Shown here: positions 1 to 64,000 of the stretch, in pieces
How positions within the stretch are numbered: the stretch's first letter is position 1
Layout of the letters: each line of letters begins with the position of its first letter
DNA from: Moraxella haemolytica
GTDB lineage: Bacteria > Pseudomonadota > Gammaproteobacteria > Pseudomonadales > Moraxellaceae
Assembly (NCBI RefSeq): GCF_030177935.1
Contig: NZ_CP089974.1
Span: forward strand, 1,240,001 to 1,304,000
Direction of reading: 5' to 3'
Length of the DNA: 64,000 nucleotides
Translations under genes and position numbers: made by a program
The notes under the pieces: generated by a model
Told to the model about the DNA's origin: nothing
What the model saw: only the letters and a program-made list of their open reading frames with translations
Database searches by the model: none

Positions 1-944
1 GTGCCTGCCGCCGATTCAATGTACACAGCAGCAGGTGCTGTACCAAACAGACCTGAGAAAATACTCGACACCGAATCAGCAGTCAATGCCTTGCCACCAT
101 TGATGATTTGACCATCTTTATCTATCAAGCCTGCCTGCCCTGCCACCGCACGAATCGTACCTGTGGCATCAAACACCGCTGTCATCACTAAAGCAAATAC
201 CGCAGGCAACACTACCGCATTTAATGCACCCATGATATCTAGGTTGAAAAACTGCGACTCACCATCAATCACTGGTAATTTAAAGATAGAGCCGCTAAAT
301 TGCACATTCGGATCAATAATCAGCCCAATCGCCGTGATGGCGATAATCACCCAAAGAATACTACCCTTGACTCGCTTGCGTTCAAGACCAATGATGGCAG
401 CCAAACCAAGCAATGACATCAGCACAGGGAATGAAGCAAATTCGCCCATCTTGACAGGCAAGCCTGCATCATTTTTAATGACCAAACCCACACCATTAGC
501 AGCAATGAGTAGCAAAAACAAACCGATACCAATACCTGCACCATGAGCGATGGCACTTGGCAAATTTCTCAAAATCCAAGCACGAATGCCCGTTACCGAA
601 ATCAGCGTAAACACCACACCCATCAAGAATATCGCACCCAATGCCACAGGAATGCCAATACCTTGACCCAAAACAAGACTAAACGCCGTAAAGGCAGTCA
701 AGCTGATTGCACAACCAATCGCCATCGGCACATTTGCCCACAGACCAATTAAAATTGAGCCAAGACCTGCAACTAAGCAAGCAGCAATGAATACTGACTC
801 AGCAGGAAAGCCCGCTTGCGACAGCATATTAGGAACAACAATGACCGAGTACACCATCGCCAAAAATGTCGTCAAGCCTGCAATGATCTCTTGACGCACA
901 GAAGAGCCACGCTCTTCGATTTTAAAAAAAGAAAGCAAAGACAT
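1..944 (-). CDS. NCS2-family purine/xanthine-type permease (partial, cut by window edge)
   Basis: This is an inner-membrane nucleobase:cation symporter of the NCS2 (xanthine/uracil permease) superfamily, closest in feel to the adenine/guanine-hypoxanthine branch. The start is the ATG at 944, reading [15 protein letters not shown], and 314 codons are visible before the window edge. The N-terminal motif with EERG, then [16 protein letters not shown], is typical of the AzgA/AdeQ-like branch. Long hydrophobic segments alternate with short polar loops, and the conserved segment ending in ESAAG lies right at the window edge. The C-terminal part is missing, so the substrate (adenine versus guanine/hypoxanthine) cannot be assigned. 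It is transcribed away from the peroxiredoxin gene, and the 282-nt AT-rich gap 945-1226 holds the divergent promoters but no clear consensus that I could fix. Confidence 0.88.
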
Positions 945-1226
945 AAAACGCCTATTGAGTTTGCCAAAGTAACAATAAAGAAGAAAAAATTTACTAATTT
1001 TACTTGATGGTGAGTTTTTTTACAATTTTTAACGAATAGATTTTTGTAATTTTAGATAATTTTTTAAAAATTTAGAAAAAACACGGAGAAATTATGCGGA
1101 CTTTTGCAAGTTTTTTAGGTAAAATGGTATGCCTTAATGAAAGATGATAAAGTCTAGCACTTTATACCTAGTACCTTATCTCAATCTTATTTTTCTTTTA
1201 TAGCAACAGAACATTTAATATCATCC

Positions 1227-1703
1227 ATGAAAAATACTCAAGAAGATATCACCCTACCTACTTTTCTGGTCAATCTAGTGGTAGGCGATGATGAACACAC
1301 CATCAGCTTACCAAATTGGTTACAAGAATACAATCAAGGATTGATCTTGTATTTTTACCCCAAAGACAACACACAAGGCTGTTCAGTACAGGCGGTTGAT
1401 TTTAGTCAGTTAAAACAAGCATTCGCCAACAAAGGCTATCAGGTCATTGGCGTATCTCGTGATGGCATCAAGTCACACCACAATTTTATCAACAAAAAAG
1501 AGCTATCCATCGCTCTTGTTAGCGATAGCAACGAAATGCTCTGTCAGCACTTTGATGTCATCAAAGAAAAGATGATGTATGGCAAGACGCATTTAGGCAT
1601 TGTTCGTTCAACCTTTGTGTTTGATAGTGCAGGGCAGATGATTGCCAGCTATCGCAACATTAAGGCTAAAGATCACGCCCAAACGCTACTAGATATGCTA
1701 TAA
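1227..1703 (+). CDS. Peroxiredoxin of the BCP/PrxQ family
   Basis: A thiol peroxidase that reduces hydroperoxides in the cytoplasm. The 158-residue length fits the BCP/PrxQ family. The active-site segment YFYPKDNTQGC keeps the family PxxxTxxC pattern, with the peroxidatic cysteine at residue 52; the usual proline before GC is glutamine. The second cysteine that BCP proteins often carry five residues later is valine here (CSVQAV), so the enzyme should work as a 1-Cys type or use a partner thiol. The rest (VIGVSRD, then KTHLGIVRSTFVFD) follows the thioredoxin fold of the family. The following glycosyltransferase starts 15 nt after the stop, so the two are probably cotranscribed, although there is no obvious functional link. 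No good Shine-Dalgarno sequence precedes the ATG. Confidence 0.87.
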   Translation: MKNTQEDITLPTFLVNLVVGDDEHTISLPNWLQEYNQGLILYFYPKDNTQGCSVQAVDFSQLKQAFANKGYQVIGVSRDGIKSHHNFINKKELSIALVSDSNEMLCQHFDVIKEKMMYGKTHLGIVRSTFVFDSAGQMIASYRNIKAKDHAQTLLDML

Positions 1704-1718
1704 ATTCATGCAAAACCC

Positions 1719-2918
1719 ATGAAAGTTCTACATTTATCGTCATCATTAAAACATGATGAATCCGAGCGTGGCATCTACGCCATCACGCACGCACTCATGC
1801 GAGCAGGTCATGAATCTGTTGTCATTGGTGCTGCTCACGAAGATGAGGAGTTGGTTACTCGTCTTTTGCGTGATGGCACGATTTATCACCGCTTGCCCAT
1901 GCCAAAAAAATCATGGTGGGCATTAAAGCATGTCTACAAACTAAGACAGCTCATCTGTGAATATCAGCCAGACATCATTCATGTACACTCTCGAACACCT
2001 GCATGGGTGCTACACTGGTCATTAAAACTCATCGCTAAGGACAAACACCCCAAAATAGTCGCTACCATGTATGGATTTTACCCGCTCAATTCATACTCTA
2101 GAGCACTATTTAATGCCGATATTATTATCACCGCTTCAAAAAGCATAGATAAATACCTAAAAGACAAACTTACCGACAAAGAAGAAGATTTACAACAATT
2201 ACCCTTTGATATCATATGCGTCAAGCGAGGCATTGATGTTCGCACCTATCCCTACCGCCATCATGCTTCGGTGTACTGGCTGCATAATGTTTTTGCTCAG
2301 TATCCAGAACTTGAACACAAAAAATGGCTACTATTTCCCACACCCATTGGCACACAGTACGGTCAAGAATGGCTGGTAGATATTCTGGGAAATCTGCAAG
2401 ACAAATTCCCTGACATTCACGCCATCATTGCTGAAGACTTAGAGTTCAACTTAACCGACCAAGATGTATCCCACGAAGAATTCATTCAAAGAATTCATGC
2501 ATTAGGACTAGATGATAAAGTTACTTTCATCGGCAGACGACCGCCCGATATGAGAGAGTGGCTGTCATCCGCCAACATCGCTCTTGCTCTTGCTAATCAT
2601 CCAGAGAGTATCGGCATCACCGCCTTGCAAGCCATTCATCTAGGTACGCCTGTCATCGGTTGGGCAAAGGGGGCATTTGCTGATATTTTATCCGCCACCT
2701 ACCCACAAGGTTTGGTCAAAGAGCAGACCGCTACCGCTTTATGCAAAGCAGTCAAATCACACCTACAAAATCGCCTACGCCCCACCATGACACACGAATA
2801 CACCATCGAGCAGATGACTGCTGAGACTTTGGCAGTGTATCAGTCGCTTATGCCTGAATGCAAACTGGTAAAAAATGACCGTCATGACAACTTGGTTTGT
2901 ATTCGCATTGATGACTAA
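1719..2918 (+). CDS. GT4-like glycosyltransferase
   Basis: A predicted cytoplasmic or peripheral sugar transferase with a GT-B fold, probably acting on a cell-surface glycan such as lipooligosaccharide; the acceptor is unknown. The N-terminal domain starts KVLHLSSSLKHDESERGIY (residues 2-20) and contains the donor-site style segment DIIHVHSRTPAW. The C-terminal domain has the nucleotide-sugar binding stretch ESIGITALQAIHLGTPVIGW. In GT4 enzymes this region normally shows two glutamates spaced E-x7-E; here the second is glutamine. The length (399 aa) is normal. It lies just downstream of the peroxiredoxin gene and is followed by a 409-nt gap. The family assignment is secure at fold level, but the specific product is not known. 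Confidence 0.75.
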   Translation: MKVLHLSSSLKHDESERGIYAITHALMRAGHESVVIGAAHEDEELVTRLLRDGTIYHRLPMPKKSWWALKHVYKLRQLICEYQPDIIHVHSRTPAWVLHWSLKLIAKDKHPKIVATMYGFYPLNSYSRALFNADIIITASKSIDKYLKDKLTDKEEDLQQLPFDIICVKRGIDVRTYPYRHHASVYWLHNVFAQYPELEHKKWLLFPTPIGTQYGQEWLVDILGNLQDKFPDIHAIIAEDLEFNLTDQDVSHEEFIQRIHALGLDDKVTFIGRRPPDMREWLSSANIALALANHPESIGITALQAIHLGTPVIGWAKGAFADILSATYPQGLVKEQTATALCKAVKSHLQNRLRPTMTHEYTIEQMTAETLAVYQSLMPECKLVKNDRHDNLVCIRIDD

Positions 2919-2990
2919 TCCTATTTGTTCAGCCATTTATGGGCTACCACTCAATCTGGCACATCAACCGATACAAACACAACCAAACAC

Positions 2991-3108
2991 AAAAAAATAA
3001 CCCAGCTTATCTAAGCTGGGCGTGTGGGTAAATACCATCCATAGCAAACAGTCCTTTGGCAATCATTGCCGTGGCTAAAGCCACCCAATCTCCTTATCAT
3101 CTATCCAT
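2991..3108 (-). ncRNA. Candidate small RNA with its own promoter and terminator
   Basis: Read on the minus strand, a perfect TATAAT (3120-3115) is followed by about 115 nt with no useful ORF and then a textbook intrinsic terminator. The terminator is a 9-bp stem, CCCAGCTTA/TAAGCTGGG (3020-3001), followed by TTATTTTTTT. Two more compact hairpins sit in the middle, GTGGC-TTTA-GCCAC (3084-3071) and GGCAAT-G-ATTGCC (3070-3058), directly adjacent to each other. The -35 region at 17-bp spacing (TGGTAT) is weak. No minus-strand gene lies upstream that would need this terminator, because the flanking genes are both on the plus strand. It does not match 4.5S, tmRNA, 6S or RNase P RNA by eye. An sRNA with a U-rich tail is the best reading. 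Confidence 0.6.
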
Positions 3109-3189
3109 GTGCATATTATAAAACGATACATGCAGACATACCATCAGCCATTACCGCCACAAAATGTAAGAAATCGCCGACAGATAACT

Positions 3190-3233
3190 TTATTCATAAA
3201 AATCACAAAAAGCACTTGATTTTTTATGAATAA
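3190..3233. repeat. 13-bp perfect inverted repeat upstream of asd
   Basis: TTATTCATAAAAA (3190-3202) is repeated as its exact reverse complement at 3221-3233 with an 18-nt spacer. A second short inverted pair, GCACTT (3212-3217) and AAGTGC (3234-3239), is interleaved. The element lies 95 nt upstream of the asd start. It could be an operator or a folded leader element. It is not a terminator for either strand because no T-tract follows. Confidence 0.55.
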
Positions 3234-3327
3234 AAGTGCATAGTTATAGGCTTATTTTTAACAACTTAACCAGTGTGATGATTGGTCGGCTTAGGCTAAT
3301 AATCACACTCCATTAAAGGTAAATGCA

Positions 3328-4458
3328 ATGGCAGAAAAATTAGTCGTAGGCTTAGTGGGTTGGCGTGGCATGGTAGGTTCTGTGCTGATGACTCGCATGA
3401 CTCAAGAGGGTGATTTTGAGCATATCACACCTGTATTTTTTTCAACCAGCAACGCCGGTGGTCAAGCACCGAACTTCGGAGTTGATGCAGGTACACTAAA
3501 AGACGCTAACGACATTAACGAACTTGCCAAATGCGATGCCATCATTACCTGTCAAGGTGGCGACTACACCAAAGCCATTCACCCTGCCCTACGCCAAAGC
3601 GGTTGGCGTGGCTACTGGATTGACGCAGCAAGCTCTCTACGCATGGACGATGATGCAGTCATCATCTTAGATCCTGTGAATCGTGATGTGATTGATCAAG
3701 CTCTAGCCAACGGTCAAAAAGATTTCATTGGTGGCAACTGCACAGTGAGCCTGATGCTCATGGCAATTGGTGAACTTTTCCGCCGTGGATGGGTTGAATG
3801 GGTGTCTGCCATGACTTATCAAGCCGCCTCTGGTGCAGGTGCCGCCAATATGCGTGAGTTAATCACAGGTATGGGTGTACTGCGTGATAGTGTTGCTGAC
3901 GAGCTTGCCAACCCTGCTTCTGCCATTTTAGACATCGACCGCACCATTGCTACCACTCAGCACTCGGACGACTTTCCAAAACAAAACTTTGGTGCAGTCT
4001 TAGCAGGTAGCCTAATTCCTTATATTGATAGTCAGCTTGATAATGGTCAATCTCGTGAAGAGTGGAAAGGTCAAGCCGAAACCAACAAAATCCTAGGAAA
4101 ATCAGGTAATGAACTCATCAATATTGACGGCATCTGTGTGCGTATCGGTGCGATGCGTTGCCATAGCCAAGCCCTAACCATCAAACTAACCCAAGACATT
4201 CCACTAGAACAAATCGAACAAGCCTTGCGTGAAAGCGATAATCCTTGGCTTGATGTGGTTGAAAACGACAAAACTGCTAGCATGGAACGCCTAACCCCTG
4301 TAGCAGTTACTGGCACACTAAATGTAGCGGTTGGTCGTTTGCGTAAAATGAATATGGGTGGTGAGTACCTAACAGCATTCACCGTAGGCGACCAGCTATT
4401 GTGGGGTGCTGCTGAGCCACTTCGTCGTATGCTCGCCATCATTCAAGGTCGCATTTAA
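3328..4458 (+). CDS. asd: Aspartate-semialdehyde dehydrogenase
   Basis: This enzyme catalyses NADPH-dependent reduction of aspartyl-4-phosphate to aspartate semialdehyde, the branch point to lysine/diaminopimelate, threonine and methionine. The 376-aa protein opens with the nucleotide-binding loop [11 protein letters not shown] (residues 8-18). The catalytic cysteine is C138 in [10 protein letters not shown]. The segment [17 protein letters not shown] and the later [16 protein letters not shown] are characteristic of the gammaproteobacterial-type enzyme. The start ATG at 3328 is preceded by TTAAAGGTAAATGCA, a usable ribosome binding site. A terminator follows 17 nt after the stop, so the gene is probably monocistronic, controlled from the 3240-3320 region. 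Confidence 0.97.
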
Positions 4459-4474
4459 TCCTTGTAAAGAATAC

Positions 4475-4504
4475 AAAAAAGCATGCTATTTTGGCGTGCT
4501 TTTT
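4475..4504 (+). terminator. Intrinsic terminator after asd
   Basis: The stem AAAAAGCATGC (4476-4486) pairs with GCGTGCTTTTT (4494-4504) with one G-U pair, and the 3' arm ends in a T-tract. It sits directly after asd. Confidence 0.85.
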
Positions 4505-4552
4505 ATGTTATGATATGCATGATTTTAGCTTTGTTGTCTTATCAAAACCATC

Positions 4553-5536
4553 ATGAATCACACCACCCACATCATCTATGCTGGCGGAACTTTTGGTAGT
4601 CATGGCACACCACTATCGCCCTTGCCTGCGGACGAATTTTTGCCAATTTTAAAAACACAATTCTCCGATAAATTACCAAACATCACCATTGATATTTTAC
4701 CCAATTTACTCATCAAAGACAGTAGTACACTCACTCCAAGTGATTTTGTGCATTTATACAGCTTAATCTTGCAGGCTTATGCGGTCGGTGGTCGGCGTTT
4801 TGTACTAATTACAGGCACAGACAGCCTAAGTTTTTTGGCGGCATTTTTAGCCAATGCCTTTAGTGATTTTAAAGACATTAGCCTGATTATTACAGGCAGT
4901 ATGCAACCATTGTTCATCGCTGACAATCCCATCTACACCATCAATGAGAGTTCAGATGCTTGGGTAAATTTATCAGCAAGCATCATGGCTACAACCGAAC
5001 ACACAGGGGTATTTGTGCAATTTTATCACAAGCTCATGTATGCCCTTGACACCCAAAAGTTAAATAGCCAAAATCACGATGCATTTATTGGCAAATTGGT
5101 AAATAATAAAAAAACCGACCAAACGGTTTTTAATCAGAAACCATTCAGCATACAGTTAGTGATTGATGACAGATTGGCTCACCTGCCAAAGCTAATCGCC
5201 AACGCCAAACATACGCACATCACTGCCATATATTGCCTTCCCAATGATGTTGCCAACTTAGAACATCAACTAAGGCATCTAAGCGGTAATACCAAGTCAG
5301 TCATCTTAATCGGCTTTGGTGCAGGCAATGTGCCATCATCACCCACACTAATTGACCAAATAGTAAAACTTACCCAACAAAATATCCGAATCATCTGCAC
5401 CACCATGTGTGCTTTTGGTGGCACGACCGCCGACTACGCATCGGGGGCTTGGCAGTATGAATATGGGGTTGAGGCAAGCGATAAAGGCATTGCCGGTATC
5501 TATGGTCAGACACTTTGGCAGGTTTTACAACCATGA
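4553..5536 (+). CDS. Asparaginase/glutaminase-family protein (type I-like)
   Basis: A probable L-asparaginase that hydrolyses asparagine to aspartate and ammonia. The first active-site signature is IYAGGTFGSHG (residues 8-18, nucleophilic threonine T13). The second signature is ITGTDSLSFLAAF with T89-D90 and the family threonine-aspartate pair. No signal peptide is present, so it should be cytoplasmic (AnsA-like). At 327 aa the length is typical. HGTD is changed to TGTD, a mild variation. The last codons overlap truA through an ATGA junction, so the two genes are translationally coupled although they belong to different pathways. Confidence 0.85.
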   Translation: MNHTTHIIYAGGTFGSHGTPLSPLPADEFLPILKTQFSDKLPNITIDILPNLLIKDSSTLTPSDFVHLYSLILQAYAVGGRRFVLITGTDSLSFLAAFLANAFSDFKDISLIITGSMQPLFIADNPIYTINESSDAWVNLSASIMATTEHTGVFVQFYHKLMYALDTQKLNSQNHDAFIGKLVNNKKTDQTVFNQKPFSIQLVIDDRLAHLPKLIANAKHTHITAIYCLPNDVANLEHQLRHLSGNTKSVILIGFGAGNVPSSPTLIDQIVKLTQQNIRIICTTMCAFGGTTADYASGAWQYEYGVEASDKGIAGIYGQTLWQVLQP

Positions 5537-6417
5537 CAGACAATCTAAAACAAACTGCACCAACGGTATTGGTCGTACAACCTAACCAAAAACAGGTGCA
5601 AACTTATGCCATTGGCATTGAGTTCATCGGTACAAATTATCGTGGCTGGCAAAGACAGCAAGAAGTAGACAGCGTACAAGCACGCCTAGAATCCGCCATA
5701 TCCACCATCGCCAACGAAACTGTAGAAGTTATCGCTGCAGGTCGTACCGATGCTGGCGTTCATGCAGGCAATATGATTGCACACTTTACCACCACTGCAA
5801 ACCGTACTGAGTACAACTGGATGCGTGGGGTAAACACCCTACTACCTGATGACATCGCCTTACGCTGGATTACCCCCATGCCGTCCGATTTCCACGCACG
5901 CTTTAAGGCGATTGCTCGTCGCTATCGCTACATCACACTCAATCAGCCTTACCGCCCTGCTATCTTGCGTCATCAGGTAACCCATGTTTTTGAGCCACTT
6001 GATATAGATCAGATGGTACAAGCCAGTAGACTTTTGGTTGGCACGCATGACTTTACTAGCTTTAGAGCAGCACAGTGCCAATCCAATCAACCTGTACGCA
6101 CAGTCAGTCATACCCATCTATTTCAGCATGGAGCATATCTGGTGCTAGACATACAAGCTGATGGCTTCTTGCATCACATGGTGCGAAACATTATGGGAGT
6201 ACTGTTTGCCATTGGCAAAGGCGAGCTTAAGGCAGATGATGTTACACGATTGATTCATGCCAAAAACCGTTGTCTTGCCCCACCAACCGCCCCTGCTGAT
6301 GGGCTGTATTTCATCAATGCCTACTACCCCAAGCACTTTCAAGAGTTACTACCAAATGCACCATTGACACCATTATGGCTTGGGCTTTTAGATGATTTTC
6401 ACATCAACCAAAGATAA
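5533..6417 (+). CDS. truA: tRNA pseudouridine(38-40) synthase TruA
   Basis: TruA isomerises U38, U39 and U40 in the anticodon stem-loop of many tRNAs. The catalytic aspartate is D73 in AAGRTDAGVHAGNMI. The segments YRGWQRQ and FHARFKAIARRYRY, and the C-terminal DGFLHHMVRNIMG, are family landmarks. I place the start at the ATG overlapping the asparaginase stop (ATGA, 5533), giving 294 aa; an upstream TTG at 5515 is possible but would bury the start deeper in the previous gene. The N-terminus has a non-conserved extension of about 20 residues before the first beta strand. Confidence 0.95.
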   Translation: MTDNLKQTAPTVLVVQPNQKQVQTYAIGIEFIGTNYRGWQRQQEVDSVQARLESAISTIANETVEVIAAGRTDAGVHAGNMIAHFTTTANRTEYNWMRGVNTLLPDDIALRWITPMPSDFHARFKAIARRYRYITLNQPYRPAILRHQVTHVFEPLDIDQMVQASRLLVGTHDFTSFRAAQCQSNQPVRTVSHTHLFQHGAYLVLDIQADGFLHHMVRNIMGVLFAIGKGELKADDVTRLIHAKNRCLAPPTAPADGLYFINAYYPKHFQELLPNAPLTPLWLGLLDDFHINQR

Positions 6418-6554
6418 GGTCATATAAAGATGGACCAGTCATGTTATTTTATCGCTTGCCTAGCCCATCAGACCGCACTGCACATCTCTAGCAGATACCA
6501 ACCATCGCATTAAGAAAGCAAGGGTAAAACCTAGCTTTTCATAAAAATATCAGC

Positions 6555-6560
6555 TATAAT
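6555..6560 (+). promoter_or_regulatory. Probable -10 box of infA
   Basis: A perfect TATAAT lies 31 nt upstream of the infA ATG within the context GCTATAATAC. The same GCTATAATAC context precedes the CorA-type gene (13305) and dedA (48092). No convincing -35 box is visible. Confidence 0.6.
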
Positions 6561-6590
6561 ACCCCTTTATTTTTTAACTTAATTTGACTT

Positions 6591-6812
6591 ATGGCAAAAA
6601 AAGACGACATCATCGAATTTGAAGGCGAGGTAATTGACACCCTGCCAAACACTCTATTTAAAGTCCGCCTAGATAACGGACATGAAATCATTGCCCACAT
6701 CTCTGGTAAAATGCGTAAGCACTACATTCGCATCTTAACAGGCGATAAGGTGAAGGTTGAGATGACCCCATACGACCTATCTAAAGGTCGCATCACCTAT
6801 CGTGGTAAATGA
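6591..6812 (+). CDS. infA: Translation initiation factor IF-1
   Basis: IF-1 binds the 30S A site and works with IF-2 and IF-3 during initiation. The 73-residue protein is one S1/OB-fold domain and is near-identical to the gammaproteobacterial consensus, with ETLPNT-like [12 protein letters not shown], then [15 protein letters not shown] and [18 protein letters not shown]. It stands alone here with its own -10 box and terminator, so expression is independent of neighbours. The start is unambiguous because the protein begins [12 protein letters not shown], matching the family. Confidence 0.98.
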
Positions 6813-6814
6813 TC

Positions 6815-6842
6815 AAAACCCAGTCTTTTGACTGGGTTTTCT
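6815..6842. terminator. Bidirectional terminator after infA
   Basis: AAAACCCAGTC (6815-6825) and GACTGGGTTTT (6830-6840) form a perfect 11-bp stem with a TTTT loop. The T-rich 3' arm terminates infA, and the A-rich 5' arm would serve minus-strand reads. Confidence 0.92.
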
Positions 6843-7074
6843 TTATCAATCACGATGGCTTGTCTGTGAACTTGGTTGAGTATGGCTTAAGTGAGTTTGT
6901 CGCTAGCCGTATGTTTGGCAAACCTTGCCAAACATTTAGCACATCATTGTACCACCCCAAACAGAAGGCTTTGCCATTAAAAACCACCCCAAAGGTTAGA
7001 GTTTAGATATCCAACTCCAACCCTTGGGGTGTAGTTCAACTTCGGTGGTTTCTTGTATTGGGTAACACTGACTT
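6843..7074. repeat. Non-coding gap with two inverted repeats
   Basis: No believable gene occupies this 232-nt gap. It holds a palindromic element GTTTGGCAA-ACC-TTGCCAAAC (6913-6933). It also holds a longer imperfect inverted repeat with arms 6986-7003 and 7013-7030 (16 of 18 positions complementary), flanked by an outer AACCACC/GGTGGTT pair (6982 and 7043 regions). The larger hairpin lies 45 nt beyond the esterase stop and could end its minus-strand transcript, but no T-tract follows. A degenerate small repeat element is an alternative. Confidence 0.5.
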
Positions 7075-7767
7075 TTAAGTACACACCATAAACATCTCTT
7101 TTATCCATGCACCAATTGACTTAATTTGTGGCAAACACACCTGATGTGTCATTGGATAGGTGCTAAAAACAGGGGTTAGACCCAAGTTATCTAGCGAATT
7201 TTTTGCCTGCTCGCCTAAGATTTTTGGAACAATATCATCATAATCACCATGATCAATTTTTACCAAAATATCGCCGTTCACACCTGCATCTTTGATGCTG
7301 TCTTTAGTGGCAAAATAGGTGGATAACGCCAGTAAGCCTGCAATCTGGTATGGTGTGGTAAAAGCATGGTGATACGCCACCGCACCACCTTGCGAAAAGC
7401 CTGCAATGATGATATTTTGACTAGGCACACCTTTTTTAATCTCTTGCTCAATCAAATCATCAATAGCACGAGCAGACGATTCAATCTGTGCTATATCCAC
7501 CTTTCTATCCAAACTCATCTCGATGATATCATACCAAGCAGGCATCACATAGCCACCATTGACCGTTACAGGAATTTGTGGTGCGTGCGGAAATACAAAA
7601 CGCACTGATAAATCGCCTAAGTCAAGCTCAGGCACCACAGGTTCAAAGTCATGACCACTTGCCCCAAGCCCATGTAGCCAAATCACGCTGTGGCGGATGG
7701 GGGAATTTGTGGGATTATGTTCCACCATGACGCATGATAAAGGCTGATGCTTGACCGATTTGTTCAT
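7075..7767 (-). CDS. Carboxylesterase/phospholipase-type alpha/beta hydrolase
   Basis: A cytoplasmic serine esterase of the carboxylesterase-2 (YpfH/EstB, acyl-protein-thioesterase-like) family. The oxyanion-hole region is VIWLHGLGASGHDFEP. The nucleophile is S125 in AGFSQGGAVAYH. The acid is D177 in HGDYDDIVP and the base is probably H208 in YPMTHQVC, where most relatives have GH. The length of 230 aa is normal and no signal peptide is present. Its physiological substrate is not known; short-chain esters or lysophospholipids are usual for the family. It is transcribed divergently from the metallopeptidase gene. Confidence 0.88.
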   Translation of the reverse strand: MNKSVKHQPLSCVMVEHNPTNSPIRHSVIWLHGLGASGHDFEPVVPELDLGDLSVRFVFPHAPQIPVTVNGGYVMPAWYDIIEMSLDRKVDIAQIESSARAIDDLIEQEIKKGVPSQNIIIAGFSQGGAVAYHHAFTTPYQIAGLLALSTYFATKDSIKDAGVNGDILVKIDHGDYDDIVPKILGEQAKNSLDNLGLTPVFSTYPMTHQVCLPQIKSIGAWIKEMFMVCT

Positions 7768-7946
7768 TTTATTATCCTAATTTTATCTTAACCAATGCAC
7801 ACTAAAACAATTTTAGTCGTACAGTACCCACTCATCAGTAGGTAGTAAATACCGCACCATCATATCACAAAGTCATCATATTTATCCAGATTTGCAAAAA
7901 CCACATGGCAGGTGGTGAATTTTCCCCATTTTCAACAAAAAATCGT

Positions 7947-7952
7947 TATAAT
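7947..7952 (+). promoter_or_regulatory. -10 box of the metallopeptidase gene
   Basis: TATAAT lies 40 nt upstream of the ATG at 7993. It supports that start over the longer upstream reading frame, because transcription would begin inside the extension. Confidence 0.5.
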
Positions 7953-7992
7953 AAGCACCTTATATTTCATTTTATTTTTAAGGTCAAACATC

Positions 7993-8889
7993 ATGCAGTG
8001 GAAAGGTCGCAGACAAAGCAGTAATATTGAAGACCGCCGTGGTAGTACACGAAAAGTCGGTGGTGTGAGTATTATTGGCTTGATTTTAGCACTCATTGTT
8101 TGGAAAATTTTTGGTATCAGTCCAGAGACCACCTTGGGCATTACCGAACAAATCACTCAAAATAGCCAAATCACCCAAGCCCCCACCCAAGAAACCGCTG
8201 AACAAGCTGAGACTCGTGCTTTCGTTGCCACCGTCTTGGCGGATACCGAAGATGTCTGGATACCGATTTTTAATCAGCTTGGTGGTACTTATCAACCGCC
8301 CAAACTTGTCATGTTTAGTGGCACGGTCCAGTCTGCTTGCGGTTCTGCAACTTCAGCCAGCGGTCCTTTTTATTGCCCTGCCGATCAAAAAGTCTATTTA
8401 GATACTAGCTTTTTTAAAGCAATGCGTACACAAATGGGCATCTCTGGCGAGAAAAACGCCACCGAGCTTAGCCAAAAAGACCAAGCAGCTGATTTCGCTC
8501 AGGCTTATGTCATTGCCCATGAGGTCGGTCATCATGTACAAACCTTACTAGGCATATCAAATCAAGTACGCCAAGCTCAAAGTCAAACAGATCAAGCGAC
8601 CGCCAATAATCTATCAGTACGCCAAGAACTACAAGCAGACTGTTTTGCTGGGCTGTGGGCAAGACATAATCATGAACGCACGCAATTTCTACAAAAAGGC
8701 GACATTGAGGAAGCTTTAGATGCCGCCGAAAAAATCGGCGATGACTATTTACAACACAAATCACATGGGCACGCCGTACCAGATAGTTTTACACATGGCA
8801 CAAGCAAACAGCGTCAGCGTTGGTTCTATCGTGGTTTTGAGTCTGGCGACATTAAGCAGTGCGACACTTTCGCTACTCGCCAATTATAA
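7993..8889 (+). CDS. YpfJ-type neutral zinc metallopeptidase
   Basis: A membrane-anchored member of the putative neutral zinc metallopeptidase family (YpfJ). Starting at the ATG at 7993 gives 298 aa and the family opening MQWKGRRQSSNIEDRRG. A single transmembrane helix follows at roughly residues 20-40 (VSIIGLILALIVWKIFGI), so the catalytic domain should be outside the cytoplasm. The zinc-binding HExxH is HEVGH at residues 176-180, followed by the conserved QELQADCFAGLWARH. The family motif CGSATSASGPFYCPAD is intact. Substrates are not known for the family. A terminator follows immediately. Confidence 0.92.
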   Translation: MQWKGRRQSSNIEDRRGSTRKVGGVSIIGLILALIVWKIFGISPETTLGITEQITQNSQITQAPTQETAEQAETRAFVATVLADTEDVWIPIFNQLGGTYQPPKLVMFSGTVQSACGSATSASGPFYCPADQKVYLDTSFFKAMRTQMGISGEKNATELSQKDQAADFAQAYVIAHEVGHHVQTLLGISNQVRQAQSQTDQATANNLSVRQELQADCFAGLWARHNHERTQFLQKGDIEEALDAAEKIGDDYLQHKSHGHAVPDSFTHGTSKQRQRWFYRGFESGDIKQCDTFATRQL

Positions 8890-8891
8890 TT

Positions 8892-8929
8892 ATAAAAACG
8901 CCATCAACTTGTTTTGATAGCGTTTTTAT
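8892..8929. terminator. Terminator after the metallopeptidase gene
   Basis: ATAAAAACGC (8892-8901) pairs with GCGTTTTTAT (8920-8929), with an inner ATCAA/TTGAT extension. The T-rich 3' arm suits the plus-strand gene, and the symmetry also suits the convergent 8977-9360 gene. Confidence 0.85.
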
Positions 8930-8976
8930 GCTTTTAGTCATGTAGTTCATAAAATTGACAATATATAGCGTATTCC

Positions 8977-9360
8977 TTAAAGAATACTTTGGCAAAACTG
9001 CACTCTTTGATGATTATCTAATTGCCCCCTGATAGAATCAACTGCTTCACGCAAACCATGATACAATATCGTATTTTGTTTACCAGTTGAACAATAAAAT
9101 GGTAGTATAACACCAGCTCTTTTGTGTTTAAAAACCAGATAAGTAGTACTACCATCTGCCGGTATCTGAAGTGCAAATGGTTTAATTATATATTTAATAT
9201 CTGTGCCATTAAGATAGATTTCAATATCATAATTTCTACATATTTTAAATGTACACTTAGTATATTGCTCAGATAGTATTTTAACTTGTTGTTGCACTTT
9301 GTCAGATTGCATCTTTTGTCTTTGCATATACTCTTTAATCCCTAAATACCATGATTTCAT
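8977..9360 (-). CDS. Hypothetical protein (127 aa), unrecognised
   Basis: I do not recognise this family. The protein is 127 residues, basic at the N-terminus (MKSWYLGIKEYMQRQKMQSDK), with a likely helix to about residue 32 followed by a mixed beta-looking region (IEIYLNGTDIKYIIKPF, then STTYLVFKHKRAGVILPFYCS). There are four scattered cysteines and no signal peptide or membrane segment. The gene is richer in A/T and in rare-looking codons (ATA, AGA) than its neighbours. It sits alone between convergent and divergent core genes, which suggests an acquired or fast-evolving gene. The ATG at 9360 has no strong ribosome binding site. Confidence 0.5.
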   Translation of the reverse strand: MKSWYLGIKEYMQRQKMQSDKVQQQVKILSEQYTKCTFKICRNYDIEIYLNGTDIKYIIKPFALQIPADGSTTYLVFKHKRAGVILPFYCSTGKQNTILYHGLREAVDSIRGQLDNHQRVQFCQSIL

Positions 9361-9410
9361 TATTAAACCCCATCAATTATTAGTTCAGCTGTTAAAAGAC
9401 TTGGATAAGC

Positions 9411-10283
9411 ATGAATACACTAACCTTACCTGAACCACTAAGTTCACTATTAACTCAGTTTTTAACTCAGCATACCAACTCGCCCATCGTCATTGATCCA
9501 AATATTTTAGCTTATCGTTGGGTTGGTAGCAAGCATGGGCAATTAATACCACTTGATGTGGTTTTTGGAGTGGACTTAGATGACCTTATGGGCATTGAGA
9601 CCCAAAAAGACAAGCTAATTACCAACACATGCCAGTTTCTATCAGGACTGCCTGCCAATCATGTGTTAATGACAGGCTCTCGTGGAGCAGGTAAATCATC
9701 ATTGGTGCGAGCTCTACTCAAACGCTATCATAGTGCAGGACTGCGAGTCATCGAAGTAGCTCGTGATGATTTGGTACATCTGGATCAAATCCGTCAAGCC
9801 ATCAAAGCATCACAACAAGCAGACAATACCAACCACTACATCGTGTACTGTGATGATTTGGCATTTAATACTCAAGATGAAAACTACCGCACCCTAAAAA
9901 GTGTACTTGATGGTGCTTTAGATAGTGAACAAGAAAGACTGCTTGTGTACGCCACCAGCAATCGCCGCCACCTACTGCCACAGATGATGAAAGACAACAT
10001 CAATATCTACAACGGTCAGACTGATGAGGTCAATCCCTACGAGACCATTGATGAGACCGTCTCATTATCAGATAGATTTGGTCTATGGCTATCATTTTAT
10101 CCAATGAATCAAGACACCTATTTAAACATTGTTGCAAACTATCTTACCAAACATGGCTTGGCATTTGACGAGATGGCACAGCAAGAAGCCCTAAAGTGGG
10201 CAAGCACTCGTGGCAGTCGTTCTGGTCGCATTGCTTATCAATTTAGTCGCCATTGGGCAGGCATGAACCAACTACAACAATAA
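9411..10283 (+). CDS. DUF815-family AAA ATPase
   Basis: An uncharacterised but widely conserved AAA+-like ATPase (DUF815). The 290-aa protein has Walker A at GSRGAGKSS (residues 89-97) and a Walker B-like segment ending YCDDLAF. These are followed by the sensor-style KSVLDGAL and YATSNRRHLLP, and a C-terminal YPMNQDTYLNIVANYL that is typical of the family. No role is established; it may act as a molecular switch or remodeler. The start ATG at 9411 has TTGGA upstream. It ends in a long bidirectional terminator shared with purA. Confidence 0.9.
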   Translation: MNTLTLPEPLSSLLTQFLTQHTNSPIVIDPNILAYRWVGSKHGQLIPLDVVFGVDLDDLMGIETQKDKLITNTCQFLSGLPANHVLMTGSRGAGKSSLVRALLKRYHSAGLRVIEVARDDLVHLDQIRQAIKASQQADNTNHYIVYCDDLAFNTQDENYRTLKSVLDGALDSEQERLLVYATSNRRHLLPQMMKDNINIYNGQTDEVNPYETIDETVSLSDRFGLWLSFYPMNQDTYLNIVANYLTKHGLAFDEMAQQEALKWASTRGSRSGRIAYQFSRHWAGMNQLQQ

Positions 10284-10297
10284 CCGCCATACTCATT

Positions 10298-10356
10298 AAC
10301 CATACCAATAATAAAAAACACACCATTAAGATGTGTTTTTTATTATTGGTATGGTT
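10298..10356. terminator. Long bidirectional terminator between DUF815 gene and purA
   Basis: The arms 10298-10322 and 10332-10356 are perfect 25-bp reverse complements around a 9-nt loop, with A-rich and T-rich ends on the respective arms. It serves both convergent genes. The unusual length and perfection are noted. Confidence 0.9.
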
Positions 10357-10367
10357 AAAAAAGGCAA

Positions 10368-11669
<1,302 letters not shown>

Positions 11670-11750
11670 TCAGTTAACAATCATTTTAATTCTGTTGTAT
11701 CGCCAATCATAGCAATAATAAAAAATTATTCAATCGGTGCCATCAAGCCA

Positions 11751-12980
11751 CTAGTCATCACCAACCAACTGTACCACCCACACTCCATCATCAAGGTGTA
11801 ATACGCCATCAATCATTTGCGGTTTGTCATCAAAGGATAGTGGCTTGATAACGATACAGCCCTCATCTTGAAGTGTAGCAATTTGTTTGTCTAGGTCGTC
11901 TTTTTGGTCATTATCGGCACGGCACAAATCATCATAATCCACTACAATCACAGTATCTTCTTGTAGTTCAACATATTCAAGCAGGCGATTCATATCCATA
12001 CTAAAACCTGTTGCCTGTCGCCCTGCTCGTGCACAAAAACGCCCACCACGCACCAAAGGTTGTGTCTGTGCGATGACCGAACGATTCAAATAAACATTAA
12101 ACACAAGTCCTGTATGGTAGTGATAACCAGACAGCTCAGTAATATCAACACTAACGCTCATGCCCAGTGCTTTGATGTGCGATGACAAAGTGGCAATCTC
12201 AGTCGCCGCTTCAACAATCGGCGTGCTATCTTGAGCATTTTTGGATAATTTTGACAATAGATTGTTTGCATCAGGTATGGCATCTTGGGCAAGCGTGTGC
12301 CGAGCAAGCACCAAAAAATCTGCCCCACCTTCAATAGATAGGCACAATGTCTCAAGTTCGGGCAAATCTTTTTTGATATACAACGACATAAGCGTATCAA
12401 TGACCGACTCTTCGGTATGATGTAGCGTGCATAACGCATCAAAAATCACCACATGACCAACATCAATATGCAGATTATCACGGCTCATGCCAATCTCATC
12501 GGTCAATGCCACCAATAGATCAATGAGTGCCATCTCGGCATTGACATGGCTTACCCCAAAAATCTCCGCCCCTAGCTGAAGTGGTGTACGCAGTCCAAAC
12601 AGTCCATTAGGCAGCGTCTTAACCACCTGACCAATATAGCAGTAACGACTCACTCCATCGCCATGCTGTGCGTCAATACGAGTAATCTGTGGTGTAATAT
12701 CCGCTCGCACGCCCATCATGCGACCTGTGAGCTGATCCACCATCTTGAAAGTCTGACGCTTTAAATCCTCATCAGCACCACCAAGCAAAGTCTCGGTATA
12801 TTCAATCAAAGGCGGTGAAACCAACTGATAACCATTGGCAGTTAGAACAAATAGTAGTGCATCTCGCAGACTTTCTTGTTTTTGAGCATCTTTAAATAAT
12901 ACATCTACCACGCCATCTGGCAAAAGCCAGTTTTTGGCATCAGTACGCTGTAGGCTAGTAGCCATCGTGCAGGTCGGCAC
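11751..12980 (-). CDS. hisZ: ATP phosphoribosyltransferase regulatory subunit HisZ
   Basis: HisZ is a catalytically dead histidyl-tRNA-synthetase paralogue that, with short-form HisG, makes the first enzyme of histidine synthesis and confers histidine feedback. The family landmarks NWLLPDGVVDVLF, then QTFKMVDQLTGRMMGVRADITPQ (read in parts) and GYHYHTGLVFNVY are present. The start is a GTG at 12980 with AGGGG 8 nt upstream; an ATG at 12965 lacks a ribosome binding site. At 409 aa it is of normal length. The upstream region carries a terminator-bearing leader that may control hisZ-purA. Confidence 0.93.
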   Translation of the reverse strand: MPTCTMATSLQRTDAKNWLLPDGVVDVLFKDAQKQESLRDALLFVLTANGYQLVSPPLIEYTETLLGGADEDLKRQTFKMVDQLTGRMMGVRADITPQITRIDAQHGDGVSRYCYIGQVVKTLPNGLFGLRTPLQLGAEIFGVSHVNAEMALIDLLVALTDEIGMSRDNLHIDVGHVVIFDALCTLHHTEESVIDTLMSLYIKKDLPELETLCLSIEGGADFLVLARHTLAQDAIPDANNLLSKLSKNAQDSTPIVEAATEIATLSSHIKALGMSVSVDITELSGYHYHTGLVFNVYLNRSVIAQTQPLVRGGRFCARAGRQATGFSMDMNRLLEYVELQEDTVIVVDYDDLCRADNDQKDDLDKQIATLQDEGCIVIKPLSFDDKPQMIDGVLHLDDGVWVVQLVGDD

Positions 12981-13009
12981 AACAAACCCCTATTCATTAG
13001 TGATGGATG

Positions 13010-13142
13010 AATAAATAAAAATAGCAAGTCATCACTTGCTAGAAAAAACACCCTACGCTTATAAAAAGACCATTAGGGTTTTGATTGGTTTTTTCCTCCT
13101 TAGTTTATCATTAAATTACTAATACGACTAGGCTAAATTATA
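13010..13142 (-). promoter_or_regulatory. Leader or sRNA with promoter and terminator upstream of hisZ
   Basis: On the minus strand a perfect TATAAT (13142-13137) is followed by about 110 nt and then the hairpin TAGCAAGT-GATG-ACTTGCTA (13041-13022) with TTTTTATTTATT after it, all before hisZ. A second, looser stem ACCCTA/TAGGGT (13079-13074 and 13055-13050) lies just upstream and is followed by GTTTTTT. A perfect AAGGAGG (13101-13095) has no start codon at working distance. The arrangement fits a transcription attenuator for hisZ-purA or an independent sRNA. No histidine-rich leader peptide is visible. Confidence 0.5.
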
Positions 13143-13304
13143 AATTATTTTAACAAAGTATCACTCAAACAACGATTTTTTAGAATCTTTCTAAACATAC
13201 AGCCCAATCAACCACTGGGTAATTTTATGGTATTTATACAATACCCACCTTTAATCATCATTACCAATTCGTTAATTTATGATGAAAAGTGGCGTAAATA
13301 TTGC

Positions 13305-13310
13305 TATAAT
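13305..13310 (+). promoter_or_regulatory. Extended -10 box of the CorA-type gene
   Basis: TTGCTATAATACGC contains TG-n-TATAAT, an extended -10 element. It lies 44 nt upstream of the ATG at 13354 and inside the longer upstream reading frame, so the shorter start is preferred. Confidence 0.65.
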
Positions 13311-13353
13311 ACGCCGATTTGCATCACATTATTTTACACCAAGGGGAGTAGCC

Positions 13354-14613
13354 ATGCCGAATAAGCACCACACGGACGATATGAACACCCCCAAATGCGA
13401 TACCATTGAAGAGTATCTCAATGCACCAAACGAACCATCAAGACACCCTACTACACCAACCGATGATGAACTGACCGAAGAGTATGATGAAGAGTTGTCA
13501 TTAGACAGCCAAGACAGCTATATCTATGGCGATGCTGATGCCACCGATGAAGACACCATCGAAATCATGACGGTGTACGACCCAGATGCCGATCGCTTTG
13601 AAGACCTAGAAGACTCTGGCGATAATGAAACCATTGTCTGCTATTCTTATTCTAGAAAAACAGGCGAGCCCATAGAGCAGTTGCACATTGATGATGTCAG
13701 CCGTGCCTTAACCAACAACAATCAATTCATCTGGCTTGGTCTGTATGATCCTAGCATTGAGACCGTTCAAGAAGTCAAAGATGCCTTTGACTTACACGAA
13801 CTTGCCTTAGAAGACGCCCTTGCTGAACACCAACGCCCAAAGGTTGAAAGCTATGGTCATGATATGATTTTTGTGGTGGTGCGTACCGCAAAACTTGAGG
13901 ACAATCAAATCCGCTATGGCACAACAGCCATATTTATGGGAAAAAATTTCATCATTAGTATTCGCCGTGGTGCTTCCAACTCTTACGCACCTGTGCGTGA
14001 GCATTATCATCGCCGCCCAGAACGCCTAAGATTAGGACCGATTTTCGTCTTGCACGCCATCTTAGACTTCATTGTTGATAATTATTTACCAATCACTGAC
14101 CGACTGGGGAATTATTTGCGTGAGCAAGAAAGAAATATTTTTTCATCAGAATTTAGCCGAGAAACACTAAAAAGTTTATACGAATTAAAATCTCAGCTCG
14201 TCCATATGCGTGCGGTCATTTTGCCCGTACAAGATGTCTGCAACTTTTTTATCAATCACAAAAAAAACGAACTTATCTCAGCATTCCCTGTTGCTGCTCA
14301 GCCCTATTTTCGTGATGTCAACGACCACCTACTACGCTCACTCGATGCGGTAAACGGATTAAATGAAATGCTCTCTGTCGCCATGAATACCTATACCACG
14401 ATGGTAACCATGGGACAGAACGATGTCGTGCGTAAACTTGCTGCATGGGCGGGTATCGCTGCCGTACCAACAGCAGTGGCAGGCATCTATGGCATGAACT
14501 TTAAGTTCATGCCTGAATTGACTTGGCAATATGGTTATTTTATCGTCATTGGGGCGATTTTACTCATCTGTATTTATCTTTACTCTAAATTCCGCCGTGC
14601 TGGGTGGTTATAG
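13354..14613 (+). CDS. CorA-family magnesium/divalent cation transporter
   Basis: An inner-membrane pentameric channel for Mg2+ and related ions. The start ATG at 13354 follows AAGGGGAG and gives 419 aa. The first roughly 90 residues are strongly acidic (many D/E), a cytoplasmic extension longer than in E. coli CorA. The body has the CorA pattern HELALEDALAEHQRPKVESY. Near the C-terminus the two membrane helices flank the signature YGMN (GMN at 380-382), followed by FKFMPEL and a basic tail KFRRAGWL. The acidic N-terminus could act in cation sensing; this is inferred from composition only. It converges with the radical-SAM pair, whose last stop abuts its own stop. Confidence 0.92.
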   Translation: MPNKHHTDDMNTPKCDTIEEYLNAPNEPSRHPTTPTDDELTEEYDEELSLDSQDSYIYGDADATDEDTIEIMTVYDPDADRFEDLEDSGDNETIVCYSYSRKTGEPIEQLHIDDVSRALTNNNQFIWLGLYDPSIETVQEVKDAFDLHELALEDALAEHQRPKVESYGHDMIFVVVRTAKLEDNQIRYGTTAIFMGKNFIISIRRGASNSYAPVREHYHRRPERLRLGPIFVLHAILDFIVDNYLPITDRLGNYLREQERNIFSSEFSRETLKSLYELKSQLVHMRAVILPVQDVCNFFINHKKNELISAFPVAAQPYFRDVNDHLLRSLDAVNGLNEMLSVAMNTYTTMVTMGQNDVVRKLAAWAGIAAVPTAVAGIYGMNFKFMPELTWQYGYFIVIGAILLICIYLYSKFRRAGWL

Positions 14614-15414
14614 TCAAAACCCTTTTTTCTCGGTAAGATACTGCCAATAACGGCGTGGCATTTGGGCGATGTGGTGCTTGGTGTTGATACGCTCTTTGAT
14701 GGTAACATGGCGAAAATATGCCTGCCATAACCTTTGGTAAATTGGCTCTTTTTCGCCATGAATGGTGCTTGAATCGTCTAAAAGCCCTTGATCAATATCT
14801 ACCACCTCACGCACACCTGCCTTAGGATTGGTGTGGTCATAAAATATCCCATAACCTCTCACCACATCAAAGATTAGCCAGCTTTGATCAGCAAACCGTT
14901 TAGCAAAAAAATCCCCAATTAACGGCAAGACATTAAAATCAGGATTAACCTTAGCAAAATACACATCATTATCCGTACATTCAAATCGTACGAATGCTTG
15001 CATACGATGCCTCTCCCGCCCAACTTTCTTGATGCACTGATGAACCGCCAAGACATCTGGGTGAGCATAATTTTGCATGACATTTTTGTTGGGGTGGTCA
15101 AGCTGATGCACCACCACTGATAAAAGATGTGTGTAGATTGTCGCATCTTCTGATAAAAATGCCCAAATCACTTGCCTTAAATCTAAAATTTGCCGAATTT
15201 TATCCAGTACACGCAAAGCTTTCTTTTCATCTGTTGGTACTTGTAGCGTGGTCAAAAAAAGATGGGGTATCTCATCATGCTTTGCAACAACAGTAATATG
15301 TCGCCCAATCAATCTATGCTCATAAGCATAAAACACCACCGACAGCCAACCCTCAAAACTCCCATCAAAGACCAACGCTACGCCATCATCACCGAACAAA
15401 TCAACCACAGCCAC
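14614..15414 (-). CDS. TIGR03915-type DNA-metabolism partner protein
   Basis: A probable DNA-repair or modification protein (TIGR03915/DUF4130 type) that is found next to a radical-SAM protein in many bacteria and is often fused to a uracil-DNA-glycosylase-like domain. Here it is 266 aa without the glycosylase fusion. Visible features are the start VVDLFGDDGVALVFDGSFEGWLSVVFYAYEH (in parts), then RHRMQAFVRFECTDNDVYFAKVNPDFNVLPLIGDFFAKRFADQSWLIFDVVRGYGIFYD in order, and a basic C-terminus IAQMPRRYWQYL. The start is a GTG at 15414, only 3 nt after the radical-SAM stop, so the two form one operon. The biochemical activity has not been established as far as I know. Confidence 0.85.
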   Translation of the reverse strand: MAVVDLFGDDGVALVFDGSFEGWLSVVFYAYEHRLIGRHITVVAKHDEIPHLFLTTLQVPTDEKKALRVLDKIRQILDLRQVIWAFLSEDATIYTHLLSVVVHQLDHPNKNVMQNYAHPDVLAVHQCIKKVGRERHRMQAFVRFECTDNDVYFAKVNPDFNVLPLIGDFFAKRFADQSWLIFDVVRGYGIFYDHTNPKAGVREVVDIDQGLLDDSSTIHGEKEPIYQRLWQAYFRHVTIKERINTKHHIAQMPRRYWQYLTEKKGF

Positions 15415-15417
15415 ACC

Positions 15418-16674
15418 TTAAAATAAAGACAACTGCCCAGTACGCTGTTCACCAAATTTTGTGGTGGTCTGCCCCATCAGAATCTCTCGAAAATTCTCAC
15501 GAGTCAGTTCGTTTAAATAAGGATTGGGCGTATTTAATGCCACAAAATATCTGGCACGATTGACCGACGCTCCCATTTGTTTGAGATGTTCAAGGGTAAG
15601 CGAAGTAAACTTACGAGCCTTAATGATTTTTTTGGCGGTACACACCCCAATGCCTGGCACACGCACAACCATCTGATAGGGTGCTGTTTGGATATTGACA
15701 GGGAAGTGTTCACGATGACGAATTGCCCATGCCAGCTTTGGGTCAAATTGTAAATCCAAAAAAGGCTGACCGGCATCAACAATCTCATCTGCCTCAAAGC
15801 CATAAAATCGCATGAGCCAATCTGCCTGATACAGACGATTTTCCCGAACCAATGGTACAGGCGTATTGACAGCAGGCAATCTGTCATCAGCAAGCATCGG
15901 TACATAACCTGAGTAGTACACTCGTTTTAAATCATATTTTTGATAAAAATGGCTTGATAGTCGGATGATTTGATGGTCTGTCTCGCCTGTTGCTCCGATG
16001 ATGAACTGTGTGGACTGCCCTGCTGGGGTGAATTTTGGGGTATGTTTATGTACCTTGCGTGAATCCTTGAACTGTACGATTTGTTCTTGGACGGTTTGCA
16101 TGGGTGTTTTCATGTCGTCATGGTTTTTTTCAGGAGCAAGCAATGCCAAGCCTGACTTGGTGGGGATTTCCATATTCACTGACAATCTATCGGCATACAA
16201 CCCAGCCTCTTTCATCAATTCATCAGATGCCCCTGGAATGGTCTTTAAATGAATATATCCATGAAAGCCATGCTCGGTACGCAAAGTCTTGGCGACACGC
16301 ACCAACCGCTCCATTGTATAATCCGCACTCTTAAAAATACCAGAACTTAAAAATAGCCCTTCGATATAATTTCGCCGATAAAACTGCATGGTTAAATCTA
16401 CAACCTCCTCCACCGTAAAAGCAGCTCTAGGGGTGTCATGGCTACGCCTAGAAGTGCAGTAGGCACAGTCATATATGCAGTAATTAGTGAACAAAATTTT
16501 TAATAAAGACACACATCGCCCATCTTCTGTATAGCTGTGGCAAATACCTGACTTTGAAGCATTTCCCAAGCCACCTTGATTTTTACGATTGCCACCACTT
16601 GATGAGCATGAAACATCATATTTGGCAGCATCGGCAAGAATGGATAATTTTTCTTCGATACGGATATGATTCAT
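15418..16674 (-). CDS. Putative DNA modification/repair radical SAM protein (TIGR03916)
   Basis: A radical S-adenosylmethionine enzyme of the family linked to uracil-DNA-glycosylase-like partners. The 4Fe-4S motif is C66-x3-C70-x2-C73 in NYCIYDCAYC. Upstream cysteines at SCSSSGGNRKNQGG and GICHSYTEDGRC are also conserved in the family. The C-terminal part has a helix-hairpin-helix-like motif VRVPGIGVCTAKKIIKARK, which suggests DNA binding. At 418 aa it is full length. It is the first gene of a two-gene operon with the TIGR03915 protein. The substrate is unknown. The 234-nt upstream gap is AT-rich and shows nothing that I can assign. Confidence 0.92.
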   Translation of the reverse strand: MNHIRIEEKLSILADAAKYDVSCSSSGGNRKNQGGLGNASKSGICHSYTEDGRCVSLLKILFTNYCIYDCAYCTSRRSHDTPRAAFTVEEVVDLTMQFYRRNYIEGLFLSSGIFKSADYTMERLVRVAKTLRTEHGFHGYIHLKTIPGASDELMKEAGLYADRLSVNMEIPTKSGLALLAPEKNHDDMKTPMQTVQEQIVQFKDSRKVHKHTPKFTPAGQSTQFIIGATGETDHQIIRLSSHFYQKYDLKRVYYSGYVPMLADDRLPAVNTPVPLVRENRLYQADWLMRFYGFEADEIVDAGQPFLDLQFDPKLAWAIRHREHFPVNIQTAPYQMVVRVPGIGVCTAKKIIKARKFTSLTLEHLKQMGASVNRARYFVALNTPNPYLNELTRENFREILMGQTTTKFGEQRTGQLSLF

Positions 16675-16908
16675 GGATTTATTGGCTATTATTCTAATTG
16701 CTGAACTAAAAATTATGTTATGTTTGATATTTGAACTTTTATTATTATCATTGCACCATCGTCATCACTTGATACATACCTGTGCGATACAAGATGATTA
16801 CTTATTACCATAAATGGGTATCAGCACTCATGAATTAAAGCGGTTCATGAGAGTTTATTAGGTTATTTTTTGTTAAAAAATTATCATTATTATGAATTTT
16901 TGTTTTTA

Positions 16909-17628
16909 TTAAGGGCAATTCCACCCAAAATCCACTAGCACCCTACCAAATCCATCATCAAGTGGAGCGACCACTTCTACCCTATTTCCCCTCATGTCAT
17001 CAAATGCCAAACGATGAGCGTGAAGCAACAACCGTGATACGCCAGTAAATGCTGCCACCGCACGATTTTGGGCGGTATCGCCATGCGTAGTATCGCCCAC
17101 AATGGGGTGAAATAGGTGAGTCATGTGCCGTCTTAGCTGATGCTTACGCCCCGTAATGGGAGAAAGTTTCATGAGTGAATAGCGAGAAGTTGAGTAGCGT
17201 GGCGTAGAAACAAAGGGCATCTGAGTGGTTGCCAAACATTCATAGTCTGTGATTGCCGCCTCTGCGACTTTATCCACCTTAGCAAATTTATCAGCAATTT
17301 TATCCAGTCGCACCTTTAAGGGATAGTCAATCCGTCCGTTACCCGTCAGATGACCACGCACCACCGCTAAGTAGGATTTATCCACTGTATGAGTCTCAAA
17401 CTGTGCCGATAGCACTCGTGCCGTCTCGCTAGATTTGGCAAACAGTAACACCCCCGATGTTGGGCGATCTAGGCGGTGCACAGGATAAACATACTGCCCC
17501 AACATATCACGCAAAGTTGTCATCACAAAGACGGTCTCATGTTTATCCAACCAAGAGCGATGCACAAGCATGCCGGCAGGCTTATTGACAACAACCAACT
17601 CGTCATCTTGATATAAAATTTCTAACAT
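16909..17628 (-). CDS. truC: tRNA pseudouridine(65) synthase TruC
   Basis: TruC makes pseudouridine at position 65 of certain tRNAs. The protein belongs to the RluA family, with the catalytic motif HRLDRPTSGVLLFA and the TruC-specific start LEILYQDDELVVVNKPAGMLVHRSWLD (in parts). The later KLSPITGRKHQLRRHMTHLFHPIVGDTTHGD is also TruC-like. The ATG at 17628 overlaps the holB stop (TGATG), giving 239 aa; a start eight codons upstream exists but lies inside holB. RluA itself is the alternative, but the RSWLD segment favours TruC. Confidence 0.9.
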   Translation of the reverse strand: MLEILYQDDELVVVNKPAGMLVHRSWLDKHETVFVMTTLRDMLGQYVYPVHRLDRPTSGVLLFAKSSETARVLSAQFETHTVDKSYLAVVRGHLTGNGRIDYPLKVRLDKIADKFAKVDKVAEAAITDYECLATTQMPFVSTPRYSTSRYSLMKLSPITGRKHQLRRHMTHLFHPIVGDTTHGDTAQNRAVAAFTGVSRLLLHAHRLAFDDMRGNRVEVVAPLDDGFGRVLVDFGWNCP

Positions 17629-18635
17629 CACAACCCCACCAACCGACAACACAGTGTATCATATGCCATCTTTTCTTGCACATTTTGCCCCACAGCCACC
17701 ATCATCTCATCAAGACTGGCTAAAAACGCCTCTGTTGCAGGCAAGTTTAACACCTGCTGACTCATCAAGGCTTGAACATCAATATCAGTATGGCGACTGT
17801 CCAAACCCAAGCCTAATCGCACTAAGTCATTTAGCATCAGTCGTGTCAGCACCACAAAATCACCAAAACCCATCACACTCTGCCAATAATCACTTGCTGC
17901 AATGGGCGTTCTTGTTCCACTTCTAAGAGCAAGCCAAGTTTTTAACCAAAGCGTCCGTTGATTAAACCATGCCGTCTGTGGCAATTTTACCGCCTTTAAC
18001 ACCGCCCCATCTGCCAAATCCAGACATAAGCGTGAGAGTGATTCATCACCCAATTCATCAGTTACAAACTCCAATGCCTGTCCATAATCAATACGATTTA
18101 ATGGCAGATTTTGCACACGGCTTTTGATGGTGGGTAGCAATCTGGCAGGATTGTCGCTAATTAACATTAAATGTACGCCAGCTCGTGGTTCTTCTAAGGT
18201 TTTAAGCAGGGCATTAGCCGCCCCCACTGACAGGCTTTCTGCATGGTCAAGTACAATAAGTCTCACACCTCGACCTTTGATATGGCTATACTCTTGTAAG
18301 TCTCTCACCTCATCAATCTTAATAGAAGCTCCATCCACCTCCTCACTTGTTGGCAAGCTCCCTGATGGAAGCACCATCAAATCAGGGTGCGTACCAGCAA
18401 CAAGCCAAGTACAGCTCTCACATAGCCCGCACGCCCCACTTTCATGCTTATTTTGACAAAGTAGCCATGCCATAAATCGCCAGACAAATGCACGCTTACC
18501 AATGCCTGCCATACCACTTGCTAAAAGTCCGTGTGGCAGTTTACTATCATAAAACTGGCGAGTAGCTTGTTCCCAAGCCTGTTTTTGCCAAGCAAGTAAT
18601 GGGGTAAAATAAGGTAGCTGTTCCTGCTCATTCAT
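17628..18635 (-). CDS. holB: DNA polymerase III delta-prime subunit
   Basis: HolB is the rigid stator of the clamp loader that places the sliding clamp on DNA. The 335-aa protein has a degenerate P-loop GMAGIGKRAF and a zinc-binding cluster with cysteines in CQNKHESGACGLCESC. It also has the AAA+ motifs VLDHAESLSVGAANALLKTLEEP (in parts) and the SRC-like region KSRVQNLPL, where the usual SRC reads SRV. The C-terminal clamp-loader domain is divergent, as usual. It is followed with a 1-nt overlap by truC. Confidence 0.92.
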   Translation of the reverse strand: MNEQEQLPYFTPLLAWQKQAWEQATRQFYDSKLPHGLLASGMAGIGKRAFVWRFMAWLLCQNKHESGACGLCESCTWLVAGTHPDLMVLPSGSLPTSEEVDGASIKIDEVRDLQEYSHIKGRGVRLIVLDHAESLSVGAANALLKTLEEPRAGVHLMLISDNPARLLPTIKSRVQNLPLNRIDYGQALEFVTDELGDESLSRLCLDLADGAVLKAVKLPQTAWFNQRTLWLKTWLALRSGTRTPIAASDYWQSVMGFGDFVVLTRLMLNDLVRLGLGLDSRHTDIDVQALMSQQVLNLPATEAFLASLDEMMVAVGQNVQEKMAYDTLCCRLVGL

Positions 18636-18711
18636 GAGATGACATCCATATAGGTTTCTTGATGAAATCTTAATATCACACTCTTAAAGTCAAACATCAT
18701 TACCCCACTCC

Positions 18712-19491
18712 TTAAAACTTCAAAAGCTCATCTACCGCCATCGCATTTAACCTGTCCAAATCCTCTTTTGTATCAACCCCTAATGGCAGGGCAACTTTGG
18801 CAACATCAATGGCAATTCGCCCCCCATTTTCTAAAATACGCAGCTGCTCTAGACTTTCTAACTTTTCAAGTTTGCCTTGCTCCCATCCGCTAAATTCTTT
18901 TAGCAGTCTGACACGATAGGCATACAACCCCAAATGGCGATAGGCGTTTTTTGGCACATTGCCAAGCTCACCTGTCAAACTACCATCTCTATCGTACGGA
19001 ATGGGACTGCGACTAAAATACAAGGCTTGATTACCCGCCTTAACCACTTTAACCACTGAATTTTTATAAAAATTCTCAAGATTATCAATGACCTCGCACA
19101 AAGTTGCCATCATACAATCAGGATTTTTTAATAAAAGATTTTTGGTTTGCTCTAAGAGTAAAGGTGGAACAAGCGGTTCATCGCCTTGCATATTCACCAC
19201 AATGTCATCATCTGCCAGACCCAAAAGCTCTACCACCTCGCTTAATCTGTCCGTGCCTGATGCGTGCTCACCTGTCATCACAACAGGCACGCCTGCATCT
19301 TGACACACTTGATAAATCCGCTCATCATCAGTCGCCACACACACGCTATCAGCAAAAGTCGCCTTCATCGCTTTATCCACCGTCCACAAAATCATTGGTC
19401 TACCATGGATTTCTAGCAAAGGTTTGGCAGGCAGGCGAGTAGATTGATAGCGAGCAGGAATGACGATATGGGTTTTTGGATTGGCTTGCAC
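18712..19491 (-). CDS. kdsB: 3-deoxy-manno-octulosonate cytidylyltransferase
   Basis: KdsB activates Kdo with CTP to make CMP-Kdo for the inner core of lipooligosaccharide. The 259-aa protein starts with the nucleotide-binding motif [16 protein letters not shown] and contains [25 protein letters not shown] and [12 protein letters not shown]. The length is normal. It lies downstream of msbA-lpxK in the same direction; the 201-nt gap to lpxK is AT-rich and does not contain the small ycaR/Trm112-like gene found there in E. coli. Confidence 0.96.
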
Positions 19492-19692
19492 GAATAACTC
19501 CTTAAAGTCATGTTAGATTTTGTTTAAAACAACTTTTGATCATGTGTATTACGGCTATCTTTTAAAAGATTTGATGAATTGAATTGGGCGTTGTTTTTAA
19601 GACAGTGTATTTTTTTATAAGGATAACTTATGATGGCAGCTCTTGATAAAAATGCGTACAACTTTTGATTTAAAAGCAACCTTTTATCATAA

Positions 19693-20703
19693 TCATGCAA
19701 TATCAAATCTATCCAATACCGCATCCATCTGCCGATAGACACTCTCTGACAGCACCATTTGCACAGGCAACACCCAGATATTATCAAAAATAGCATGGGG
19801 GATATCTTTAGCAAGTTCACGCAGTTTGACAGCGTCTTTGGTGGTGGTGATAATCGGTAAATCAGTCAAATCCAACAGGTCATCAATATCAAAGGCGTGA
19901 TGGTCACCAAATGGCTTCTCTACCACTTCAAAACCCAAATCTGACAAGGTTTTAAAAAATCGTACAGGATAACCAATACCACTCACAGCATAGATTTTTT
20001 GGGGCATTAAAGATGTATCGCTCGCCAATAGTGGCATGGGACGACCAGAGATTAGGTGCATGAGTAGAGCATCGTCAGCATACCGCTCGGCTCGGCTATC
20101 ATGATAGATAATGGTCGCTCCTGTCAGTCGGTCAAGCGGTTCACGCAAAAATCCCTGTGGAAAGAGTTTGCCATTACCAAACCCACGCATGCCATCAACC
20201 ACAATCCATTCCACATCACGGTGTAAGGCATAATGCTGTAAGCCATCATCACTGATAATCAGCTGTAAATCAGGATAGCTTTCCATCAGTAAGTCAATCG
20301 CCTGTCCACGATTTGCCCCCACCGCCATCGGCACAAAGGTTTCATTCACAATCAAACATGGTTCATCGCCCACCTCTTTAGGGGTGCTGTTTTTTTGCAC
20401 AAGGGTGGGATTCTTAGATTCTCGCCCATAGCCACGACTAATCACACCCACCTTTATGTCTTTTTGTTGCAAATAACGCACAAGTGCGATAATCAGTGGA
20501 GTCTTACCACTACCGCCTACTGTGATATTCCCAATCACCATCACAGGAATTGGGGCGTGATATTTGGTAAGTGTATGATTATCATACAAGGACTTACGCA
20601 CACGACCCACCACGCCATACAATGACGACAGAGGGGCAAGGGTATTTAACCATGGGGACTGAGTCTGCCACGCCTGCGTGATAAGAAGTTCGGCTTTTTT
20701 CAT
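19693..20703 (-). CDS. lpxK: Tetraacyldisaccharide 4'-kinase
   Basis: LpxK phosphorylates the lipid A disaccharide at the 4' position in the inner membrane. The P-loop is GNITVGGSGKTP after an N-terminal hydrophobic region (LAPLSSLYGVVGRV). The motifs VISRGYGRE, DEPCLIV, ISDDGLQHYALHRD and TTKDAVKL are all present. At 336 aa it is full length. Its start overlaps the msbA stop (ATGA), consistent with an msbA-lpxK-kdsB operon for lipid A and Kdo supply. Confidence 0.96.
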   Translation of the reverse strand: MKKAELLITQAWQTQSPWLNTLAPLSSLYGVVGRVRKSLYDNHTLTKYHAPIPVMVIGNITVGGSGKTPLIIALVRYLQQKDIKVGVISRGYGRESKNPTLVQKNSTPKEVGDEPCLIVNETFVPMAVGANRGQAIDLLMESYPDLQLIISDDGLQHYALHRDVEWIVVDGMRGFGNGKLFPQGFLREPLDRLTGATIIYHDSRAERYADDALLMHLISGRPMPLLASDTSLMPQKIYAVSGIGYPVRFFKTLSDLGFEVVEKPFGDHHAFDIDDLLDLTDLPIITTTKDAVKLRELAKDIPHAIFDNIWVLPVQMVLSESVYRQMDAVLDRFDIA

Positions 20704-22502
20704 GCCAGACCGCCCTGATTCACTTCGCTTATTTGCTCATCAAAGGTGCGTTCATACATGGTGCGATACATACCACCTTTAGCAAACAGCTCATCATGCG
20801 TACCCATCTCCACAATCTGCCCATTATCCATGACAACAATGCGGTCAGCATTGGCAATGGTAGATAAGCGATGGGCGATGACCAGAGTTGTCCGCCCTGC
20901 CATGACTGTCTGCAGTGCCTTTTGGATGTAGTATTCAGATTCGTTATCCAAAGCAGATGTCGCTTCATCTAAAATAAGAATCGGAGCATCTTTTAATAAA
21001 GCCCGTGCGATAGAAAGTCGTTGACGCTGACCACCAGAGAGCTGAAGACCATCGGCACCAATAAAACTGTCGTAGCCGTTAGGCAGTGCCATAATAAAAT
21101 CATGAGCATAAGCATCTTTACTCGCCTGCACTATGTCATCAAGTGGCTTATCAGCGAGCAAACCATAAGCAATGTTGTGAGCGATACTGTCCAAAAATAG
21201 CGTAACTTGCTGATTGACTGTCGCAACCTGCTCGCGCAAAACAGACAGCTTAATCTCGTCAATGGGTATGCCATCTATCAAAACCTGACCACTTGTAGGA
21301 CTAAGCGTACGAGTCAGTAAATTCACCAGTGTGGTTTTGCCAGAACCTGACCGCCCCACAACCGCCACCGTCTCGCCTGCCTTAATAGATAGATTTAAGT
21401 TTTTAATCGCCTGCGTACCACTGTCATAAGTTAAATTAACATCACAAAAATCTATATCACCCACAATGGCAGGGGTTAATAACCCTGCATCATGCTCTTC
21501 TGGAGTATCTAATAATTCAAAGATAGACAGTCCTGCAGCAATACCCCTCTGAAGTTTTTGGTTGACATCAGTCAAAGCCTTGACAGGGCGAGCCAATAGT
21601 CCTGCTGCTACTAAGTATGATGCAAACTCACCTGCACTGGTATCACCCAACACTTGTGGACGCAAGGATAACCAGATAACAAAGCACATACCCACCGCCA
21701 TGAGTAACTGGATAAGCGGTGTGTTAATGGCAGCTAAAATGGTGATTTTTAGCCCCTTATTTAAGTTTTCTAAAGAAGCCTTCTCAAATCGCTTAGATTC
21801 ATAAGCCTGACCGCCATAGTTTTTGACCACCTGATAACCTGTAATGGCTTCATTGGTGATGTGGCTGACCGCACTCATCGTATCTTGAATGTCTATAGAT
21901 AAAGTAGCAAAACGCCTAGAGACTTGCTTAATCAACCAAAAAATCGGCGGAACAATCACCATTAACACCAGCGTAAGTCGCCAATTGGTATAAAATAAAA
22001 AGCCAAACAAAGCAATAACTGTTAGACCATCTTTTAATAGCGTTGTGATGGATTCGGTGGTGGCCGCAGTTACCTGTTCCACATCAAAGATGAGTTTAGA
22101 AGAAATTGTACCAGCAGGGTTTTTTAGATAAAAATCAGCAGGTAGCTTGAGTAGCTTTTTAAATACTTCCACTCGCAGACTATATACCAAACTCCTTGCC
22201 ATTACCGCTGCATAATAGCTACCCAAAAATGCCCCAACCCCACGAAATACAAACAATAAAATTACCAAAAACGGAAACCAAAACTTGCGTACATTATCGT
22301 TGTTATTAATCGCCTCAATAATGTATTCAAAAAGCTTGGCACTCGCCACCTCACTACCCGCACCAATGGCAAAACCAATCACCACCAAAACAAATGCCCA
22401 CCAATATGGTTTTAGATACGACATCAGTCGGACAAAGATGGCAAACTTATCAGCACGCTCAAAAACTTGCGGTTTAGCGGATTTTTCTAAGGCAGTATTC
22501 AT
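20700..22502 (-). CDS. msbA: Lipid A export ABC transporter MsbA
   Basis: MsbA flips lipid A-core across the inner membrane using ATP. The 600-aa half-transporter has an N-terminal six-helix domain (first helix near YWWAFVLVVIGFAIGAG, residues 33-49). The C-terminal nucleotide-binding domain has Walker A GRSGSGKTT, signature LSGGQRQR, Walker B ILILDEATSALD and the H-loop VIAHRLS. It starts the lipid A operon. The gap of about 150 nt upstream, toward parB, contains no gene. Confidence 0.95.
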   Translation of the reverse strand: MNTALEKSAKPQVFERADKFAIFVRLMSYLKPYWWAFVLVVIGFAIGAGSEVASAKLFEYIIEAINNNDNVRKFWFPFLVILLFVFRGVGAFLGSYYAAVMARSLVYSLRVEVFKKLLKLPADFYLKNPAGTISSKLIFDVEQVTAATTESITTLLKDGLTVIALFGFLFYTNWRLTLVLMVIVPPIFWLIKQVSRRFATLSIDIQDTMSAVSHITNEAITGYQVVKNYGGQAYESKRFEKASLENLNKGLKITILAAINTPLIQLLMAVGMCFVIWLSLRPQVLGDTSAGEFASYLVAAGLLARPVKALTDVNQKLQRGIAAGLSIFELLDTPEEHDAGLLTPAIVGDIDFCDVNLTYDSGTQAIKNLNLSIKAGETVAVVGRSGSGKTTLVNLLTRTLSPTSGQVLIDGIPIDEIKLSVLREQVATVNQQVTLFLDSIAHNIAYGLLADKPLDDIVQASKDAYAHDFIMALPNGYDSFIGADGLQLSGGQRQRLSIARALLKDAPILILDEATSALDNESEYYIQKALQTVMAGRTTLVIAHRLSTIANADRIVVMDNGQIVEMGTHDELFAKGGMYRTMYERTFDEQISEVNQGGLA

Positions 22503-22650
22503 GGTATGTTTGCTTGATTAGGCGATGGATTTAGGTAGGGTTGACCAACTGGCTTGGGATAAATTTATTAACTCAGCTGACCCAAGCCAACCAGACAAGA
22601 ACATAAAAAAGTGGTAGGCGACCGATTAAGGCAGTGGCATAAGATGACAA

Positions 22651-23697
22651 TTACTGTAAGCCAAAATGGGTTAATAATCCTTGTAATTCATCATCGTCAT
22701 GGAAAAATATTTCCACGCTACCACCACCATTTTTGCTTTGTTTGAGTTTGACCATTGCCCCTAATACCTCAGACAGCTTTTGATTGAGTAGGATAATCTC
22801 ATGATTATCAGCATTGGCAGGCTTAGCAGGCTCTGGGTTTAAGATGGATTTGACTAATCTTTCAGCATCACGAACCGTCATCTTAGCATCAATGATTTTT
22901 TTGGCGATGATGGGCTGTTGTTTGGCAGACAATGACAATAAAGTGCGTGCATGACCCATATCAAGCAGACCTTCTTGCATATATTCTTTGACTGTGTCGT
23001 GCAGGTTGTTCAATCGCAGTAAATTAGATACAGTAGCACGAGCTTTGCCGACCACATCAGCAATCATTGCATGGCTCATGCCAAATTCGGTATGAAATCT
23101 CTGTAAAGCAGCGGCTTGCTCTAGGACATTTAGGTCTTCACGCTGAATATTTTCAATCAGTGCTAAAGCAATCGCCACCTCATCAGACAGCACCCGCTCA
23201 ATGGCAGGAATGCTATCAAGCCCTGCCATTTTTGAAGCTCGCCACCGGCGTTCGCCTGCAATAATCTCATGGGTAACGCCCTGCTTTTTTTGCTCACCTG
23301 CCAACAATGGACGAATGACAATGGGCTGCATGACACCATGTTGACGAATAGAATTGGCAAGCTCGCTTAGCGTCTCTTCGTTCATCTTTTGGCGTGGCTG
23401 ATATTTGCCTGATTGTAAACAAGCAGGGTTGATTTGAATTAAGGCGACTCGCTCAATATCATCGGTTATGCCACTTTTTTTAGCCTTGGCTTTTTTCTTG
23501 GATTTTTTGATTTTATTCAAACCAGCGGATTTGCCCTTCGTCTCATCATCAAGCAAGCTAAAATCTACTTTATCCGTAACTTGCTCTTGATTAGGCGTGG
23601 CTGTAGTAGGTGCAGATTCAATAATCTGCCGTTCTTGCTTAATCTTGCCCATCAGGACATCTAATCCACGCCCTGTACTAAGTCCGCGTTTTTTCAT
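22651..23697 (-). CDS. parB: Chromosome-partitioning protein ParB
   Basis: ParB is a CTP-dependent DNA clamp that loads at parS sites and guides origin segregation with ParA. I place the start at the ATG reading MKKRGLSTGRGLDVLMG (23697, 348 aa); a start eight codons upstream is less typical. The CTP-binding box is EIIAGERRWRASKMAGL, preceded by QPIVIRPL. The helix-turn-helix region includes KARATVSNLLRLNNL. A lysine-rich linker of about 20 residues (KKSKKKAKAKKSG) sits before the CTPase domain and is longer than usual. No perfect parS palindrome was spotted by eye. Confidence 0.95.
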   Translation of the reverse strand: MKKRGLSTGRGLDVLMGKIKQERQIIESAPTTATPNQEQVTDKVDFSLLDDETKGKSAGLNKIKKSKKKAKAKKSGITDDIERVALIQINPACLQSGKYQPRQKMNEETLSELANSIRQHGVMQPIVIRPLLAGEQKKQGVTHEIIAGERRWRASKMAGLDSIPAIERVLSDEVAIALALIENIQREDLNVLEQAAALQRFHTEFGMSHAMIADVVGKARATVSNLLRLNNLHDTVKEYMQEGLLDMGHARTLLSLSAKQQPIIAKKIIDAKMTVRDAERLVKSILNPEPAKPANADNHEIILLNQKLSEVLGAMVKLKQSKNGGGSVEIFFHDDDELQGLLTHFGLQ

Positions 23698-23794
23698 GCT
23701 ATTTTCCAAGTCAAACCACATGGCACGCCTACGATGCCACTACTAAAATCAGCCCAAAGTTGATATTCTAGCACAGTTTTTGGCTGTTTGTCAT

Positions 23795-24613
23795 TTACCA
23801 GTCAAACTGGGCTCGTACTTTAGCTTGGAACCGTTCAGGTTCTTGTGTCTGCTCCACCACTTCATTCATCAGATGATGATAAGCGATTGCCCCTTTTGAC
23901 GACTTTTCGTAGCCAAAAATTGACTGTCCAAAACTTGGTGCTTCAGCAAGACGCACGCTTCTTGGGATTGCCGTTTTATATAAAAGCTCACCAAAATAAT
24001 TTTCAAGTTCTACAGAAACATCTTGAGCAAGCGTATTTCGCCCATCATACATGGTGCGAACCACACCACGCACCTGCAAATCAGGATTGATATCTTTAAG
24101 TCGTTTGATGGTGTCAATCAAATCCACCACACCCTCAAGAGCATAATACTCACACTGCATGGGAATGATGACATTCTTAGCGACAGCAAAGGCGTTAATC
24201 GTCAGCATGCTAAGGCTTGGAGCACAGTCCATAATCACATAATCATAGCCAAATTTTCCACTTTTTTTAGCGGTTTTAAAGGCTTTTTTTAATAAAAACG
24301 GTGCATCTTCCACATCAGCAAGCGATACATCAATACCTGCCAAATCACGGTTTGATCCCACGACATCAAAGCCTGCTGGTGCATTTTTTTGTATGACTTT
24401 ATGTAGTTTTACACCATCAAGCAACACATCAACAATACTCGCCTCCAACTCATTCTTATCAAGCCCTGCCCCTGTGGTGGCATTGCCTTGCGGGTCTAAG
24501 TCAATGAGCAATACTTTGTATTTGCCAATCACGGACAATGCCGCTGCCAAATTGACCGCCGTAGTGGTTTTACCCACTCCGCCTTTTTGATTGGCAATTG
24601 CGATAATTTCCAT
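23795..24613 (-). CDS. parA: Chromosome-partitioning ATPase ParA
   Basis: ParA is a Walker-type ATPase that forms gradients on the nucleoid and moves ParB-parS complexes. The 272-aa protein has the deviant Walker A IANQKGGVGKTTTAVNLAA near residue 10, the switch segment LLIDLDPQGNATTG and the DCAPSLSMLTINA stretch. It lacks an N-terminal DNA-binding extension, so it is the chromosomal Soj type. It lies between rsmG and parB in the canonical order, separated from parB by about 100 nt. Confidence 0.97.
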   Translation of the reverse strand: MEIIAIANQKGGVGKTTTAVNLAAALSVIGKYKVLLIDLDPQGNATTGAGLDKNELEASIVDVLLDGVKLHKVIQKNAPAGFDVVGSNRDLAGIDVSLADVEDAPFLLKKAFKTAKKSGKFGYDYVIMDCAPSLSMLTINAFAVAKNVIIPMQCEYYALEGVVDLIDTIKRLKDINPDLQVRGVVRTMYDGRNTLAQDVSVELENYFGELLYKTAIPRSVRLAEAPSFGQSIFGYEKSSKGAIAYHHLMNEVVEQTQEPERFQAKVRAQFDW

Positions 24614-24697
24614 ACGATACCTTAAAATCTACCTGTTGTATTATTAAGCTGATGCTGTTTAATTTTTGATATGATGCAACTTTAAAATGACTTGGTA

Positions 24698-25363
24698 TTA
24701 TACCCTGCTTAGATACACCACACACCGCTCATCGCTCATCTGTGGCACACTGATGGGCTTAATCTGAACCTGCCAATCAACCAAGCGTGCCACCTCATCA
24801 TCGGTTGGCATCTTGCCTTTCATGGCATATAAAACACCGCCCACCTTTAGATAGGGATTGGCAAGCTGTGTAAAGTCATCAAGACTGGCAAAGGCTCGAG
24901 AAGTAATAACATCAAACACACCTTCAAAATCTTCAATACGCCTTGCCACAGGCGTGATATTATCAAGCCCCAGCTCACCTGCCATCTGACGGATAAAACG
25001 CACTTTTTTGCCATTACTATCAAGTGCAACAACCTGCCAATCAGGTCGCATGATGGCAATGATTACCGCTGGCAAGCCTGCCCCTGTGCCAATATCTAGC
25101 ACACTGACATCTGATTTGTCGGCAAATGGCAAGCCGGCAATGATTGCCAAACAGTCTAATATATGCTTAATAAAGGCTTCTTTTGGTACGGTGATGGCGG
25201 TCAGATTGTACACCTTCGTCCAAAGCAATAAATTATCCAAGTATGCCAAAAGCTGATGGAGTTGTGTCTGACTAAAAGTCAAGTTAAGAGCCTTGGCACT
25301 TTGCTGCAAGTCTGCAATAAAGCCATCAGCATGGTTAAATATTTTATGGTAGGTATTGTTCAT
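24698..25363 (-). CDS. rsmG: 16S rRNA (guanine527-N7)-methyltransferase RsmG
   Basis: RsmG methylates G527 in the 530 loop of 16S rRNA; its loss is a known route to low-level streptomycin resistance. The SAM-binding motif is VLDIGTGAGLPAVIIAI, with the downstream ALDSNGKKVRFIRQ and TSRAFASLDDF typical of the family. The 221-aa length is normal. It is the first gene of the rsmG-parA-parB cluster. Confidence 0.95.
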   Translation of the reverse strand: MNNTYHKIFNHADGFIADLQQSAKALNLTFSQTQLHQLLAYLDNLLLWTKVYNLTAITVPKEAFIKHILDCLAIIAGLPFADKSDVSVLDIGTGAGLPAVIIAIMRPDWQVVALDSNGKKVRFIRQMAGELGLDNITPVARRIEDFEGVFDVITSRAFASLDDFTQLANPYLKVGGVLYAMKGKMPTDDEVARLVDWQVQIKPISVPQMSDERCVVYLSRV

Positions 25364-25845
25364 GACATCATTAAATGGTTGTGGTAAAAGGTGAAGTTTA
25401 TCAAATTTTTAATTTTTAAACAGGTTTTATGCCATCGATTGACGAATAAGGGCAAATTTTTCATGCCTTGATGTCTCTATAACGACCGCCAATTCGCCCA
25501 ATAAGGCAGTGGGTAAAACACCTATATTTACTTACCTTACCCTTTATGTGCATTAATTATAGCCTTAGTACATCATTAACATGCCTAACAACACAGCGAA
25601 AAACCCAACTGAATTATCATCAATCTTTTTTTGATTATTTTAACATTAAATGAACAATCATTGTACCACTTTGCCATTATTCCAAACAACAACCGCTAAA
25701 AAATGCGATTGATATTCGCCAGTAGTGCAGGATTTGGGTTACACCTAATGAATAACAATCAATTGCTAGCCCATTTCATCAAGTCCCTATTTTGTCGCAG
25801 GATTATCTGTTAAAATACACTTTTTTGGATTAGATAATAGCACCA
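25364..25845. other. 482-nt AT-rich gap with no gene
   Basis: The gap between the divergent rsmG and LonB-like genes contains no credible ORF. A GGGTAA...TTACCC pair (about 25511-25544) and an ATCAATCTTTTTTTGAT hairpin (about 25617-25635) are the only folds noticed. No perfect DnaA box or parS site was found by eye, although rsmG-parAB often lies near oriC. The region must hold the promoters of both flanking genes. Confidence 0.5.
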
Positions 25846-28188
25846 ATGACCAATCAATACCCCTACCACTTACCTCACACCGCTCTTACTCACACCACCA
25901 ACCCCCAAACCCTGCCAGACACACCCCCTGTCTTTGACCCTTATTTTGGACAGAATCGTGCCGTCAAAGCCATACGGACTGCTCTTGATATTAAAGCCAG
26001 TGGTTATCATATCTTTGCTGTGGGCGAGAATGGGCTAGGCAAACGCACACTCATCACTCGCCTTTTGCGTGAACGAGCCAAAAACGAACCGACCCCATGT
26101 GACCTTGTATTTGTGCATAATTTTGACAATCCACGCCTACCCATTGCCATACAGCTTCCCACAGGGCTTGGCAAGACATTACATCACGACATCAACAAAC
26201 TTTGGCAAGCCTGCCAAAAAAAACTTTACCAAAAATTCAACAGCCTTAATTATCAAAAACAGCTTGCCACTCTAAAAGAGCAATCTCAAGAGCAAGAAAA
26301 AGCACTCATTCGTGAATTTAATATCCTTGCTGCACCTTTTAACATCGTATTAACTTCCGCCATTTTACATGATGAAAAAACTCCTGCCTTCGCCCCACTA
26401 GACCATCAAAAACCCATAGATGATAAGGCTCAAAATAAACTACACAAAAAACTCATCAATCTTAATTTTACCCTAGATGAGCTAGAAAACACCACCAATG
26501 ATAAAATTGACGCTCTAAACGAAAGCCTTGCCAATAAATTATTAATACCATTATTTGAACCATTACTGAGCAAATATCAAGGCATCATTAAAGATAAAAA
26601 TGAAAAAAACAAAGTTTTAACCCACCTAAAAAATACGCTAGCCGATATGGTTATGTATTCTTTGGAGATTGTAGATAAAGAAGGGGAATTTAATGGCTCT
26701 AACACCCCTGCCAAATACAGCATTAATGTCTTAGTATCACACACACCAGATAGCGGAGCACCGATTGTATTTGAGGAGCTTCCTACACATCTTAATCTAC
26801 TTGGACATATTGAGTACACCACCGAGCTTGGCACAGCATATAGCGATGTATCCATGATACGAGCAGGTGCATTAATGCAGGCAAATGGTGGGTATTTGAT
26901 TTTAGAAGCATTAAGTTTATTGGAGCATCCTTACGCATGGCAGGGGCTAAAGCGTGCCTTGCAGTCAGGACAGATTAGATTGTCCAGCCTAGAACAAATG
27001 CTCACCTTGACAGGTTCTTTATCACTAGAACCAATGAGTGTGCCATTATCAGTTAAAGTTATCTTGCTTGGAGAGCCAGATTTATATTATGAGTTATTAG
27101 AATTTGAGCCTGAATTTAATGCCGTTTTTAAAATTAGAGCCGATTTTAATGATATGGTCGCACGCAATGTTGATCACGAATGTCAAATGATTGCTAAAAT
27201 CAATGACATTGGTCAAAAACATCAGTTATTGCCATTTGATAATACCGCCCATGCCAAACTCATTGATATCTTATCATTATATTGCGATGACCAATATAAA
27301 CTAGATTTACATAGCGACCGATTAACCCAACTTTTACTAGAAAGTCATCGTAACGCATTATTAGACAAACAAAAAGTCATTACCGACAAACACATCAAAA
27401 GCACCCTAAATGACATAAAAGATAGGCTTGGGCTACTAAAAGAGCTGTATTGGCAAGAAATCAAAAATGGACAGCAACTCATTAGCACCACAGGAACAAA
27501 AGTTGGACAAGTTAACGCTTTAACTGTGATTAGCTATGCTGATAGCGAGTTTGGAATGCCAGCTCGCCTAACCGCTGTCATCGCCCCTAAGTTTGGAACA
27601 GGCGAAATCTTAGACATTGAGCGAGATGTGGAACTGGGTGGTAGTTTACACGCCAAAGGAATGATGATCATGACCAGTTTTTTGCGGTCGGTATTTAGCC
27701 AGTTTGGGCAAATGAATTTTTCAGCAAGTCTTGCTTTTGAACAAAGTTATGGGCAGATTGACGGCGATAGTGCCACCCTTGCTGAGTGTTGTGCATTACT
27801 ATCCGCCCTAGCAAATATCCCCATCAATCAATCGCTTGCCATCACAGGCTCCATGAATCAACTGGGGGAGGCTCAAGCAATAGGTGGAGTCAATGCCAAA
27901 ATTACCGGTTTTTTTGAAGTATGCCAAGAGCATGGCTTGACAGGCAAACAAGGAGTCATTATCCCAAGAGCAAACCTAAATAATCTGATGCTCAACGATG
28001 ATGTAATCACAGCTGTCAAAAATGGGGAATTTGCCATTTATGCAGTGGACAATATTTATGAGGCATTGCAATTATTAACCGATATGCCAGTCAATGACAA
28101 AAATAAAAAAGGTAGTTACAAAAAAGGCACGCTGTTTTATCAAGTGATTAAACGCTTGGCAAGCTGGGAGGATAAAGATGAAAAATAA
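25846..28188 (+). CDS. LonB-like ATP-dependent protease (YcbZ-type)
   Basis: An AAA+ Lon-family protease of the gammaproteobacterial YcbZ/LonP2 type. The 780-aa protein has Walker A GENGLGKR at 60-67, a helical insertion between about residues 110 and 270, and the Walker B/ATPase region MQANGGYLILEALSLL. The C-terminal S16 domain carries the catalytic dyad S642 (IDGDSATLAECC) and K685 (GGVNAKITGFF). No membrane segment or LAN domain is seen, so it is soluble and distinct from classical Lon. It directly abuts the left end of the integrated element and appears intact. Confidence 0.93.
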   Translation: MTNQYPYHLPHTALTHTTNPQTLPDTPPVFDPYFGQNRAVKAIRTALDIKASGYHIFAVGENGLGKRTLITRLLRERAKNEPTPCDLVFVHNFDNPRLPIAIQLPTGLGKTLHHDINKLWQACQKKLYQKFNSLNYQKQLATLKEQSQEQEKALIREFNILAAPFNIVLTSAILHDEKTPAFAPLDHQKPIDDKAQNKLHKKLINLNFTLDELENTTNDKIDALNESLANKLLIPLFEPLLSKYQGIIKDKNEKNKVLTHLKNTLADMVMYSLEIVDKEGEFNGSNTPAKYSINVLVSHTPDSGAPIVFEELPTHLNLLGHIEYTTELGTAYSDVSMIRAGALMQANGGYLILEALSLLEHPYAWQGLKRALQSGQIRLSSLEQMLTLTGSLSLEPMSVPLSVKVILLGEPDLYYELLEFEPEFNAVFKIRADFNDMVARNVDHECQMIAKINDIGQKHQLLPFDNTAHAKLIDILSLYCDDQYKLDLHSDRLTQLLLESHRNALLDKQKVITDKHIKSTLNDIKDRLGLLKELYWQEIKNGQQLISTTGTKVGQVNALTVISYADSEFGMPARLTAVIAPKFGTGEILDIERDVELGGSLHAKGMMIMTSFLRSVFSQFGQMNFSASLAFEQSYGQIDGDSATLAECCALLSALANIPINQSLAITGSMNQLGEAQAIGGVNAKITGFFEVCQEHGLTGKQGVIIPRANLNNLMLNDDVITAVKNGEFAIYAVDNIYEALQLLTDMPVNDKNKKGSYKKGTLFYQVIKRLASWEDKDEK

Positions 28189-28222
28189 ATCTTTCAAAAG
28201 CTATCCCACCCATAAAACCAAG

Positions 28223-28263
28223 GGCTATCGCACGATTGCGGACAGCCCTAGATTGTTATATGG
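28223..28263. repeat. attL-like direct repeat, left end of the element
   Basis: It matches 37521-37561 at 37 of 41 positions. The first 16 bases (GGCTATCGCACGATTG) and an 11-base block (AGCCCTAGATT) are identical. The following GGAGTGGCG resembles the tRNA-Pro 3' end with three bases missing, so it may be the displaced tRNA tail. Confidence 0.75.
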
Positions 28264-28330
28264 AGTGGCGTACTACAAACAGGTAATTTAAATGATTGAT
28301 TTTATTATATTTATTTTTTAAATTTTTTTT

Positions 28331-28360
28331 CAATACCAACAATAATACCAACAAAATTCA
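28331..28360. repeat. Left arm-type repeat (30 bp)
   Basis: This is a perfect 30-bp copy, same orientation, of 37424-37453. It contains ATACCAACA twice. It starts 67 nt inside the left core repeat, the same distance as on the right side, and is a candidate integrase arm-binding site. Confidence 0.75.
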
Positions 28361-28418
28361 AAGTAACCCCTTATTTTACCATTTTTACCCACCTTTTTTT
28401 GTCATTCCAAGCAGATAA

Positions 28419-28446
28419 AAAAGAATGGTTTTTACACCATTCTTTT
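28419..28446 (-). terminator. Terminator after the large terminase gene
   Basis: AAAAGAATGGT (28419-28429) and ACCATTCTTTT (28436-28446) form a perfect 11-bp stem. On the minus strand the hairpin is followed by a T-tract and closes the capsid-terminase operon. Confidence 0.88.
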
Positions 28447-28450
28447 AAAT

Positions 28451-29839
28451 TTACCAACCTATAAGCCCACTACCACCGCCCCAGTGATAAGGTACAGTTA
28501 TGGGAAGTTGCTCTCTTCTCAACACGCCATATCTTAACGCATCAGCTCCGTGGTCTGCTCTATCACTTGCCATATCTTCAGGGCGTTTATCATCTCTGCA
28601 TTGAATTGGTAAAGTTTCCCATAAATATTTACAGTTAGCACAAATATATAAACCAGCTCTATCAGGTTTGCCAGCATCAGCTAATAATCGCCTTAATACA
28701 TTCCAACCTGTTATCCTGTCTGCTTTTTTTGCCCTGCTAAAATATACACCCTCCTTACTAAATTCATCAGCGATTGAACCGCTGGCGTGTCCACCCTTAG
28801 CAAATATCGCATCATCAGCAACGCCCCTAGCGTTTATCTGCCAATAATTACACATCTTTTTAATTTCTTCTGCCAGTGTTGGTACTGTCCAGCCCAAGCC
28901 AACATTTAAATTATTATGCTTGTGTGTTACCAACTCATCAACCACCACTATTGAGCCTTTGGGGTAATATCTGCCATTCACAGTATCGCCAAAACTTTCA
29001 CACATAACCAAAGTTGCAGACGGTGCAGACGAACCAAAATCATGAGATAACCACCAATTCCAACCCTCTGGAATTTCTTTCCATTCTTCAATCATTGAGC
29101 GTTTTTCATCAAGCACATTGGCAAAATACGCCCCACGATTAACCGCCCAATTACCATTTAACCATGCTTGCAATAATTCAGGGTCATCAGGGCAAGCCGC
29201 TTGTAATTGCTCTTGGTATTGTTCACGGTCAATAAATTGATTATCCAAGAAAGTACTACTTGCCGTTATCCAAGTGCGTTTGCTTTTTGGCTCGTGATAG
29301 GGTTGCCAGCTCTGATTACCATTAAATACATATCTTTTAGCTATCCAGTGATGCCCTACGCCAGCAGGGTTTGCACTTAGCACCATTCTAATGGGGATTT
29401 CTTCACTACCACGCAAATTTGAACGCATCAAATCTAATAACTTAAGGTCGGAATATTGCCCAGCTTCATCAACAACCAGTAAATTAAATGAACGCCCTTG
29501 ATATTTTGAATAATCTGCAAAGCTCTCTAGTTGTCCAAGCTCCAAATAACCACCGTTCGGAAAACGCCAAATATGTTCGGTTTGGTTGTATCTGGCACTT
29601 GTGCCATAAACCTTGCCAAACAGTTCACGACAAATCAACTCAAAATCCGCCAAGCCCTTATAAGTTTTTCTCAAAAACAATACTCGTGCTTTTTCCTTGT
29701 ATTTTTCAATATGGCGTAAAATTAAAATAGCAATGCCGTACGATTTGCCACCGCCACGCCCACCCAATAAGGCAATATCCACATTCTCGGGAATTAGTAA
29801 CATTTTATGTTGGAAATTATTTAGCTGTATGCCGTCCAT
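28451..29839 (-). CDS. Phage terminase large subunit
   Basis: TerL is the packaging motor and nuclease that cuts and pumps DNA into a procapsid through a portal. The 462-aa protein has Walker A LGGRGGGKS near residues 25-33 and Walker B FNLLVVDEAGQ (about 118-128). The coupling segment LSANPAGVGHHWIAKRY follows, as do RNaseH-like nuclease acidic residues in SHDFGSSAPS, VADDAIF and DRADHGADALRYG. Both domains look intact. Its ATG overlaps the TerS stop (TAATG). No portal gene follows, so it must use another source of portal if it functions. It is the last gene of the element. Confidence 0.93.
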   Translation of the reverse strand: MDGIQLNNFQHKMLLIPENVDIALLGGRGGGKSYGIAILILRHIEKYKEKARVLFLRKTYKGLADFELICRELFGKVYGTSARYNQTEHIWRFPNGGYLELGQLESFADYSKYQGRSFNLLVVDEAGQYSDLKLLDLMRSNLRGSEEIPIRMVLSANPAGVGHHWIAKRYVFNGNQSWQPYHEPKSKRTWITASSTFLDNQFIDREQYQEQLQAACPDDPELLQAWLNGNWAVNRGAYFANVLDEKRSMIEEWKEIPEGWNWWLSHDFGSSAPSATLVMCESFGDTVNGRYYPKGSIVVVDELVTHKHNNLNVGLGWTVPTLAEEIKKMCNYWQINARGVADDAIFAKGGHASGSIADEFSKEGVYFSRAKKADRITGWNVLRRLLADAGKPDRAGLYICANCKYLWETLPIQCRDDKRPEDMASDRADHGADALRYGVLRREQLPITVPYHWGGGSGLIGW

Positions 29840-30249
29840 TATTCAAGCTCCTTTGGATTAATCACTTTCATAAATTGCCCCAAGTCTTCAGCGGGTGCAG
29901 GAATGTTAAAAGTAATTGCCACTTTGTTTTGTTGTTCGGTTTGGTCGTATTCTTTATAGCCATGCCGTGCCTTTAACAAGAATATGGCGGCGGTTGTGTT
30001 ACCTTTTAGGGTTGCTTGTTCAAATAGTGCATTATGTAGGGCGTATCGCTCCTTTTCTAAGCCTAATTTGTAGGCTTCTTCCACTTCTGGGAACTTTTCA
30101 CGCCATGCATAAAATAAATCTTTGGATATTTTACAAGCCTTGCAAATACTAGGGATTGAATGTCCTTTACTGGCGTATTCTTCAATAAGTTGTAAATGCT
30201 GTTCGTTTGGTTGTTTTCGTGTTGCCTTAACTGCTGGATTTCGTGCCAT
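29839..30249 (-). CDS. Phage terminase small subunit
   Basis: TerS recognises the packaging site and hands DNA to TerL. The 136-aa protein starts with a basic stretch (MARNPAVKATRKQPNEQ) and then a helix-turn-helix-like region STSIC-type (GHSIPSICKACKISKDLFYAWREKFPE, in parts, residues 31-57), which is common in TerS and transposase-like DNA-binding domains. A helical oligomerisation part follows (EAYKLGLEKERYALHNALFEQATL). GGAGC precedes the ATG. Position directly before TerL supports the assignment. A hairpin (30270-30290) with a T-rich tail lies between the capsid gene and this gene and may lower TerS-TerL expression relative to capsid. Confidence 0.85.
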   Translation of the reverse strand: MARNPAVKATRKQPNEQHLQLIEEYASKGHSIPSICKACKISKDLFYAWREKFPEVEEAYKLGLEKERYALHNALFEQATLKGNTTAAIFLLKARHGYKEYDQTEQQNKVAITFNIPAPAEDLGQFMKVINPKELE

Positions 30250-30291
30250 TGTATTGCTCCGATAAAATAAGGGCTAAAAAGCCCCTATTTG

Positions 30292-31278
30292 TTATTTGCT
30301 GATTAAGAATGCTAAAGGAATGTTTTTGCGGTCGGTTACACGCTTCCAGTGTTCGGCTTTTGCTAGTTCTGCAATGGTTGGGCTTTCGCCTTGTAAATCG
30401 GCTTCCACCCAGCTAAATCCAAGCGGCTGGATTGCCACATTTAAGCGACTATGTAAAATCTGCATACCGCCACCATAGCCAGCACTTTCAATCACTTCTA
30501 CGGCTGTTGCATTGCTATGTTTAGGTGGTGCAATGCCATAACCAAACGCCCCACGCCCCAAAAGCACCGTTAAATAATTGCCTTGCTCATCAGGTGTTAA
30601 GCCGTCATCAATAATAACCATCAACCCCCTAAATGTTTGAAATGGTTTGCCGCTGCTGTCTTGTATGGTTTGGATTAGGTCATTTTTGAGTGCATCAAAG
30701 TAAATTTTTGAGTGCATTGCGATGGCTACAACATCCCCAAAACTATCGCCAAGTGTAGCAGCGGTGTCAATAACTGCAATGCTTGAAAAGCCGTTGTTTT
30801 TTGATAAGGTGCTAATGTCATGAACCATATCGCCAGCATCATTTACCTTGTTGCTTGCCAAAACACCTTTTAGACTGGCAATCAGTCGTTTTTGTAGCTG
30901 TTGTTGCCAATAGTCTTTTACTCGCTCTTGAATGGCTTCTAATGGGTTACTTCCTGCAATTTCAGCAGATAACCCCATAGACGACCAAGAATTATGCAAG
31001 TAGGCTTTGCGTGTTACTTGCTTATAGCTTGTGATTTTCTTTGGGGTTGAGTGTTCTTCGGGATTGTCCGAGATAATATCAGCTTCATCCCCATTTGCAA
31101 TATCACGCCAAAACGGAATATTAAACGAAGTTGAGCCACTTTGTAGCATTGTTGAGATTTGGGCATTTGGCAATAAAAGCCCACTTTTGACAAGATTTGA
31201 TTTTGTCGCTGTATTTTCTAGGATATAGCCTGTGAATTGTTCAGGTGCGATAATATCGCTTAATTGAGTGGTTGCCAT
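30292..31278 (-). CDS. Major capsid (coat) protein, MCP13-like
   Basis: The 328-aa protein matches the phage coat family whose members begin with a VPE/APE-type motif. Here the start reads TQLSDIIAPEQFTGYILENT, followed by SGSTSFNIPFWRDIANGDEADIISDN and KAYLHNSWSSMGLSAEIAGSNPLEAIQERVKDYWQQQLQKRLIASLKGVLASN (in parts). Later blocks SFGDVVAIAMHSKIYFDALKNDLI, RGLMVIIDDGL and LLGRGAFGYGIAPP are also typical. It should assemble the icosahedral shell, possibly of reduced size. GGAGAATATAAC precedes the ATG. The candidate scaffold gene lies directly upstream, the usual phage order. Confidence 0.88.
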   Translation of the reverse strand: MATTQLSDIIAPEQFTGYILENTATKSNLVKSGLLLPNAQISTMLQSGSTSFNIPFWRDIANGDEADIISDNPEEHSTPKKITSYKQVTRKAYLHNSWSSMGLSAEIAGSNPLEAIQERVKDYWQQQLQKRLIASLKGVLASNKVNDAGDMVHDISTLSKNNGFSSIAVIDTAATLGDSFGDVVAIAMHSKIYFDALKNDLIQTIQDSSGKPFQTFRGLMVIIDDGLTPDEQGNYLTVLLGRGAFGYGIAPPKHSNATAVEVIESAGYGGGMQILHSRLNVAIQPLGFSWVEADLQGESPTIAELAKAEHWKRVTDRKNIPLAFLISK

Positions 31279-31360
31279 GTTATATTCTCCAATAGCAAAT
31301 TAAAGTTATTGATGAATATTTTGCATAACAAAATAGGATAGGTCATAAACCTGTTTTGAA

Positions 31361-31392
31361 AAAAGATTAAAGCCCTGCATAGCAAGGCTTTA
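31361..31392 (-). terminator. Hairpin between scaffold candidate and capsid genes
   Basis: TAAAGCC (31368-31374) pairs with GGCTTTA (31386-31392). On the minus strand it is followed by AATCTTTTTTC. It may be a partial terminator that sets the ratio of the two proteins. Confidence 0.55.
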
Positions 31393-31419
31393 GCCCATTT
31401 ACGGAAGTTTTATTATACA

Positions 31420-32202
31420 CTATTGTAAGCCAAATTGTATAGGGATTACGCTGTTTTCTGCCTTTGCAATTTGTTTTTTATGCTCTTCTAGTGCGATAAT
31501 TTGTCTTTGGTAAAACTCAATACTATCTTGGCTGTTTTTGATTGATTTTTTTGCTTCTTGTAAATAATTCTCTGCAATCGCAACCGTTTTAACGCCATCT
31601 AAATTTACTTCTTTTTTACCATATATATTATTGTAGGCAAAAATATACCTAGCATATTTATTTTGTAATTCTCTTAACTCTTCTTCGCCCACCAATTCCC
31701 CATTAGGATTTAAAAATGCATATCCAGTCATTTGCACTTGGTCATAAGCCCTATCAATAATTTTAGTGCCAATCTTTTTTGGCGGTTGTTTTTGAAGCAC
31801 AATTCCATCAACATAACCGACCTTGTAACCCTGCTTCTTTAACTCAAACTGCATATAATCCATATATTCAGGGATAACATTTAACGCATATAATACCATC
31901 ATTTCATGTTGTGCTACTTTGTAGTCGTCCAATTCTTGTTTAATATTTCTTAATTGTTCAAGCTCTGTTTGCAAATTCTCCATTTCGGTTTTGGTTTGCA
32001 AATGGGCGGTTTTTTCAGCTTTTAATTTGCCAATAACTTCAATTTTTTTATTGTTTAATTTGTCAATTTCTATGGCTAAATCTTCAGCCGTTTTTGCTTG
32101 ATTTTCGGTTGGGTTTTCTTCAGGTGCTGGCGGTGTTTGCTCGTCCACCTGCTCCATATTTTCGTTTAAAACTTCTTGATTTTGTAAAGTCTCATTAGTC
32201 AT
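31420..32202 (-). CDS. Candidate capsid scaffold protein (260 aa)
   Basis: I do not recognise a named family. The N-terminal 110 residues are acidic, rich in E, Q and P, then strongly coiled-coil (about 45-115: DKLNNKKIEVIGKLKAEKTA, then LQTELEQLRNIKQELDDY). The middle is more globular (PEYMDYMQFELKKQGYKVGYVDGIVL), and the C-terminus is helical again (QEAKKSIKNSQDSIEFYQRQ). Acidic coiled-coil proteins encoded directly before the coat protein are usually scaffolds, and that is the inferred role here. Alternatives are a satellite size-determination protein or a minor head protein. It is the first gene after the repeat-flanked promoter. Confidence 0.55.
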   Translation of the reverse strand: MTNETLQNQEVLNENMEQVDEQTPPAPEENPTENQAKTAEDLAIEIDKLNNKKIEVIGKLKAEKTAHLQTKTEMENLQTELEQLRNIKQELDDYKVAQHEMMVLYALNVIPEYMDYMQFELKKQGYKVGYVDGIVLQKQPPKKIGTKIIDRAYDQVQMTGYAFLNPNGELVGEEELRELQNKYARYIFAYNNIYGKKEVNLDGVKTVAIAENYLQEAKKSIKNSQDSIEFYQRQIIALEEHKKQIAKAENSVIPIQFGLQ

Positions 32203-32280
32203 AAATATTGCTCCTTTGTGTCTAAAATTACAAATTTTAACGGTAAATTTTAAGATTTTTGCCCATTACTCTATTTTATA

Positions 32281-32430
32281 TGAACAAGTTGAGCATCTTG
32301 GACAAGTTGCCCTATTTATAAGGGTTGTAGCGTTTTTTGTCTTGAACAACTTGATTTTAACTTGTTCATCAATAAAACCCCTGCAAGCCTTGATTTTGCT
32401 TAAACTTGTTCAACTTGCTCAACTTGTTCA
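32281..32430 (-). promoter_or_regulatory. Promoter of the capsid-terminase operon with repeat array
   Basis: On the minus strand AAGACA (32343-32338), a 17-nt spacer and TATAAA (32320-32315) form a plausible promoter 110 nt upstream of the scaffold-candidate gene. Around it lies a family of 10-bp repeats. AACTTGTTCA is found at 32359-32368, 32403-32412 and 32421-32430, with a one-base variant at 32412-32421, so the last three form a tandem with a 9-bp period. The inverse TGAACAAGTT is at 32281-32290. Partial copies occur at 32301 and 32341. These look like operator or activator sites, or iterons next to the RepA-like gene. Confidence 0.65.
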
Positions 32431-32473
32431 TTATTATTTGTCATAATCATAAAAATTGATTGATATTGTAAAG

Positions 32474-34003
32474 TTATGTAAACGGAAAAGGTTCGCCATA
32501 ATCTACCAAATTAGCATTGCTTGACTGGATTTGATAACCGTGTTTTAGTCGCCAATACCAGCCATCAGATTTTTTATAAGGTCTATCACAAACAATCTCC
32601 CTTGCTCGTCTTAGGGTAATTGTTGTAATATCTGCTTCTTTGGCTAATCTTTGCACTTCACTTGATTTCATCTCTTTATGTTCTCTTAATAATTCAACCA
32701 AGAATGCTTTGGCTTCATCAAGCAATGTTGGTTCTTTTTCCTCCTGTTCGTCTTGTTCATTTAATAGCTCTTTGGCTGTGCCATTTTGAAAATTACCCCA
32801 TTCAATTTTTGTAGTAGATATGCCGTCCACTTCACAAGGGGTAATGTGATATTCAAAACCACCGTCTAGCTCTGATATGTTACTTTTGGCTCTGGTAAAG
32901 ATGCAAGGCTTTTCAGGCTCGTCAGGTCTATTAGCAACCCAACTCATGCGACTTAATGCCGTAAATGCCTGCGAACCAATAATCCTATCAGCAGGGCTTG
33001 CCCCTTTTGAGCCTTTGGCAAAGTGTGTAATGCCAACAACTGCACAATTAAAATCCTGTGCAAAGTCCACAAGAATTTGTAAGCCATTTCTCACATCATT
33101 GGCTTTGTTCATGTCCTTGTCAATGGCGGATATGATGGGGTCAATCATAAGTAGTTTAATATTTTTACCCTGTGCATAGTCATACAGTAAGGGCAAATCT
33201 TCTGATGCTGTGAACGCCACAAGCTCGCCTTTTTCATCAGTCTTAGCAGTAATAAAATTGATATTTGCCAAATTTGCACTGTTCGCCATTAAGCGTGGTT
33301 TGATGGTATCTGATATGTCGTCTTCGGTGCTGTAAATGATGATTTCGCCTTTGTCTGTGCATTGTGTTCCATCTGGAAATACACCGCCATTACTGATTGT
33401 AGCAATCAGATTTAACAAAATGTTGGTTTTGCCAGCACCGCCAGCACCAGCAAAAACGGTTAATTTACCCAGTGGTAGCCAATCTTGCCATAGCCATTGA
33501 ATGGGCTTAGCTTCAATGTCATTAGCATTGGTTAATACCAGCTCTTTTGTACCGTTGATTAGTGATAAAATACGCCCTTTGGTCGCACCTTGTGGAATGT
33601 TGATTAAATGCTTTTTAAAACCTAGTCTTAAATCGCTTGTGCTTGCGATTTTAAAGGGGATTTTGTTTTGTTCGGCTGTTAGTACTAGGCTGTTAATATC
33701 GTTGCTATAAACGCAATCTACGCCCATTTCAAGCAGTTTTAAAAACAAGGCTTGATTATCGGTCAAAATGGGTATGCCATCGCACACACCCATAAAGTCG
33801 CCATCATTGCCAAAAATAAAACCTGTTTTGTCTTTGGTGATGAGCTTATAACCCACTTTGGCAAAAGTAAAATCAAGTAGGGGCAAGGCATACCCACCCC
33901 CAAAGTCCACACCATCAATCACACAATTTTTAAGCCTAGAACTTCCGTTTAGGTAGGTTTCTAGCTCTGTGATGGTTGTCATGGTTTGATTGTTTAGTAT
34001 CAT
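32474..34003 (-). CDS. RepA-like AAA-family ATPase (satellite replication helicase candidate)
   Basis: A RecA/RepA-fold ATPase common in phage satellites and small plasmids. The ATG at 34003 overlaps the upstream 58-aa gene stop (ATGA), giving 509 aa; a TTG five codons earlier is possible. Walker A is VFAGAGGAGKTNILLNL near residue 185. Walker B-like LLMIDPIISAID and the VVGITHFAKGS segment follow, as in hexameric RepA helicases. The N-terminal 150 residues look like a Toprim-like or primase-associated domain (LITKDKTGFIFGNDGDF), but I cannot confirm a primase. The C-terminal 90 residues are a winged-helix-like DNA-binding region. It probably drives element replication. Confidence 0.8.
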   Translation of the reverse strand: MILNNQTMTTITELETYLNGSSRLKNCVIDGVDFGGGYALPLLDFTFAKVGYKLITKDKTGFIFGNDGDFMGVCDGIPILTDNQALFLKLLEMGVDCVYSNDINSLVLTAEQNKIPFKIASTSDLRLGFKKHLINIPQGATKGRILSLINGTKELVLTNANDIEAKPIQWLWQDWLPLGKLTVFAGAGGAGKTNILLNLIATISNGGVFPDGTQCTDKGEIIIYSTEDDISDTIKPRLMANSANLANINFITAKTDEKGELVAFTASEDLPLLYDYAQGKNIKLLMIDPIISAIDKDMNKANDVRNGLQILVDFAQDFNCAVVGITHFAKGSKGASPADRIIGSQAFTALSRMSWVANRPDEPEKPCIFTRAKSNISELDGGFEYHITPCEVDGISTTKIEWGNFQNGTAKELLNEQDEQEEKEPTLLDEAKAFLVELLREHKEMKSSEVQRLAKEADITTITLRRAREIVCDRPYKKSDGWYWRLKHGYQIQSSNANLVDYGEPFPFT

Positions 34004-34176
34004 TGCACACCCTCCCAACTGTCAAAAGTTTGGGTTAGCTTGTAGCGGTCAATATGGGCGGTTGGATAGTCTTGTGCCAGCTGTGTGGCAAAAGTATGGG
34101 CGGTGTCAAAGTCGCTAAATTCTTTGTAAATGCCAAATTTTTGCACACGGACGATATAAATAACACTCTTTTGCAT
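34000..34176 (-). CDS. Small protein (58 aa), coupled to the RepA-like gene
   Basis: This short gene reads MQKSVIYIVRVQKFGIYKEF and ends with FDSWEGVQ. Its ATG overlaps the stop of the 75-aa gene (TAATG), and its own stop overlaps the RepA-like start (ATGA). Such double coupling strongly suggests it is translated. The sequence looks like a small beta-alpha fold with a lysine/tyrosine-rich start; no function is recognised. Confidence 0.7.
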   Translation of the reverse strand: MQKSVIYIVRVQKFGIYKEFSDFDTAHTFATQLAQDYPTAHIDRYKLTQTFDSWEGVQ

Positions 34177-34403
34177 TACACACCCCCAAATAACGCTGTA
34201 ATGCGTTCTGTGATGGTTTTTGGCTTAGGTGGTACATTTGCCCCATCTTGTGCATTAAGTAGCTTTACAAGCTCATTCATGGCGTTGTAGATGGCATTGG
34301 CTTTATCGCCATGTCCTGCATGGGGATTTTGGGTGTGTAGTTCGCTATGGCGGTGGTATTCGTCTGCTAGGACGGTTAGGGAATGGTGTAGAAATGCGGT
34401 CAT
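34176..34403 (-). CDS. Small satellite protein (75 aa)
   Basis: No family recognised. The ATG at 34403 has TAGGAGCGTCAATC before it, the same ribosome-binding block that precedes alpA. The protein starts MTAFLHHSLTVLADEYHRHS and ends PKTITERITALFGGV; it is helical and histidine-rich near the N-terminus. An open frame continues 110 codons upstream, but that part overlaps a highly structured region and is probably not coding; in P4-type satellites comparable open frames overlap the immunity RNA. The gene is coupled to the 58-aa gene downstream. Confidence 0.65.
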   Translation of the reverse strand: MTAFLHHSLTVLADEYHRHSELHTQNPHAGHGDKANAIYNAMNELVKLLNAQDGANVPPKPKTITERITALFGGV

Positions 34404-34453
34404 GATTGACGCTCCTATTAGTTTAGTTAGTTTTGCCAACCACAACAAGGGTT

Positions 34454-34678
34454 GGCGGGTCTCAACTACCGCTAATAGACGGCTGTACATATTCCCCAAA
34501 AAGGGTATTGTATTCTGCACTATCAACCCGCCATAAACTGTTAGTACATTGTCTGTACTTAGTAATGACGATATATTTACACCTGTGGAATGTGTAGGCG
34601 TAAAAATAGCCAATGAATGACGGTTTGGCTTTACCGCTATTAGATTAGTAGTGGCGGTATTATTGTCCACGCCTACAC
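34454..34678 (-). ncRNA. Candidate immunity/antisense-type regulatory RNA region
   Basis: Three inverted-repeat pairs are stacked here. GTGTAGGCGT (34592-34601) pairs with ACGCCTACAC (34669-34678). TACCGC (34632-34637) pairs with GCGGTA (34654-34659). GGCGGGT (34454-34460) pairs with ACCCGCC (34526-34532). On the minus strand one TACCGC (34659-34654) can pair with either of two GCGGTA copies (34637-34632 or 34472-34467), so alternative folds are possible. This resembles the immunity regions of satellite P4 (CI RNA) and phage P1 (C4 RNA), which also overlap apparent ORFs. Inference only; promoter and ends are unknown. Confidence 0.4.
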
Positions 34679-34763
34679 TTTTTGCAAGTGAAATATTTTT
34701 AATAAATTCTTGTTTTAATGAAATTTCTTTCATGTTATAATTACCTTGTCAAGTTTTAGTTTC

Positions 34764-34793
34764 AAAAAGCCCTGCCATTGTGCGGGGTTTTTT
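34764..34793. terminator. Terminator after the alpA-type gene
   Basis: GCCCTGC (34769-34775) pairs with GCGGGGT (34782-34788) allowing a G-T pair. A-rich and T-rich flanks make it work in both directions. On the minus strand it separates alpA from the replication block. Confidence 0.75.
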
Positions 34794-34995
34794 ATGCACT
34801 ATATTCATTCAACCATTGATGAATATCGCTGTTACGCCATACGGTAACGGTGGCTGATAGCTTGATGGGTGGTGGAAATTTGCCAGCCTTTACCCACGCC
34901 CACACAGTAGATTTACCAATGGGCAAAAATGGTAGGATTTGACTAATACGGCTCATGCCGTCTTTGGGTAGGGTTGTTGGCTTGTCTTGGGTCAT
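34792..34995 (-). CDS. AlpA-family DNA-binding regulator
   Basis: A 67-aa MerR-like/AlpA helix-turn-helix protein. Landmarks are SRISQILPFLPIGKSTVWAWVKAGKFPPPIKLSATVTVWRNSDIHQWL (in parts), with the helix-turn-helix at about residues 15-36 and the wing VTVWRNSDI. In P4-like elements and PICIs, AlpA proteins activate integrase/excision or the replication operon. A strong AGGAGCG ribosome binding site precedes the ATG. The GTTACGG repeat array lies immediately upstream and is the obvious candidate target; one copy also lies inside the gene (34843-34851). Confidence 0.9.
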   Translation of the reverse strand: MTQDKPTTLPKDGMSRISQILPFLPIGKSTVWAWVKAGKFPPPIKLSATVTVWRNSDIHQWLNEYSA

Positions 34996-35050
34996 GATAT
35001 ACGCTCCTAGATGGAAATGGATTTAGGGCGTATTGTAGGGGGTGCATATA

Positions 35051-35160
35051 CCGTTACGGCAATACCATAACGGGTTACGGTTCGCACCGTTACGGTGGTG
35101 TTACGGTAGTTTTGGGCAATAAAAAACCCTTGCAAATCAAGGCTTGCAAGGGGTAACGGT
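35051..35160. repeat. GTTACGG repeat cluster (iteron- or operator-like)
   Basis: CCGTTACGG occurs at 35051-35059 and 35087-35095. GTTACGG occurs again at 35074-35080 and 35100-35106. A near copy CCATAACGG lies at 35065-35073, and the reverse GTAACGGT at 35153-35160. A further inverted copy lies in alpA at 34843-34851. Six clustered copies in the 110 bp before alpA suggest a replication origin or binding sites for AlpA or another element regulator. Confidence 0.65.
35120..35152 (-). terminator. Terminator after the 136-aa unknown gene
   Basis: CCCTTGCAA (35127-35135) and TTGCAAGGG (35144-35152) form a perfect 9-bp stem. On the minus strand it is followed by TTTTTT. It lies within the GTTACGG repeat region. 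Confidence 0.85.
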
Positions 35161-35166
35161 AAAAGT

Positions 35167-35577
35167 TTATTTTTGGTCTTGATGGCGTATGATTTTATCA
35201 ATCCATAACGCCTTACTTGGGTCAATACTGGGGTATTTTTCAACTATCCATTTTTTGATAAATTCCTGTTTTGGTGGTGTTTTTGGGTTTTGCCAATGGG
35301 TATTCATCACATCAAACAAGGCGGTTAATGCGGTGTTGGTGTGAATTGGTTTTTCTACATTAGCAGGCGTGCTGTTTTGCGTGGCAAGCTGTTGTTCAAG
35401 CTCTGCTATGCGTGCTTGTAGTCGTTCATTTTCTTGTTGTAGGTCGGTTGGTTGGTTAAAAATTGAGTCCAGTTGGGTGGTTGGCTTGTCATTAAACGAA
35501 AAATTAGGGTCAAATTCTCTAATGATGTTTAAAATTTCAGATTTTTTAAAACCTACTATGTTTGCTAAATAACTCAT
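35167..35577 (-). CDS. Unknown satellite protein with coiled coil (136 aa)
   Basis: Not recognised. The start ATG at 35577 follows GGGGAAAAAT and reads MSYLANIVGFKKSEILNIIR; a start eight codons earlier would overlap the upstream gene. Residues 45-70 (LQQENERLQARIAELEQQLA) form a clear leucine-zipper-like coiled coil, so it is probably a dimer. The C-terminal half reads EFIKKWIVEKYPSIDPSKALWIDKIIRH and is helical. The N-terminal 30 residues may be a small DNA-binding helix-turn-helix (LANIVGFKKSEILNIIREF), so a regulator or partition-like role is possible. It lies between the unknown 108-aa gene and alpA. Confidence 0.7.
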   Translation of the reverse strand: MSYLANIVGFKKSEILNIIREFDPNFSFNDKPTTQLDSIFNQPTDLQQENERLQARIAELEQQLATQNSTPANVEKPIHTNTALTALFDVMNTHWQNPKTPPKQEFIKKWIVEKYPSIDPSKALWIDKIIRHQDQK

Positions 35578-35587
35578 ATTTTTCCCC

Positions 35588-35914
35588 TTAAAATGGTACA
35601 TTTCTGTGATAACGCATACTCATAATGGCTTTTTTGATAATATCTATTTTGTAATAAAAAGTTTGCCCATTTTTAAGGGTGTAAATCTCTTGAAAACCCC
35701 CTATTCTTTCATCAATTGGTTGCCAAACTTTATATTCATTTTCATAAATGGTTATATCGCCTTTGTTTTCGTCTATATGCTTTTCTAAAATATCAATTAA
35801 AATGGCTTCGGCTGTTTCTATTTGTTCATCTAGTCCAATGTGCTGATGAATAGCATTCACAACTTCATCAATGGATATATAACCAATATCATTTATTAAG
35901 CTCTTTAAACTCAT
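35588..35914 (-). CDS. Unknown satellite protein (108 aa)
   Basis: Not recognised. The ATG at 35914 (MSLKSLINDIGYISIDEVV) has AAGG six nt upstream; a TTG start nine codons earlier is unlikely. The protein is acidic in the middle (EKHIDENKGDITIYENEYKVWQP), then has TLKNGQTFYYKIDIIKKAIM. No membrane segment or known motif is visible. It starts 114 nt after the integrase stop, past a hairpin, and ends 10 nt before the coiled-coil gene, so these two genes probably form one transcript. Confidence 0.6.
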   Translation of the reverse strand: MSLKSLINDIGYISIDEVVNAIHQHIGLDEQIETAEAILIDILEKHIDENKGDITIYENEYKVWQPIDERIGGFQEIYTLKNGQTFYYKIDIIKKAIMSMRYHRNVPF

Positions 35915-35942
35915 CTCATACCTTATCCATACCTTAACCAAA

Positions 35943-36013
35943 TAAAATGCAAGGCGTGGCGGTCTAAGGTATGAAAAATAACCGCCGTTCGGGTAATTAC
36001 TCCTAGCCTTGCA
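35943..36013 (-). terminator. Nested hairpin after the integrase
   Basis: TGCAAGGC (35948-35955) pairs with GCCTTGCA (36006-36013), enclosing GGCGGT (35958-35963) with ACCGCC (35981-35986). On the minus strand the structure is followed by TTTTATTT. It probably ends integrase transcripts, but the size of the fold leaves room for a regulatory RNA role. Confidence 0.6.
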
Positions 36014-36027
36014 AAACTTTTCAATAA

Positions 36028-37372
36028 TTATTGCATCAACTCTGTCATTTCCAATCTATGCACCGCCAATTCATCAACGATTTCATGGTCTTTGTATCTA
36101 AGTGCTTTTAAAAAGCTAATAAATGCCTGCTCGCTGTGGTCGGTCATGCGTTTGTTTTTGTAGCTGTCAAAATTGCCGTGTTTGATTTCATCAACGATAT
36201 TTGCCCAGTCGTTCATCATTCTGGTGCGTGCTGGCAATAGATTGGCTTCATTGTACGCTCTTACCGTCTTATTACCCTGCACATGGGATAATTGCAATTC
36301 TATGGCTTGTGGTGGGTATTGCATTTCATAAAGGCTGGTACTTGCCAAGCCACGAAAGCCATGTCCAGTCATACGCCCTTGATAGCCCATTGTTTTTAGT
36401 GCTTTGGTAAAGGCGTTTTCTGATAGGATTTCTTTTTTTCTGCTACGGTTGCTACAAAATACAAATTCGTCATGTAGCTTCATGGCTTGAATGTCTTTTA
36501 AAATTTTAACCACTTGTGGGGCAAGCGGTACAATGTGGGGGTAAGCCGTTTTTCATGCGGTCGGCTGGAATGTGCCATAAATTATTTTCAAAGTCCAATT
36601 CTTGCCATCTCATGCCCCTAAGCTCTTTGGTGCGAACAAAGGTATAACACATCACATAAAAGCCATATTTGGTTAATAGCTCGCTGTTACTGCTGTCAAT
36701 GTCTGCTAGAAGCTGGGGAAGTTCGGTTATCTTAATGCGTGGGTAATGCTTAGTCTTGTGTTCGCATAGGCTTTTACCAATGTTTCTTGGAATGGGATTG
36801 TATAGGTTTTCTGCCAATCCCTTTTCTATGGCATAATCATAAATAGCAGTTATCCAGCCAATCACTCTATGGGCGGTGCTGGTCTTTCCTACGACTGCTA
36901 AGCGGTCATGCACCGCCATAATGTCAGGCAATCGCAAGGCATAAATGTCTTTATTGCCAATGATGGGATAAATGTGGTTATGGTAGGCACTCTTATCCCG
37001 TTTGAATGTGTGGGGCTTAGTGCGTGTTTCGTGGTGTTCTAGCCACTTTTGAGCAAATACATCAAAACAAGTATCAACCTGCACGGCTTTGGCTTGCTTG
37101 GCGTGTTCTTTGGGGTCTATGCCTTGTGCTAGCAGTCTTTTAAGCTCTGCAAGCTCTTCCCTTGCTTGTGCTAAGCTGATTTGTGGGTATTGCCCTATGG
37201 ATTGGTTGGCTTGCTTTCCTTGATAGCGATAAGCAATAACCCATGATTTAACACCTGTATATCTAACCCATAATTGCAAGCCGTTCATGTCGCTGTACTT
37301 GTCAGGAACTTTGGTATCAATGCTCTTTTGTGTTGGTACTAGCTTTTTGATTTTGGTATCTGTTAAAGCCAT
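36028..37372 (-). pseudogene. P4-type tyrosine integrase, frameshifted
   Basis: The reading frame runs from the ATG at 37372 through an N-terminal arm-binding domain (MALTDTKIKKLVPTQKS) and core-binding domain. It then reaches the first catalytic arginine in FVRTKELRGMRW, but shifts frame after MKNGLP. The other frame carries the rest of the catalytic domain: HGFRG (HxxR), QLSHVQGN and the nucleophile region TVRAYNE. Removing one base from the C5 run on the minus strand (G5 at 36537-36541) restores a 447-aa protein of normal make-up. Either the gene is inactivated, or this is a homopolymer sequencing error or slippage. No other integrase is present in the element. Confidence 0.88.
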
Positions 37373-37395
37373 AATTGATAAGCCTTTGGGTGTGA

Positions 37396-37453
37396 TTTGT
37401 TGGTATTGAAAGAATGTGAACTACAATACCAACAATAATACCAACAAAATTCA
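37396..37453. repeat. Right arm-type repeat and inverted half site
   Basis: 37424-37453 is the perfect 30-bp partner of 28331-28360 and ends 67 nt before the right core repeat. An inverted partial copy TTTGTTGGTATTG lies at 37396-37408, between it and the integrase start, and could let integrase repress its own gene. Confidence 0.75.
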
Positions 37454-37520
37454 TGGATAGCAATAGACTATAACGGACTACATAAGACAATAAAACCGCC
37501 TAAACCCTAGAAAAATCAAA

Positions 37521-37561
37521 GGCTATCGCACGATTGTGGATAGCCCTAGATTATAATATGG
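37521..37561. repeat. attR-like direct repeat at tRNA-Pro
   Basis: This is the right copy of the 41-bp core. It contains the hairpin GGCTATC/GATAGCC (37521-37527 and 37537-37543 region) that acts as the tRNA-Pro terminator on the minus strand, and it runs into the tRNA CCA end at 37559-37561. Confidence 0.75.
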
Positions 37562-37635
37562 TCGGAGTGGCGGGATTCGAACTCGCGACCCCTTGCACCC
37601 CATGCAAGTGCGCTACCAAGCTGCGCTACACCCCG
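37559..37635 (-). tRNA. tRNA-Pro (anticodon GGG)
   Basis: The minus-strand 77-nt sequence folds as a tRNA. The acceptor CGGGGTG pairs with CACTCCG, the D arm is GCGC...GCGC, and the anticodon stem is CTTGC/GCAAG with loop ATGGGGT (anticodon GGG). The T arm is GCGAG-TTCGAAT-CCCGC, followed by A73 and an encoded CCA. The T stem has an A52-C62 mismatch. The satellite is integrated immediately at its 3' end. Confidence 0.95.
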
Positions 37636-37733
37636 ATTGAATTGCTATTTTACTAAATTTTTTAAATTTTGCAAGCGTTTTTCTTATTTTATCATCAATC
37701 ACCGACCCCAACTCAACATAGCACTATTTGCAT

Positions 37734-37760
37734 AAAAAACCCCTGTTAAAAACAAGGGTT
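37734..37760 (-). terminator. Terminator after the Gcr-type gene
   Basis: On the minus strand ACCCTTGTT-TTT-AACAGGGGT is followed by TTTTTT, 20 nt beyond the stop. Confidence 0.85.
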
Positions 37761-37779
37761 CATCATGATAATCAATGGC

Positions 37780-40095
37780 TTACTTAGGTAGCTTAGGAGG
37801 TTTATCTGGTTTGGGTAGGGGTGTCGTGTTTTGATTCTCTTCTATCACTTCAAGCCGAACTTCCATACCCTCATTATGATGCTCAGTAACTACTTCTTGA
37901 ATACCTTGCGATTCATCGGTCACCACCCCTTCTTTATTATCCTTAGGCTTTCTACCCAAGCGACGCACAACATAACTATCTGTAAGGACACGCACACTAG
38001 GCTCTTTTTCATCAGCAATGTCTTCATAGATGACCTGCCCTTCACTGTTAATCTTAGCGTATTTAACCGACTCGCTTCGTGGAAAGAAAAAATCCCATGG
38101 CGTCGCCAAAAAATGTCTCCACACCAACCCAGATAATTTTTTCCATTCAAAGAATTCCACTTCTTTAGAACGCAACGCAACAAATAACGCCAAAGAAAAG
38201 CTCACCATTAAGTTCACCGCACCAATGAGCAGTACACCGATAAAAGATAGTATCACAAGCCCCCAACTTAGGTCCTGTGGCGATAGATAAAATAGCCCAT
38301 GCACAAAGTTGGCAGAAGCAAAAGCGATATGACGAATATCTAGTGGCAATCCAAGCATATAGCCAATGGTTGCCGTACTGCCTAAGAAGCAACCAAAGAT
38401 AAAGTTACCCATGATTGCCCCAAGATTCGCTTCAATAAAGTTACCTAGCTTTTCTTGCCAAGCACTTGGTAAGATATGCGACAACAAGCGATGGCGACGG
38501 ATACGCTCACCAATCTTATTGTAAGCTGATAGATTATCATAATAACCTGCAATAAGCCCCGATAAGAACAAAAACACACCTGCAATTGCCGCATGTGGCA
38601 AAGAGAGCGAACGAATAGGATCAAGCTCATGCAATAGATGTGCCGCCTTATAGCCATCAATCATGGGCGTGCCTGTGATTGATGGCCATGCATAAGCAAT
38701 TAAAAGAGCCACTGGCATAGCAATCGAGATATTACCCAAAATCGCTACAAACTGCGTCCGTAAAATATCTACAATCAGCTCAGATAATTTGGTCAGCTGT
38801 TGGGTTTTTTTATTGCCCGAGCCATCTGAAATGGTTGATGCAATAGCGGCGGCTGTCATGGCTGGCTGCTTGGTTGCAACCGTACCGCCTGCAATATGAA
38901 TGGCAACAAAGCCCAAACCATAAATCATGCTATTGATAAAAGCCCTACCGACTGGAGCTAACACCAATGATGAACCCAAAATTTTTATGGTCGCCATAAA
39001 TGCAATAAGCAATCCGCCAATCGCTGCTTTTTTATACATCTTGCGATAGCCTGTGCGGTCAGTGCTGATGTAGTGCTCCCCTACTCGGCTAGCATTTTCA
39101 GTAACCTTGCGAGATAACAGCTTTGTATTATTTTCAATCAAATAACTAAAGCTATAACGAGTCTTTGCTGTACGCACAATCTGTGCGGTCAATTCAACAA
39201 TTGCCTTATCACGGTTTTTTTGGTTGTCCGAAACCAGCTCAATAAGCACCTGCATTCTATGCAAGCTTTGCTCAAGTCGCACAAGCATATTGGTCAGACG
39301 AATTGAAATACCAGTCTTATAGATGCGTTTTCGCACATTGGTAACTATCTCGTGGCATTGCTCTAGCATGACAAGCAGTGGTGCAGGACTGATGTCTTCA
39401 TCAGGCGTGATGTCCGTCATCAAATCTAGCTCATGTGTCTTTCGGTATTGATTGACATACAATACAGCTTCTTGGTTTTGTGCCACAAAAGCTGCTGAAT
39501 GATTCAGCATCTGCGGATAAGCTGACATTAAATCAGGGTGCAGACCCATACCACTAATACGGTATGATAAGATAACTATGGCATTTAGAATATTATTTTT
39601 AGCGGTTGCCACTAAGGCTAAGTCTTCATCATCAACATGAATCAGCTCAATTAGCCTATCCCATTTAGCACCATCAATCATGCGTACCCAACGCAAGTCA
39701 TTGCGTTTGTTAAATAAAAAACTAGCAAGCTCAACAACCGAATCTTCTTCGGGTAACAGTGGTAAAAAGCGATGCCCAATTAGCCTGTTAACGCTATAAG
39801 AAAAACTTTGGTCAGAAGCGATACCCGTATCCGTATAAAGCGTTACTTGATTATATTTATTCGTCAATCGCAAAATAAACGCCGCCAGCCCCGAGCCATA
39901 CTCAGGGTTTTGCTCAACCAAGGCAATCAGCTGACTTATTTTTTCATTGGCAGCGTCTTCATCACCCTCGTCGACACGCAACTCATCAACCAATTGCTTT
40001 AGCACTTGGGTTTCAGGCAGTTCTTTTAGTGCTAAGATACGCTGTAAAATATCTTTTAACTCAGCATTATTAGGATTTTGCAACAGTTTCTCCAA
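37780..40095 (-). CDS. Gcr-type 'site-specific recombinase' family membrane protein
   Basis: This 771-aa protein belongs to the Pfam SpecificRecomb family (named after gonococcal Gcr). It has an N-terminal helical soluble part of about 350 residues (for example LASFLFNKRNDLRWVRMIDG). Roughly six hydrophobic membrane segments follow (IGGLLIAFMATIKILGSSLVLAP, ISIAMPVALLIAYAWP, AAIAGVFLFLSGLIAGYY and others), then a polar tail rich in E and P. The recombinase name rests on old genetic evidence in Neisseria, and the membrane topology makes direct DNA recombination doubtful. It is monocistronic with its own terminator. It borders the satellite but belongs to the chromosome. Confidence 0.85.
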   Translation of the reverse strand: MEKLLQNPNNAELKDILQRILALKELPETQVLKQLVDELRVDEGDEDAANEKISQLIALVEQNPEYGSGLAAFILRLTNKYNQVTLYTDTGIASDQSFSYSVNRLIGHRFLPLLPEEDSVVELASFLFNKRNDLRWVRMIDGAKWDRLIELIHVDDEDLALVATAKNNILNAIVILSYRISGMGLHPDLMSAYPQMLNHSAAFVAQNQEAVLYVNQYRKTHELDLMTDITPDEDISPAPLLVMLEQCHEIVTNVRKRIYKTGISIRLTNMLVRLEQSLHRMQVLIELVSDNQKNRDKAIVELTAQIVRTAKTRYSFSYLIENNTKLLSRKVTENASRVGEHYISTDRTGYRKMYKKAAIGGLLIAFMATIKILGSSLVLAPVGRAFINSMIYGLGFVAIHIAGGTVATKQPAMTAAAIASTISDGSGNKKTQQLTKLSELIVDILRTQFVAILGNISIAMPVALLIAYAWPSITGTPMIDGYKAAHLLHELDPIRSLSLPHAAIAGVFLFLSGLIAGYYDNLSAYNKIGERIRRHRLLSHILPSAWQEKLGNFIEANLGAIMGNFIFGCFLGSTATIGYMLGLPLDIRHIAFASANFVHGLFYLSPQDLSWGLVILSFIGVLLIGAVNLMVSFSLALFVALRSKEVEFFEWKKLSGLVWRHFLATPWDFFFPRSESVKYAKINSEGQVIYEDIADEKEPSVRVLTDSYVVRRLGRKPKDNKEGVVTDESQGIQEVVTEHHNEGMEVRLEVIEENQNTTPLPKPDKPPKLPK

Positions 40096-40245
40096 GTTTT
40101 TTATTTTATTAAAATCAGCAAAATTAGCTTAACAGTCCAAAAGTTCAAAAAATCTTACCATCAATGCCAAGTCTGGCAAAGTAGCTAAGTATTCATAAGA
40201 ATATACACATTGTCCATTTATGCTTACGCACAGCATTGGTATAAC

Positions 40246-42279
40246 CTAACCATTGCGTTTAGCATTTAACATCGCTTGAATATTGGTCAGATAGTCTTGA
40301 GAGATCTGCTTGGGGTCTTTGTTGCTTGGACGCTTAGCAGGATAATCAACATGATCGGTTGGTAACTCATCTAAGAACCGTGATGGCGTGGTGGTTTTAA
40401 AATCCTTACCCATACGGCGTTTTTGAGCAAAAGTTAAAGTCAGCTCAAGCCTTGCACGAGTAATGCCCACATACATCAAACGGCGTTCTTCTTCAATATC
40501 ATCTTGCAACAAAGAATTGCGGTGTGGCAAGATTTCCTCTTCAACACCAATGATATAGACATGATCAAACTCCAGACCCTTTGCAGCGTGTAAGGTCATC
40601 AAGTTGACCTTATTGGTATTTTCCTCTTCTTGTTGTTGCTCTAGCATATCTAATAGCATCATCTTACGAACCACAGCTTCAATGGTCGTGTCTTCGTCAT
40701 CTTCGGCACGGTTAATGAGTGTGGCGATACTCTGATACAGCGTTTCAATGTTATCAAGTCGATTCTTTTCTTGCTGGGGGGTTTTGCTATCTTCTTTGAT
40801 ATAATCAATATAGCCTGTTTCAATAATCATCTGACGCACCAGTGGCATGGGGTCGGCGTTGTCATACAGCTCACGAGTATAATATTCAATAAACTCAGCA
40901 AAGGCATATAGCGTGTTGCTCGCTTTTGCTCCCACCGTTGCTTTTAGCCCTGCGTGCGAACAGGCGGATAGTAAAGATATGCCATACTCTTGGGCAAGTA
41001 GGCCTAGCTTTTCTAGCGTAGCAGAACCCATACCACGCTTTGGGGTATTAATGATGCGTAAAAAAGCTGCATCATCATCAGGATTTAGAATGATACGCAG
41101 ATAACTCATCACATCCTTAATCTCCGTGCGAGCAAAAAAGGATGTACCGCCTGAGAGCTTATAAGGCACATTCAGCTGACGCAACTCAGTCTCTAATACT
41201 CGTGCTTGAAAATTGGAACGATATAGTACGGCATACTGCTCCCATAGGTTGCCATGACGCAGACGATGGGCGACGATTTCTTTAACAACTCGCTCCGCTT
41301 CATCTAGATCTGTTGGGCAAGTAATCACACGGATATAAGCCCCCTCGCCTTTATTTGACCACAATGCCTTATCAAAGATATGTTCATTATTGGCGATGAC
41401 GGTATTTGCCGCACTTAAGATGCGATTGGTAGAGCGGTAATTTTGTTCAAGTTTGACCACATGCAGATTAGGGAAATCCTGCTTGAGCAGTGCCATATTT
41501 TCAGGTTTTGCTCCACGCCATGTATAGATGGATTGATCATCATCACCCACTACCGTGAAACGAGCAGTTAGCCCAACCAAGAGCTTAACCAGTTCATATT
41601 GAGCGGTGTTGGTGTCTTGATACTCATCTACGAGTAAATAACGAATACGGCGTTGCCATTTTTCACGCACCATCTCATTTTCTTTTAAAATACGGACAGG
41701 CAGAACAATCAAATCATCAAAATCCACCGCATTATAAGCCCTAAGATTGCGTTCGTACAATCCATAAAGATGGGCAAAAATCATGTCCTCTGGGTCCGAT
41801 AAAGTGGTCGCTGCATCTTCAGGAGCAATCAAATCATTCTTCCAATCTGAAATAAACTTCATCGCCTTGCCTGCAAATTCACGACTCTCAGAACCGCTCA
41901 TATTATCACGCATCATTAGTTCCATCAGCAGTCGTTTTGCGTCATCTGCATCCATGATGCTAAAATTGCTTTTTAAGGGCGTATGAATCAGCTCATAACG
42001 CAAAAACTGCAAGCCAAACTGATGAAAGGTAGAGACCGTCAAACCACGAGTTTTTTCATTCGGCAAAAGTTTGCTCACACGAGCCTTCATCTCTCGTGCC
42101 GCCTTATTAGTAAAGGTCATGGCAGTGATTCGCTCAGCAGGAATATGGCAGTTGGTAATCAAGTGGGCGATTTTTTGGGTGATGACCGATGTCTTACCCG
42201 ACCCTGCCCCTGCCAGAACGAGCAAAGGACCTGACACATGGGCTAAGGCTTCTTGTTGGCGGGGGTTTAGCTGACTCAT
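40246..42279 (-). CDS. rep: ATP-dependent DNA helicase Rep
   Basis: Rep is a superfamily 1A 3'-5' helicase that clears proteins from DNA ahead of replication forks. The 677-aa protein shows the Q motif NPRQQEALAHVSGP, Walker A LAGAGSGKTS, motif Ia TFTNKAAREMKAR, motif II LLVDEYQDTN, motif III VVGDDDQSIYTWRGA, motif IV QNYRST, motif V NLMTLHAAKGLEFDHVYIIG and motif VI RRLMYVGITRAR. Length and motif spacing are those of Rep rather than UvrD. It lies 150 nt downstream of the Gcr-type gene start region and is transcribed in the same direction. Confidence 0.95.
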   Translation of the reverse strand: MSQLNPRQQEALAHVSGPLLVLAGAGSGKTSVITQKIAHLITNCHIPAERITAMTFTNKAAREMKARVSKLLPNEKTRGLTVSTFHQFGLQFLRYELIHTPLKSNFSIMDADDAKRLLMELMMRDNMSGSESREFAGKAMKFISDWKNDLIAPEDAATTLSDPEDMIFAHLYGLYERNLRAYNAVDFDDLIVLPVRILKENEMVREKWQRRIRYLLVDEYQDTNTAQYELVKLLVGLTARFTVVGDDDQSIYTWRGAKPENMALLKQDFPNLHVVKLEQNYRSTNRILSAANTVIANNEHIFDKALWSNKGEGAYIRVITCPTDLDEAERVVKEIVAHRLRHGNLWEQYAVLYRSNFQARVLETELRQLNVPYKLSGGTSFFARTEIKDVMSYLRIILNPDDDAAFLRIINTPKRGMGSATLEKLGLLAQEYGISLLSACSHAGLKATVGAKASNTLYAFAEFIEYYTRELYDNADPMPLVRQMIIETGYIDYIKEDSKTPQQEKNRLDNIETLYQSIATLINRAEDDEDTTIEAVVRKMMLLDMLEQQQEEENTNKVNLMTLHAAKGLEFDHVYIIGVEEEILPHRNSLLQDDIEEERRLMYVGITRARLELTLTFAQKRRMGKDFKTTTPSRFLDELPTDHVDYPAKRPSNKDPKQISQDYLTNIQAMLNAKRNG

Positions 42280-42358
42280 ACTCTAAATTCTTTGGGCAAA
42301 ATGGGGACTCATTATAAAGGATTTTGGTAAATTGGGCAAAAGTTTGTATCAAAACTTG

Positions 42359-42449
42359 CAATGAAAAAAGGTAGTATTTTGCAATATTACCTTTTTTCAT
42401 TGCCCATGAACAGTTCTGTGATTGCCTACAGCAAAGTTTTGGCTGTAGG
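42359..42449. terminator. Two hairpins between rep and the DMT pseudogene
   Basis: CAATGAAAAAAGGTA (42359-42373) and TACCTTTTTTCATTG (42388-42402) form a perfect 15-bp stem. CCTACAGC (42425-42432) and GCTGTAGG (42442-42449) form a second stem. They lie 100-190 nt beyond the pseudogene stop on the minus strand and upstream of rep; the first carries T-tracts on both strands. Confidence 0.7.
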
Positions 42450-42549
42450 TTAATTTTGCCAAAAGTAAGGTGGGTAAGACCAAGCAAGATTGATATTTAA
42501 TGCCCAATAACATCATAAAAACACCGCTTGTCTAGCTAGTATTTTTTAA

Positions 42550-43048
42550 TTATTTTAAATAAAATAAACACCACACCGCACAAATGCCCAGTACAATGCC
42601 CATGCCATTGATTTTTGAAATCTTTTCTTTAAAAGCCAATAAGCCCACAATCGCACCCAAACACATCACCCCAATATTCATACCTGCAAACACCAAGGTG
42701 GGGTCATCTTTAAAGGCTTGATAAGCTTTGATATAAAATAAGATATTAGCAAAATTAAGACCGCCCAATATCACCCCACTTGCCAAACTTTGACCATGCC
42801 ATTTGGTTTTTTTGATAAGCAAATAAGCTAGGCAATAAAATACCCAATGTCACAAAAACAAACACCTTACCAAACGCCACATTACCAATGCCATCAAAGC
42901 TCAGTTTCAGTAACGCCATGCACAGTGCCATGGCGGTCATATAATTCACCAAAATAGATTGGATGATGTCAAGGCGTTGTTGACGAGCAAACTTTAAAAA
43001 TACAGACACCAGTACGCTAGCACAAATAGCAAGAATCAAAAAAATCAT
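42550..43048 (-). pseudogene. Small DMT/EamA-type transporter, frameshifted
   Basis: The start reads MIFLILAICASVLVSVFLKFARQ (a membrane helix) and continues to LGILLPSLFAYQK. The frame then shifts to KTKWHGQSLASGVILGGLNFANILFY and the final helices (VLGICAVWCLFYLK). Removing one A from the A7 run on the minus strand (T7 at 42807-42813) joins both parts into 165 aa with about five membrane helices, as in single-domain EamA-like transporters. Either the gene is broken, or it is switched by slippage, or the run is miscounted. The substrate is unknown. Confidence 0.8.
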
Positions 43049-43142
43049 GGTTATTCCATCACACCAATTTGAAATATTTTGTTACAAAATGTGTGATATA
43101 TAACCATGAATGGATGATTGTCAAGATTTTTAGTGTACAGTT

Positions 43143-44129
43143 TTACACCAAACGAGAGCTTGCCAATGCGGTCAGCTGATACAGTCCTTCACGATATTTA
43201 TTGACAGGCAATACTTCTAAATATTGTTGAGCCTGTTTGGTTTCGTCTAAGGCTTTTGCCTTGCAGTAGTCCAATGCCCCAGATTGTTGCACCAAGGCAA
43301 TCAGCTCACCTACATCATCAACCTTCCCTGTCTGCACAGCGATGCGTAACTTGTCATAATTGATGGCATCGGTATCCTTTAGAATTTCTAGGGTTTTGAT
43401 AATCGGTAAAGTCGGCTTACCCTCCGCCAAATCATCGCCTAGGTTCTTACCCATCATCGCTGTATCGCCTGTAAAGTCAAGCACATCATCAATCATCTGA
43501 AAGGCATTACCAAAGTGATAAGCAAACTTACCCAAAGGCTCAAGCAAATCGTCACGACCTGCCAAAATCCCTGCCCCTTGCGTTGCCATCATAAATAATC
43601 TTGAAGTTTTTCCATCAATAATTTGACGATAGTCTTCCTCGGTAGTCTCTGGGTTGTGCTGATGCTGTAACTGCAACACCTCTCCTTCTGCAATATCGCA
43701 AGTGCCATCAGAAAATAGCTGAAGCAACGGCAAATTACCAAATCCAACAAGCAAATTAAACGAACGAGCAATCAGATAATCTCCCACCAGTACAGCTGTG
43801 GCATTATTCCAAGTGGCGTTAGCAGTCGGTCTTCCCCGTCTAAGCCCTGATTCATCAATCACATCATCATGTACCAGTGTGGCAGTATGAAGCATCTCAG
43901 TAATCGCCCCAAGCTCCAATGCCTGCTGACTTTGTTCATCATGTAGCATTCGTGCAGTCAGCAGCGTAATGAGTGGTCGCATCCGCTTACCACCTGCATC
44001 AATGACATGCTTAGATACCTGCATAACTAAGCGTACTTTGGAATTTAAACTGCCAAAAACCTGCTTATCCATGATGGCAAAATCATCAGCAACGATGGCT
44101 TGAATGTCTGCATAAGTGGGCGTAATCAT
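43143..44129 (-). CDS. ispB: Octaprenyl diphosphate synthase
   Basis: IspB makes the long polyprenyl tail of ubiquinone from farnesyl diphosphate and isopentenyl diphosphate. The first aspartate-rich motif is LVHDDVIDESGLRRGRPT and the second is FQMIDDVLDFTGD. GKRMRPLITLL and YLIARSFNLL also match. I place the start at the ATG at 44129 (MITPTYADIQAIVADDFA, 328 aa) as in relatives; a longer frame adds 16 codons. It is divergently placed from the DAHP synthase gene. Chain length is assigned by family only. Confidence 0.92.
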   Translation of the reverse strand: MITPTYADIQAIVADDFAIMDKQVFGSLNSKVRLVMQVSKHVIDAGGKRMRPLITLLTARMLHDEQSQQALELGAITEMLHTATLVHDDVIDESGLRRGRPTANATWNNATAVLVGDYLIARSFNLLVGFGNLPLLQLFSDGTCDIAEGEVLQLQHQHNPETTEEDYRQIIDGKTSRLFMMATQGAGILAGRDDLLEPLGKFAYHFGNAFQMIDDVLDFTGDTAMMGKNLGDDLAEGKPTLPIIKTLEILKDTDAINYDKLRIAVQTGKVDDVGELIALVQQSGALDYCKAKALDETKQAQQYLEVLPVNKYREGLYQLTALASSRLV

Positions 44130-44312
44130 TATTTTTCTCACACTTTTAAAAAATTTATTTATCATATCATAGCCCATATATTTCTAAAAGAGCATTCGTC
44201 AAATTCAACCAACAGTTGCATTCATCTGACACCCTCGCATAACTTTTTCTTATGTTTTTTTATTATTAACAAACCAATACTTAATTTTTTGGTATTTTTG
44301 TGCGTGATACGC

Positions 44313-44341
44313 TTGTAAAATGGGCGGATTGTGTGCATAAT
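44313..44341 (+). promoter_or_regulatory. Promoter of the DAHP synthase gene
   Basis: TTGTAA (44313-44318), a 17-nt spacer and CATAAT (44336-44341) give a plausible sigma70 promoter about 100 nt upstream of the ATG at 44440. No TyrR- or Trp-type operator was recognised. Confidence 0.55.
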
Positions 44342-44439
44342 GTTAGTATTTTTATCTGATGCGACTGCGTTCAGTTGGTAGCATCCTTATCTCCATCTTT
44401 ATTTCTATTATAAATCCAAGCCATCCTAAAGGTAGCCTT

Positions 44440-45519
44440 ATGTCATTTTTAACTCACCATACCGAAATTGATGATGTGAATATTGAAAAAATCACCCCTT
44501 TAATTACCCCCACAGAACTAAAACGCACCTACCCCCTATCAAGCCAAGCCTTTAACACCGTGCTACATGGTCGTCAGGTTATCCAAGACATCTTAGATGG
44601 TGTTGATAAACGCATTTTGGTCGTTGTTGGTCCTTGCTCCATTCACGATACCGTCGCTGCTCACGAATATGCCGACAAATTAAAAGTTCTGGCAGATGAG
44701 TTAAAAGATGAGCTGTTTATTGTCATGCGTGTATATTTTGAAAAACCTCGCACCACCACAGGCTGGAAAGGTCTTATCAATGACCCTAACATGGATGATA
44801 GTTTTGATATTGAAAAAGGGCTTGGCATGGCAAGAAAGCTCCTTTTAGAACTGAACGAAAAAGGTCTGCCTTGTGCTACCGAAGCATTAGATCCCAACAC
44901 CCCTCAATATATGCAGGATTTAATCAGTTGGTCAGCCATTGGGGCAAGAACCACCGAGAGCCAAACTCACCGTGAAATGTCCTCTGGTCTGTCCTGCCCT
45001 GTTGGCTTCAAAAATGGTACAGACGGCTCAATGACTGTTGCTGTCAATGCCATGCAAGCAGTTAAATCAGGGCATAGCTTTTTAGGCTTATCGTCAGATG
45101 GTAAGGTTTCTATCATCAAATCCAAAGGCAACCGTTACGCCCATGTTGTCTTGCGTGGTGGCAATGACCAGCCCAACTATGATAAAACGGCCATCGCCTT
45201 AGCAGAAAATGAACTTGCCAAAGGCAAAACCAACGGAAAAATCATGGTAGATGCAAGCCACGCCAACTCTGGCAAAGACCCTTACCTACAACCCATGGTT
45301 ATCCAAAACATCGCAAGCCAAATCCAAAACGGCAACAAGTCCATCATGGGACTGATGATTGAAAGCCATCTCAAAGGTGGTCGTCAAAATATCCCAGCCG
45401 ACCTAAGTCAATTAGAATATGGCAAATCAGTAACCGATGGTTGTCTAGACTGGGACGCTACCGTTGATATCTTGCGTCAGTTCGCCAAGGCAGTCAAAGA
45501 GCATTTACCAAATCGTTAA
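44440..45519 (+). CDS. 3-deoxy-7-phosphoheptulonate (DAHP) synthase, type I
   Basis: This enzyme condenses phosphoenolpyruvate with erythrose-4-phosphate, the entry reaction of the shikimate pathway. The 359-aa protein (ATG at 44440 with AAAGGTAG upstream) has the type I (AroFGH) motifs VVGPCSIHD, MRVYFEKPRTTTGWKGLINDPNMD (in parts), GARTTESQTHREMSSGLSCPVGFKNGTDG (in parts) and MVDASHANSGKD. The feedback specificity (Phe, Tyr or Trp) cannot be read safely. A longer frame starting at 44359 would include the 5' leader and is rejected. Confidence 0.93.
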   Translation: MSFLTHHTEIDDVNIEKITPLITPTELKRTYPLSSQAFNTVLHGRQVIQDILDGVDKRILVVVGPCSIHDTVAAHEYADKLKVLADELKDELFIVMRVYFEKPRTTTGWKGLINDPNMDDSFDIEKGLGMARKLLLELNEKGLPCATEALDPNTPQYMQDLISWSAIGARTTESQTHREMSSGLSCPVGFKNGTDGSMTVAVNAMQAVKSGHSFLGLSSDGKVSIIKSKGNRYAHVVLRGGNDQPNYDKTAIALAENELAKGKTNGKIMVDASHANSGKDPYLQPMVIQNIASQIQNGNKSIMGLMIESHLKGGRQNIPADLSQLEYGKSVTDGCLDWDATVDILRQFAKAVKEHLPNR

Positions 45520-45540
45520 TTGACCACAAATTTAGGTTGT

Positions 45541-45617
45541 GCCGTTCGTAGAGAACCTGTCAAATCATGATGATAAAACCATCACTCTTTCGACAAACTC
45601 AAGGCGAACGGCTTTTT
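45541..45617 (+). repeat. REP-like inverted repeat acting as terminator
   Basis: GCCGTTCG (45541-45548) pairs perfectly with CGAACGGC (45605-45612), followed by TTTTT. The right arm TTTCGACAAACTCAAGGCGAA closely follows the repeat motif TTCGACA..CTCA..GCGAACGG that is scattered through many bacterial genomes. The left arm is a degraded inverse copy. It probably ends DAHP synthase transcripts. Confidence 0.65.
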
Positions 45618-45636
45618 GATTACCCAATAATACACC

Positions 45637-46506
45637 ATGCCAAATTCACCCACCAATCCCAATCAAGGTTCATTCTTTGGCTCATTTTATATGGTCTTTG
45701 CGTGCTTGTGTTTTGCACTTATGCTTGTCTCCATTAAGATGGCAGGACAAAAATTTGCCATGCACACTTATGAACTTACCTTTTGGCGAGTACTATCTTC
45801 ATTGGTTATTTTAGGTGGTTTGTCTTGGGTTAAAGGGCAGGATTTTCGCACAGCTTATCCAAAGGAACACTTTTGGCGGTCATTGTCAGGTTTGGTTGCC
45901 CTACTGATGAATTTTTATGTGGTGCTACACCTGCCACTTGCTACTGCCAGCACCCTACAAAACACCTCTGTCATTTTTTTAGGGCTACTTTCCATCATCA
46001 TTTTAAAACAAAAGCCATCTGTTATCAGCTGGATATCGCTCATCTTAGGATTTTTGGGCGTGGTGATTTTATTAAAACCTAGCCAAGGGGGTGATATCTT
46101 TGCCATGTTTATCGGATTGACAAGCGGAGCAATTAGTGGTTATGCCTATTTACAAGTGCGAGAACTTAGCTTGCTTGGCGAACCTGCATGGCGGATTGTA
46201 TTTTATTTCTCACTTTTATCTGCCATCATCTCAGGAATATTGGCGGCATTTTTTGGTTTTACGCCCATCAGTTGGGCAAATCTACCCTATATCATCGCCA
46301 TTGGAGTGACTGCTTTGGGTGGACAGCTTCTCATGACTTATGCCTATCAAGTGGGACAAAAATTTGTCGTGGCGGTATTGGGTTATTTAGGCGTGGTGTT
46401 TTCGGTCATTTTTGGGGCGGTGTTGTTTGGTGAACGGCTTGACTGGCTAAGCCTGCTTGGGATTGCCATCATCGTCATCAGTGGTATGATTGGAACAAAA
46501 AAATAA
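45637..46506 (+). CDS. EamA-family (DMT) transporter
   Basis: An inner-membrane drug/metabolite transporter-type exporter with ten predicted helices in two EamA repeats. The first repeat includes YMVFACLCFALMLVSIKMAG and the helix ATASTLQNTSVIFLGLLSIII. The second includes GLTSGAISGYAYLQVRELSLLGEP and ends IAIIVISGMIGTKK. At 289 aa it has normal length. The substrate is unknown (amino acids or metabolites are typical). It follows the DAHP synthase terminator and probably has its own promoter near 45600. Confidence 0.88.
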   Translation: MPNSPTNPNQGSFFGSFYMVFACLCFALMLVSIKMAGQKFAMHTYELTFWRVLSSLVILGGLSWVKGQDFRTAYPKEHFWRSLSGLVALLMNFYVVLHLPLATASTLQNTSVIFLGLLSIIILKQKPSVISWISLILGFLGVVILLKPSQGGDIFAMFIGLTSGAISGYAYLQVRELSLLGEPAWRIVFYFSLLSAIISGILAAFFGFTPISWANLPYIIAIGVTALGGQLLMTYAYQVGQKFVVAVLGYLGVVFSVIFGAVLFGERLDWLSLLGIAIIVISGMIGTKK

Positions 46507-47035
46507 GATTGGTTATCAGCCCATCTCAATAATATAATGTATAATAAGCATTCAACAATCATAGATTTTTTAGTATAACTACCAATACACTTGTATTGAC
46601 TAATTTTTATGTTATAATAATGCTTTATTAATAGCAGGATTATTTCATGTAAATGGGACAACCCTGCTACATTTCACGGCTGTATTTTGCAAAAATACTA
46701 GAGTATATTAACTCCCATAGCACCATTTACATTTATTGATGGTCTGAGCAAAAATCGTACAACTGTATATGAAAAATGGTCGTCAACCGCTTAATCCCAT
46801 GGGTTTTGCTTAACTTCAATCCCACAAATCAAGTATTTAGGTGATTTTATCATCAAGCCCTGCTATGCACTTATGTTAACCAAGTGGGCTTTTACAAAAA
46901 TGTGGATCCAATCCATTTTATGGCAAATACATAAATACGATAGCAAAATAACTCTACTTCTAGTATATATCACTAATCTTGCAAGACATCAACAATCAGC
47001 CAATGGCATTTTACATTGATTTAATTGAGGTACCT
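46507..47035 (+). other. Long structured gap or leader before the OMP gene
   Basis: No gene fits this 529-nt AT-rich stretch. A promoter TTGTAT (46591-46596), a 16-nt spacer and TATAAT (46613-46618) would give a leader of about 410 nt. Inside it ATGTAAATGG (46647-46656) pairs with CCATTTACAT (46723-46732), and TAGCAGG (46632-46638) with CCTGCTA (46663-46669); these two stems interleave, so they compete or form a pseudoknot. A palindrome TATTTTGCAAAAATA lies at 46683-46697. A regulatory leader or a decayed small mobile repeat are both possible. Confidence 0.45.
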
Positions 47036-47881
47036 ATGCAAAAATTTATTATCGTATCGCTAATGACAAGTGGTTTATTATACACATCTCTAGCACACGC
47101 CAAAAAAGCAGTAGAAACCAACTTAGGTATTGAACGCTATCAAGAAACATACCGTGAATACACAAATGGTGAGCGTTTCATGCAACAGCAAGGTAGCTTG
47201 AATGCACTTAATGGGTCAATTAAGTATCGTTTTAATGAGAAAGATGCGATAAAATTAGAGGGTAGATACGCCAAAGGCAAAGTTGATTATACAGGTGGTG
47301 AAAATCCTAGCGAAGAAAATCCTGAAGGATCTCCTTATGGCTCAATACACCTAAAAGGTGCACCTCGTCTCTCTTATGACATCCGCTCACTGTATATTTA
47401 TGAAAAATCAATTCGCCCAAACTTAAGTATCATTGGTGAAGCAGGCTTAGGATATCGAGTCCTAAGAGATTTAAGCTCCCGCATAGATTCAGAGGATTAC
47501 GATAGAAAAAATAAAACTGCTTACACACAAGTAGGCTTGGGTGCAAAAATAGCTTTGGCTCACGGATTTGAATTTTTACCACGAATTGCTTACAATCAAG
47601 GTATTTATGGTCGTCAGTACTCCTTCTTAGGTGATCACGGCACCATCACACTCAAACAGCACAATGCTCGTGGTATTGAAATAGAATTACCCATCAGTAA
47701 GCAGCTTGCTAACCAAACCAAAATTAGTTACACCCCTTATTATCGTGGTTGGAATGTCCCCACTTCCAATACTTTTGAACGCATTGAAACAGGCGAAGAT
47801 GGTAGCCAAGGTATAGCAAGCTACAGCGAACCAGAAAACAAAACCAAAGAGATAGGCTTTAAACTGCAATACACATTTTAA
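47036..47881 (+). CDS. Outer-membrane beta-barrel protein, unrecognised family
   Basis: The ATG at 47036 follows TTGAGGTACCT and gives 281 aa. The signal peptide is MQKFIIVSLMTSGLLYTSLAHA with cleavage after AHA. The mature part alternates polar and hydrophobic residues in strands (LNGSIKYRF, AIKLEGRYA, YTQVGLGAKIALAHGFEFLP, TKISYTPYYRGW). It ends in KLQYTF, a terminal phenylalanine typical of BAM-assembled barrels. Around 10-12 strands seem likely. It is not a recognised porin; adhesin-like or small-barrel OMPs of the Opa/OmpW style are alternatives. Expression may be controlled by the long leader upstream. Confidence 0.7.
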   Translation: MQKFIIVSLMTSGLLYTSLAHAKKAVETNLGIERYQETYREYTNGERFMQQQGSLNALNGSIKYRFNEKDAIKLEGRYAKGKVDYTGGENPSEENPEGSPYGSIHLKGAPRLSYDIRSLYIYEKSIRPNLSIIGEAGLGYRVLRDLSSRIDSEDYDRKNKTAYTQVGLGAKIALAHGFEFLPRIAYNQGIYGRQYSFLGDHGTITLKQHNARGIEIELPISKQLANQTKISYTPYYRGWNVPTSNTFERIETGEDGSQGIASYSEPENKTKEIGFKLQYTF

Positions 47882-47947
47882 TCTACCTTAAAGCCAACTC
47901 TCAAGTTAAGCCATGTAATTTAAAAAATAAATGGCCACTCATCACCC

Positions 47948-47981
47948 CCCCTTATTGATTTCAATATCAGTAAGGGGTTTT
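47948..47981 (+). terminator. Terminator after the OMP gene
   Basis: CCCCTTATTGA (47948-47958) pairs with TCAGTAAGGGG (47967-47977) with one wobble, followed by TTTTATT. Confidence 0.85.
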
Positions 47982-48091
47982 ATTAACAAACCATAACCTA
48001 CTTATTATTCCAAAGCACCACTCACCCCAAGTACAAAAATCTCTACTTTAGATTTTGTTAGTCGCAAAAAACCAACATTGAACAAATATGC

Positions 48092-48097
48092 TATAAT
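48092..48097 (+). promoter_or_regulatory. Extended -10 box of dedA
   Basis: ATGCTATAATACGC contains TG-n-TATAAT, 34 nt before the ATG at 48132 and inside the longer frame, which supports the shorter start. Confidence 0.65.
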
Positions 48098-48131
48098 ACG
48101 CAGATTTATTTTATATTTATGGTCTTACGAC

Positions 48132-48770
48132 ATGGACATCATTTTACAACTCATTGATCTCATCGTAAATATCGATAAGCATTTGACGGTATTTTTAGCA
48201 GACTATGGCATGTGGATTTATGGGATTTTATTCTTAATTATCTTTGTTGAGACAGGTCTTGTGGTCATGCCATTTTTACCAGGTGACAGCCTACTCTTTG
48301 CAGTAGGGGCGTTAGTAGCCTTTACAGGAAAGCTCAACCCCGCCCTACTCATCGCCTTGCTATTTATCGCAGCGGTACTTGGCGATACACTAAATTATCA
48401 TATTGGAAAATATATCGGACCTAAAGTATTTGCAAAAAATTACCGCTTGATTAACAAAGACCATCTCATCGCCACTCAGACTTTTTTTGAAAAGCATGGC
48501 GGTAAAACCATTATCTTTGCCAGATTTCTGCCTTTTATTCGCACTTTTGCCCCTTTTGTGGCGGGAGCAGGCAGTATGAATTATAAGCGATTTATCAGCT
48601 ATAATATCATCGGTGGTTTTTTATGGATTGCATCTTTTGTTCTGCTTGGCTATTTTTTTGGCAATCAGCCTGTCATCAAGGATAATTTTACTTATGTGAT
48701 TTTTGGTATTATTGGATTTAGTATACTACCCATCATCATTAGTTTTTTGCGACAAAAAATAAACCCATGA
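48132..48770 (+). CDS. DedA-family membrane protein
   Basis: A DedA/SNARE-associated (VTT-domain) inner-membrane protein; the family helps flip polyprenyl phosphate or phospholipids and supports envelope homeostasis. The 212-aa protein has the signature FVETGLVVMPFLPGDSLLFAVGALVA (in parts) and the second conserved block FFEKHGGKTIIFARFLPFIRTFAPFVAGAGSMNYKRF (in parts). The acidic and arginine residues of these re-entrant loops (E, R) are intact. It is followed 18 nt later by the Smr gene. Confidence 0.93.
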   Translation: MDIILQLIDLIVNIDKHLTVFLADYGMWIYGILFLIIFVETGLVVMPFLPGDSLLFAVGALVAFTGKLNPALLIALLFIAAVLGDTLNYHIGKYIGPKVFAKNYRLINKDHLIATQTFFEKHGGKTIIFARFLPFIRTFAPFVAGAGSMNYKRFISYNIIGGFLWIASFVLLGYFFGNQPVIKDNFTYVIFGIIGFSILPIIISFLRQKINP

Positions 48771-48788
48771 CTTAAAATAGGTTAAACC

Positions 48789-49499
48789 ATGACAACATTT
48801 AAAGATTTACTCTCAAAAGATACCCAAGCTCAACTCAAAGAAATGGGTGGCAAATCCTCAACCAAACCTGAGACCGACAACAACAAAAAGCCCGCCAGTG
48901 CCACTGTCATGAGCAAAAAAGAAGTCTCTCAACAAGTTAAACGCTTTAATCATGAGAGCATTGATGAAGACAAGGTGCTATTCATGCAAGCAATGAGCGG
49001 TGTCCGCCCCTTAAAACATGAGCAGTCCATCAGCCATGCCCAAAAAACCAACCCCAAAGACCCCACCACCCTACTTCGCCGTGCCAATGCCGAAGGCGGT
49101 GAAGAGCTAGCAGGTGCTAAATTGTCCGATATGCAAGCCTTGTTAAATCCTGTGGCAGGCGAAGCGTTTTTAAGCTACAAAAACCCAACATTACAAAACA
49201 AAGTATTTGAGCAACTAAAACAAGGTAAATTACGCTGGTTTGATGCAGTTGATTTGCATGGCTCAAGCATTGATGAAGCTCGAAATGCTGTCCAGACCAT
49301 CATCGCCAACGCCCTAAAAAATGGCGAAACAGTCGTTAAAATCGTACATGGCAAGGGTACAGATGCCATCATCAAAACCTGTGTGAATGGTTGGTTACGC
49401 CAAATCCCTGATGTGATGGCGTTCGTCTCTGCTCCTGCTAATGATGGTGGTACTGGGGCAGTACTTGTACTACTAAAACGCAATAAAATCAATATGTAA
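48789..49499 (+). CDS. Smr-domain protein (SmrA/YdaL-like)
   Basis: The 236-aa protein has a disordered, charged N-terminal half (KDTQAQLKEMGGKSSTKPET) and a C-terminal Smr domain with the LDLHG-type motif AVDLHGSSIDEARNAV and the second motif VKIVHGKGTDAIIK. The final GGTGAVLVLLKR is typical. Small Smr proteins are nicking endonucleases on DNA or, in more recent work on relatives, cleave mRNA at stalled ribosomes; which applies here is not known. It is probably cotranscribed with dedA and ends in a strong terminator. Confidence 0.9.
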   Translation: MTTFKDLLSKDTQAQLKEMGGKSSTKPETDNNKKPASATVMSKKEVSQQVKRFNHESIDEDKVLFMQAMSGVRPLKHEQSISHAQKTNPKDPTTLLRRANAEGGEELAGAKLSDMQALLNPVAGEAFLSYKNPTLQNKVFEQLKQGKLRWFDAVDLHGSSIDEARNAVQTIIANALKNGETVVKIVHGKGTDAIIKTCVNGWLRQIPDVMAFVSAPANDGGTGAVLVLLKRNKINM

Positions 49500-49515
49500 T
49501 AAGTCATTCATAATA

Positions 49516-49545
49516 AAAAAACCAATCATTAAGATTGGTTTTTTT
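49516..49545. terminator. Bidirectional terminator between the Smr gene and amtB
   Basis: AAAAAACCAATC and GATTGGTTTTTT form a perfect 12-bp stem with a short ATTAA loop, serving both convergent genes. Confidence 0.92.
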
Positions 49546-49555
49546 ATTACAGTCA

Positions 49556-50836
49556 TCAATCTGCAATTTTTTCACCATGAATGGCAAGGTCAAGACCTTG
49601 ATATTCTTCTTCGGCATCTACACGCAGTCCCATGGTTTTTTTAATAATCACGCCAATAATAAATGTCATCACCGCACCATACATCAAGGTGGCAATTACC
49701 CCCTCAATCTGTAGCCAAAGTTGCTCCAACAACGGCACATTAGCGACCTCAGGATACAAGGTAGGACTTACAAAAACACCCGTTAAAATTGCACCAATGA
49801 CACCACCTATACCATGTAGCCCAAAAGCATCTAGTGCATCATCTACACCTAGGCGTTTTTTTACATAATAAATCATCACAAAACACCCCAAAGCGGTCAG
49901 CACACCGATCGCCATCGCACCAAATACATCCACAAAGCCTGCCGCAGGTGTAACCCCAACCAGACCTGCTACCGCACCAGATGCCCCTCCTAACGCAGAC
50001 GCCTTGCCACGCTTCATGTATTCTGCCATCAGCCAAGTGATTGCACCAACTGCCGCAGCTACCTGAGTGGTGATTAAAGCCATCACAGCATGACCATTAG
50101 CACCCAATGCCGAGCCTCCATTAAAGCCAAACCAACCCACCCAAATCAAACCTGTGCCAATGAGCGTCAATGTTAAGTTTGCAGGAGCAAGATTGCTTTT
50201 GCCATAATCACGGCGACTGCCCAATAAATAGGCCAACACCAGACCACCCACACCAGCATTGATATGCACCACCGTACCACCTGCAAAATCAAGTGCATCG
50301 CCGGTCAGCCACCCACCGCCCCACACCCAATAACATACAGGCACATATACCAGCAGTGTCCAAGCCCCAGCAAACACCATAAATGAGCCAAATTTAATGC
50401 GCTCAGCGAGCGAACCTGCCAAAATTGCCATGGCGATGATTGCAAATGTTAATTGAAACATAACCATTAGTAATTTTGGGATACTACCATCTAATTCCTC
50501 CAACCTAATGTTATGCAGCATCACATAATCAAGCCCACCAATAAAAGCATTCATAGAGTCTTCTGAGAATGCAAGCGAATAACCTATCACAACCCACACA
50601 ACAGAAACGACCGCTGCCGAGCCTAGACTGTGCATCATGGTAGATAAGATATTTTTCTTACGCACCATACCTGCATAAAATAATGCAAGCCCTGGAATGG
50701 TCATCATCAAAACTAAGGCGGTCGCTGTCAATACCCAAGCTGTATCACCGGTATCAAGCATAGGCTCACTCGCCATGACCACAACAGGCAACACCCCCGC
50801 AAACCCCAAGCCAAATTGGCTGATTAATTTTTTCAT
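49556..50836 (-). CDS. amtB: Ammonium transporter AmtB
   Basis: AmtB is a trimeric ammonium channel of the inner membrane. The ATG at 50836 with AAGGTGG upstream gives 426 aa beginning with a cleavable signal peptide MKKLISQFGLGFAGVLPVVV. Family blocks include DTGDTAWVLTATALVLMMTIPGLALFYAGMVR (in parts), FAGGTVVHINAGVGGLV, WVGWFGFNGGSAL and GAIGGVIGA-like DAFGLHGIGGVIGAI with a conserved twin-histidine region. It forms the usual pair with glnK, whose product blocks the channel when nitrogen is plentiful. Confidence 0.95.
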   Translation of the reverse strand: MKKLISQFGLGFAGVLPVVVMASEPMLDTGDTAWVLTATALVLMMTIPGLALFYAGMVRKKNILSTMMHSLGSAAVVSVVWVVIGYSLAFSEDSMNAFIGGLDYVMLHNIRLEELDGSIPKLLMVMFQLTFAIIAMAILAGSLAERIKFGSFMVFAGAWTLLVYVPVCYWVWGGGWLTGDALDFAGGTVVHINAGVGGLVLAYLLGSRRDYGKSNLAPANLTLTLIGTGLIWVGWFGFNGGSALGANGHAVMALITTQVAAAVGAITWLMAEYMKRGKASALGGASGAVAGLVGVTPAAGFVDVFGAMAIGVLTALGCFVMIYYVKKRLGVDDALDAFGLHGIGGVIGAILTGVFVSPTLYPEVANVPLLEQLWLQIEGVIATLMYGAVMTFIIGVIIKKTMGLRVDAEEEYQGLDLAIHGEKIAD

Positions 50837-50858
50837 TTTTACCACCTTTTGCTGATTT

Positions 50859-51206
<348 letters not shown>

Positions 51207-51421
51207 CTATGATGATACAAGTAAAACTTATAATTTAGTTGTAGTATGCCAAAAAACACTCAAAATAAAAAATGGTTTATTTTAATAAAAAAAAGACTAT
51301 TTATTATTTTTTATTATGATAATATAATATTTTCAAATATTTAAAAAATCACCAATCTATTTACAAGCATCCATAGAAATTCGTAAAATACAGCTTTTAT
51401 TCTTAATTATTTGGATAGTTT

Positions 51422-52594
51422 ATGACAGACACTCTGACCATCGGCATCGTTGCAGGTGAAATCTCAGGTGATGCACTGGGTGCAGACTTTATGCAACAAA
51501 TGAATAAACTACACCCAAACATTTGCTGGGTCGGCGTGGGTGGTCATGGCATGATACAAATGGGATTAAAGCCCATCATTGATATGGAACGCTTATCCGT
51601 CATGGGTTTGGCTGAAGTACTTAAACATTTGCCCGACTTATTTCGTGCCAAAAAAGAGATTCTTCGTGCCTTTGATAAAAATCAGATTGATATCTTTATT
51701 GGTATTGACGCACCAGACTTTAATCTAAGATTGGGCAAGACCCTAAAACCCAAAGGCGTATTCTGCGTGCAGATGGTCAGCCCAAGCATCTGGGCATGGC
51801 GTGAAAATCGCATTCACAGCATCAAGGCAGCGACCAATTTGGTATTGTGCCTATTTCCTTTTGAACTGCCTGTCTATGCCAAACATCATCACCCTGCAGT
51901 GTGCATCGGACATCCGCTAATCCATCACACACAACCCAAAAACTTCACCAAATCCACCAACACACTATGCTTGATGGCAGGTTCACGCTTAAGTGAGATT
52001 CGTGCCATTTTACCAACTTTATTGGCAAGTTTTGATGCGTTATGCCAGACTCATACGGCACTGACTGCCATTTTGCCACTTGCCAAAGATGAACATCGAG
52101 TGATGGTGCGGGCAATCATCAATGAGCAAGCACCTCATTTATCATCACGACTGACGACCTTTACTCCAAGCGACTGGCAAGATTGTAGCGAGTACGACAG
52201 TAATTACACCGCCAGTCAGTATGCCATGCAGGTGGCAAAATTAACCATTTTAGCCAGTGGTACAGCAACCCTAGAAGCACTCATGCTAAACACTCCGATG
52301 GTGGTCGTGTATAAGGTTAACGCCCTAACCTACGCCATTGCCAAACGCTTGATTAAGACCCCCTATGTTTGCCTGCCCAATATCCTAGCATTTGAACGCA
52401 CAGGCAAAAGTATCGTGCCAGAGCTAATACAAGGTAACGCCACCGCTCAAAATATCGCTCATGAAGCAAACTGCATTCTTGCCAACTCCAACGAACAAAA
52501 AAACAAACTCATCAACACAGTACAACTCATTAAACAAGCCAGTAGCCAAAACTCTGCCGATACGGTACTAAGTTACTACACCAAGAACAACTAA
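51422..52594 (+). CDS. lpxB: Lipid-A-disaccharide synthase
   Basis: LpxB joins lipid X and UDP-diacylglucosamine to form the beta-1,6 disaccharide of lipid A. The 390-aa GT19 protein begins IGIVAGEISGDALGADFM and contains GVGGHGMIQMGL, MERLSVMGLAEVLKHLP, GIDAPDFNLRLGKTLKPKG, VSPSIWAWRENR and the donor site LMAGSRLSEI followed by LASGTATLEALML. All are typical. It is followed 21 nt later by rnhB, the conserved lpxB-rnhB pair. Confidence 0.97.
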   Translation: MTDTLTIGIVAGEISGDALGADFMQQMNKLHPNICWVGVGGHGMIQMGLKPIIDMERLSVMGLAEVLKHLPDLFRAKKEILRAFDKNQIDIFIGIDAPDFNLRLGKTLKPKGVFCVQMVSPSIWAWRENRIHSIKAATNLVLCLFPFELPVYAKHHHPAVCIGHPLIHHTQPKNFTKSTNTLCLMAGSRLSEIRAILPTLLASFDALCQTHTALTAILPLAKDEHRVMVRAIINEQAPHLSSRLTTFTPSDWQDCSEYDSNYTASQYAMQVAKLTILASGTATLEALMLNTPMVVVYKVNALTYAIAKRLIKTPYVCLPNILAFERTGKSIVPELIQGNATAQNIAHEANCILANSNEQKNKLINTVQLIKQASSQNSADTVLSYYTKNN

Positions 52595-52615
52595 ATACAC
52601 CTAAGCCTAAAAACC

Positions 52616-53362
52616 ATGCAACCTTCAAAAGCACACAGTCAAAACACTCACACATTGCATTGCACAGCCATTAGCCATAAAAATCACAAGCTGACATCCG
52701 ATACCATCGTCATTGGCATTGATGAAGTTGGTCGTGGTTCGCTATTTGGGCAGATGACGGTAGGGGCGGTGATTTTAGATAATGCGTTGACAGGGGAATT
52801 TGGGCAAGTGGATTTATCAAGCACATCAATCATGCTCATTAACGACAGTAAAAAGCTATCAGAAAAAAAGCGAAATTTAGTTGTTGAACCCATAAAAAAT
52901 ACCTGCCAAAGCTATGCCATTATTGACATACCGGCATTTGTTATTGATGAGATTGACATTTATCAAGCCACTTTGCTTGGTATGCGACTTGCCATTGAGA
53001 AGTTGATTGACATCAATCACATCACATCTAGCCATGATTTAACCATCATCATAGATGGCAATGCCACACCGATACTATCCGATGGATTTGCCGAATTTCA
53101 ACCATGCATCCATACACTCATCAAAGGTGATAGCATTCACACATCCATTGCCTGTGCCAGTATTCTAGCCAAAGTACACCGTGATACAGCAATGAATGAT
53201 TTTGCCAAGATCTATCCAAACTATCAAATCAACAGGCACAAGGGTTATGCTAGCAAAGCCCACACACAAGCCATTTTTGAATATGGAATACTACCAGAAC
53301 ACAGAAAAAGTTTTAACCCCATGCGAACAATACTAGCAACTTCGCAAGGCGTGCTGCTCTAA
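52616..53362 (+). CDS. rnhB: Ribonuclease HII
   Basis: RNase HII cuts RNA in RNA-DNA hybrids and starts removal of misincorporated ribonucleotides. The 248-aa protein has the catalytic DE pair at residues 36-37 in IGIDEVGRGSLFGQMTVGAVIL (in parts), a conserved DSKKLSEKKR and IIDGN, and the last carboxylate in SIACASILAKVHRD. An N-terminal extension of about 30 residues precedes the first strand; a later start is possible. Confidence 0.95.
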   Translation: MQPSKAHSQNTHTLHCTAISHKNHKLTSDTIVIGIDEVGRGSLFGQMTVGAVILDNALTGEFGQVDLSSTSIMLINDSKKLSEKKRNLVVEPIKNTCQSYAIIDIPAFVIDEIDIYQATLLGMRLAIEKLIDINHITSSHDLTIIIDGNATPILSDGFAEFQPCIHTLIKGDSIHTSIACASILAKVHRDTAMNDFAKIYPNYQINRHKGYASKAHTQAIFEYGILPEHRKSFNPMRTILATSQGVLL

Positions 53363-53413
53363 CATAACGCCGAGCCAATCAGCCCCTAATTCTCAATACC
53401 ACCCAAAAACAAA

Positions 53414-53439
53414 CAAACCCTAAATTTGATTAGGGTTTG
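53414..53439. terminator. Bidirectional terminator between rnhB and der
   Basis: CAAACCCTAA (53414-53423) and TTAGGGTTTG (53430-53439) form a perfect 10-bp stem between the convergent genes. The flanking A- and T-rich tails are short. Confidence 0.75.
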
Positions 53440-53462
53440 CTCTTTGATGGCCAGATGGTTAA

Positions 53463-54884
53463 TTACTTGCGTTTTTTGTCACGCTTTTTAAACTCAGCGA
53501 TGCGTTTGCGTTCACGCATGACTTTGGCTTTATTTTTAATTTTTGGATTTTTTTTGCCTTCGTATGGGTTGGCATTTTGCTTAAATTCCACATGCAACGG
53601 CGTACCTTCAAGTTTAAAGACATCACGATAAATATTCTCAAGATAGCGTTGGTAACTTTTGGGTAATGCACTCGTCTGGTTGCCATGGATAACAATCACT
53701 GGTGGATTATGCCCACCCAAGTGAGCATATCGTAGCTTGATACGGCGACCCCCTACCATTGGCGGTTGATGATTTTCTACCGCATCTTGTAGAATTTGAG
53801 TAAGGCGACTGGTTGACACCTTAAACATAGATGCGTCATACGCCTTATGGATAGATGGATATAGATTACCCACGCCATTGCCATAAAGGGCGGAGATAAG
53901 GTGAATCTTTACCCATGGGACAAAATTAAAACGACGATCGATTTCTAGCTTGATAAAATCTTTTTGATCTTGGGTTAGCCCATCCCATTTATTGATGGCG
54001 ATAACAATAGCACGCCCTGCATCTAAGGCATAGCCTAGCATATGCAAATCTTGATCAACAATCCCTTCTTTGGCGTCAATCACAACCACGACCACATTGG
54101 CATCTTTGATTGCCTGCAAGGTCTTAACAACAGAAAATTTTTCTACCTTTTCATCAATGCGACCACGACGACGCACGCCTGCAGTATCAATCAGTGTATA
54201 CTTTTCTCCTTCTCGCTCAAATGGAATATAGATACTATCCCTTGTCGTACCTGGCATATCAAACACCACGACACGCTCCTCGCCAAGTAGGCGGTTCACC
54301 AGTGTTGATTTTCCAACATTAGGACGACCGATGATGGCAAGTTTAAGCGTCCGCTCAGCATCTTCATCCTCCACCTCATCTTCTGGCATATCAGCAGTTA
54401 ATACCTCAAGCAGACTAGTTACGCCCTTACCATGACTGGCGGCAGTTGGAAATGGCTCTCCAAAACCTAGGGCAAAAAACTCTGCTGATGACGCATCATG
54501 CACACCATCCATCTTGTTTGCCACCAGATACACAGGTTTGCCTAATGTATGTAAAAATCTGGCAATCTCGCTGTCTGCCCCAATCAGACCCACTCGTGCG
54601 TCCACAACAAAGACAACAATATCTGCCTCATGAATGGCGGTATAGGACTGTGTTGCCATATAGTCATCAATATTACCCTTACCATCATCCATTTCACCAA
54701 TGCCACCCGTATCAACCACGATAAAGGACTTATTTTCAAAATGTGCATCGCCATATTGACGGTCTCGGGTTAGACCTGCCAAGTCAGCAACTAGGGCTTG
54801 GCGAGATTTGGTAATTTGGTTAAATAGCGTGGATTTTCCAACATTAGGACGACCAATCAAGGCCACCACAGGTTTAATACTCAT
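53463..54884 (-). CDS. der: Ribosome-associated GTPase Der (EngA)
   Basis: Der is an essential double GTPase needed for 50S subunit assembly. The first G domain has [19 protein letters not shown] and NKMDG. The second has [14 protein letters not shown] (about residue 187), DTAGVRRRG and NKWDGL. The C-terminal KH-like domain and a lysine-rich tail ([18 protein letters not shown]) bind rRNA. At 473 aa it is standard. It is the last gene of the conserved rlmN-to-der cluster. Confidence 0.97.
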
Positions 54885-54995
54885 AACTTCTCAAATAATT
54901 TTAACGATAAAATTGATAACACAACGATTAAAAACAAAAACATCAAGTGCAGATGGTAAGTTTTTTGTCGGTTTTTTTAGCATTATAAGAACACC

Positions 54996-55031
54996 AAGAT
55001 TCCTTTGCCATCAAAATGACAAAGGAATCTT
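54996..55031. repeat. 12-bp perfect inverted repeat between bamB and der
   Basis: AAGATTCCTTTG (54996-55007) and CAAAGGAATCTT (55020-55031) are perfect reverse complements with a 12-nt loop, located just after the bamB stop on the minus strand. The T-tract is missing, so it may be a processing or stability hairpin rather than a terminator. Confidence 0.6.
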
Positions 55032-55053
55032 CATAAGCGAGTCAAATAAGCAA

Positions 55054-56229
55054 TTAAAACTGCCAAATACTCACCACACCTGTAGCACTTTGAGTATATA
55101 GACGATTACCGACAACTTGTAAGCTAGTCAACTCACCTTTGGTCTGGACACGATCAACGATATTACCAGTTACATCCAATAAATGAATAACCCCCTCGTA
55201 ATCGCCCACAGCGACATGGTTGCCAACAGCAATAGGGTTGGTTAGCTTACGATTTTTTAGCTCTTCATTCAACCACAGCTCTTCGCCTGTCAATCGGTTG
55301 AACGCCTTCACATCGCCATTCACCCCTGTGGTAATTAGTGCATTACCCAAGATGGTTGGCGACTTGGTACTGGCAATCTTAGCAGCGAACATCGCTCGCC
55401 CTGTAGACATATCAAAGCCCACTAACTGCCCGCTAAAGCTAGTAACATATAGATATTGACCTACGACCAATGGCGTGCCATCAACATCACTCATGCGTTC
55501 TACCGCACTACCGCCAGTCGGCAAGCCCACTCGTCTTGCCCAAAGTGGAGAGCCTGTAGCAGGATTGATTGCATGGATACGACCATCTGCCATGCCAAAT
55601 AAAGCCGTTTGCCCATCCAAATGAAGTGGCTTGGAAGCACCACGGACACTGATATCGGCTTGTTGCGTACCAAACTGCCAAACCACCCGACCTGTACGCA
55701 AGTCTAGACCATAGATAATGCCATTATTGGCAGAAAGCAACACACGATCATCACTGATGAGTGCTGGGGTTTGGCTTGAAGTTGGTAGTGATACTTCCCA
55801 AAGGCTTGCACCTGTAGCAATATCTAATGCCACCACCTTGCCAGAACGAGTACCAATAACAGCAACTTTACCTGCCTTGCTGGTCGCCACACCACTTGTG
55901 ATGGCATCTTTTAAATCAGCCGACCAAAGCGGACGACCCTCTTTCATGGCACTTACAATACCGCCACGACTTGCTGCTACTAATACATCGTCCACCTCAG
56001 ATACTTGCAAATCAACAATATCTTTTTTGCTGACACGCTCGCCCTTTGATAAACTACGCCCCTGCTCAAGCGATGCTTGGAAGATAGGCGATAGCACGCC
56101 TATAGGTGCATCAATCTTAATGAGTTTTGCAGGTTTTTTATCTTCGCCTTTGATGCCTGTGGCACAGCCTGTTAGTGCAATCGCACCCAAAGCACATACC
56201 AAAACAGTTTTTGTAAAACGAGCGTGCAT
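55054..56229 (-). CDS. bamB: Outer-membrane assembly lipoprotein BamB
   Basis: BamB is the beta-propeller lipoprotein of the BAM complex that inserts outer-membrane proteins. The 391-aa precursor has the lipobox IALTGC (lipidated C22). Repeated propeller blades follow with PQQ-like motifs, for example VVALDIATGASLWEVSL, IIYGLDLRTGRVVWQFGT, HAINPATGSPLWARRV and KAFNRLTGEELWLNEEL. The length is normal. It lies between yfgM and der, the conserved order. Confidence 0.96.
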   Translation of the reverse strand: MHARFTKTVLVCALGAIALTGCATGIKGEDKKPAKLIKIDAPIGVLSPIFQASLEQGRSLSKGERVSKKDIVDLQVSEVDDVLVAASRGGIVSAMKEGRPLWSADLKDAITSGVATSKAGKVAVIGTRSGKVVALDIATGASLWEVSLPTSSQTPALISDDRVLLSANNGIIYGLDLRTGRVVWQFGTQQADISVRGASKPLHLDGQTALFGMADGRIHAINPATGSPLWARRVGLPTGGSAVERMSDVDGTPLVVGQYLYVTSFSGQLVGFDMSTGRAMFAAKIASTKSPTILGNALITTGVNGDVKAFNRLTGEELWLNEELKNRKLTNPIAVGNHVAVGDYEGVIHLLDVTGNIVDRVQTKGELTSLQVVGNRLYTQSATGVVSIWQF

Positions 56230-56337
56230 ATTTTATCCTTCTTATGTCCAGACAAACCCTTAAAAGTCTGCCCATCTTATCACTAATGTATGAATTAAAC
56301 AATTTGCATGGTTATTATAAAACCAATTTAATAACCC

Positions 56338-57150
56338 CTAATTGCCGTTTTGTGTAGTTTGTGTTTCTATACTCACACGCTCAGCTGTAGCATTATCCAT
56401 AGTAGCAGAAACATCGTTTGGTAGCGTGTTGGCAATCACAGGCTCTTTTGGTGTAATCGACTCAACCTGAACGCCCAAAGACTGTAGCTTTAGACTTAAA
56501 ACTGCACGATTTTCTTGACGCTCACGCAATGCTTCCCATGCTGTCAGATAGGCGGTTTTGGCTTGTTCAAAGTCATTTTTGGTAACATAAATATCACCCA
56601 ATACCTCTTGGCGAGATGCTTCAAAAGCTTTTGGCAGCTCTTTATTTGCTATGGTTAATGCTTTATCTATCTCATTATTATCCAACAACACACGAGCCAA
56701 TCTCAACTCTGTCAATGCCAACAACCCTACATCATCAAGTTTTAATTTTTGAGCCTGCTCTAGTGTTTCAATGGCATCAGACAGCTTATCTGCATCTGCT
56801 TGATGGCGTGCTTTTAGCATGAGTGCTTGCCATGCATAGACTGTATTAGGATGCTCTGCAACCAGCTTATCTATCTCGGCGAATAAGACCGATTCATCCT
56901 TAGCCAGCGATGCTTTAGCGTCCTTGCCCAAATCAGGATTTTGAATTGCTAATTTTAAAGCATTGTTACGCTCATCAATGGCGGTGTACATATCTGCCGC
57001 CACCGTGTCAATTTTAGCATAGTTTTTTTGATAATACTCCCAGCCAAAATAGCCAGCCAGCACCAAGATAATCGCCCATACGATTTTATCGCCATGCTTT
57101 TTTAAGGCACCCATGGCTTGTTTATCATTTACTACCAATTCATCGCTCAT
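56338..57150 (-). CDS. YfgM-type SecYEG ancillary TPR protein
   Basis: YfgM is a single-pass membrane protein with periplasmic TPR repeats that links the SecYEG translocon to periplasmic chaperones. Here the cytoplasmic start (SDELVVNDKQAMGALKKHGD) precedes one transmembrane helix (KIVWAIILVLAGYFGWEYYQ, about residues 22-41). TPR helices follow (residues about 60-210), then a low-complexity tail. The start is one of two adjacent ATGs; 57150 has the better spacing to AAAGAG and gives 270 aa. The tail of about 55 residues is longer than in E. coli. Confidence 0.88.
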   Translation of the reverse strand: MSDELVVNDKQAMGALKKHGDKIVWAIILVLAGYFGWEYYQKNYAKIDTVAADMYTAIDERNNALKLAIQNPDLGKDAKASLAKDESVLFAEIDKLVAEHPNTVYAWQALMLKARHQADADKLSDAIETLEQAQKLKLDDVGLLALTELRLARVLLDNNEIDKALTIANKELPKAFEASRQEVLGDIYVTKNDFEQAKTAYLTAWEALRERQENRAVLSLKLQSLGVQVESITPKEPVIANTLPNDVSATMDNATAERVSIETQTTQNGN

Positions 57151-57295
57151 CATCAACTCTTTAAAATATTTTTAGTGTTAAATAAATGGTGTTGTTCAAT
57201 GAATTTTAACATAAACCGCAGACGAATAATTAACCAAAGCAGTTATATTGTCAAACAGCACCAACCATCTTAATCCTATAGACTAATGATACCAA

Positions 57296-58573
57296 CTAAT
57301 CAAAATTAAAATCCGTCATCGCACGACTGCTTTGCTCTCCTGTGGTCATATTTTTCACTGACACAGTTTGACTGACAACTTCCGATTCACCAATAATCAA
57401 GGTATATTTTGCCCCCGATTTATCTGCTTTTTTCATTTGTGATTTTAGGCTAGTGGCGGACGCCATTTTAACACGCAAATCAGGGTTTTGTGTGCGTAAC
57501 TCGTTGGCGTACATCACAGCATTCATATACACGCTTTCGCTAGCCACAACAAAGACATCACAGTCAGCCTTTATCTCAATAGGATTCACCGCTTCAATAA
57601 GCAACATCAAGCGTTCAAGCCCCATCGCAAAACCAACGGCAGGCTCGGATTGCTCAAGATTGCCTTTTAATATACCCACCAGTCCATCATAGCGACCGCC
57701 ACCGCAGACAGTTGCTTGTGAACCCAATTTGTCCGTTACCCATTCAAAGACGGTCTTATTATAATAATCCAATCCACGCACAAGTTTTTCATTAATCGTA
57801 AACTCAATCCCCAACGCACGCAGATAATTTTGCACCTGCTCAAAGTGTGTACGACTCTCCTCTCCTAGAAAGTCAGAAAGTTTGGGTGCATCTACCAAAA
57901 TCGCCTGTGTTTGCTCATCTTTACTATCAAGCACTCGCAACGGATTCGTAGTTACTCGTCGCTGACTATCGGCATCAAGCCTATTAAGATGCTTAGTCAA
58001 ATACTCAACAAGGGCATTTTTATAAGCCAAGCGTTCATGTGCTTCACCAAGTGTATTTAGCTGTAAAACAACATGCTGATCAATACCAAGTCGTCTCCAC
58101 ATCATCGCCGTCATCGCAATCAGCTCGGCATCAGCATCAGCCAAAGCAGAACCAAAACTCTCTACCCCAAGCTGAGTGAACTGACGATAACGCCCCTTTT
58201 GTGGTCGTTCGTAGCGAAACATCGACCCAAGATACCACAGCTTTGGCGTGTCGCCACGAGTCAGATTATGCTCAATAATCGCTCGCACGCACCCTGCTGT
58301 TCCTTCTGGGCGTAAGGTAAAAGATACCTCTTTTTCTTCTTTGCCTGTGTTTTGATTGCCATGCACCACACCAAACATTTCTTTTTCAACAATGTCGGTC
58401 GCCTCGCCCACCCCACGAGCAAACAACTCCGTTTGCTCAACAAATGGCAAGCGAACTTGGCTATAGCCATAACCATCTAATACTTGGGTTAAAATCGCCT
58501 CCACTTCACGCCATTTGGCAGTTTCGGCAGGCAAAATATCATTAAAGCCACGAATGGCAGTAATTTTACTCAT
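57296..58573 (-). CDS. hisS: Histidyl-tRNA synthetase
   Basis: A class II synthetase charging tRNA-His. The 425-aa protein has [13 protein letters not shown] at the start, motif 2 [20 protein letters not shown] (in parts), the histidine-binding HisA segment [15 protein letters not shown] and motif 3 [13 protein letters not shown], followed by the anticodon-binding domain. It is full length and in the usual place between ispG and yfgM. The paralogue hisZ is present elsewhere in the window. Confidence 0.97.
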
Positions 58574-58865
58574 CTTTTAAATCCTTTATGATTCAAATTG
58601 AACAATTTACTTTCAATACTTATTACTTAAAGTACTCACTACTTAAAATATCCACCAAATTCATCAATTGGTCGGATTTTATTCACTTATTCAAAAACCT
58701 TTTGATATTTAACACCTCAAACTCAATAACGGTTTTTGGATATTCTTTTGGCTTATTTTACCGATTACAAATGTTCTTTTTTGGCAAATCAGTCATTGCT
58801 TATCAAGTGATGTTTGGTGGTTTTTTTATTTGAACTCAGCTTGCCTTGATTTTACACTCAGCAAC
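58574..58865. other. 292-nt AT-rich gap between hisS and ispG
   Basis: No gene is accepted here. One open frame of 81 codons on the plus strand (58588-58833) has a composition of mostly F, L, I and Y, no ribosome binding site and no recognisable family. It is treated as chance in AT-rich DNA. The gap interrupts an otherwise tight cluster and must contain the hisS promoter. Confidence 0.5.
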
Positions 58866-59984
58866 TCACTGAGCCACCCTGACAATCTCATTTGCCCTTT
58901 TTTCTGCCAACGCTTTTGCTTTTTCACGCACCATCGCTTCAATTTCATCAACCAATCTGGCGGTATCAATCAAATGACTTTTGTCGCCATTTTTATAGAC
59001 CAATGAATTAGGATTTGCCCCCACCACACCAATATCAGCTTCTTTAGCTTCGCCAGGACCATTGACTTTACAACCAATCACTGACACATCCATTGGCTCA
59101 CGAATGTCTTCTAGTCGTGCCTCCAGCTCAGTCATCACCTTAATGACATTGAATTCTTGACGACTACAACTTGGACAAGCGATAAAATTCACACCATTTG
59201 AACGGATACCTAAAGATTTTAAAATATCAAAACCAATCTTAATCTCTTCTTCTGGCTCTGCCGCCAAAGAAATTCGCATCGTATCGCCAATACCTTCCAA
59301 TAGCAGTCCACCAAGTGCAATCGCTGACTTAACCGTTCCTGTGCGGTACACGCCTGCTTCGGTTACACCAAGATGCAGTGGACAATCCACCTGCTGACTA
59401 ATCAAACGATAAGCATCTAGCGTCAAAAAGACATTGCTCGCCTTGACTGAAATTTTATAATCATGAAAATTATGGTGGTCCAAAATATCAATATGCCTCA
59501 TTGCCGACTCAAGCATCGCCTCACCGGTTGGCTCACCATATTTTTTTTGCAAGTCTTTTTCTAATGAACCTGCGTTAACACCAATTCGGATAGGCAGACC
59601 ATGATGCTTAGCACAGGCGATGACCTCACGGATTTTGGTTTCATTACCGATATTCCCTGGATTGATTCGCAAACAATCCGCCCCAGCTTCTGCTGCTGCC
59701 AAGGCGATTTTATAATCAAAATGAATATCGGCAATGAGTGGCACAGAGACACGCTTTTTGATTTCGCCAAAGGCTTGCACACTTTCCATCGTCGGTGTGG
59801 ACACACGCATCAGGTCAGCCCCTGCATCCACACACCGCTGAATCTGAGCAACGGTTGCCATCACATCGCAAGTGTCTGTGTTGGTCATAGACTGCACACT
59901 AATAGGGGCATCGCCACCAATGGCAACATTGCCAACCATAATTTTACGAGTAAAACGGCGTTTGATGGGGCTATGATGAGTCAT
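58866..59984 (-). CDS. ispG: 4-hydroxy-3-methylbut-2-en-1-yl diphosphate synthase
   Basis: IspG is a 4Fe-4S enzyme converting MEcPP to HMBPP in the non-mevalonate isoprenoid pathway. The ATG at 59984 has GGAAAG seven nt upstream, giving 372 aa (a TTG four codons earlier is rejected). Motifs include [33 protein letters not shown] and the cluster-binding cysteines in [12 protein letters not shown] and [18 protein letters not shown] (in parts). It follows pilW by 54 nt; the rodZ gene that often sits between them in gammaproteobacteria is absent. Confidence 0.97.
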
Positions 59985-60038
59985 GATACTTTCCAACAGT
60001 CAATATTGTTATATTATAAGTCTGGCATTAAGCCGATG

Positions 60039-60689
60039 CTACTTATCCTGAGTTTGTTTATCTTTTTCTATATTTAGGTATAATGCTTGAGTGAGTAAAT
60101 CCGCATTTAAGCTTCCCGCCTTAACCGCTCGGTTAAATGCCGATACCGCCAAATCCAAATTTGTCTTAGTGGGTAGATTTTCCCATAAGATATTACGAAT
60201 ATAGGCAATGTTTTCAATCGCTGCCAGCCGTCCATCAAAACCAATCTCTCTAGCCGCTCTCTCAAAATGCTTAAGTGCCAATGAATATTCTTGATTACCT
60301 GTCAGATACACGCCATAATCATAATGCGTCTGCATATCCCTATCATCAAGCGATAGTGCCTTTTGGTAATAAGTTTTGGCAAGTTTGTTATGCTCATGCT
60401 CGTTGGTTGTCTGATACACTCGTGCCAAAGTGCGATAAGCCGCTGCATGGCGATCGCTCGCTTGTATCGCCAGATCCAGCTGTCTTTTGGCATCATCTAT
60501 TCTACCTAGTTGCAAATACTGCTCGGCAAGCTGTGTATAAGTATGTGCAATTTGGTTTTTAGCAACAACCCTTCCCATGCTTTTTTGCATTGGCTGTGTA
60601 TGCTGACAAGCGACCATCAGCATGGTCATGAACAAAATGGCAATTTTACCAAATCTGCCTGCCGTGTGATGGCGGATACTTTGTTTCAT
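60039..60689 (-). CDS. pilW: Type IV pilus biogenesis/stability lipoprotein PilW (PilF)
   Basis: PilW/PilF is a TPR lipoprotein that helps the PilQ secretin assemble in the outer membrane, needed for type IV pili, twitching and natural transformation. The ATG at 60689 (MKQSIRHHTAGRFGKIAILF) gives 216 aa with a lipobox MLMVAC and lipidated C28. TPR repeats follow, for example HTYTQLAEQYLQLGRIDDAKRQLDLAI and AAYRTLARVYQTTNEHE. The longer upstream frame overlaps rlmN and is not used. Its position after rlmN and before ispG is conserved. Confidence 0.93.
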   Translation of the reverse strand: MKQSIRHHTAGRFGKIAILFMTMLMVACQHTQPMQKSMGRVVAKNQIAHTYTQLAEQYLQLGRIDDAKRQLDLAIQASDRHAAAYRTLARVYQTTNEHEHNKLAKTYYQKALSLDDRDMQTHYDYGVYLTGNQEYSLALKHFERAAREIGFDGRLAAIENIAYIRNILWENLPTKTNLDLAVSAFNRAVKAGSLNADLLTQALYLNIEKDKQTQDK

Positions 60690-60717
60690 TCTAACAGCCT
60701 TTAAACACTTTAGCAAA

Positions 60718-61929
60718 TCATCTGGATACTTTGGTTTTATCCTGTCGCTTTTCAATACTCTCTTGCCATTTTTTGGCACGGCGAGTGCGATCGGCAACCT
60801 GTCCCACCAACTGCCCACACGCTGCATCAATATCATCACCACGAGTCTGACGAATAGTACATACAAAGCCTGCGTTATTCAAAATGTTGCTAAACGCATG
60901 AATGCGGTTATTACTAGAACGATCGTAAGGAGCGTGCGGAAATGGATTAAAGGGAATAAGATTGATTTTGCTTGGCAAATCCTTTAGCAATGCTACCAAT
61001 TCATGGGCGTGCTGATCGGTATCATTTACGCCTTGCAACATGACATATTCAATGGTTACATGCTTTTTGTGGCGTGGATTTTCATCATAGACATATGCTT
61101 TGGCGGCAGCGATCAGCTCAGATAACGGATATTTTTTATTGATGGGTACAAGCTCATTACGCAACGAATCATTTGGGGCATGCAAACTGATGGCAAGTGC
61201 CACATCGATGTCTTTGGCAAGTTCATACATTTTTGGAACAACGCCTGATGTTGACAGTGTAACACGACGCTTAGACAAACCAAATGCATGGTCGTCTAGC
61301 ATAAGCGACATACTGGCTACAACAGGTTCATAGTTAAGCAGCGGCTCTCCCATTCCCATCATGACGACATTAGTTACTCGGTTTTCACGCTCGGTAGGAG
61401 CAACATCTTCCATATAAGACTGATTAGCAACCCACAATTGACCGATAATCTCACTTGCTGTTAAGTCTCGCTCAAAACCTTGTTTTCCTGTACTACAAAA
61501 AGAACAATCAAGTGCACAGCCCACCTGTGATGAAATACACAAAGTCTTTCGTCCAAATTGCTTGCCGTCTTCTGCAGGAATCAGCACCGTCTCAACAAGC
61601 GAACCGCCCGCCACTTCAAACACCCATTTACGAGTGCCGTCATTGCTAAATTCTTTAAATTTTACCTTCGGTGGCACAATGCACGCTACTTCATTCAGCT
61701 TTTCTTGTAACTTCTCGGAAATATTAGTCATTTCAAAAAAGTCCACCACCCCAAATTGGTAAATCCACTTCATCACTTGGGTAGCACGAAATGGCTTTTC
61801 GCCAAGCGACACAAAAAACTCACCCAATGCCTCTTTGGACATACCAAGCAGATTGATTTTATTGGAAGTGATGTCTAATGAACCATCTTGATGTACAGGG
61901 ATTTTACTCATGGGCTGTGCTGGCGTCAT
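60718..61929 (-). CDS. rlmN: Dual-specificity 23S rRNA/tRNA adenine-C2 methyltransferase RlmN
   Basis: RlmN is a radical SAM enzyme that methylates C2 of A2503 in 23S rRNA and A37 in some tRNAs. The cluster motif is [11 protein letters not shown] (CxxxCxxC). Other landmarks are [51 protein letters not shown] and the mechanistic cysteine in [15 protein letters not shown]. The start could be 61929 or 61911; neither has a strong ribosome binding site. It heads the conserved cluster. Confidence 0.96.
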
Positions 61930-62063
61930 TGGCTATAAAATAATCATAAAAATGGCACATTATACTAAAATTTTTTAATAAAGTCATGAACTTTCAATAT
62001 AAACAAATCCCCACCAACCTACTCATGGCAAAGCAGTTTGTAAATACGATTTATAAGCAATCA

Positions 62064-62096
62064 AAAAAACAGCTTACCAATCGGCAAGCTGTTTTG
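62064..62096 (-). terminator. Terminator after ndk
   Basis: AAAACAGCTT (62066-62075) and AAGCTGTTTT (62086-62095) form a 10-bp stem. On the minus strand it is followed by a run of seven T. Confidence 0.88.
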
Positions 62097-62133
62097 TGCA
62101 ATGTATATCGGCAGATAAACTGCCCAACATTGA

Positions 62134-62565
62134 TTAACGAGTGCGTGGGAAAATCTCGTCCGCACCAAAGAAGTAAGCGATTTCACGCTCAGCAGAAGCG
62201 ATACTATCAGAACCGTGAGCAGCATTCTCATCAATACTTACAGCAAAGTCTGCACGGATAGTACCAGCAGCAGCTTCGGCTGGGTTGGTTGCACCTAGAA
62301 TATCACGATGAGCCAAAACTGCGTTTTCGCCTTCTAGTACAGATACCACCACAGGACCTGAAGTCATGAATGCCACTAAATCATTAAAGAAACCACGCTC
62401 TTTATGCTCTGCATAAAACCCCTCTGCTTCTTCACGAGTTAGGTGCTTGTATTTCACAGCAACAGGCTTAAGACCTGCTTTTTCAAAGCGAGCAATGATG
62501 TCGCCGATGTGATTTTTACCAACTGCGTCTGGCTTGATGATAGATAAAGTGCGTTCGATTGCCAT
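62134..62565 (-). CDS. ndk: Nucleoside-diphosphate kinase
   Basis: Ndk balances nucleoside triphosphate pools by transferring the gamma-phosphate through a phosphohistidine. The ATG at 62565 with AAGGAAG upstream gives 143 aa beginning [20 protein letters not shown]. The catalytic histidine is H117 in [12 protein letters not shown]. The longer frame upstream (77 codons) is non-homologous leader and is rejected. It lies upstream of rlmN in the same direction with its own terminator. Confidence 0.97.
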
Positions 62566-62852
62566 GATAAACTTCCTTACTATTGATAAAAGGGGAAAGA
62601 TTTTACGAAAAGTTGTAAAATTTATTGTATTATAGCAAGCAAAATCAGATTTTGCATCTTTTTTATGCAAGTTTATTCGCCCCTTGTATCGGCAATTTAT
62701 TGATGCCGACCTTATAGGCATGGGTATACCTTTGGCGGGTCTGCGATAAGCCAGTATGACAATATCCTTAAACTCCAGACTTAAAAAGCAAAGCATTTTT
62801 TATGAAAATCTGCTAAACTAAGCAGAATTTTTTTATTTGTAGAGAGTTTTTT

Positions 62853-63944
62853 ATGGGCTTTAATTGTGGTATTGTCGGACTGCCTAATGTGGGCAAATCT
62901 ACGCTGTTTAACGCATTGACCAAAGCAGGCATCGCTGCCGAGAACTTCCCCTTTTGCACCAAGGATCCAAACACAGGCATCGTTCCTGTGCCAGACCCTC
63001 GTTTAAAAGAATTATCCAAGATTGTCAACCCCGAAAGAGTTATCCCAACCTCTATGGAGTTTGTGGATATCGCAGGACTTGTGGCAGGTGCTTCTAAAGG
63101 CGAAGGTATGGGCAATCAGTTTCTCGCCAATATCCGTGAGACAGACGCCATCGCTCATGTCGTACGGTGCTTTGATGATGACAATGTCATTCATGTGGAC
63201 GGACGAGTCAATCCCTTATCAGACATTGAAACCATCAACACCGAACTTGCTCTTGCTGACTTAGAAGCGGTAACACGAGCCATCACCAACCTTAGCAAAA
63301 AAGCCAAAGGTGGAGACAAGGACGCCCAAGCGATGTTGGCTGTCTTTAACAAAGTTGAGCCACTACTAGCAGATGGTAAACCTGCACGAATGGCAGGGCT
63401 TGATGATGATGAAAAGAAACTGATTAGAAGTTATGGACTGATTACCTTAAAACCAGTCATGTATATCGCTAATGTCAGCGAGGACGGCTTTGAAAATAAC
63501 CCATATCTTGACCAAGTCAAAGAATTTGCCAAATCGGATAATGCAATAGTCGTGCCACTATGCAACCAAATCGAAGCAGAGATTGCCCAACTAGACGAAG
63601 ACGAAAAGGCAGAGTTCTTAGAAGGCATGGGCATGAGTGAAGCTGGGCTTGACCGTGTGATTCGAGCAGGCTATGAACTACTCAAAATGCAAACCTACTT
63701 TACCGCAGGGGTTAAAGAAGTGCGTGCGTGGACAGTACCAATTGGAGCAACTGCACCGCAGGCAGCTGGCGTCATTCACACCGACTTTGAGCGAGGGTTT
63801 ATTCGTGCTGAAGTCATCAGCTATGCTGACTTTATTGAGTATGGTGGCGAAAAAGGAGCGAGTGCCGCTGGTAAGAATCGCTTGGAGGGCAAAACCTATG
63901 TTGTCCAAGACGGCGATGTGATGCACTTTCGCTTTAATGTGTAA
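62853..63944 (+). CDS. ychF: Redox-regulated ATPase YchF
   Basis: YchF (OLA1 family) is an Obg-related P-loop protein that prefers ATP and binds ribosomes. The 363-aa protein has Walker [20 protein letters not shown] (in parts, residues 9-17 the core), the switch region [27 protein letters not shown] (in parts), the altered G4 motif (NVSED instead of NKxD) and the C-terminal TGS-like domain ending MHFRFNV. The ATG at 62853 is preceded by AGAGAG. The gene is complete just before the window edge. Confidence 0.96.
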
Positions 63945-64000
63945 GCAGGCTTGATGTATTAGTAATGTTATTAAATAAGGGGGGGGTATTTGGATACACC

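Follow-up and report, generated by a model that had tools for sequence, protein, structure and literature searches.

The window analysed here is a 64,000-nt stretch of the Moraxella haemolytica genome (assembly GCF_030177935.1, contig NZ_CP089974.1, positions 1,240,001 to 1,304,000 of the forward strand). It contains an element of ~9.3 kb (28214-37561 of the window) at the 3' end of a tRNA-Pro gene, in which an integrase is followed by an AlpA-type regulator, a RepA-like ATPase with iterons, a probable scaffolding protein, a major capsid protein (MCP), the small and large terminase subunits (TerS and TerL) and the far att site. A preliminary description of this DNA had placed the integrase, AlpA, RepA-like, MCP, TerS and TerL genes together on one strand; all are present, and all lie on the minus strand. 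The general features of a PICI are found in the element, namely an integrase with att repeats (although the integrase is frameshifted here), AlpA, its own replication module and a lack of tail genes.

Integration site and replication module

The integration target, identified by ARAGORN, is tRNA-Pro(ggg) (37559-37635); this and all features below are on the minus strand, except for a pair of 30-bp repeats to which no strand is assigned. The tRNA-side att site (37512-37561) is the element-borne copy of the tRNA 3' flank and terminator, and the far att site (28214-28270) consists of the host copy of that flank and terminator (28214-28263) with a CGCCACT core remnant. Evidence for these assignments is the direct repeat itself and, for the tRNA-side copy, comparison with an empty site; the far site resembles the empty site of G007. 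The preliminary description correctly set direct repeats beside tRNA-Pro, but its figure of 41 bp does not stand: the two copies match imperfectly over 50 nt (88%) and comprise the CCA end and terminator of the tRNA gene. Part of the tRNA 3' end itself (CGCCACTCC) occurs twice as well. Inside both ends of the element are perfect 30-bp repeats, identical to each other (28331-28360, just past TerL, and 37424-37453). These are probably the arm sites of the integrase, judging from a comparison of four elements in which the repeat type switches together with the integrase N-terminal arm domain.

The tyrosine integrase (36028-37372; Arm-DNA-bind_3 and Phage_integrase domains) is split near 36540 by one extra C in a C5 run, whereas those of the two sibling elements described below are single uninterrupted frames of 445 and 447 aa. 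The TerL of the related element L010 has one in-frame TGA. Because of these two lesions, individual copies may be immobile. Two accessory ORFs, p144 and p117 (35167-35941), were not found in either sibling; they were run against PHROGs only, with nothing convincing found, and a PADLOC search of the accessory ORFs gave no defence genes. Next come the AlpA-type regulator or excisionase (34792-34995; Phage_AlpA, 8e-10), p185 (34176-34733), an early ORF without assigned function that recurs at 91% in L010 and has a shorter relative in L011, and the small early ORF p58 (34000-34176), which has a homologue (63%) in L064, a capsid-less cousin. The RepA-like AAA_25 ATPase (32474-34018; AAA_25, 1e-23) is 45-46% identical to the RepA of Acinetobacter cf-PICIs. 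It is followed by a region of 9-bp iterons (GAACAAGTT/GAGCAAGTT) in direct and inverted orientation (32203-32473), a probable replication origin; similar iterons follow repA in L010, L011, L065, L066 and L067.

Head genes without a recognisable portal

The MCP (30292-31278; PF20036, 4e-10; phrog_247, 3e-94) is of the SPP1 gp13 type, and a profile of its clade matches the SPP1 coat protein (4an5) at 2e-66. This family, phrog_247/PF20036, is different from the HK97-type family of the cf-PICIs. Directly upstream of the MCP lies p260 (31420-32202), a coiled-coil ORF that is related to satellite scaffolds (hhalign, 87%, E 4e-6), which in turn match phage scaffolds (98.7%, E 4e-16) and phrog_206. 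A direct hhalign comparison of p260 with phage scaffolds was not significant, the connection appearing via the satellite scaffolds only; p260 is therefore a probable scaffolding protein, the link being moderate for this element and strong for the clade. A gp13-type MCP with an adjacent scaffold gene is the arrangement of an SPP1-type head. Both terminase subunits are encoded: TerS (29839-30249; phrog_309, 2e-18) and TerL (28451-29839; Terminase_3, 1e-13; phrog_2, 2e-35), the latter with conserved motifs including a Walker A sequence, GGRGGGKS. A TerL profile had no match among PDB sequences. In SPP1, TerS and TerL are enough for pac cleavage, and the minimal functional set for the procapsid is gp6, gp11 and gp13 (PMC6316719).

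The portal that a functional SPP1-type procapsid requires was not recognised in the element. Searches of its ORFs for portal, protease and tail families in Pfam and PHROGs (p117 and p144 in PHROGs only) gave no match, nor did portal profiles, one built from 16 phage portals and one from cf-PICI portals, in any frame of the element. The assertion that there is no space for a portal holds: each gap between ORFs is below 300 bp, the portals of relatives take 1.2-1.5 kb, and the element has no free ORF large enough to encode one. A hidden portal was rejected on these grounds. Nor did the same profiles detect a portal in any of the 16 further satellite loci, but they matched 28 of 30 related phages as well as the cf-PICI controls; in the remaining two phages an ORF looks like a podovirus-type portal. 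By homology and ORF size, recognisable portals thus appear to be absent throughout the satellite clade, though a portal of an entirely new kind could escape such searches. The preliminary description had also drawn attention to a missing head protease. It is indeed missing, there being no match among the element's ORFs in Pfam or PHROGs, but this means little because SPP1-type heads have no internal protease (PMC6813328), and none is annotated beside the MCP in phage HD01; the absence of the portal does matter. HNH endonuclease and head-tail connectors were likewise not found among the element's ORFs in Pfam or PHROGs.

Siblings, transfer and a wider clade

A search of Moraxella genomes for the same layout, as had been proposed, gave two siblings with identical gene order at the same locus and with the same TerL-to-Lon junction, so that the layout is more than chance. 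The preliminary description had said that relatives carrying portal, protease and tail genes in the same place would point to a deletion remnant, and that a lack of conserved siblings would weigh against its reading; neither outcome was observed. Between the window and L010, dS is 0.12-0.14 for TerL, TerS, MCP and RepA, whereas the host gene next to the element, Lon, reaches 1.44, which indicates that the element's genes have moved between species recently. Comparison with M. oculi, an intact carrier, gives omega values of 0.04-0.13 for TerS (0.04), TerL (0.125) and MCP, from which these three genes are seen to be under purifying selection.

First scans of IMG/VR with MCP and TerS patterns found no relative, and a second MCP scan found only one phage contig (37%); these scans were nearly empty because the patterns derived from close relatives. 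It was a TerL alignment that opened up the family. IMG/VR and plasmid records add members, of which those that are att-to-att or circular measure 7.8-9.8 kb, several metagenomic members being incomplete contigs. MCPs of the satellite clade are carried by L134, which has 47-bp copies of the 3' end of a tRNA at its boundaries, by L164 and L168, which are circular with terminal overlaps (L168 also has an unnamed ORF of 491 aa), by circular 8.7-kb plasmid records from two Klebsiella isolates (99.7%), and by a circular 8.7-kb plasmid record from Moellerella. In the MCP tree, all 15 satellite MCPs fall on one side of a branch with support of 100/99. The Klebsiella MCP had no match in E. coli genomes, and among the papers searched none was relevant to Moraxella satellites. 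Some members of the clade are catalogued as 8.7-kb clinical Klebsiella plasmids, and such elements may therefore be overlooked.

Interpretation and known systems

We consider it likely that this element is an integrated phage satellite, belonging to a family with its own SPP1-type shell (scaffold and MCP) and, in this branch, a complete two-subunit terminase, but without portal, connectors or tail. The idea of a distinct type supplying shell and packaging motor, put forward in the preliminary description, is supported by the siblings and by the portal-less MCP clade. Since the element lacks a portal, it probably uses the portal and tail of another phage, and connectors may come from the same helper. 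The integrase and AlpA would excise the element from the 3' end of tRNA-Pro, and RepA would replicate it from its own iterons. Satellite TerS and TerL would recognise and cut satellite DNA, while scaffold and MCP would polymerise around portals of a co-resident or infecting helper phage, giving shells presumably smaller than the helper's. Satellite TerL would then dock on the foreign portal and fill the shell, and helper connectors and tail would finish the infectious particle. Several points count against this scheme: a search of the three carrier genomes for SPP1_portal (PF05133) genes gave none, the MCP of the resident prophage is only 25% identical, and the docking of TerL on portals is generally regarded as rather specific.

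Alternatively, satellite MCP and scaffold might co-assemble with the helper capsid or disturb it, shrinking or redirecting it, while TerS and TerL redirect packaging. PISP elements, which combine Capsid protein E with a protease and TerS, have been read as disrupting helper head assembly (PMC13230959), and the resident prophage (at 849 kb in this genome) carries the same MCP family. However, this low identity between satellite and prophage MCPs (25%) makes co-assembly doubtful, and interference would require less than a full-length MCP accompanied by its own scaffold and, in the present branch, a TerL; we regard such a role as unlikely. Far less probable is an ordinary cf-PICI that has lost portal, protease, connectors and HNH. 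The related RepA and iterons are shared with Acinetobacter cf-PICIs, whose order (MCP-protease-portal-HNH-TerS-TerL-adaptor) also puts MCP before TerS-TerL, but a comparison of head genes found no similarity between these and the element. Within the SPP1-type phage MCPs, those without a portal group as a single clade, so this looks like separate acquisition of a head module onto a related replication backbone. A decayed prophage, the main alternative in the preliminary description, would be a siphophage deletion remnant shorn of portal, MuF and tail genes, as the integrase frameshift and the TGA in L010 TerL might suggest, but is rejected as highly improbable: related phages run TerS-TerL-portal-MuF-scaffold-MCP, from which simple deletion cannot yield the permuted order scaffold-MCP-TerS-TerL, and neither purifying selection, recent cross-species transfer nor complete extrachromosomal members of the portal-less clade fit a remnant.

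In the capsid-forming satellites known so far, the head is entirely self-encoded and the tail is stolen. On balance we favour, with somewhat less assurance, the broader proposal of a widespread and apparently undescribed family in which satellite shell and, in several branches, full terminase are combined with a helper portal, the chimera being joined at the portal vertex and not at the tail. If this is true, the seam would lie within the head, where a foreign portal meets the satellite's own shell and motor. The family would open two long-standing questions to direct test, the specificity of TerL-portal docking and a possible role of the portal in setting capsid size. When the portal is left out, SPP1 scaffold and MCP yield two shell sizes, normal and smaller procapsids (PMC6316719).

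Among known systems, the cf-PICIs share the integrase-Rep-MCP-TerS-TerL layout, small size and own capsid and terminase, and the Acinetobacter examples have RepA and iterons related to those described here. They encode MCP, protease, portal, connectors, HNH, TerS and TerL (PMC10690885), whereas our element is without protease, portal, connectors and HNH and has a different MCP family. The PISP satellite-plasmids have a capsid protein, which groups with satellites and not phages, and TerS, with no portal or tail reported (PMC13230959); they differ in their PF03864 capsid with protease, in having no reported scaffold or TerL, in being episomal and in being known from Vibrio only. SPP1 has a homologous MCP, the same scaffold, TerS and TerL roles and no internal protease (PMC6813328), but, as a complete phage, it also has the portal gp6, gp7, connectors and a tail. 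The Streptomyces satellites MulchRoom and MiniFlayer also carry capsid, scaffold and packaging genes of their own (PMC10690885), but encode portal and adaptor, and their hosts and helpers are unrelated. PICMIs, tycheposons and VEIMEs are, like our element, small integrase-carrying satellites needing helper particles (PMC10803314), a dependence that in our case is probable; PICMIs, in contrast, lack packaging and capsid genes.

Gene content and boundaries of the element

The element (28214-37561, about 9.3 kb, minus strand) sits at the tRNA-Pro 3' end, flanked by genes for a Lon-family protease and a ThrE-like protein. Counted from the tRNA, the gene order on the minus strand is integrase, two accessory ORFs, AlpA, p185, p58 and a RepA-like AAA_25 ATPase, followed by a 271-bp iteron region, the coiled-coil ORF p260 (31420-32202), the major capsid protein (MCP), the small and large terminase subunits (TerS and TerL) and the att site. 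Pfam and PHROGs assign the integrase, AlpA, AAA_25, MCP (PF20036, phrog_247), TerS (phrog_309) and TerL (phrog_2); neither collection gives any element ORF a hit to a family of portal, protease, connector or tail proteins (PHROGs only for the accessory ORFs p117 and p144), and every gap from one ORF to the next is shorter than 300 bp. Six-frame scans with a profile of 16 phage portals and a profile of portals from capsid-forming PICIs (cf-PICIs) gave no match in this element, its two siblings or 14 other satellite loci. The latter profile recovers the portals of the Acinetobacter cf-PICIs L065 and L066, which shows only that the method works, as both were used to build it. The families and the portal profiles thus agree with the preliminary description of an element with capsid and terminase but lacking portal and tail genes. 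The protease that it also reported missing is indeed not found by Pfam or PHROGs, but this does not distinguish the element: SPP1 heads likewise lack an internal protease (PMC6813328), which makes its absence uninformative.

The flanking direct repeats first put at 41 bp are present, but measure 50 nt at 88% identity and include the tRNA CCA end and terminator hairpin. When the window is compared with the M. oculi site, which is occupied, and with that of genome G007, which is empty, the far copy seems to be the original flank of the host and the near copy element-borne, with a stretch of the tRNA 3' end (CGCCACTCC) apparently duplicated as well. Just inside each end is a copy of a perfect 30-bp repeat (28331-28360 and 37424-37453). 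In four elements (window, L010, L011 and L064, introduced below) the repeat type, GTTGGTATT or CGGGGTAT, tracks which type of N-terminal domain the integrase has, the behaviour expected of arm sites; the two repeat types and two domain types look as if swapped as a pair. The end repeats and the att comparison place the end of the element directly beyond TerL. A single additional C within a C5 run (36500-36560) breaks the window integrase, and those of the siblings are open (445 and 447 codons); the additional base is a sequencing error or else leaves this copy locked in place.

Siblings and the wider family

The satellite TerL occurs in three of 22 Moraxella genomes, namely that of the window, a Moraxella MAG (L010) and M. 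oculi Tifton1 (L011), and at E <1e-30 in no further genome among 349 of the family. The preliminary description, for which a decayed prophage was the main alternative, had proposed a search for conserved siblings of identical layout; L010 and L011 are two such, with the same gene order and Lon-side neighbour and no portal by profile. Between the window and L010, dS is 0.12-0.14 for MCP, TerS, TerL and RepA as against 1.44 for the adjacent host Lon gene, so the element crossed recently between species. Purifying selection is evident between the window and M. oculi (omega 0.04 for TerS, about 0.13 for MCP and TerL), and all core ORFs of the M. oculi copy are open. The L010 TerL (L010 9492-10877) contains one in-frame TGA. 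A cousin, L064 (G003:C63, 6.9-15.1 kb; 8.1 kb), shares the integrase type and AlpA but has a primase and no capsid genes; it also has p58, and sits at a tRNA-Pro gene in a different context.

Alignment of TerL against IMG/VR gave 11 loci at 56-67% identity, the next matches being at most 29% over most of the length. MCP-TerS-TerL is present in six of these (L132, L134, L136, L137, L138 and L142), and the satellite MCP was not seen in L133, L135, L139, L140 and L141. MCP alignment brought in L164-L168, and a plasmid search pW18-2-d of Moellerella and two Klebsiella plasmids. L165 and L167 again have MCP-TerS-TerL; scaffold-MCP is present and TerL absent in L164, L168 and the plasmids, with a DUF5681 gene after MCP in L164 and the Moellerella plasmid, and replication genes that include Rep_1 or DUF5906 types. 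The plasmid records are circular, 8.7 kb long, belong to the satellite MCP clade, and come from clinical Klebsiella (L178, CP067839; L179, LR890731; USA, Australia) and Moellerella (L177, NZ_CP093253). Copies of a tRNA 3' end, 47 bp long and similar to that of tRNA-Pro, bound L134 (9839 bp), which therefore spans att to att and is either integrated or circular; the ends of L164 overlap by 127 bp and those of L168 by 144 bp, and L168 is circular because closing it restores the full MCP. In complete members the large ORFs encode primases, Rep or recombinases; the exception is a 491-aa ORF in L168 with no named function, and L132 has a 313-aa ORF of the same kind. A terminase-only cousin, L130 (same order, another family; G505:C21, about 8.6-15.9 kb of the locus), lies at tRNA-Ser with int, AlpA, AAA ATPase, TerS, a 264-aa ORF and TerL (60%), MCP and portal being absent; L133 is similar. 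Connector ORFs resembling gp10 adjoin satellite-type TerL or MCP in L135, L139 and L166, a tail-assembly-like ORF follows TerL in L135, and by eye an adaptor-like ORF lies between MCP and TerS in L138.

Relation to phage head operons

The MCP family is also found in phages, HD01 among them, and in prophages of Moraxella, Acinetobacter and further genera of the Moraxellaceae. Their annotated order is TerS, TerL, portal, MuF, scaffold, MCP, then neck and tail genes (with lysis genes interposed in phage Eta), and simple deletion from such an operon is rejected because it cannot yield scaffold-MCP-TerS-TerL. In a 45-row tree, 15 satellite MCPs, picked as loci without a recognised portal, fall together on one side of a branch supported at 100/99 (200/200 bootstrap trees); the row of L166 is weak, as the contig stops shortly after MCP, at the gp10-like ORF. 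The portal is accounted for in 28 of the 30 phage rows by the 16-portal profile and annotation; in the others (L172, L173) MCP is preceded by an ORF of about 600 aa, which by eye only resembles a podovirus-type portal. The 6974-bp Acinetobacter 'plasmid' pVB2107_2 (L180, NZ_CP051476.1), mostly phage head genes, looks like a mis-recorded prophage fragment.

p260, the ORF before MCP, is probably a scaffold. Its counterparts in L134 and L132 match phrog_206, head scaffolding protein (1e-10 and 3e-11), and the satellite and phage scaffold profiles match each other (98.7%, E 4e-16); p260 matches the satellite scaffolds (87%, E 4e-6), though not the phage scaffolds directly.

Proposed working and comparison with known satellites

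In SPP1, the scaffold gp11 and MCP gp13 make procapsids of normal and smaller size when the portal is absent, gp6, gp11 and gp13 are necessary and sufficient for functional procapsids, pac cleavage needs no more than TerS and TerL, and the portal is where the terminase-DNA complex docks (PMC6316719; PMC13212656). The satellite has counterparts of gp1, gp2, gp11 and gp13 but not of gp6, gp7, gp15 and gp16, from which it is simplest to infer that its particles would form around a portal vertex supplied by a helper phage. Candidate sources are among the at least four portal genes of the M. haemolytica genome (G000:C1, 849, 1106, 1424 and 1752 kb), one of which lies in a prophage (about 838-877 kb) whose MCP is of the satellite's family; none of those found matches SPP1_portal.

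The element is a real, conserved satellite type. A partial literature search found no description of satellites that have an SPP1-type shell and terminase but lack a portal; for the PISP satellites, which carry Capsid protein E, no portal is reported either (PMC13230959). Since portal, protease and connectors belong to the definition of cf-PICIs (PMC10690885), the element falls outside that group, although it may work in much the same way. The 9-bp iterons after repA (32203-32473) resemble those after repA in L065, L066 (both canonical cf-PICIs) and L067, another Acinetobacter satellite. The element and the Acinetobacter cf-PICIs have related RepA proteins and iterons, so the two share a related replication backbone but differ in their head module.
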